From: a virus
Strand: one strand, 5' to 3'
Virus record (IMG/VR): IMGVR_UViG_3300026118_000044
Location: 1 to 21,532 of that record
DNA length: 21,532 nucleotides
Shown: positions 1 to 21,532 of the stretch, one piece after another
Layout: the number at the start of each line of letters is the position of its first letter
How positions within the stretch are numbered: position 1 is the stretch's first letter
Made by a program: the position numbers and the translations under genes
Notes under the pieces: generated by a model
The model's input: only the letters and a program-made list of their open reading frames with translations
Told to the model about the DNA's origin: nothing
Databases searched by the model: none

Positions 1-132
1 ATCGGTTTCCATGGACATGATGATGTCTTCCTTGTGCAGAACGAGGTCAATTTTCCTGTCTAGAACTTCCAGGCGTCGCATGACCTCGCAACGCGCCTCG
101 AAGGAGTGGTGATGGTGAATGTGGATTGGCAT
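1..132 (-). CDS. Small His-rich phage protein, 3' end cut off
   Basis: The first 44 residues of a protein that runs off the left edge: MPIHIHHHHSFEARCEVMRR, then LEVLDRKIDLVLHKEDIIMS and METD. The N-terminus carries a natural cluster of five His (H-I-H-H-H-H), which could bind a metal ion. A helix with heptad-like Leu/Ile spacing and a KED-x-I-M turn follow, as in small coiled-coil proteins often seen near phage lysis genes. The ATG at 132 has AAAGGA about 7 bases upstream. Function unknown; C-terminus not visible. Confidence 0.55.
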   Translation of the reverse strand, partial: MPIHIHHHHSFEARCEVMRRLEVLDRKIDLVLHKEDIIMSMETD

Positions 133-193
133 GTCAGCATCCTTTGCAGACGCGTGGGTTAAACGGCTCAGCCGCAGGCATTAAGGGAACGTC

Positions 194-207
194 CGACCCC
201 TCATCCG
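194..207 (-). repeat. 14-base direct repeat, copy 1
   Basis: CGGATGAGGGGTCG on the minus strand, just after the stop of the 58-residue gene. The identical 14-mer lies at 1341-1354 in the gap before the single-TM gene. Both copies are in short non-coding stretches of the same module. One such match by chance in a window this size is possible, so the weight is low. Confidence 0.35.
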
Positions 208-209
208 CG

Positions 210-386
210 CTAGTGAATGGGACTCCCGAACACGCGCAGCCCGAGAATGCCCACGAGGAGAAAGGTGATGAACCAACCTCCAAACGGCCCCCACGAGTAT
301 GGAGCGGGGCGCCACGGGTTCATTCCCCATGTGCCAAAAACCAAGACCAGCACGTAGATCAACCAAAACCAAATATTCGCACTCAT
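210..386 (-). CDS. 58-residue two-TM membrane protein
   Basis: A small membrane protein: MSANIWFWLIYVLVLVFGTW as first helix, a Trp/Pro-rich loop (GMNPWRPAPYSWGPFGG), a second helix (WFITFLLVGILGLRVF) and the end GSPIH. The start has one of the best ribosome binding sites in the window (AAAGGAGA, 5 bases from ATG), and the TGA of the coiled-coil gene touches this site. The pattern of two helices separated by a W/P/Y-rich turn and ending LG-x-x-VFG-x-PI is typical of tiny phage membrane proteins. It could act as a holin or holin regulator. A longer minus-strand frame over the same bases (181-372) is a shadow with no binding site. Confidence 0.68.
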   Translation of the reverse strand: MSANIWFWLIYVLVLVFGTWGMNPWRPAPYSWGPFGGWFITFLLVGILGLRVFGSPIH

Positions 387-397
387 ATCGTCTCCTT

Positions 398-946
398 TCA
401 GTGCTTCAGGAACAGCGCACCCGCCGCGATTAGGATTCCGCCAACTGCGACGAGATAACCCCAGACATCACCAGCTCCCTTGGATCTGCTTTCAATCGTG
501 GTCAGCCGATCCTTCACATCACCAAGCTTATCGTCCGCGCTCTTGGCCTTCTCATTGACGATCGTCGTGAGCCCTTTAATTTGCTCGGTGAATCCGGTCT
601 CGCTTTTCCCGAAGGTCTCTTTCGCCGCAGCAAAAGCAGCATCCACTGCCAGCTTGGTATCGCCCGCCCGCTGGTCAATACGGATGTCGCGCTCCTTGAA
701 CTGGGTGGCTATGCCAGCGAACTTCTCGTCGTGAAGTTCTTTTAGATGGCTGATTGCGACATCGATCGCAGTTGGAAACTGCTGCAAAAGTTCAACGGCT
801 TTATCCATCGCGTCGAGCCGGGCTTGGATAATCTCGATCCGAGCGATATTCAGGGCGTCGAGATTCGCTATCGCCCTGTCGAGCTGCGCCGTCGTCATCG
901 CGGTCGGATCAGGATCAGGCCGGATGATCTGCGGCTGCGCGACCAT
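398..946 (-). CDS. Coiled-coil protein with C-terminal membrane anchor
   Basis: A 182-residue, highly helical protein. From about residue 16 to 155 it is predicted coiled coil; its core (HLKELHDEKFAGIATQFKER, DIRIDQRAGDTKLAVDAAF, FGKSETGFTEQI) follows a pattern (F-x-E-R-D-x-R, AV-A-x-x-A, KSE-x-x-F-x-x-QI) that recurs in many unrelated phages and prophages without known function. The end is one membrane helix, WGYLVAVGGILIAAGALFLK, placing the coil on one side of the inner membrane. It lies 10 bases after the single-TM gene and 11 bases before the 58-residue gene. The ATG at 946 has only a weak binding site (TAGAG). Together with its neighbours it suggests a membrane complex for lysis or exclusion, which is an inference. 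Confidence 0.68.
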   Translation of the reverse strand: MVAQPQIIRPDPDPTAMTTAQLDRAIANLDALNIARIEIIQARLDAMDKAVELLQQFPTAIDVAISHLKELHDEKFAGIATQFKERDIRIDQRAGDTKLAVDAAFAAAKETFGKSETGFTEQIKGLTTIVNEKAKSADDKLGDVKDRLTTIESRSKGAGDVWGYLVAVGGILIAAGALFLKH

Positions 947-956
947 CAGCGCAGCT

Positions 957-1241
957 CTACCGCTGCGGCTTCCCCGGACTCTGCAATAGAGCTTTGATAT
1001 CCGCGATGCCCGTGTTCACCGCAACGAGCTTCTCCTCGACGCGTGTCAAGCGCTCGCCCTGCGGAGCGGCCTGTACCTGCGCGCGCTCGATAGCCTCGAC
1101 CCGGAAGGACATGGCACTGGCGAACCATGCTGCGGTCGCCGTCTGAGTGATGAACATCACGGCCATGGTTATGATAAAGGCTACCGGGATGCCGCGCGTG
1201 ACATGCCAGTGCTGGTCGGCAGCAGCGGTTTCCTCGTCCAC
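957..1241 (-). CDS. Single-TM membrane protein with C-terminal coiled coil
   Basis: A 94-residue protein: a short acidic N-terminus (MDEETAAADQHWHVTRGIP), one membrane helix (about 20-42, VAFIITMAVMFITQTATAAW), then a charged helix (RVEAIERAQVQAAPQGERL, TRVEEKLVAVNTGIADIKAL). The W-H-V before the helix and the R-L-x-R-V/L-E-E-K followed by D-I-K-x-L-L are shared by many small proteins in rhizobial phage lysis regions; function is unproven. It could be an inner-membrane spanin-like protein or a holin helper. Start: GTG at 1241 is preferred because GAGGAGA stands 7 bases before it. ATG at 1265 (102 residues) is the alternative and overlaps the stop of a mini-ORF as ATGA. A TTG at 1286 is unlikely. 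Confidence 0.62.
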   Translation of the reverse strand: MDEETAAADQHWHVTRGIPVAFIITMAVMFITQTATAAWFASAMSFRVEAIERAQVQAAPQGERLTRVEEKLVAVNTGIADIKALLQSPGKPQR

Positions 1242-1261
1242 TGGGGGCTCTCCTCGAGACG

Positions 1262-1336
1262 TCATATTGCGTCCCAGTATGAGCAATTTTGAACATCATA
1301 AGTTCCAGGACCTGTGATTGAATATCTGGCAGCCAT
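1262..1336 (-). CDS. Candidate 24-residue mini-protein
   Basis: A very short reading frame, MAARYSITGPGTYDVQNCSY then WDAI and TGA. It is preceded by a strong ribosome binding site (GAGGGG, 7 bases spacing). Its TGA overlaps an ATG at 1265, an in-frame start of the following membrane protein, in the coupled form ATGA. The signs of translation are good for such a short frame, but coding is not proven by length or codon bias. An ATG at 1351 would give 29 residues without a good binding site. It could be a leader peptide for the next gene or a tiny phage protein. Confidence 0.35.
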   Translation of the reverse strand: MAARYSITGPGTYDVQNCSYWDAI

Positions 1337-1340
1337 TGAT

Positions 1341-1354
1341 CGACCCCTCATCCG
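1341..1354 (-). repeat. 14-base direct repeat, copy 2
   Basis: Second copy of CGGATGAGGGGTCG (minus strand). Here the GAGGGG inside it serves as the ribosome binding site of a candidate 24-residue mini-ORF starting at 1336. Confidence 0.35.
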
Positions 1355-1376
1355 GGTTGTTCGTGGTTAGGGCCTG

Positions 1377-1398
1377 TAGCTCTGTTCGCGCAGGGCTA
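1377..1398. repeat. Inverted repeat in the gap after the 76-residue gene
   Basis: TAGCTCTG and CAGGGCTA are inverted around the loop TTCGCG, with one G-T pair when read as plus-strand RNA and one A-C mismatch as minus-strand RNA. It sits in the only longer gene-free stretch of the lysis module (about 1352-1427). No T-run follows on the minus strand, so it is not a normal intrinsic terminator; it might be an RNA structure or protein site. Confidence 0.3.
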
Positions 1399-1427
1399 TG
1401 GGTCCGCTCTTTACGCGCTACACGTCG

Positions 1428-1658
1428 TCATGCTGTTTTCGGCGGAAGTGGTGCGTTGAACTCGTCGAGATCACGATCCGTCTGCGCTCGGATAGCATCG
1501 ATTTGAGCCTTGGTGACGGTGCCGGCTTTGGCATCCTCGGCCAGCTTTTTCATCTGATTGATGCGGTCGATCACATTCGTTCCGCCTTCAATCAGGGTGG
1601 GCAACGCCGACAGGCCCTTGGCGATCAGGGCGAGAATTTCCTGAGCGTTGATCTTCAT
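1428..1658 (-). CDS. Small helical phage protein, unknown function
   Basis: A 76-residue soluble, helical protein: MKINAQEILALIAKGLSALP, a second helix (GGTNVIDRINQMKKLAEDAK), then GTVTKAQIDAIRAQTDRDLD and the ending EFNAPLPPK. The K/T-x-x-Q-I/L-D-A helix with a final E-F-N-x-P-L is a pattern common in small proteins beside phage lysis genes; no function is known to me. No signal peptide. The start at 1658 overlaps the lipoprotein stop by ATGA, so its translation is coupled. About 90 bases without a gene follow its stop, holding an inverted repeat (1377-1398). Confidence 0.65.
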   Translation of the reverse strand: MKINAQEILALIAKGLSALPTLIEGGTNVIDRINQMKKLAEDAKAGTVTKAQIDAIRAQTDRDLDEFNAPLPPKTA

Positions 1659-2062
1659 GGCAGGCTCCCGACGTTCATACCGACCGCTGCGGCGGATGCT
1701 TTCAAGTTTCCGTACAGCCCCACCAACTGGTTGTAGGCGACCACGGCATTCACTTGGTCATTGTTGTCGACGAACGATCGAAGCTGCACGATCAACGGCT
1801 TTGCCTGCCTTGTGTATGGCTGGATGACTTCGATGTTCCGGCGGCAGTTGACGTCGGCATTTCCGGCTATGCACGCCCGCCGATAGGAAAGCAGGATCTG
1901 GATCGCGGCGTCGAACCCGAGTTCGATCTGCGCCTCCATTTCCTTCGTCACCGGATTGCTGATGGTCGCCGTGGAAAAATGGGCGAGGCTTTGCAGCGTT
2001 TGAAGCTGAACGCAGCCGGCAACCGAGAGCGTCAGCGCGAGGACGATAAGGATTTTGCGCAT
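1655..2062 (-). CDS. Predicted lipoprotein, lysis or exclusion factor
   Basis: A 135-residue protein with a lipoprotein signal: MRKILIVLALTLSVAGC, lipobox V-A-G-C with Cys17 as the lipidated residue, and Val at +2, so it probably sorts to the outer membrane. The mature part is mostly helical (EMEAQIELGFDAAIQILLSY, QVNAVVAYNQLVGLYGNLKA) with a second Cys pair (ACIAGNADVNC) that could form a disulphide. Placed directly after the holin-like gene with one base overlap and coupled to the next gene by ATGA. Candidates are an outer-membrane spanin-like lysis factor or a lipoprotein blocking superinfection; it is longer than a usual outer spanin and lies in no embedded frame. The lipoprotein nature is well supported, the function is not. 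Confidence 0.68.
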   Translation of the reverse strand: MRKILIVLALTLSVAGCVQLQTLQSLAHFSTATISNPVTKEMEAQIELGFDAAIQILLSYRRACIAGNADVNCRRNIEVIQPYTRQAKPLIVQLRSFVDNNDQVNAVVAYNQLVGLYGNLKASAAAVGMNVGSLP

Positions 2063-2364
2063 TATGCCGCCTTTGCTGAGATGCCGGGGGACGTGTTCTG
2101 GGTGATGTCGGCCGGCTTAATGATTTCCTCATCAACCTTGACCTGGACTTCTTTGACGCCAGCCTTTTCCTTGGCAAATTCAAGCAGGCCATTGAGGCGC
2201 GTGCCGTATGCGGTCCAGGCAAGCGTTGCTAGCCCCCCGACGACGGCAACAATGATGGACTGATAGCCGTCCCCGACAGCAAACCCGTGCTGAGCGAGCG
2301 CACCGAAAAGGGTATATAGGGCGATACGCACGTACTGCTGGATTGCTTGGGTGTTCGAGGTCAT
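2062..2364 (-). CDS. Holin-like small membrane protein
   Basis: A 100-residue protein with two membrane segments (about 10-30, YVRIALYTLFGALAQHGFAV, and about 36-55, SIIVAVVGGLATLAWTAYG) joined by a short Gly/Asp turn, followed by a charged cytoplasmic tail of about 40 residues. It has the layout of small phage holins of the Pam3 gp28-like type (AIQQYVR start, Gly-rich second helix, Y-G-x-R exit), which open the inner membrane at the time of lysis. The ATG at 2364 has AGGAAA about 8 bases upstream; the in-frame ATG at 2394 has no ribosome binding site and would add 10 residues of poor fit. The stop overlaps the lipoprotein start (TAATG). No endolysin gene is adjacent within the window. A role other than holin is possible. 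Confidence 0.65.
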   Translation of the reverse strand: MTSNTQAIQQYVRIALYTLFGALAQHGFAVGDGYQSIIVAVVGGLATLAWTAYGTRLNGLLEFAKEKAGVKEVQVKVDEEIIKPADITQNTSPGISAKAA

Positions 2365-2413
2365 GTTCTGGTTTCCTAGTGATGGGCCGAACATGGCAGG
2401 GTGTGGCGCATCG

Positions 2414-2423
2414 GCAACGTACC
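2414..2423 (-). promoter_or_regulatory. Repeated intergenic element GGTACGTTGC, copy 3 (lysis module)
   Basis: Third same-strand copy of the 10-mer, 49 bases upstream of the holin-like gene start at 2364, between the plus-strand gene and the lysis genes. As with the other two copies it stands in a non-coding gap ahead of a gene block. If it is a promoter, it would drive the membrane/lysis module. Evidence is repetition and placement only. Confidence 0.4.
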
Positions 2424-2460
2424 GGACGGCTTGCTCGCGGTCGGGTTGTGGTGATAGAAG

Positions 2461-2479
2461 TTTCCCCTCTCAGGGGGAA
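2461..2479 (+). promoter_or_regulatory. Hairpin covering the ribosome binding site of the plus-strand gene
   Basis: TTTCCCCT and AGGGGGAA pair over 8 bp (one G-T pair) with a 3-base loop CTC. In a plus-strand transcript the right arm contains the AGGGGG ribosome binding site of the gene starting at 2485, so the stem could hide it. No T-run follows on either strand, so it is a poor intrinsic terminator. It may be a translation switch or simply a leftover of an insertion; the stem is seen, the role is inferred. Confidence 0.4.
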
Positions 2480-2484
2480 TATCC

Positions 2485-2685
2485 GTGAAGATCAGCAAAG
2501 ACCAGTTTGGGCTCTACGCGGAGTGCATCGGTTCCGGGCAGATAGAGCAGCAAGACGTTCCGAAACTCCTGGCCGAGAACCCGGAATTCGATGCTTGGTA
2601 TCGGTCGGAATTAGCGGGCTCGTCTGGCACCAATGAAACCGTACGATTGCATGGTGTTGACGGTGAATGTGGCAAAGGACGATAG
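2485..2685 (+). CDS. Small plus-strand protein, convergent with the fibre gene
   Basis: A 66-residue acidic protein, the only well-supported plus-strand gene. It starts at GTG with a strong ribosome binding site (AGGGGG, 7 bases spacing). Residues 1-45 read as a small helical protein (MKISKDQFGLYAECIGSGQI, then DVPKLLAENPEFDAWYRSEL). The last 21 or so residues lie antisense to the end of the fibre gene and look like read-through without conserved character. No membrane segment. The opposite orientation to all late genes suggests an independently expressed cargo (moron-like) gene or a remnant of one. A loose promoter-like pair lies upstream (TTGCTC about 2431, then a GATAGA region about 16 bases later), weakly supported. 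The ribosome binding site is part of a hairpin at 2461-2479. Function unknown. Confidence 0.55.
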   Translation: MKISKDQFGLYAECIGSGQIEQQDVPKLLAENPEFDAWYRSELAGSSGTNETVRLHGVDGECGKGR

Positions 2686-3684
2686 GAACACCGTGGTGGT
2701 GCCGGAGACGCTAATTCTCTTTTGGCCGCAAGGGAAAAACTGGGTCACCCCCGTCGTAAATGATAATTGCTGAAAAAACTCCGCGCCTTCGTTCGGGGCG
2801 GTCGGCACCGTCGCTGATGTGACGCTTATCCAGCAGCCCAAGACAGTCGGAACGGTCGCGGCGTTGGGGGCGAAGACCACGTTGCCGTAGACTTGCCAAT
2901 CCCCAGCGGTCAGCGATATCGAAGTAACGTTAGCTGCCGTAGCCGTCGTGTTGGATATGGCTGCCCCAGCCAGCACCGTGGCGCTGATAAATTCCCCGAC
3001 TTCACCCGCCGCCGCGCTGCCCGCTCCGGGCTCGCCATTCATGTGCCCGTTGGTGCGGGCGGCAGGCAGTGTGCCAGAACTCAAGTTCGAAGCATTCAAC
3101 GCGGTAAGGTTGCTGCCGACACCAGCCGATGGCGTACCGATATCGCCGCCCTGGAAATAGGCCAGCCCGGTTCCAGTCTCGTCCGTGATGGCTGCCCGCA
3201 GGTTCGCGCTTGAGGGCGTGCCGAGCCAGGTTGCGACGTTGGCAGCGAGCCCGGTGATGCTGCCGACGGCTGGCGTGCAGGTTGCCGCTGAGGCCGCGGT
3301 GATCAGGCCCTTGGCATTGACCGTGACGGCCGCGCACTGCGTCGCCGACCCGAAGCTGCCCACATTGGAGTTGACGGTGCCTAATGTGAACACGCCGGCA
3401 TTCGACATCGTGAGATCGCCGGACGGTGTTTGCGGCGTGGCGACGCTGCCGACAGAGCCGATCCAGATTTTCCCGGCAGCGAGCGGCAGGCCAGCATTGA
3501 CCAGATTGTTGACCCATGCCGTCGTCGCGATCTGGTTGTTATTTGCCGCAGTCGGTGCCGTCGGTGCGATCAGCGCGAGGCTCGATTGATTGCTCGGCCC
3601 GCCCCACTCCGTGCCGGGTTGCTGGGCGAGCGCGGGCAGCGCGAGGGAAGCGGCCAGCAGCGATCCGAGGGCAATGCGGCGCAT
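2611..3684 (-). CDS. Tail fibre protein with Sec signal peptide
   Basis: A 357-residue tail fibre. Residues 1-20 are a Sec signal peptide (MRRIALGSLLAASLALPALA, cut before Gln21). The mature part is clearly of phage-fibre type: PTAPTAANNNQIATTAWVNN (about 41-60), NVGSFGSATQCAAVTVNAKG and ITAAS, GTGLAYFQGGDIGTPSAGVG, NLSSGTLPAARTNGHMNGEP. The C-terminal 120 residues look like a compact jelly-roll tip (VTSISLTAGDWQVYGNVVF ... SYGFIGARRAR), an end shared by many proteobacterial phage fibres, probably the receptor-contacting part. The four mature Cys are an even number, as in the other two signal-peptide proteins. The ATG at 3684 lies 4 bases after the previous stop. The last 75 bases are overlapped on the other strand by a small gene. 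Tail fibre identity is sure; why it carries a signal peptide is not. Confidence 0.8.
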   Translation of the reverse strand: MRRIALGSLLAASLALPALAQQPGTEWGGPSNQSSLALIAPTAPTAANNNQIATTAWVNNLVNAGLPLAAGKIWIGSVGSVATPQTPSGDLTMSNAGVFTLGTVNSNVGSFGSATQCAAVTVNAKGLITAASAATCTPAVGSITGLAANVATWLGTPSSANLRAAITDETGTGLAYFQGGDIGTPSAGVGSNLTALNASNLSSGTLPAARTNGHMNGEPGAGSAAAGEVGEFISATVLAGAAISNTTATAANVTSISLTAGDWQVYGNVVFAPNAATVPTVLGCWISVTSATVPTAPNEGAEFFQQLSFTTGVTQFFPCGQKRISVSGTTTVFLSSFATFTVNTMQSYGFIGARRAR

Positions 3685-3688
3685 TATC

Positions 3689-4063
3689 TTATTCCCACTC
3701 GAACACGGTTAGGCTGGACGCGCCGGCGCTTGCGATGGCGTTCCATGCCGTATTGACCTGTGGCTGCTGGCCAACGCCGTCCACCCGGTAGGACTGATAG
3801 GGCAGCAGCGTGATCGAGCCGGCGCCGTTCACCGTACACGTGATGGTCGGCGTCGCGGTGCGGCTGATGGTCGGGCAGACCGCGATCTTGGCGGTGTCGC
3901 TCGAGTTGTAGAATTCGATGCGCTTACGGGCTGCATTGACCCCGATCGCCTGCGCCGAGCTGGTGCCGACCACGACGGGATAGGTGTATGGCAACGCTGC
4001 CACCTGTGCAAAGGCGGACCCAGCAAGGCAGAGCGCAAAGAGAGTGGCGGCAAGGCGGATCAT
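3689..4063 (-). CDS. Small secreted beta-rich protein of the tail module
   Basis: A 124-residue protein between tailspike and fibre. Residues 1-19 are a clear Sec signal peptide (MIRLAATLFALCLAGSAFA, cut before Gln20). The mature part is a single beta-rich domain (RKRIEFYNSSDTAKIAVCP, then ITLLPYQSYRVDGVGQQPQV and TAWNAIASAGASSLTVFEWE) with two Cys that could form a disulphide. That strand pattern (values set on strands, then Asn-Ala-Ile-Ala and a closing hydrophobic strand) is common in small phage proteins near tail fibres; the function is unknown. It may be an accessory to the spike, a fibre chaperone or a virion decoration. The ATG at 4063 has AGGGAG with 8 bases spacing. Its stop is 4 bases before the fibre start, so it is surely co-expressed with it. 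Confidence 0.72.
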   Translation of the reverse strand: MIRLAATLFALCLAGSAFAQVAALPYTYPVVVGTSSAQAIGVNAARKRIEFYNSSDTAKIAVCPTISRTATPTITCTVNGAGSITLLPYQSYRVDGVGQQPQVNTAWNAIASAGASSLTVFEWE

Positions 4064-4091
4064 TCGTGAGGCTCCCTACGGTGACGTTGCA

Positions 4092-6329
4092 TCAGAAGCA
4101 CTTCCATGCGCCGTTTTGGCGGAATGCTGTGGTGCCAGTACCACCTCCGGCACAGGTGGCTGGAGTACCATCAGCAACGAAAATGCTACTTGCATTCGCA
4201 GCGGCGGGCAGCGTGGCGACGGTGAAGAACATCCCCACGTTACCAGAGTAGGTCTGCGTGCCGGTGATGGAGCCGAAGCTATTGGTGCCTCCAGTAACAG
4301 TGTTGTTGGAAACGATTAAAGCTCCTGAGAAGAAGTTCACGCCAAAGTTTATCGCTGAGGTGGTGCCGACGATGGTGTTGCCAACAAGCTCGAGGTAGTT
4401 AAATCGATTGGTGGTGCTCGAAACGCCCAAGACAGTTGTGTCGAAGGCGTCGAAGTAGTTGCCACGAATGATAACCCGTTCGGTGTTGGTAGTGCCAACG
4501 CCAGCACGACTGTTATAGCATTGCGAAGTGCCGGCGGTTGAAATGCAAGAGTTGCCAGTTACAAAAATGGAGCCAGCAAGTTGGGAACCAACACCAATTC
4601 CAAGCTGGTTTTGCGTAAGGATGTTGTTAGCTACGGTGATGCCTGCTGCACCATTGATAGCTATGCCACCACGAATGAGCAAGGAGTCGAGGAAGGTCTG
4701 TCCGGTGATTGTATTTTCGGCAAGCAATAAGCCATATGTAGTGCCAGCACCGACCACATAAATCCCAGCACCAATTGGTGTGGAGATATAGTTACGTGCA
4801 ACGATACCATCGCCGGGCGGATTGCCATCGGAGTTGAGGTCGTACACGGCAATGCCATAGGCATTCGTTGACGCGAGGGTGTTGGTGCAATGGGAGCTTA
4901 GATTCCCTGCGCCGGGGTTGAGGAATTGATTATCAGTGATGCGGTACTTTTGAAAATTGGAAAAGAGGATGATTCCGAAGCAAACCCCGTCGGCCTCGAC
5001 CTTGGAGTTCTGGAACTTGAAGTTTTCCCAACGCGATCCACCGGTGCCGGTGAATAAGGCAATGGCGTAGTTCGTGTTATTGGGCAGCGTAGGATCGGTG
5101 GGGATATCTGCGGTGACAGAAGCGATCCAAATGTTGTCGAATGTAACGTTGTTGACGACATGTGCTGCGCCGGATTGGTTGCTTACAATCCAATAGCTAG
5201 AGTTGAAATTGCTAAGCTTGAGATTCCGCAGGGTTAGATTGTTTTGGGCAGAGCTTGTGGTGATTGAAATCGCGCCGATGTTGGATGCGGTCCACGAAGT
5301 ATAGGTGCGATTGCCAAGGAGCCAAAGGTCGCGGATAGTGAGGTTGCTGACATTATCAATATTGATGATCCAATCAGCGCCGGTCTGCTTGATGATGGAG
5401 AGATTGCGGTCAACACCAGTAATGGTGATTCCGCTAGCAGGCATGTTCAAATGCGCGGTGATTACGCAGGTGCTCGCAGGGATCAATAGGGTCTTACCTG
5501 CGGAGGCGGTTACGGCAGCTTGTAGAGCAGTCGTGTCATTGGTAACGCCATCGCACACGGCGCCGTAATCTCTCGGCAGGACATACGGCGCCGCCGGCGG
5601 GGTAGGTGTGCTGATAATGATCGGATTCGTTCCGGTGAAAACGATGCCCGAACCGGCCTGAATGTTGTTGGTGATCGTGGTCGGATTGACGCCGGTGAAG
5701 CTGATGCCGTTGCCCGCCGCGAAGGTAGAGCTCGGCACCGAGACGCACGGGACTAGGTTTCCGCCACTGTCGAAACACGCACCTTGATTGGCCCGTGAGG
5801 CCAGCACCGGCAGCAGCGCCAGCGTCTCGCCTGGCGGCGTGCGCACCGAGCGCCCGGTGACGTCGTTTATCTTGTCCCATACCTCGCGGCTCTGCGCGGT
5901 CAGGTCGGATAGCACCACATTGAAACTGCGGGTCGGAACGCCGGTGCCCTCATTGAATTGCGAGGTGCGGCGCGGGCGGCGGGCGCCGACGATCTGCACG
6001 GTACCGGTCTGGGCCGTGGCGAAGGTCAGCACCGCATCGGTGATCGGCCGCGGAATGGTCGCCAGCGCCCCGGTCGGCGAGGTGATCGTCCAGCCGCTGG
6101 GCTGCCGCGCGCCGTTGACGAAAACCTCAACCCAATTCGTATAGTCCGTCGAATCGCCATAGAGCTGAAAGCCGACCGCGCAGGCGCAGGTCGAGGCGCT
6201 GATGACGTAGCTTGTCCGCCTTTCGGTGTCCGGCAACGCTGGGACAGGCGGCGGGACTTGCGCGCAGGCCGGAGCTAATCCGGCGAACAGGGCGGCGGCG
6301 AGGATGGCAGATCGGATTGAGTTTCGCAT
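4092..6329 (-). CDS. Beta-helix tailspike protein with Sec signal peptide
   Basis: A 745-residue receptor-binding tailspike. Residues 1-23 are a textbook Sec signal peptide (Arg2 and Arg6, hydrophobic core, cleavage ACA|Q). Residues about 34-180 are a T7-fibre-like N-terminal anchor: YTNWVEVFVNGARQPSGW, RRTSQFNEGTGVPTRSFN, REVWDKINDV, RTPPGETLALLPVLASRA. After a Gly/Asn/Thr-rich linker, LPRDYGAVCDGVTNDTTALQ (from about 251) opens a pectate-lyase-like right-handed beta helix rich in Asn, Thr and Ile repeats, likely binding or cleaving surface polysaccharide. The mature part has 12 Cys, far more than the neighbouring virion proteins. The ATG at 6329 is chosen over an upstream in-frame TTG because it gives a normal signal peptide; no good ribosome binding site is seen. 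GC falls from about 68% in the anchor to about 47% in the helix, suggesting a domain swap. Confidence 0.8.
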   Translation of the reverse strand: MRNSIRSAILAAALFAGLAPACAQVPPPVPALPDTERRTSYVISASTCACAVGFQLYGDSTDYTNWVEVFVNGARQPSGWTITSPTGALATIPRPITDAVLTFATAQTGTVQIVGARRPRRTSQFNEGTGVPTRSFNVVLSDLTAQSREVWDKINDVTGRSVRTPPGETLALLPVLASRANQGACFDSGGNLVPCVSVPSSTFAAGNGISFTGVNPTTITNNIQAGSGIVFTGTNPIIISTPTPPAAPYVLPRDYGAVCDGVTNDTTALQAAVTASAGKTLLIPASTCVITAHLNMPASGITITGVDRNLSIIKQTGADWIINIDNVSNLTIRDLWLLGNRTYTSWTASNIGAISITTSSAQNNLTLRNLKLSNFNSSYWIVSNQSGAAHVVNNVTFDNIWIASVTADIPTDPTLPNNTNYAIALFTGTGGSRWENFKFQNSKVEADGVCFGIILFSNFQKYRITDNQFLNPGAGNLSSHCTNTLASTNAYGIAVYDLNSDGNPPGDGIVARNYISTPIGAGIYVVGAGTTYGLLLAENTITGQTFLDSLLIRGGIAINGAAGITVANNILTQNQLGIGVGSQLAGSIFVTGNSCISTAGTSQCYNSRAGVGTTNTERVIIRGNYFDAFDTTVLGVSSTTNRFNYLELVGNTIVGTTSAINFGVNFFSGALIVSNNTVTGGTNSFGSITGTQTYSGNVGMFFTVATLPAAANASSIFVADGTPATCAGGGTGTTAFRQNGAWKCF

Positions 6330-6360
6330 GCACGGCAAGGTGCCGTCACGGTCAAAACGG

Positions 6361-6370
6361 GCAACGTACC
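6361..6370 (-). promoter_or_regulatory. Repeated intergenic element GGTACGTTGC, copy 2 (tailspike module)
   Basis: Second same-strand copy of the 10-mer, 3 bases after the gp16-like stop codon and about 31 bases before the tailspike ATG at 6329. The gap between these genes is only 43 bases, so the element fills a quarter of it. A 5-bp hairpin (ACGGC/GCCGT, 6332-6346) lies between element and start codon. A role as promoter or activator site is inferred from repetition and position. Confidence 0.4.
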
Positions 6371-6372
6371 GC

Positions 6373-9300
6373 CTACGGTTTGGCCTTCATCGGGATGCCG
6401 AGCGCGTGGTTGGCGCCCTGCTCCACCTTGTCGAAAAGCTGCGGGATGAACGGGAAATTCGCGCCCAACGTCATCATCCGCAACGCATGGGTATCGCTCT
6501 CGCCCCACTCCGACGGATGCGTGGCACCGCGGGTGACCTGCATCATGTTCTTGAGCTTCCCGTAGGTCGGACCGAGGAACATGCTGGCGGCGTCCTGGCT
6601 GACGAATTTGGACAGCGGCTTGTCGGCGCCGATCGCGCGGTAGATGTCCGCCTTTCCGCCCGTCGCTTTCGATACTATCGAATTGGAATCCTCGATCGCG
6701 GCCAGGATGCCGCTGCGCGATACGCCTTCCTTGACCCAATCCTGCACGCGGTCGGAGGTCGGGCGGCCGGACGACAGGCTGTTGATGCGGTAGGACAGCA
6801 TGCCCATGCCGACCGCCGTGATCATCCCGGCCATGGTGCCGGCGTCGTGGCGCTGCAGGTTCGCTATCAGGATCCGCTGCGTCGCCGAGACCGTAAATTT
6901 CTTGTACTGCACCAGCACGTTGTAGCCGGGCTTTGACATGAATTTGGGAACTTCGCCGTATCCGGGCTGCACCACGGCAATATCGACGTCGCGGCCAACC
7001 GCCCCCCGGAAAACCTTGGCCGCGGTCTGGTCGGTCCACTTGTCCATGTTCGGCAGGATGATGCCCTTGACCCGCTCGCCGCCGTTGTTCGACCACTGCT
7101 CCCAGATGCGGGCGGCCTGCGCCTCGGTGATGTTGCCCTCGGCCAGGCGCTGGATCTGCTTCGCGGTCGCCTTGCCGCCCGCCACCGCCTCGGCCGCGCG
7201 CAGGATGTTGCTCGCCACAGCGTTCGTGGCCATCCGCTTCTGGATATCGGTCAGCGGCGCCAGCAGGTTCGCGATGAAGGCCTTGTCGCTCGCCCATGTC
7301 AGCGCCCTCTCGAATTTGGAATTCGGCCGGTAGTGCTCGGCGATGTCGGACAGGGCATGGTTGCGCGAGGCCGAATGCATCTCGATCCCGATGCCGAACG
7401 CCTTCCATTCGTCGCCCGCGGCCTTCACCGCCGCCCAGGCTTCCTTGTCCATCATCGAACTGGCGAACGGTACCCATGCATCCTTGAAGGCGCTCTCGAT
7501 GCCGTGGCGGAACACGACGCCGGCGAAGTCCGGCAGGGACGATACCGCCATGCCGTGGCTGGAGATGATGTTGTTGACCTTGAGCGCGTTCTGCGAGAAC
7601 CGGGCCAGCCCCTGCATCGTCGGGTCATAGCCGAACGTGCCCCGGTTGCGGTCGCGCATCGCGGCGACGTTCTTGAAGTCGGAATCCATCTGGTCTTTGA
7701 GCTTGTTCTGCGCGGCCTCGGTCTTGGCACTGGCGCGCGCCGCGGCATAGTCGCTTTCGATCTCCTTGAACACGCTGGTCATGTTCGGATCGCCGCCGAA
7801 CCGCTCGGCCAGCAGCGCGTCGGGCAGCACCGAATGGGTGTAGGATTTCAGCGCCTCGCTCGCGTTCCGGCGCAACCACGGCTTGGCCATCTCATAGGGA
7901 ATGTCGATCTCGCGATGCGCCCCGTGGCCGCGGAGCTCGGGCGCCGTCCCGGGGATCGCCTGGCCGCTGCTCGACGCGTCGTAAGGCAGCCGCCCCTCCG
8001 GCGTGCCGAGGACGCGGCTGGCGATCTCCTCGGCGCGGGCCCTGAGCTCCTGCGGCGACAGATCACGATCGGACTCGATGATGCGCCGCACGGCCTTGTC
8101 CACCGCCTTGTCGGCCGATGCCAGCCGGTCGCCCTTGCTCTTGGACGTCCCGGCAGCCTTTGCGGCGTCCCTGGCCTGCTCGGCTTCCGCGCGCGCCTTC
8201 AGGGCCGCCTTGGCTTCCGCGGCCGACGTGCCTTCCCAATTCGCGATCTCCTCCTCGAGCTTCTTCCGCATCTCGTCGTGCGCGGCGCTGGCGCGGATCA
8301 GATCGTCCTCATGCCCGCCGCGGAACAGGTCATCTTCCTTCATCTTGGCGAGCTTGGCGGTGGAACTGTCGATCGTGGCGCGCGCTTCCTGGAGCTTCTG
8401 CGCGAGGCCCTCGATGCGGGTCTTGGCCTGCGCCTTCATCGTCTGCTCGCTGACCAGGTGATTGGTCCACGTCGCGACGTAATCATTCCAGTTGGCGCTG
8501 ATCTTCTCCTTGTCCCACAGCCGCGGCGCGTAGGTCTCGCCCGGCCGGGTCACGGTTTCCTTGAAGCCCTCGATCGATTTGAGCGCGCGTTCCTTGATCG
8601 GGTCGAGGCCATTCTTCCGGAACCACTGCGCGGTTGCCGCGACCTGCGGGTTCGGGTGGGTGTCGCCGGTCGAGAGCGCGTCATAGACCGCCGCGTTGAA
8701 GTCGTCGAACGACAGCTTCCCCTCGGGCGCCGCCCCGGTCTGGCGCTGCAGGAAGGTTGCGCCGCCCTCGCCCTGGTCGAGATAGCTGCCCCACTGCTTC
8801 ATCATTTCCTGGTCGGCTTGCCAGTGCAGACCCTCGCGGATCTGCTTCAGCTCGCGCTCGACCGTCGGGCCGCCGAACTGTGTCGCGGTCTGGCCTTCCT
8901 TGTTGGCCTTGAGCATGAACGCCGTGTCGGTGAGTTCCGTCACCGCCGCCTTGGCGCGCGGCGAGGCGCTGTTCGTCAGGACGTTGAGGTTCGGGAACGA
9001 CTTCGACATCACCGTGCTGACGCCCGGGACGCTGTCAAGGCCGTAGGGCACCGGCGACAGGTCGCGGGTATCGGACGGAGCCGCGCCGGCCGCCATCGCC
9101 TGACCGGTGCTGCCGCCCGGTGCGGGCTCCTGCGGCAGCCCTGGGACGGCATCGGCGATATTGCCGGCCGGGCCAGTCTGGGCCGGATCGGTCTGCGGCG
9201 CCTTCTCCATCGCACCATTGTGCTCGGACAGCTTCACGCGCGCGCTGTCGAGCGAGCTGACGCCCTTTTCGAGCAGACCCTCGCGGGCCAGCAGCGCATA

Positions 9301-9906
9301 GCCGCCGGCGCCCAGCAGGCCGCTGAGAAGGGTATTGGTGCCGATGTTGATGGCCGACTCCGTCAGCGTCCGCTCGGGCTGGCTGGCCTGCAGCAGGGCC
9401 TCTTGGGCGGTGGACTGCATCGCCGCCACCTTGGCCACCGACAGGCCGACATTCGCCGCCTCGCCGCCGACGGTCGCTGCGCGCGCCAGCCGGAAGGCAT
9501 TGCCGACCGGAAGGAACATGGTGGGGTCGATCATTTGCGTCGCGATCCCGACCGCCACGCCGTTCGCGCCGCCGGCCGCCAGCAGTTCGCGATCCTTCTT
9601 GCCCTGGCCGATCTCGGCCCAGATCGCCAGCGTCTCCGCCGGGGACTGCGAGCCGAGGAACGACTGGCCGTGCATGCGCAGCGCCTCGTCGTCGGGCCAG
9701 TTCTGCTTCAGGTCGTCGATCGGGTTGTAGCCGGGCTGGGGCGTGTAGGTTCCGCGGCTGAGGCGCTGGATGACGGAACCCAGCGCGTTCTCCGTGCGGA
9801 AGGCGGCGCCGAACAGTTCGTCGGCCTCCGGCGCGGTCGGCGTCGGCTTGGGCGTCTGGCCGAGGCCGGGGCTCAGGCCCGGGGCGACGTCGTTGAAGTC
9901 GCTCAT
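6373..9906 (-). CDS. Large internal virion (ejection) protein, gp16-like
   Basis: A 1,177-residue, Cys-free protein, the largest DNA-ejection component by role; such proteins leave the head first and form a conduit across the envelope. N-terminal hydrophobic helices occur around residues 115-170 (GVAVGIATQMIDPTMFLPVG) and 195-205 (SGLLGAGGYALL). A Pro/Gly-rich linker follows, then a charged coiled coil from about 480 to 640. The C-terminal third (about 780-1120) has the recognisable end of such proteins: HGMAVSSLPDFAGVVFRHG, VLVQYKKFTVSATQRI near 1000, a Gly/Met-rich hydrophobic helix, and EGVSRSGILAAIEDSNSI. No transglycosylase domain is seen here, which fits its presence in the neighbouring protein instead. 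T7 gp16 has 1,318 residues. Start coupled by ATGA, without a clear ribosome binding site. Confidence 0.8.
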   Translation of the reverse strand: MSDFNDVAPGLSPGLGQTPKPTPTAPEADELFGAAFRTENALGSVIQRLSRGTYTPQPGYNPIDDLKQNWPDDEALRMHGQSFLGSQSPAETLAIWAEIGQGKKDRELLAAGGANGVAVGIATQMIDPTMFLPVGNAFRLARAATVGGEAANVGLSVAKVAAMQSTAQEALLQASQPERTLTESAINIGTNTLLSGLLGAGGYALLAREGLLEKGVSSLDSARVKLSEHNGAMEKAPQTDPAQTGPAGNIADAVPGLPQEPAPGGSTGQAMAAGAAPSDTRDLSPVPYGLDSVPGVSTVMSKSFPNLNVLTNSASPRAKAAVTELTDTAFMLKANKEGQTATQFGGPTVERELKQIREGLHWQADQEMMKQWGSYLDQGEGGATFLQRQTGAAPEGKLSFDDFNAAVYDALSTGDTHPNPQVAATAQWFRKNGLDPIKERALKSIEGFKETVTRPGETYAPRLWDKEKISANWNDYVATWTNHLVSEQTMKAQAKTRIEGLAQKLQEARATIDSSTAKLAKMKEDDLFRGGHEDDLIRASAAHDEMRKKLEEEIANWEGTSAAEAKAALKARAEAEQARDAAKAAGTSKSKGDRLASADKAVDKAVRRIIESDRDLSPQELRARAEEIASRVLGTPEGRLPYDASSSGQAIPGTAPELRGHGAHREIDIPYEMAKPWLRRNASEALKSYTHSVLPDALLAERFGGDPNMTSVFKEIESDYAAARASAKTEAAQNKLKDQMDSDFKNVAAMRDRNRGTFGYDPTMQGLARFSQNALKVNNIISSHGMAVSSLPDFAGVVFRHGIESAFKDAWVPFASSMMDKEAWAAVKAAGDEWKAFGIGIEMHSASRNHALSDIAEHYRPNSKFERALTWASDKAFIANLLAPLTDIQKRMATNAVASNILRAAEAVAGGKATAKQIQRLAEGNITEAQAARIWEQWSNNGGERVKGIILPNMDKWTDQTAAKVFRGAVGRDVDIAVVQPGYGEVPKFMSKPGYNVLVQYKKFTVSATQRILIANLQRHDAGTMAGMITAVGMGMLSYRINSLSSGRPTSDRVQDWVKEGVSRSGILAAIEDSNSIVSKATGGKADIYRAIGADKPLSKFVSQDAASMFLGPTYGKLKNMMQVTRGATHPSEWGESDTHALRMMTLGANFPFIPQLFDKVEQGANHALGIPMKAKP

Positions 9907-12900
9907 GGCTGCGGCATCGCGTTGTTGAACTGGTTCCTCATCGCGTCCAGCTTGCCGCGCAGGTCGGCCTCATGCTTGGCCAGATACTTGGTCGCGTCGA
10001 AGGTGATCCGGTTCGGCAGCACGTCGATGTCGCCGTTGGCCCGCTTGACCGCCACGTAATAGGACGGCGGCTGGCCATTGGAGACCTCGGATTCGGTGCG
10101 GCCGTCGGCGACCAGGCCGGACACCGACCAGCCCGGGGTCTTCACGCCCATCATGCCGAGCCGCGGCACGTCCACCCCTCCGGGCGGCCCCAGCCGCTCG
10201 GTGATGAAGTCCTTGAGCTGCTCGCCAATCCAGTTCGGCGCGCCCTCGATCGGCTTGTTGTAGTTCTCGGGCGGCAGCCGCATCAACTGGTTGCCGGCCG
10301 CCTGCGACGGTCCCCAGGTCGATTTCAGCCGCTCCACCGCCTTGTCGCTGGCCTTGTCCGCGGGCACGCCCATCGAGCGCAACTGGGCATAGGTCGCCTT
10401 GTAGTCGTTCACCAGCGCCCCGCCCATCAGTGAACCGCCGGGCATATTGGCCGTGTCGGGCACGTCCAGCGGCGCGTTCGGGGTGTTGCCGGTCAGGCCG
10501 CCGAGCAGCCACGAACCGGTTCCCATCTTGTAGGCCATGTCGCCGGTGGTCAGCTTTTCGGTCTCCTTCTCGGCCGCGTCGCGGGCTTCCTTGCGGGCCT
10601 TCGCGGTCGCCGGGTCGTCGGACTGGTTGAGCCGCTTCGCCAGTTCCTCGGGCGGAAACGCGCCCTTCAGCGCCTGCCAGGCCTGCAGCTTGTCGAGTGA
10701 GCCCTTGCCGAGCGCCTGTTCCGCCAGCGCAGCAGAATGCTGCCAGACCTTCTCGGCCACCGCGTTGGCGGTCGACATCTTGACCGGGTCGAGGCTCGAC
10801 TGCATCGAGGTCAGGGTGTCGGTGAAGCCCTTCTGCGCCAGCATGGTCTGCATGTCTTCCGGCTTCAGATTGGTCGCGATCGAGGCCAGCACCTGGGCGC
10901 CGGCCGGGCCTTCCAGCGCGCCCTGCAGTTGCGGCATCTCGTCCTTGGTGATGACCGGCGGGGGCGGCGTATGGTTCATGGCCGCGATGCGCTGCGAGGC
11001 CGCCACGCGCTCGGCCAGCGCCGCCGGGATGCTGTCGGGCCGGCCCGGGTCGATCGGCGCCACCGGTGCGATCCATCCGCGGGTGGCCGCCTCCTGATAG
11101 GGCTTCTCGGCCAGGTTCTTTTCCGACTTCGAATACTGGTCCAGCGCGGACGCCGCCACGTTCATGTGGTGGACGTCCTGCCCGTTGGTGGCGTCGCGAT
11201 AGGCCGCGATCACCCGGTCCCGCTCCGGCTTCTCCATCTGCGCCAGCGCGCCGCCGAGCAATTGACCGTTCATCTTCTCGGCGACCGGGCCGAACTTCTC
11301 GGGGTAGATCAGCGCGGTCTGGTTCACCAGCGCAACGTCATCGGGTCGGGCCAAAAGGCCCTTATCCACAGCCTTTGACACCCCGTCAGCGGCCTGGGTG
11401 GCCGATTGGATGCGCAGGCTCTCATCCGCCGCGATGGTCCGGACATAGGCCGAGCCGAGGAACGGGTTCCGCTGGAGGTCGGCGGCGGTGAAGCCGGGGC
11501 GGCCCGGGGCCGCCGCGGGGGCCATCACGCGCGGGCGAGCCGTCGACGCCTTGAACGAGGCGGTGTCCTGCTCCATGAAACCGTGCATTTTCTGATAGCG
11601 CGCCTCAGCCTCTTCCGGGTTTTTGTAAGCGGGGAACTTGTCCCAACCCTCGGCGCGCACGCGCTCCACCGCCTGATCGACAGAAAGGATTTTGCCATCC
11701 CAAACTGTCGGAATGGCATAGGTCTTGCCGTCGTGATCCACGGTCGCTTGGAACAGCGTCGATCGGCTGCCGTCTGGATTGTCGACGCCGCCGGGGCCCG
11801 TCAGGTTGGTCAGGTGGCGCTGATAGAGCGAACGTTCCTGCGGCGTCAGCTTCATCGCCGCATCGGCATCAGCAAGGCTGGGACGGAAGGCCGGCGCACC
11901 ACCCGCCGGCTGCCGGCCGCCGGGCAGCGACGCCCACTGGCCGGAAAGCTGGCGCGGCACGTCCTCGATCGCTGCCGCGTCGCCGGATTTCAGCGTCGCC
12001 AGCAGGTCGCGACCGGTCTTTGACTTGTATTCGGTCTGCGCCAGGTCCCATGCCGCGGCGTCCTGGTTGGCCGGCGAGAAGTCCTTCAGGCCGAGCTTCT
12101 TGGCCTGCTGGTCCCAGGTCGAGCCGAGGAACTGATACAGGCCGGCCGCGCTGGTCTTCTTGCCGACGTCGGGGCCGGAGGTGATCGGCGCGTAGACGCG
12201 GGGATGGTCGCCATAACCCTGGAACCGGCCGCCGCCATAGAGCATGTCGTAGCTGGTGGCCTCGCCGCTCGCGATCCGGCCCAACAGCGCGCGGCCCTCG
12301 GCCGGGATGGTTTCGTTGGCGATCGGCGTGCGCTTCAGCCCAAGCATCTCGGCCTGGATCGCCTGCGGCAGGGTCTGGATGCCGGTCAGGTTCATCCGCA
12401 CCGTAGTCGCCGCGAGGATGCGGTTGGCGCTCTCGGGATCGCCGCGCTGCTTGGCCTGCTGGATCTCCATGCCGATGATCGGGTCGGTCGGCTTGATGGT
12501 GCCGTTGGCGATGTTAGTCTCGAGCTCGGTCACCACCTTGCGGCCGGCGTCGATCTTCTCCTTGGAGTCCGCGGTCAGATATTGCAGCCGCGCCATGCCG
12601 TGCGAATAGAGTCGGTTGCGATCGGCCTCGGTGATATTCGTGTTCTGCAGGACGTTCTCGCTGAGCGCCTTCTGCGCCTCGGCCTTGCCCTTCTTGGTGA
12701 AGGTGGCATCGATCTCCGAGACGATCGCCTCGCCCTGCAGCAAGCCGCGAAAGCTTTTCTTCTCCAGATCGATCTGCTCGCGCGGCATCTTGAACAGCGG
12801 ATTGGTGCCGAGCGCCTCATAGGAGGCATCGAGCTTTTCCTGTGCCGCCTTGAACTCCGGCGTATAGGTTCCGCCGGGCTGGCGGGCGAGGCCCTGCAGC

Positions 12901-13469
12901 GTGTTCTTCTGATCGTCGATCGTGGCCGTGATCGACTTCTGCTGATTGACGATGTCGAGCTTGCTGGCGGTGTTGCTGATCGAGTTGTAATGCTGCGTCG
13001 CCTGCGAATCGAACTGCTGCGAGATCGCCTCGCCGACGAGGCCGCCGCCGTGCTCCTTGGCGTACTTCGCCTTCCACGCGTCTGCTGCCGCCTTGAACGC
13101 GGCCGGATCGGTCGGATGCTTCTGATGCAGGTCATTCAGATCGGTCGAGATGACGTTGCTGTGCTGCGCGATCGTACCGACCTCGACGGCGTGCTTGTAG
13201 GCCTGTCCGGCGCGCCCGACGATCACCGAGTTGGCTGGGTCGGCGACCGAGACCGAACCGTCCGGATTGCGCATGACCTTCTGCTGCTGCAGATCGTCGG
13301 CCGCTTGCTCCTTGGCCTGCCGGGTGGCGATCTCCATCTGCGCGTCGGCCACGTCGCTGATCGCCTTCGCCATCAGGTTGGTATTGCCGATGATGTCCTG
13401 CCGCGATACCGAGGAGGTCGGTGCCTCGGATGTGACGATGCGATCGGGTACGGTTGCGAGTTGAACCAT
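9903..13469 (-). CDS. Internal virion protein (gp15-like) with embedded lytic transglycosylase
   Basis: A 1,188-residue, Cys-free, mostly helical ejection protein. Residues 1-385 are helical and polar (ISDVADAQMEIATRQAKEQA). Residues about 388-520 match the lambda R lytic transglycosylase: SGEATSYDMLYGGG with candidate catalytic Glu403, then YGDHPR, SAAGLYQFLGSTWDQQAKKL, LGLKDFSPANQD and WASLPGG. This domain would cut peptidoglycan as DNA enters the cell. Residues about 552-633 form a second small domain (NPDGSRSTLFQATVDHDGK, then IPTVWDGKIL and RYQKMHGFMEQD), a type seen in many phage proteins but of unknown function; its DNA is clearly lower in GC than its flanks. The remainder is helical up to a short beta-rich end. 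T7 gp15 (747 residues) lacks such an enzyme; in T7 it sits in gp16. Start is coupled to the previous stop (TGATG), and its own stop overlaps the next start (ATGA). Confidence 0.8.
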   Translation of the reverse strand: MVQLATVPDRIVTSEAPTSSVSRQDIIGNTNLMAKAISDVADAQMEIATRQAKEQAADDLQQQKVMRNPDGSVSVADPANSVIVGRAGQAYKHAVEVGTIAQHSNVISTDLNDLHQKHPTDPAAFKAAADAWKAKYAKEHGGGLVGEAISQQFDSQATQHYNSISNTASKLDIVNQQKSITATIDDQKNTLQGLARQPGGTYTPEFKAAQEKLDASYEALGTNPLFKMPREQIDLEKKSFRGLLQGEAIVSEIDATFTKKGKAEAQKALSENVLQNTNITEADRNRLYSHGMARLQYLTADSKEKIDAGRKVVTELETNIANGTIKPTDPIIGMEIQQAKQRGDPESANRILAATTVRMNLTGIQTLPQAIQAEMLGLKRTPIANETIPAEGRALLGRIASGEATSYDMLYGGGRFQGYGDHPRVYAPITSGPDVGKKTSAAGLYQFLGSTWDQQAKKLGLKDFSPANQDAAAWDLAQTEYKSKTGRDLLATLKSGDAAAIEDVPRQLSGQWASLPGGRQPAGGAPAFRPSLADADAAMKLTPQERSLYQRHLTNLTGPGGVDNPDGSRSTLFQATVDHDGKTYAIPTVWDGKILSVDQAVERVRAEGWDKFPAYKNPEEAEARYQKMHGFMEQDTASFKASTARPRVMAPAAAPGRPGFTAADLQRNPFLGSAYVRTIAADESLRIQSATQAADGVSKAVDKGLLARPDDVALVNQTALIYPEKFGPVAEKMNGQLLGGALAQMEKPERDRVIAAYRDATNGQDVHHMNVAASALDQYSKSEKNLAEKPYQEAATRGWIAPVAPIDPGRPDSIPAALAERVAASQRIAAMNHTPPPPVITKDEMPQLQGALEGPAGAQVLASIATNLKPEDMQTMLAQKGFTDTLTSMQSSLDPVKMSTANAVAEKVWQHSAALAEQALGKGSLDKLQAWQALKGAFPPEELAKRLNQSDDPATAKARKEARDAAEKETEKLTTGDMAYKMGTGSWLLGGLTGNTPNAPLDVPDTANMPGGSLMGGALVNDYKATYAQLRSMGVPADKASDKAVERLKSTWGPSQAAGNQLMRLPPENYNKPIEGAPNWIGEQLKDFITERLGPPGGVDVPRLGMMGVKTPGWSVSGLVADGRTESEVSNGQPPSYYVAVKRANGDIDVLPNRITFDATKYLAKHEADLRGKLDAMRNQFNNAMPQP

Positions 13470-13921
13470 CAGAAGATTCCCTTGGCAATTCCCGCCGCTG
13501 CCGAAATCCCGCCGGCAAACAGGGCATCACTCGCCGCCGATTTGTAATAGGCCGCGTCGTTCCGCTGCTGGGTTGCCTGCGCCAGGATGCTGTTCACCGT
13601 CGTGGTCTTTTGATCCATGCCGAGCTGTTCCTGATTGTCCCGGAAGGCATTCCCGGTCGGCGAGGTCGGGTCGGTGTTGGCCGCGGCGCGCACCGCGTCG
13701 ATGTTGCCGAGCGTCTGGTTGAGGCTGCGGGTCATCGCGCCGCCGGTCTGCACGGCTTTCAACTCGCCATAGACCGCGGCCTGCTCCAGCTTGGCGGCCT
13801 GGAATTCGTTCGCCGCTGCAACCCCCTGCGACTGCAGGATGGTCGAATAGGCCGACAGCCCGATCGACATCAGCGAATTGCCGCCGGCTGCCGAGCCACC
13901 TCCGCCTCCACTGGCACCCAT
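13469..13921 (-). CDS. Small internal virion (ejection) protein, gp14-like
   Basis: A 150-residue, Cys-free protein rich in Ala, Gly, Gln and Asn. It has a Gly-rich N-terminus (MGASGGGGGSAAGGNS), a helical middle (GVAAANEFQAAKLEQAAVYG) and a hydrophobic Ala/Gly/Ile C-terminus (DALFAGGISAAAGIAKGIF). This is the profile of the smallest T7 ejection protein (gp14, 196 residues), which enters the outer membrane at infection. Position as first of three ejection genes, before two proteins of nearly 1,200 residues, matches the T7 order gp14-gp15-gp16. The ATG at 13921 has CGGAG at about 9 bases. Its TGA overlaps the next ATG by one base. Called mainly from context and composition. Confidence 0.7.
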   Translation of the reverse strand: MGASGGGGGSAAGGNSLMSIGLSAYSTILQSQGVAAANEFQAAKLEQAAVYGELKAVQTGGAMTRSLNQTLGNIDAVRAAANTDPTSPTGNAFRDNQEQLGMDQKTTTVNSILAQATQQRNDAAYYKSAASDALFAGGISAAAGIAKGIF

Positions 13922-13934
13922 TATGTGGCTCCGA

Positions 13935-16232
13935 TCATATTGTCACTTCCGATGCGAACTCCGCGATGAGCAGCGGGCCCGGGGTACGTTTGATGATGGC
14001 GGCGCGCGGATCGTAGGTGCTGCCGACAGGCGCATATGATTCCACGGTCTCGCGCTGGGTCGGCGGCAAGGTCGCGTCCTCGCCCGCGTTATAGGCCGGC
14101 ACGGTGCGCTGGTTCATGACGGTGCCGAGCGGCGGGGACGTCGGAAGTTGCTGCGACGAGAACAACCCCGCCATGTCGAAGCCGGTCGAATTGATGACAT
14201 AGACGTTGAAATAGGAATACTGCCGCTTCTTCATCCGCTGACCGGCATCGGCGCCGGACTGCGCGTCGGGCGCGAACGGCTCGCTGGTCATCGTCCATAT
14301 CTGCCCCGCGGCGAGCGAGGCGCGCGTCAGGTCTTCGCCACCCTGCCCCTGCGGAATGATAAAGCCGTCGGGGTCGATCTGATAGGTGCCCATGTAGCGC
14401 GTGCCCTGATCCATCAGCGCAACCGTCTGGCCCTGGATCCACCACAGCGGGCCCTTGCCGAGCGGCGGCGCAAAGGCTGCCGGCAGCGCGTTCACGAACA
14501 GGTTGGCATCGAGATAAACGCTGTCGTCGAGCACTTCGCAGATGCCGGCGCCAAAATACTGCGTGGTGAACAGCACGTCGGCATTCCACGCCGATATCCA
14601 CTTGACCGTGCCGGCGCCGGACCACGGGCCCCAGCCGATCGTTCCCGCAAGCTGGCCATCCTGCGTCGTGTACTTGCCGCATACGATCGATCCATCGCCG
14701 TTGAGCACGTAGGCATAGCGTTCCGCGAATGTGTCATCCGCGGTCGGCACCGCGATGGCCACGACATTGTGGAACAGGTGGTTGTGAAAGTCGGTCAGGT
14801 TCTTGACGTTGAACGGGCGATAATAGGCACCGGGTGCTACCACCGCCATCACGCTGTTGCCGCCGGCGTTGACGTACAGCACGGTCTCCTGCGCCGCGCG
14901 CGGCTGCACCTGGGCAACACCATCGCTGGACAATATCTTGAATGCGACGCTGCCGGGCTTGAGCGGATTGGTTTCGTTGATCGGAATGTAATAGACCTTC
15001 TTGTCGCAGAACACGATCTCCGAACTTTCCGGACCTGACGTCACATAGTGCACCCGCACCTTGGCGGGCGCGATCTCGAACATGCCGGAGTTCGGATTGA
15101 CGCCGACATAGATATCGGTCGGCGCGTTGATCGATGACCATGAAATGCCGCCAGGCACCGATGGAAAATCACAGAACCCGAGCCGGAATTGATCGACAAA
15201 GCAGGAGGCGGGATAGCCCCGAAAGGCATTCATCACCTCGTCATCCCATATGGCCACCGCCAAGGGCGCCCCGACGGCGGCGGCGCCGGAGATCGCACTG
15301 CTGCCGCTTGGTCCGGCCACGACCTCGAGCTGCTGAAACGCCGTCGTGATCGTTTGATATCCGACCCTGTCGAATGTCGTCGTGGAGGTCGTGGACGTCG
15401 AAAGCAGTTGAACATTCATCGTAAAGGTTGCCGGGATATAGCCAACCACTATTCCCTTGGAGCCGGAGGTGGCGCCGACGACCTGGTCACCGATGCTGAA
15501 AGTCAGTCTGGGATCCGTCGCAAACGCGATCGACTGGCTCCCGGGAAGCGCTTCCTGCACCGTGCCGGTGACGCTCAAGGCGCTGGTGTAGCCCGTGATC
15601 AGGATTTGCCGATTGACGTAGCGCAGGATGGTGCCAACCCATGCCGGCGTGAACAGCGGATCGGACGCTGTCACGGTAATGACTCCGGTCGCCGCCGATG
15701 GCAATAGCGTGATGCCCTGCGGGGAGATGCGATAGAACGGCGTCCGCTTCTGACTGCCAATGACAAGCTCGGTATAGTCCGCGATGCTCCACGTCGAGGC
15801 GCCGTTCCACGACACCACTTGCGGACGCATGGTGTGGCCGAACGTGATATAGATCGACAGCCCGATCACCGCATACACGATCTGATTGACGTTGAGCGCC
15901 GTCCACGGCAGCGCCACGCCCGAGCCCTGGTTGTTGAAGCTCGCGACCTGCACCCCGGACGAATTGAAAACCTGCAGACGTCCCGCGCCGAACACCAGCT
16001 TGAAATCGTTGCCGGGTGACATCGTGAGTTCTTCGGTGCGCGTCGCGGTCAGCACCGGAAACAGGGCCGAGCGGCCCGGACGGTTCTGCAGGCCGCCGGC
16101 GTTGAGAATGCGGGAATTCGCCATCTGGCGCAGCCCGGCCTTGCGCGCCGGGTGATCGTCACGCCGCTTGAGTGCGACGTCGACCTCGCCATAGGAAAAA
16201 TCGAACTGTGAGCCCTGGATCTGTTTCGGCAT
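13935..16232 (-). CDS. Tail tube protein B-like nozzle protein (T7 gp12-like)
   Basis: A 765-residue beta-rich protein that forms the tail nozzle below the adaptor in short-tailed phages. The N-terminus carries the family pattern: FDFSYGEVDVALKRRDD, then a helix ending with NAGGLQNRPGRSALFPVL, in place of the commoner F-S-x-GE and G-x-x-RRPGT-x-F. The middle is a long series of beta strands with many aromatic residues (a propeller-like body), and the C-terminal part ends with a strand-rich domain (PGPLLIAEFASEVTI). T7 gp12 has about 794 residues, so length fits. Its ATG overlaps the end region of the adaptor gene with GGGA about 8 bases upstream, and its stop is 13 bases before the next gene. 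Five Cys are scattered, with no signal peptide. Confidence 0.82.
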   Translation of the reverse strand: MPKQIQGSQFDFSYGEVDVALKRRDDHPARKAGLRQMANSRILNAGGLQNRPGRSALFPVLTATRTEELTMSPGNDFKLVFGAGRLQVFNSSGVQVASFNNQGSGVALPWTALNVNQIVYAVIGLSIYITFGHTMRPQVVSWNGASTWSIADYTELVIGSQKRTPFYRISPQGITLLPSAATGVITVTASDPLFTPAWVGTILRYVNRQILITGYTSALSVTGTVQEALPGSQSIAFATDPRLTFSIGDQVVGATSGSKGIVVGYIPATFTMNVQLLSTSTTSTTTFDRVGYQTITTAFQQLEVVAGPSGSSAISGAAAVGAPLAVAIWDDEVMNAFRGYPASCFVDQFRLGFCDFPSVPGGISWSSINAPTDIYVGVNPNSGMFEIAPAKVRVHYVTSGPESSEIVFCDKKVYYIPINETNPLKPGSVAFKILSSDGVAQVQPRAAQETVLYVNAGGNSVMAVVAPGAYYRPFNVKNLTDFHNHLFHNVVAIAVPTADDTFAERYAYVLNGDGSIVCGKYTTQDGQLAGTIGWGPWSGAGTVKWISAWNADVLFTTQYFGAGICEVLDDSVYLDANLFVNALPAAFAPPLGKGPLWWIQGQTVALMDQGTRYMGTYQIDPDGFIIPQGQGGEDLTRASLAAGQIWTMTSEPFAPDAQSGADAGQRMKKRQYSYFNVYVINSTGFDMAGLFSSQQLPTSPPLGTVMNQRTVPAYNAGEDATLPPTQRETVESYAPVGSTYDPRAAIIKRTPGPLLIAEFASEVTI

Positions 16233-16235
16233 GGC

Positions 16236-16922
16236 TCACGTCCCGGGCCAGCCGGGCCTCCCCAAGCCGGGAGTGGTCGGCGAGCCGGGCCGGCGGCTGC
16301 GGCGCGAGAGCGTCATCCGCGACACGAATATCGCACGCTTCGGCATCTGCATGTCGTGGCGGGCCTTGGCGTCCTTGAGCATCTGCATCGCGGTGGCGAA
16401 CAGTCGGCCGGATTCGGCGACGTCCTTGTGGATGCCGCGATAGATGCCCGACATCACGAACATCTGCAGCACGATCACCGCGGTCGGCGTCGCAAAGGTC
16501 GGGTCGGAATTGGTCGAGAAGATGCCCTTGATCACGACCGGCAATGCCGGGCCAGGCACCGGCGCCGGCGGCGGGCCGCCGCGCGAGTTGACGATGAGCT
16601 GATCGTGCAGAAGATCCCAGACGCAATCCCGGTCGTTGACGCGGACCATGATCAGATGAATGAGATCGTCCGGCAGATTATAGGCGGTGTCGAAGCGGAG
16701 GTCGGCCGGCGCGGTCGGATCGGGATTCAGCGTGCGCCATTCGGTCAGCCAGCTCCACGAATGGCTTTCGCAGACATAGGCGAGGCCGCGCTCATAGGCG
16801 GGCGAAGAGACGTTCCACTCGACCGAGCCGTCGTCCGCAACCGCCACCTGGTTGTCGCCGGTCTGCGACAAGGCGCTGTTGATGATTTCGGTCTTCGACA
16901 AGGGCCATTGAAAAGCTGCCAT
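16236..16922 (-). CDS. Tail tube protein A-like adaptor (T7 gp11-like)
   Basis: A 228-residue protein of the tail tubular protein A / head-tail adaptor type, which forms the ring connecting the portal to the tail nozzle. Typical signs are SKTEIINSALSQTGDNQV near the N-terminus, YERGLAYVCESHSWSWLTEWRTL around residues 44-66, and the YNLPDDLIHLIMVRV strand. Length is close to T7 gp11 (about 196). The C-terminal 27 residues are Arg/Pro/Gly-rich (RRSRRPGSPTTPGLGRPGWP) and look like an added disordered tail. No good ribosome binding site precedes the ATG at 16922. It is the first gene after the terminator and lies 3 bases upstream of the nozzle gene. Confidence 0.8.
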   Translation of the reverse strand: MAAFQWPLSKTEIINSALSQTGDNQVAVADDGSVEWNVSSPAYERGLAYVCESHSWSWLTEWRTLNPDPTAPADLRFDTAYNLPDDLIHLIMVRVNDRDCVWDLLHDQLIVNSRGGPPPAPVPGPALPVVIKGIFSTNSDPTFATPTAVIVLQMFVMSGIYRGIHKDVAESGRLFATAMQMLKDAKARHDMQMPKRAIFVSRMTLSRRSRRPGSPTTPGLGRPGWPGT

Positions 16923-16952
16923 GCGCGACCGTCTGCCGGGCGGACCTCAATC

Positions 16953-16962
16953 GCAACGTACC
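16953..16962 (-). promoter_or_regulatory. Repeated intergenic element GGTACGTTGC, copy 1 (tail module)
   Basis: The 10-mer GGTACGTTGC on the minus strand lies 4 bases after the T-run of the terminator and 30 bases before the ATG of the tail tube A gene. The same 10-mer, in the same orientation, occurs in the gaps before the tailspike gene and the holin-like gene. Location after a terminator and before a new gene block suggests a promoter or activator site. No classical -35/-10 pair is obvious. The role is inferred from position and repetition only. Confidence 0.4.
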
Positions 16963-16966
16963 CAAG

Positions 16967-16994
16967 AAAAACCCTCCCGCTTGTGACGGGAGGG
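16967..16994 (-). terminator. Rho-independent terminator between head and tail modules
   Basis: On the minus strand CCCTCCCG and CGGGAGGG form a perfect 8-bp GC-rich stem with a 7-base loop (TCACAAG), followed at once by TTTTTCTT. This is a textbook intrinsic terminator 24 bases downstream of the 204-residue gene, in the largest gap of the head/tail region. It should end or attenuate transcription of the head genes, so the tail genes need read-through or their own promoter. Confidence 0.88.
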
Positions 16995-17018
16995 GTGCAG
17001 GTTGCGGCCTCGTGGATC

Positions 17019-17633
17019 TCAGAATGTCGTCTTGGCTTCGGAGTTGGCCAGCCTGTCGGCCTCGGCTTTCTCGCGTACCATCTTTTCGTCGGCCGCCTTC
17101 TTCTCGGCGGCGGCCTTCTTGGCAGCAGCATCCTTGTCGGCCGCTTCCTGGATTGCCGCCCGCTTCTTCAGTTGCTGCGGCGAGAGAGCGCCGCGGCCGG
17201 CGGGCATCACCGGGTTGGGCGTGGGCGGCGGTGACTTGAGCAGAAGTTCATCGGCGGCGACCTGGTCGGCCTCGATCCGCTCCTTCTCCTTGCGGGCGTA
17301 ATACTCCTTGAGCCGCTCGGCCGCTTCGGCGACCGCCTTGTTGTGCTCGTCGAGCGCGGCCTGGTCCGCAGGCGTCAACGGCGCGGGCGGGGGCGGCGGG
17401 GGGGCCGGCTCCGGAACGCCGCGGGCCTTGGCGTCTGCCACCTCGGCTTGATAGCGCTCGTCACGCTGCTTGCGCGCCGCGTCGGCATCTTCCTGGCTCC
17501 ACGGCGTCATGCTCCATTCACCGGGGTGCGCGGAACATGCCTGCATGGCATCGACGGCGTAGTTAAAAAACACCGCGCCATCGTCGATATGGTACGCGGT
17601 CGCCGACTGGTTGGCGTCGATCTTCAAGGACAT
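17019..17633 (-). CDS. Unknown head-module protein, Pro- and Lys/Ala-rich
   Basis: A 204-residue protein of unknown function, last gene of the head module. Residues 14-47 look like a small folded domain (DDGAVFFNYAVDAMQACSAH, then PGEWSMTPW). The rest is low complexity: an Arg/Asp/Glu-rich helix, a polyproline stretch (PEPAPPPPPPAPL), another charged helix predicted to be coiled coil, a second Pro-rich hinge, and a Lys/Ala-rich C-terminal helix of about 60 residues. The ATG at 17633 has GAGGG at 6 bases spacing and lies 13 bases after the cement gene stop. An intrinsic terminator follows 24 bases after its stop, so it closes the head transcription unit. It could be a head-associated or assembly factor, but nothing in the sequence decides this. 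Confidence 0.7.
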   Translation of the reverse strand: MSLKIDANQSATAYHIDDGAVFFNYAVDAMQACSAHPGEWSMTPWSQEDADAARKQRDERYQAEVADAKARGVPEPAPPPPPPAPLTPADQAALDEHNKAVAEAAERLKEYYARKEKERIEADQVAADELLLKSPPPTPNPVMPAGRGALSPQQLKKRAAIQEAADKDAAAKKAAAEKKAADEKMVREKAEADRLANSEAKTTF

Positions 17634-17646
17634 GGCAAACCCTCAG

Positions 17647-18174
17647 TTAGACTTTGACCTCGGCGCGGCTGATCCACGACGTCATGGTGATGATCGGGGT
17701 GGTGCCGGATGCGACGAGATAGCACCGCAGGTAGCGGTAATAGATCCGCTGCATCAGATTGGTGGCCAACATCTGCACGATGCAGCCGCCGAGGCCAGCC
17801 GGCGGGATGGCCGGGTTGACGCCGAGGATGGTGGCGACCTGACGGTTGGCGACGACGCCGGCGAAATCGTGGAACGCCAGCAGCTCGACGTTGCCGTTGC
17901 CGAACGCGACGTCATTGGAGCCGAACAGATGCAGCTTGTAGACTTCATCCGTGGTCGTCTCGTCGAGCGTGGTGATGTCCATGCTCCAGACGAAATCAGT
18001 GCGGCCTGCGGCGGACACCGGAGAGGAGCCGCCGAGATCGATCTGGCCCGAGTTGAGGTTGTTGAAATACCCCGTCGCGTTCAGCGTCTGGGCCGAGCAG
18101 AACGCGAGCTGCGCGTCAAACGGGCACGGAAACGTCGTGACCTGGGACGGGATGAGGTTTGCGGTCAAGGCCAT
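17647..18174 (-). CDS. Capsid cement/decoration protein, Bbp16-like
   Basis: A 175-residue beta-rich protein right after the coat gene. The C-terminal half has the layout of the Bbp16 cement family of Bordetella phage BPP-1: a Phe-x-x-Gly strand region (AFGNGNVELLAF), a Pro-rich turn (VNPAIPPAGLGG), then RYLRCYLVASGTTP and a final strand. Such proteins bind the outside of the shell and stabilise it against DNA pressure. The N-terminus has two Cys (FPCPFDAQLAFC) and there are four Cys in all. The ATG at 18174 is preceded by AGGAGA with 8 bases spacing. Position between coat and tail adaptor genes fits a head-completion or decoration role; a minor head protein is the alternative. No membrane segment or signal peptide is seen. 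Confidence 0.6.
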   Translation of the reverse strand: MALTANLIPSQVTTFPCPFDAQLAFCSAQTLNATGYFNNLNSGQIDLGGSSPVSAAGRTDFVWSMDITTLDETTTDEVYKLHLFGSNDVAFGNGNVELLAFHDFAGVVANRQVATILGVNPAIPPAGLGGCIVQMLATNLMQRIYYRYLRCYLVASGTTPIITMTSWISRAEVKV

Positions 18175-18207
18175 AATGAAGTCTCCTGCGTGTCTAAGCT
18201 CGCGCGG

Positions 18208-19182
18208 TTAGGCCACGATCGTGGCGTTGGTGATGGAGCTGAGGCGCGCGATGGCCTTGGGATGCTCGCGGGCGAAACCGTAGTCCCACTTGATGTGCGT
18301 GGAATCGAACGGCTGGCCGACGGTCGGGCCTTCCGGCATGACCTGCAGCGGCGTCTGTTCGATGGCGTAGAAGCCGCCCTCGCGGAACGACACGCAGTAG
18401 ATCGATGCCGTCACCGCGCCGCCGCCGCCGGAGGCGACTTCGTTGAACGGCAGCAAATCCGGCGAGTCGTCCGGCTCATATCCGAACAGGATCGGCAGCC
18501 CCTTGTACTTGATGATGCGGCGGCCAACGTCGTCCTCGGCATAGGCCACGGTCTGGTTGACCAGCGAATTGTTGCGCGCCACGATATCCCACTGCGGCAT
18601 CATCCCGCGCGGCATGATCCAGTGCGTCGGCCGGTTGACCAGCCAGTAGAGCTTGTCGAGGTTGCCGAGCGACAGCGCGGCGCCGCCGGCTGCGGCCGAG
18701 TTGGCGATGAAGTTGCCGGTGATCGCGGTGGCGTCGTTGCAGCGAACCTGCATGCCATTGGGCGTGCGGACGTTCGCGCTGTTGTCCGACTTGATGACGT
18801 TCTGCGAGAAGAACTGCGCCAGCGCGGTGGACTTCAGTTTCTCCTGCTTGTACTTGCCGTCGGGGCCGAGGCGATCGATCATCGCGCGGTCTGCGAAGAT
18901 GTAGTCGTCGATGAAGAAGGTGTCTTCCTCGCGCAGGTTGAAGGTGCCGAGGCTCTGGCCGCCGGCTTCGTTGAAGCCGCGGAAGCCGGGGGTCGGCAGC
19001 GAGGCGATGTCCATATAGGCCCGCTTGCCGCGCTGCGCCGCCATGATCGGGATCGCCCGCATCACGTCGGATTCGGCGACCATGTTCTCGACGAAGGTCC
19101 GGGTCGGATCGGTCACATCGATCGACTTCGCGTATTCGACGAAGTTGGTCGGGGTGGTGATCGTGGTGGTGAGCGAAACCAT
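18208..19182 (-). CDS. Major capsid protein
   Basis: A 324-residue coat protein, the main building block of the icosahedral head. It begins with a Thr-rich stretch (TTTITTPTNF). It then has FVENMVAESDVMRAIP, a helix like those at the start of HK97-type coat proteins, and later LREEDTFFIDDYIFADRAMIDR. The end (DYGFAREHPKAIARLSSITN) resembles the C-termini of podovirus coat proteins of the GP7-like group. Length fits a coat without a large maturation domain. The ATG at 19182 has a strong ribosome binding site (GGAGGA, 8 bases spacing), as expected for the most abundant virion protein. Scaffold upstream and a cement-like protein downstream support the call. The HK97 fold is an inference. Confidence 0.88.
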   Translation of the reverse strand: MVSLTTTITTPTNFVEYAKSIDVTDPTRTFVENMVAESDVMRAIPIMAAQRGKRAYMDIASLPTPGFRGFNEAGGQSLGTFNLREEDTFFIDDYIFADRAMIDRLGPDGKYKQEKLKSTALAQFFSQNVIKSDNSANVRTPNGMQVRCNDATAITGNFIANSAAAGGAALSLGNLDKLYWLVNRPTHWIMPRGMMPQWDIVARNNSLVNQTVAYAEDDVGRRIIKYKGLPILFGYEPDDSPDLLPFNEVASGGGGAVTASIYCVSFREGGFYAIEQTPLQVMPEGPTVGQPFDSTHIKWDYGFAREHPKAIARLSSITNATIVA

Positions 19183-19197
19183 TTAGCAGTCCTCCGT

Positions 19198-20004
19198 CTA
19201 AGCTCGGCGCCGAGCGGCGAGTTGATCCTGGGCTTCTCGCCTCTGTGCGAAAGTCATCCCGTCGTAATTCGGAATCTGGTTGGCGTCGGGCGGCACGCGA
19301 TGCGACTGCGTGAAACTGGCGCCGCCCTGCGTCGAGAGCCTGGTGATATGGGCTTCCATCGCCTCGACCTGCGCGGCGGTGACCAGCGTCGACTTCAGCG
19401 CGCCGAGCCCGGAAGCATCCATGAAACGCGTAACAGCATCGACGCGCGCCGGTCCCGACGGGCCGAGCTTGGCGACTTCCGCAGAAGCCGCGGCCTTGAT
19501 CCGGGCCTCGGTGCCGACCTCGTTGCCGGCATAGACGCCGATCAATTCGTTGACGGCTTCCTGGGTCATGCCGTGCTTGTGCGCGACCGCCTTGAGCTGG
19601 CCGAGCGCGGGATTTGAGGTATCGAGCTTGAACTCGACGCCGGCGGGTGGCGTGAAGTCGGCCGGCAGTTCGACCTTGTAGGCGTCGGGGGTTTGCGGCA
19701 ATGAGCCCTTGCGGACGTCCTCGGCGGCAATCCGCGTTGCCATCTCGTTGAATTTCTTGCCGAGATCGGGCTTGATCTCGCCCTTCTCGCCATCCCAGAA
19801 TTCGTCTGACGGTAGCCAGTCGGGACGCGTCGCCGCGCTAGGTGTCGTCGCTGCCGGGGGCGTCGTAGCCGGGGACGCGGGTGTGCTCGGTGATGCGGCG
19901 ACCGGCGCCTCTGGGGCCGCCGACGGCGACGGGCTTGGGGACGGCGAAGACAATGGGCTGCTCGGTGTCGCCGCCGGGGCTGCTGCTTGAGGTTCGTCCG
20001 CCAC
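19198..20004 (-). CDS. Capsid scaffolding protein
   Basis: A 268-residue acidic protein directly before the major capsid gene, the standard place for the scaffold that directs procapsid assembly and then leaves the head. Residues 1-60 are almost only Ala, Pro, Ser and Thr. PDWLPSDEFWDGEKGEIKPD (about 61-80) and a helical region follow, and the C-terminus YDGMTFAQRREAQDQLAARR is a basic helix of the kind that binds the coat protein. No cysteine is present. The start is GTG at 20004 with a weak upstream AGGGA. A stop in this frame about 30 bases further upstream rules out a longer start, and the next ATG (19742) would lose the conserved PDWLP region. A frameshift from the preceding gene is an alternative way to reach this frame. 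The stop lies 15 bases before the capsid start. Confidence 0.75.
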   Translation of the reverse strand: MADEPQAAAPAATPSSPLSSPSPSPSPSAAPEAPVAASPSTPASPATTPPAATTPSAATRPDWLPSDEFWDGEKGEIKPDLGKKFNEMATRIAAEDVRKGSLPQTPDAYKVELPADFTPPAGVEFKLDTSNPALGQLKAVAHKHGMTQEAVNELIGVYAGNEVGTEARIKAAASAEVAKLGPSGPARVDAVTRFMDASGLGALKSTLVTAAQVEAMEAHITRLSTQGGASFTQSHRVPPDANQIPNYDGMTFAQRREAQDQLAARRRA

Positions 20005-20212
20005 TCTCTGAAATCCCTGTTGCCATGAGGCCGATCAAATGTGCCGCGAACGTGCGTTCCCCCTCCGACCTCTGCAACGTACTCGCCTCCATCGAGGTGT
20101 TGATCGCCATCATCCGGCGCTGGCAGTAGAGGTAGAGCGATCGTCCATCCGGCGTGCGCGCGATGCGGTCGATCGCCTCGTGCAACAGCTTCTCGGAAAT
20201 CTCGCCGCTCAT
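19838..20212 (-). CDS. Bbp19-like small phage protein
   Basis: A 124-residue protein between portal and scaffold. Residues 20-62 (GRSLYLYCQRRMMAINTS, then EGERTFAAHLIGLM) follow the pattern of the Bbp19 family named from Bordetella phage BPP-1: Gly-Arg, a helix, an Asn/Ser turn, then EG-R and a second helix. The exact role of that family is not established, but it regularly sits between portal and capsid genes. The start is coupled to the portal stop by ATGA. The last 55 residues are Gly/Ser/Pro/Arg-rich, look disordered, and overlap the scaffold gene in another frame over 167 bases (19838-20004). In that overlap this frame has nearly all G/C third positions (codons such as GGC, GTC, GAC, ACC), so it looks like the ancestral coding frame there. 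The family call is moderately sure; the gene itself is likely real. Confidence 0.65.
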   Translation of the reverse strand: MSGEISEKLLHEAIDRIARTPDGRSLYLYCQRRMMAINTSMEASTLQRSEGERTFAAHLIGLMATGISESGGRTSSSSPGGDTEQPIVFAVPKPVAVGGPRGAGRRITEHTRVPGYDAPGSDDT

Positions 20213-21532
20213 GATACGGGCCCGGGCGTTGAGCCCTCATCGACGCCGCCGACATGCTTTGCACCGGCAAGCTGCGCCATCTGATCGACCGCCTTCTTGA
20301 CGTCCTCGATCGGGCGCATCGACAGCACGCCCGAGGTGCGCGACATCTCGATCCACTTCAGCATGGTCTTGCGGCCGTCGATATTCATCTTCCACTCTTC
20401 GGGGAACATGGCGCCGAGGATCTGCGCGGTTCGCGCGGCCTCCGCGAGTTCCTGCTGCTGGGCGGCGGCCTGCGCCGGGTTGCGCGGCAGGGTCGCCACC
20501 GCAGTTCCCTTGACCTCGACCGGCTCGATCGCCTTCGACTTCTCCAAGAGATATTTGTAGCGGATGAAAATCTGGCTGCAGTCACGCCAGAACGGCATGC
20601 CCGGCGTGCCGATGCGGCGTTGCGCGCGCGCCATCTCATCCAACCATTGCCCCAGCGTCGGCGGCGTGTCGCCGGTCTGCTCGGGCAGGTCGACATAGAA
20701 CAGCTTGCGCAGCTTCTTGACCTTCATCTCATAGGCGTAGTTCTCGGCATTGGCCGGCGGCGCCTGGTAGATATTCTTGATCGCATCCTCTTCGCCCGGC
20801 GAAATCGGGTAGGCCATGCCGGATTCAAAACCCTGCTCGACATTGGAGAACGATGAATTTGGGAATGTCACCGGCGGCCGCAGCGACAGTTCGGCATTCT
20901 CCTGCAGCATCATCTCGGCTTCGTCGATCTGGCGAAGCGAGGGCAGGCCCTGGATCAGCGGGCCAAGGCCGAACGGCGAATCCGGCGTCGGGTTGAATCG
21001 GCCGATCCATACCGGACAGCAGCCCTCGCCCTTGATCACGACGTCATGCACCATGTTGTTGCCGGTCTTGCCGACCATCACGACATGCTGCCAGCACTCG
21101 TCCGACTTGTCGTGCCAGAGCCGCCAGTAGCCCCACACCACCTGGGTGCGGCCCTTGGCCTCGTCAGTGATTTCCTTCTTCAGCTTGGCGCCGATCTTCT
21201 CCCAGATCGCCTCGCCGACCAGCTCGCGCACATAGCAGTTGCGGGTGTCGCGCACCACAAAGCGGTCGTCGATGTCGCCATAGGGGCCGAGGTTGATCTC
21301 GAGCTCGCGCAACGGAATCGCCGAGTTGACAATCGCGGACGACGGATGCGGGCGGTCGATCCACATTCCGACGGTGCCGATCGACAGGTCCGGATAGAAA
21401 CCCTTGGCGACCTCCGAATAAAGGTTCGAGGCCTTCATCGCGTTGAAGATCGCGGTGTCGCCTTCCTTCACCTTGTCCTTGACCTGGTCCCATATCCCGG
21501 GCGGCAGATCCATGCCGGGGCCGCGCTCGCAC
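20209..21532 (-). CDS. Portal (head-to-tail connector) protein, 5' end cut off
   Basis: Podovirus-type portal: the dodecameric ring at the capsid vertex through which DNA is packaged and ejected, and on which the tail is built. About 440 residues are present. The frame stays open to the window edge, upstream of an internal Met at 21513, so the true N-terminus lies outside; connectors of this family usually run 500-700 residues. Supporting signs are the run RFNPTPDSPFGLGPLIQGLP followed by a Gln/Glu-rich helix and RPPVTFP, the usual wing/stem arrangement of the phage head-tail connecting family. An Ala/Gln-rich helical segment (NPAQAAAQQQELAEAARTAQ) precedes the C-terminus. The stop overlaps the next start (ATGA at 20209-20212), implying translational coupling. 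First gene of the visible head module; the terminase genes would be expected further right. Family assignment rests on motif recognition and gene order. Confidence 0.85.
   Translation of the reverse strand, partial: CERGPGMDLPPGIWDQVKDKVKEGDTAIFNAMKASNLYSEVAKGFYPDLSIGTVGMWIDRPHPSSAIVNSAIPLRELEINLGPYGDIDDRFVVRDTRNCYVRELVGEAIWEKIGAKLKKEITDEAKGRTQVVWGYWRLWHDKSDECWQHVVMVGKTGNNMVHDVVIKGEGCCPVWIGRFNPTPDSPFGLGPLIQGLPSLRQIDEAEMMLQENAELSLRPPVTFPNSSFSNVEQGFESGMAYPISPGEEDAIKNIYQAPPANAENYAYEMKVKKLRKLFYVDLPEQTGDTPPTLGQWLDEMARAQRRIGTPGMPFWRDCSQIFIRYKYLLEKSKAIEPVEVKGTAVATLPRNPAQAAAQQQELAEAARTAQILGAMFPEEWKMNIDGRKTMLKWIEMSRTSGVLSMRPIEDVKKAVDQMAQLAGAKHVGGVDEGSTPGPVS

Follow-up and report, generated by a model that had tools for sequence, protein, structure and literature searches.

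Three adjacent tail genes of a T7-like podovirus encode a spike, a small protein, and a fiber with Sec-type signal peptides and paired Cys, which suggests that spikes and fibers of Bradyrhizobium phages may be finished outside the cytoplasm and be added to the particles no earlier than about the time of lysis. Export and oxidative folding were well supported in silico. We consider it probable that these receptor-binding proteins are virion components that would be exported by Sec, cleaved, oxidized, and stored in the periplasm, and docked at lysis. With slightly less confidence, we lean towards the wider view that a tailed-phage lineage completes its virions outside the cytoplasm, by making spikes as Sec precursors, oxidizing them in the periplasm, and fitting them to DNA-filled particles at lysis.

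The analyzed window (21.5 kb, 63% G+C) is a virus record of IMG/VR, in which the minus strand carries nearly all coding; coordinates written with two dots refer to this strand. The order of the module is that of T7-like podoviruses: portal, scaffold, capsid, two small genes, an adaptor-like gene, a nozzle-like gene, gp14, gp15, and gp16. The spike, small protein, and fiber genes follow downstream of gp16 as intact ORFs on the minus strand, and small membrane and lipoprotein genes come after them. The gp16-like ejection protein (6373..9906) was used as a Cys-free control. The nozzle- and adaptor-like tail tubular proteins (13935..16922) have no signal and are the expected docking partners. After the fiber gene, positions 1655-2062 encode a lipoprotein with the lipobox VAGC that may be an outer-membrane spanin, and positions 2062-2394 a membrane protein with two helices that may be a holin. 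In other genomes the small protein and the fiber travel as a pair that, unlike in the window, is flanked by head genes on one side and by the adaptor-like tail gene on the other (L004:5941-7908; L029:6441-7939; G007:C1:12652-15953). Signal-bearing spikes also adjoin another set of ejection proteins (L008, L014, L019).

The spike precursor (745 aa; 4092..6329) comprises the signal, a T7 gp17-like docking domain, and a beta-helix receptor part. It starts with the ATG at 6329, and an in-frame TTG at 6338 would keep the signal as well. The pectate-lyase-like beta-helix region (5004..5573) matched PF12708 with E=1.9e-4, which is below the curated cut-off, and the spike matched phrog_18522 ("tail protein") with E=6e-10. 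A tblastn search among 50,697 annotated phages revealed no full-length relatives of the spike, the small protein, or the fiber. Relatives of the spike were collected by scans and searches of IMG/VR viruses and genomes, which yielded members from IMG/VR and from Bradyrhizobium. Remote genome matches (L175-L178) were discarded as chance similarities on reading the sequences. Some relatives have an unusual architecture. The L053 spike (Bradyrhizobium genome G132, reverse strand) keeps the signal and the PALPDTERR start, but most of the docking domain is missing and the sequence continues into the beta-helix; it is possibly a decoy or a remnant of a decaying prophage. In the L200 spike (L200:3914-7600; about 1,200 residues), the docking domain is joined to a C-terminal module that resembles the window fiber. 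One spike (L033, SCSV01000188.1) was found in a MAG labeled as the actinobacterium Salinibacterium, probably a mis-binned contig of a proteobacterial phage.

Signal peptides were called by a home-made rule that asks for a basic n-region, an uncharged hydrophobic core, and an AxA-type site. All three proteins passed; the same rule gave no pass at 4041 positions scanned in the window's eight other structural proteins that served as controls. Each showed the n-h-c organization with an AxA site and no lipobox. The signal peptides were MRNSIRSAILAAALFAGLAPACA for the spike (6261..6329), MIRLAATLFALCLAGSAFA for the small protein (4007..4063), and MRRIALGSLLAASLALPALA for the fiber (3625..3684), each followed by Q. 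Cleavage is predicted (slash) at LAPACA/QVPPPV in the spike, GSAFA/QVAALP in the small protein, and PALA/QQPGTE in the fiber. With shuffled N-termini, 2 to 16% of trials also gave a pass. Since the composition alone is signal-like, a single signal call is weak evidence and conservation is the better test.

This conservation was strong. Every member of the first set of spike relatives had a signal, as had 18 of the 19 complete members of the second set; a last scan added more, and the spikes of named Bradyrhizobium prophages also had one. The signals shared a mean pairwise identity of only 35%, versus 64% for the docking domain that follows. Nevertheless, 44 of the 45 called spike signals had Ala at -1 and 39 had Gln at +1, in a set that includes a few near-duplicate contigs. 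Since the search patterns were built from exported members, and one of them contained Cys, the proportion of signal-less relatives is underestimated. The initial annotation had proposed Sec-type signals with an AxA/Q site in all three tail proteins and had asked whether homologs keep them; by our rule both held, in IMG/VR relatives as well as in Bradyrhizobium prophages.

The mature spike, small protein, and fiber contain 12, 2, and 4 Cys, respectively, and gp15, gp16, the gp14-like protein, and the scaffold contain none, in agreement with the earlier counts. The other signal-less virion proteins of the window have 5 (portal), 5 (nozzle-like), 2 (adaptor-like), 2 (capsid), and 4 (g17647). Spike C22 and small protein C12 lie inside the signals, so the totals are even only after signal removal; the raw count of the spike is 13 because of C22. 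In three proteins such evenness means little, and we looked at the relatives. After removal of the signal, the Cys number was even in all of the first 17 complete spikes. With the prediction fixed beforehand, 17 of 18 signal-bearing spikes of an out-of-sample set were even as well. Together with three later spikes, this gave 37 of 38 complete signal-bearing spikes (p about 1e-10). Clustering of unrelated C-termini left 27 of 28 groups even, with the three later spikes outside the clustering and phylogenetic dependence persisting within the groups of similar C-termini. The exception was the exported spike L188 with 15 Cys. Signal-less controls were near chance (12/21 structural proteins from these same phages and 18/33 fibers even).

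The Cys were also arranged in pairs. Close successive pairs were seen in all 37 of 37 spikes, with a median gap of 16 within and 82 between pairs, versus 10 of 16 signal-less structural controls with medians of 48 and 38. The pairs of the window spike are spaced by 2, 10, 29, 31, 9, and 18 residues and separated by 64 to 162 residues. Cys density per 100 aa was 1.7 in exported spikes versus 0.1-0.3 in the controls. The homologs of gp16 had no Cys in 17 of 17 cases. The lack of Cys in the ejection proteins gp15 and gp16 (window 6373-13469) perhaps reflects a need to act in the periplasm. The argument from even Cys counts, weak on three proteins, thus became strong through the homologs. The proposal that these are genuine phage tail proteins that would be exported and folded oxidatively gains support from signals that drift and are nevertheless kept, from Cys parity, from Cys pairing, and from signal-less homologs in which these features are missing.

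The small protein (124 aa precursor; 3689..4063, ATG at 4063) is a predicted beta-rich secreted protein. A signal was present in all of its homologs (L003, L004, L005, L029, L037), in which the Cys63-Cys76 pair (3836..3877) is invariant. A fold search gave a weak match to the Ena2A fiber (E 0.026), which was set aside. The tail fiber (357 aa precursor; 2611..3684, ATG at 3684) matched phrog_11393 (tail fiber) with E=5e-8. Its homologs with a signal include L003, L004, L029, L037, L121, and others. The Cys117-Cys136 pair (3277..3336) lies on either side of the VTVNAKGLITAAS hairpin; it is kept in L003, L004, L036, and L121 and was missing at this position from the signal-less fibers compared. 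All fiber homologs with a confidently called signal had an even number of Cys (4 to 12), counting 6 for L029 after dropping two Cys upstream of the start. The L024 fiber was even as well, but its start is doubtful. The L130 fiber fails the rule yet looks signal-like by eye; the contig ends within its ORF, which encodes 13 Cys. About 6% of the VxAKG-hairpin fibers among the IMG/VR matches listed also begin with signal-like segments (L058, L072, L084, L121, L130, L140, L161), and exported fibers may be spread more widely beyond this group. Paired Cys were not seen in the low-G+C VxAKG fibers with such a start. No docking domain was recognized in the small protein or the fiber.

The mature N-terminal part of the spike (5835..6260) is a predicted virion-docking domain, as judged by conservation, AlphaFold, and Foldseek, and appears to resemble that of T7 gp17. 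Two AlphaFold models were obtained (pLDDT 64 and 58); that of the mature N-domain was weak, with pLDDT 64 and a TM of about 0.3 to its fold matches. The top 12 Foldseek entries for this model were all podovirus portal/tail or T7 fiber structures, led by LME-1 (E 3e-4, the only one below 0.001) and followed by HRP29, Kp7, Carin 1, and T7 gp17 (7boz). Comparison with T7 gp17 and T7-like fibers by hhalign was marginal, with E 0.0027 and a probability of 11%, and the expected R..F.(D/E)...A.DLN register was aligned. The domain was not recognized in Pfam and PHROGs searches, and a PDB sequence search with its profile returned chance matches only. It is the best conserved part of the spike, while the C-termini are swapped and mostly unrelated. 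A docking domain that is kept while the receptor parts vary is typical of spikes anchored to the virion.

Within the docking domain we compared a CxC motif (C48, C50; 6180..6188) among homologs. It was invariant in a set of 19 homologs, and others had TGPF or a similar sequence at that place. A requirement for CxC in every signal-bearing spike was rejected, since six exported spikes (L208, L209, L217, L219, L220, L222) have a TGPF-like sequence instead; CxC is thus common but not essential. Only three signal-less spike homologs were found: L038 of phage JY08 (3 Cys), L174 in a genome from the same order as Bradyrhizobium (0 Cys), and the virus L206/L215 (9 Cys). JY08 was also the one remote relative found among annotated phages with the docking domain alone as query. 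In L038, L174, and L206, the protein begins with the docking domain or close to it, and TTGPF, ATTDF, or STGPF stands in place of the STCACAV of most exported spikes. The initial annotation had regarded homologs without the N-terminal segment as evidence against export. These three do exist, but they lack CxC, two have an odd number of Cys, and the third has none. The tail-module gene of L206 has nozzle and gp14 as its neighbors, which indicates that a conventional spike uses a domain of this kind as well.

These data bear on the role of the exported proteins, for which the initial annotation had offered late addition to virions, receptor-blocking decoys, or uncleaved anchors. As decoys, the proteins would accumulate in the periplasm or escape at lysis, cap receptors or polysaccharide, and block re-adsorption of progeny or superinfection, and the virion would have other spikes. 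Export and disulfides are equally compatible with this role, L053 keeps the signal with most of the docking domain gone, and several spikes sit in integrated prophages. However, the docking domain is the part of the spike that is conserved best, and the signal-less sister L206 lies within a tail module. In addition, no other spike gene was recognized in two near-complete phages (45-47 kb), nor was any signal-less spike or fiber gene in their head-tail modules. The presence of a docking domain makes virion use likelier than decoy use, and we favor late docking of virion spikes on this evidence; the decoy role is unlikely.

Slightly less likely still is a dual use, in which spikes dock to virions but are exported chiefly to provide free enzyme that degrades surface polysaccharide and debris during release. 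The beta-helix region of the spike is depolymerase-like, and in L020/G013 the spike has as its neighbor a GDSL esterase-like protein whose N-terminus looks like a signal. No enzyme family was found in the fiber or the small protein, however, and enrichment in disulfides does not require an enzymatic role. The esterase gene (L020:6482-7825, equal to L231:16745-18088) encodes a twin-arginine-like N-terminus (MNRRELLAGAAMLAGAGQANA), and its product is possibly exported by Tat rather than Sec. It is improbable that uncleaved signals tether the tail parts to the inner membrane as the site of their assembly: the positive n-region and hydrophobic core would act as an anchor if uncleaved, but both the AxA (-3/-1) and the Gln (+1) are conserved, and the Cys numbers are even only with the signals of the spike (C22) and the small protein (C12) removed. 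That the proteins remain cytoplasmic, with N-termini that are hydrophobic by chance or result from misassigned starts, is very unlikely given the Cys statistics, as the signal is conserved across dozens of phages and coupled to Cys parity and pairing, even if some shuffled sequences pass the rule.

For late docking of virion spikes, we propose the following course. In a Bradyrhizobium-type host, the spike, the small protein, and the fiber would be exported by Sec during late infection, and the signals would be removed at AxA/Q. The proteins would fold in the periplasm, form local disulfides, and be stored there. Holin, endolysin, and spanin would then open the envelope, and virions built in the cytoplasm would meet the spikes, whose gp17-like N-terminal domain would dock on the tail at or after lysis. 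Since the tail partners in the virion have no signal, export, oxidation, lysis, and docking is the simplest order, with the last step inferred. Against this course, periplasmic trimers could diffuse off at lysis before they meet virions.

Virions of tailed phages are held to be built entirely in the reducing cytoplasm. As in T7, where gene 17 follows gene 16, the spike gene is located after gp14-gp15-gp16, and as in T7 gp17-type fibers, an N-terminal docking-type domain is combined with a variable C-terminal receptor part. By its sequence T7 gp17 has no signal, whereas the spikes described here have a signal and dense, paired Cys. Cytoplasmic manufacture of T7-type fibers implies the absence of a signal; a signal was present in the window and in nearly all relatives. 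Tailspikes of the P22 type have a pectate-lyase-like beta-helix, which our spike weakly matches, but the N-domain of the P22 tailspike is different, and we know of no description of P22 spikes as exported. Israel and colleagues reportedly achieved P22 morphogenesis in vitro from heads and baseplate parts in 1967 (cited in PMC3741392), a precedent for finishing a podovirus particle outside cells. The phage lipoprotein Llp of T5 is exported to the periplasm and blocks re-adsorption. Llp, a small lipoprotein, has neither a virion-docking nor a fiber domain, whereas the three window proteins have no lipobox. Secreted endolysins (with signal or SAR) are exported by Sec before lysis, sometimes with disulfide control (PMC7143992); these are lysis enzymes, whereas the spikes and fibers described here are predicted receptor-binding proteins. 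The target proteins of phage DGRs lack signal peptides (PMC6199706). In the literature searched, which included few subscription journals and preprints, we found no description of exported tail fibers or spikes, although an earlier report is possible; exported tail proteins are not mentioned in the papers we examined on podovirus spikes and on phages of Bradyrhizobium.

The proposed course predicts mature N-termini with Gln and disulfides in virions of any Bradyrhizobium lysogen with such a prophage. For annotation pipelines, a signal peptide should not rule out a virion protein. If true, the conserved export and disulfides of host-recognition proteins would break the rule that virions are assembled in the cytoplasm only. 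These phages would gain spikes stabilized by disulfides, and their infectivity would be acquired at lysis.
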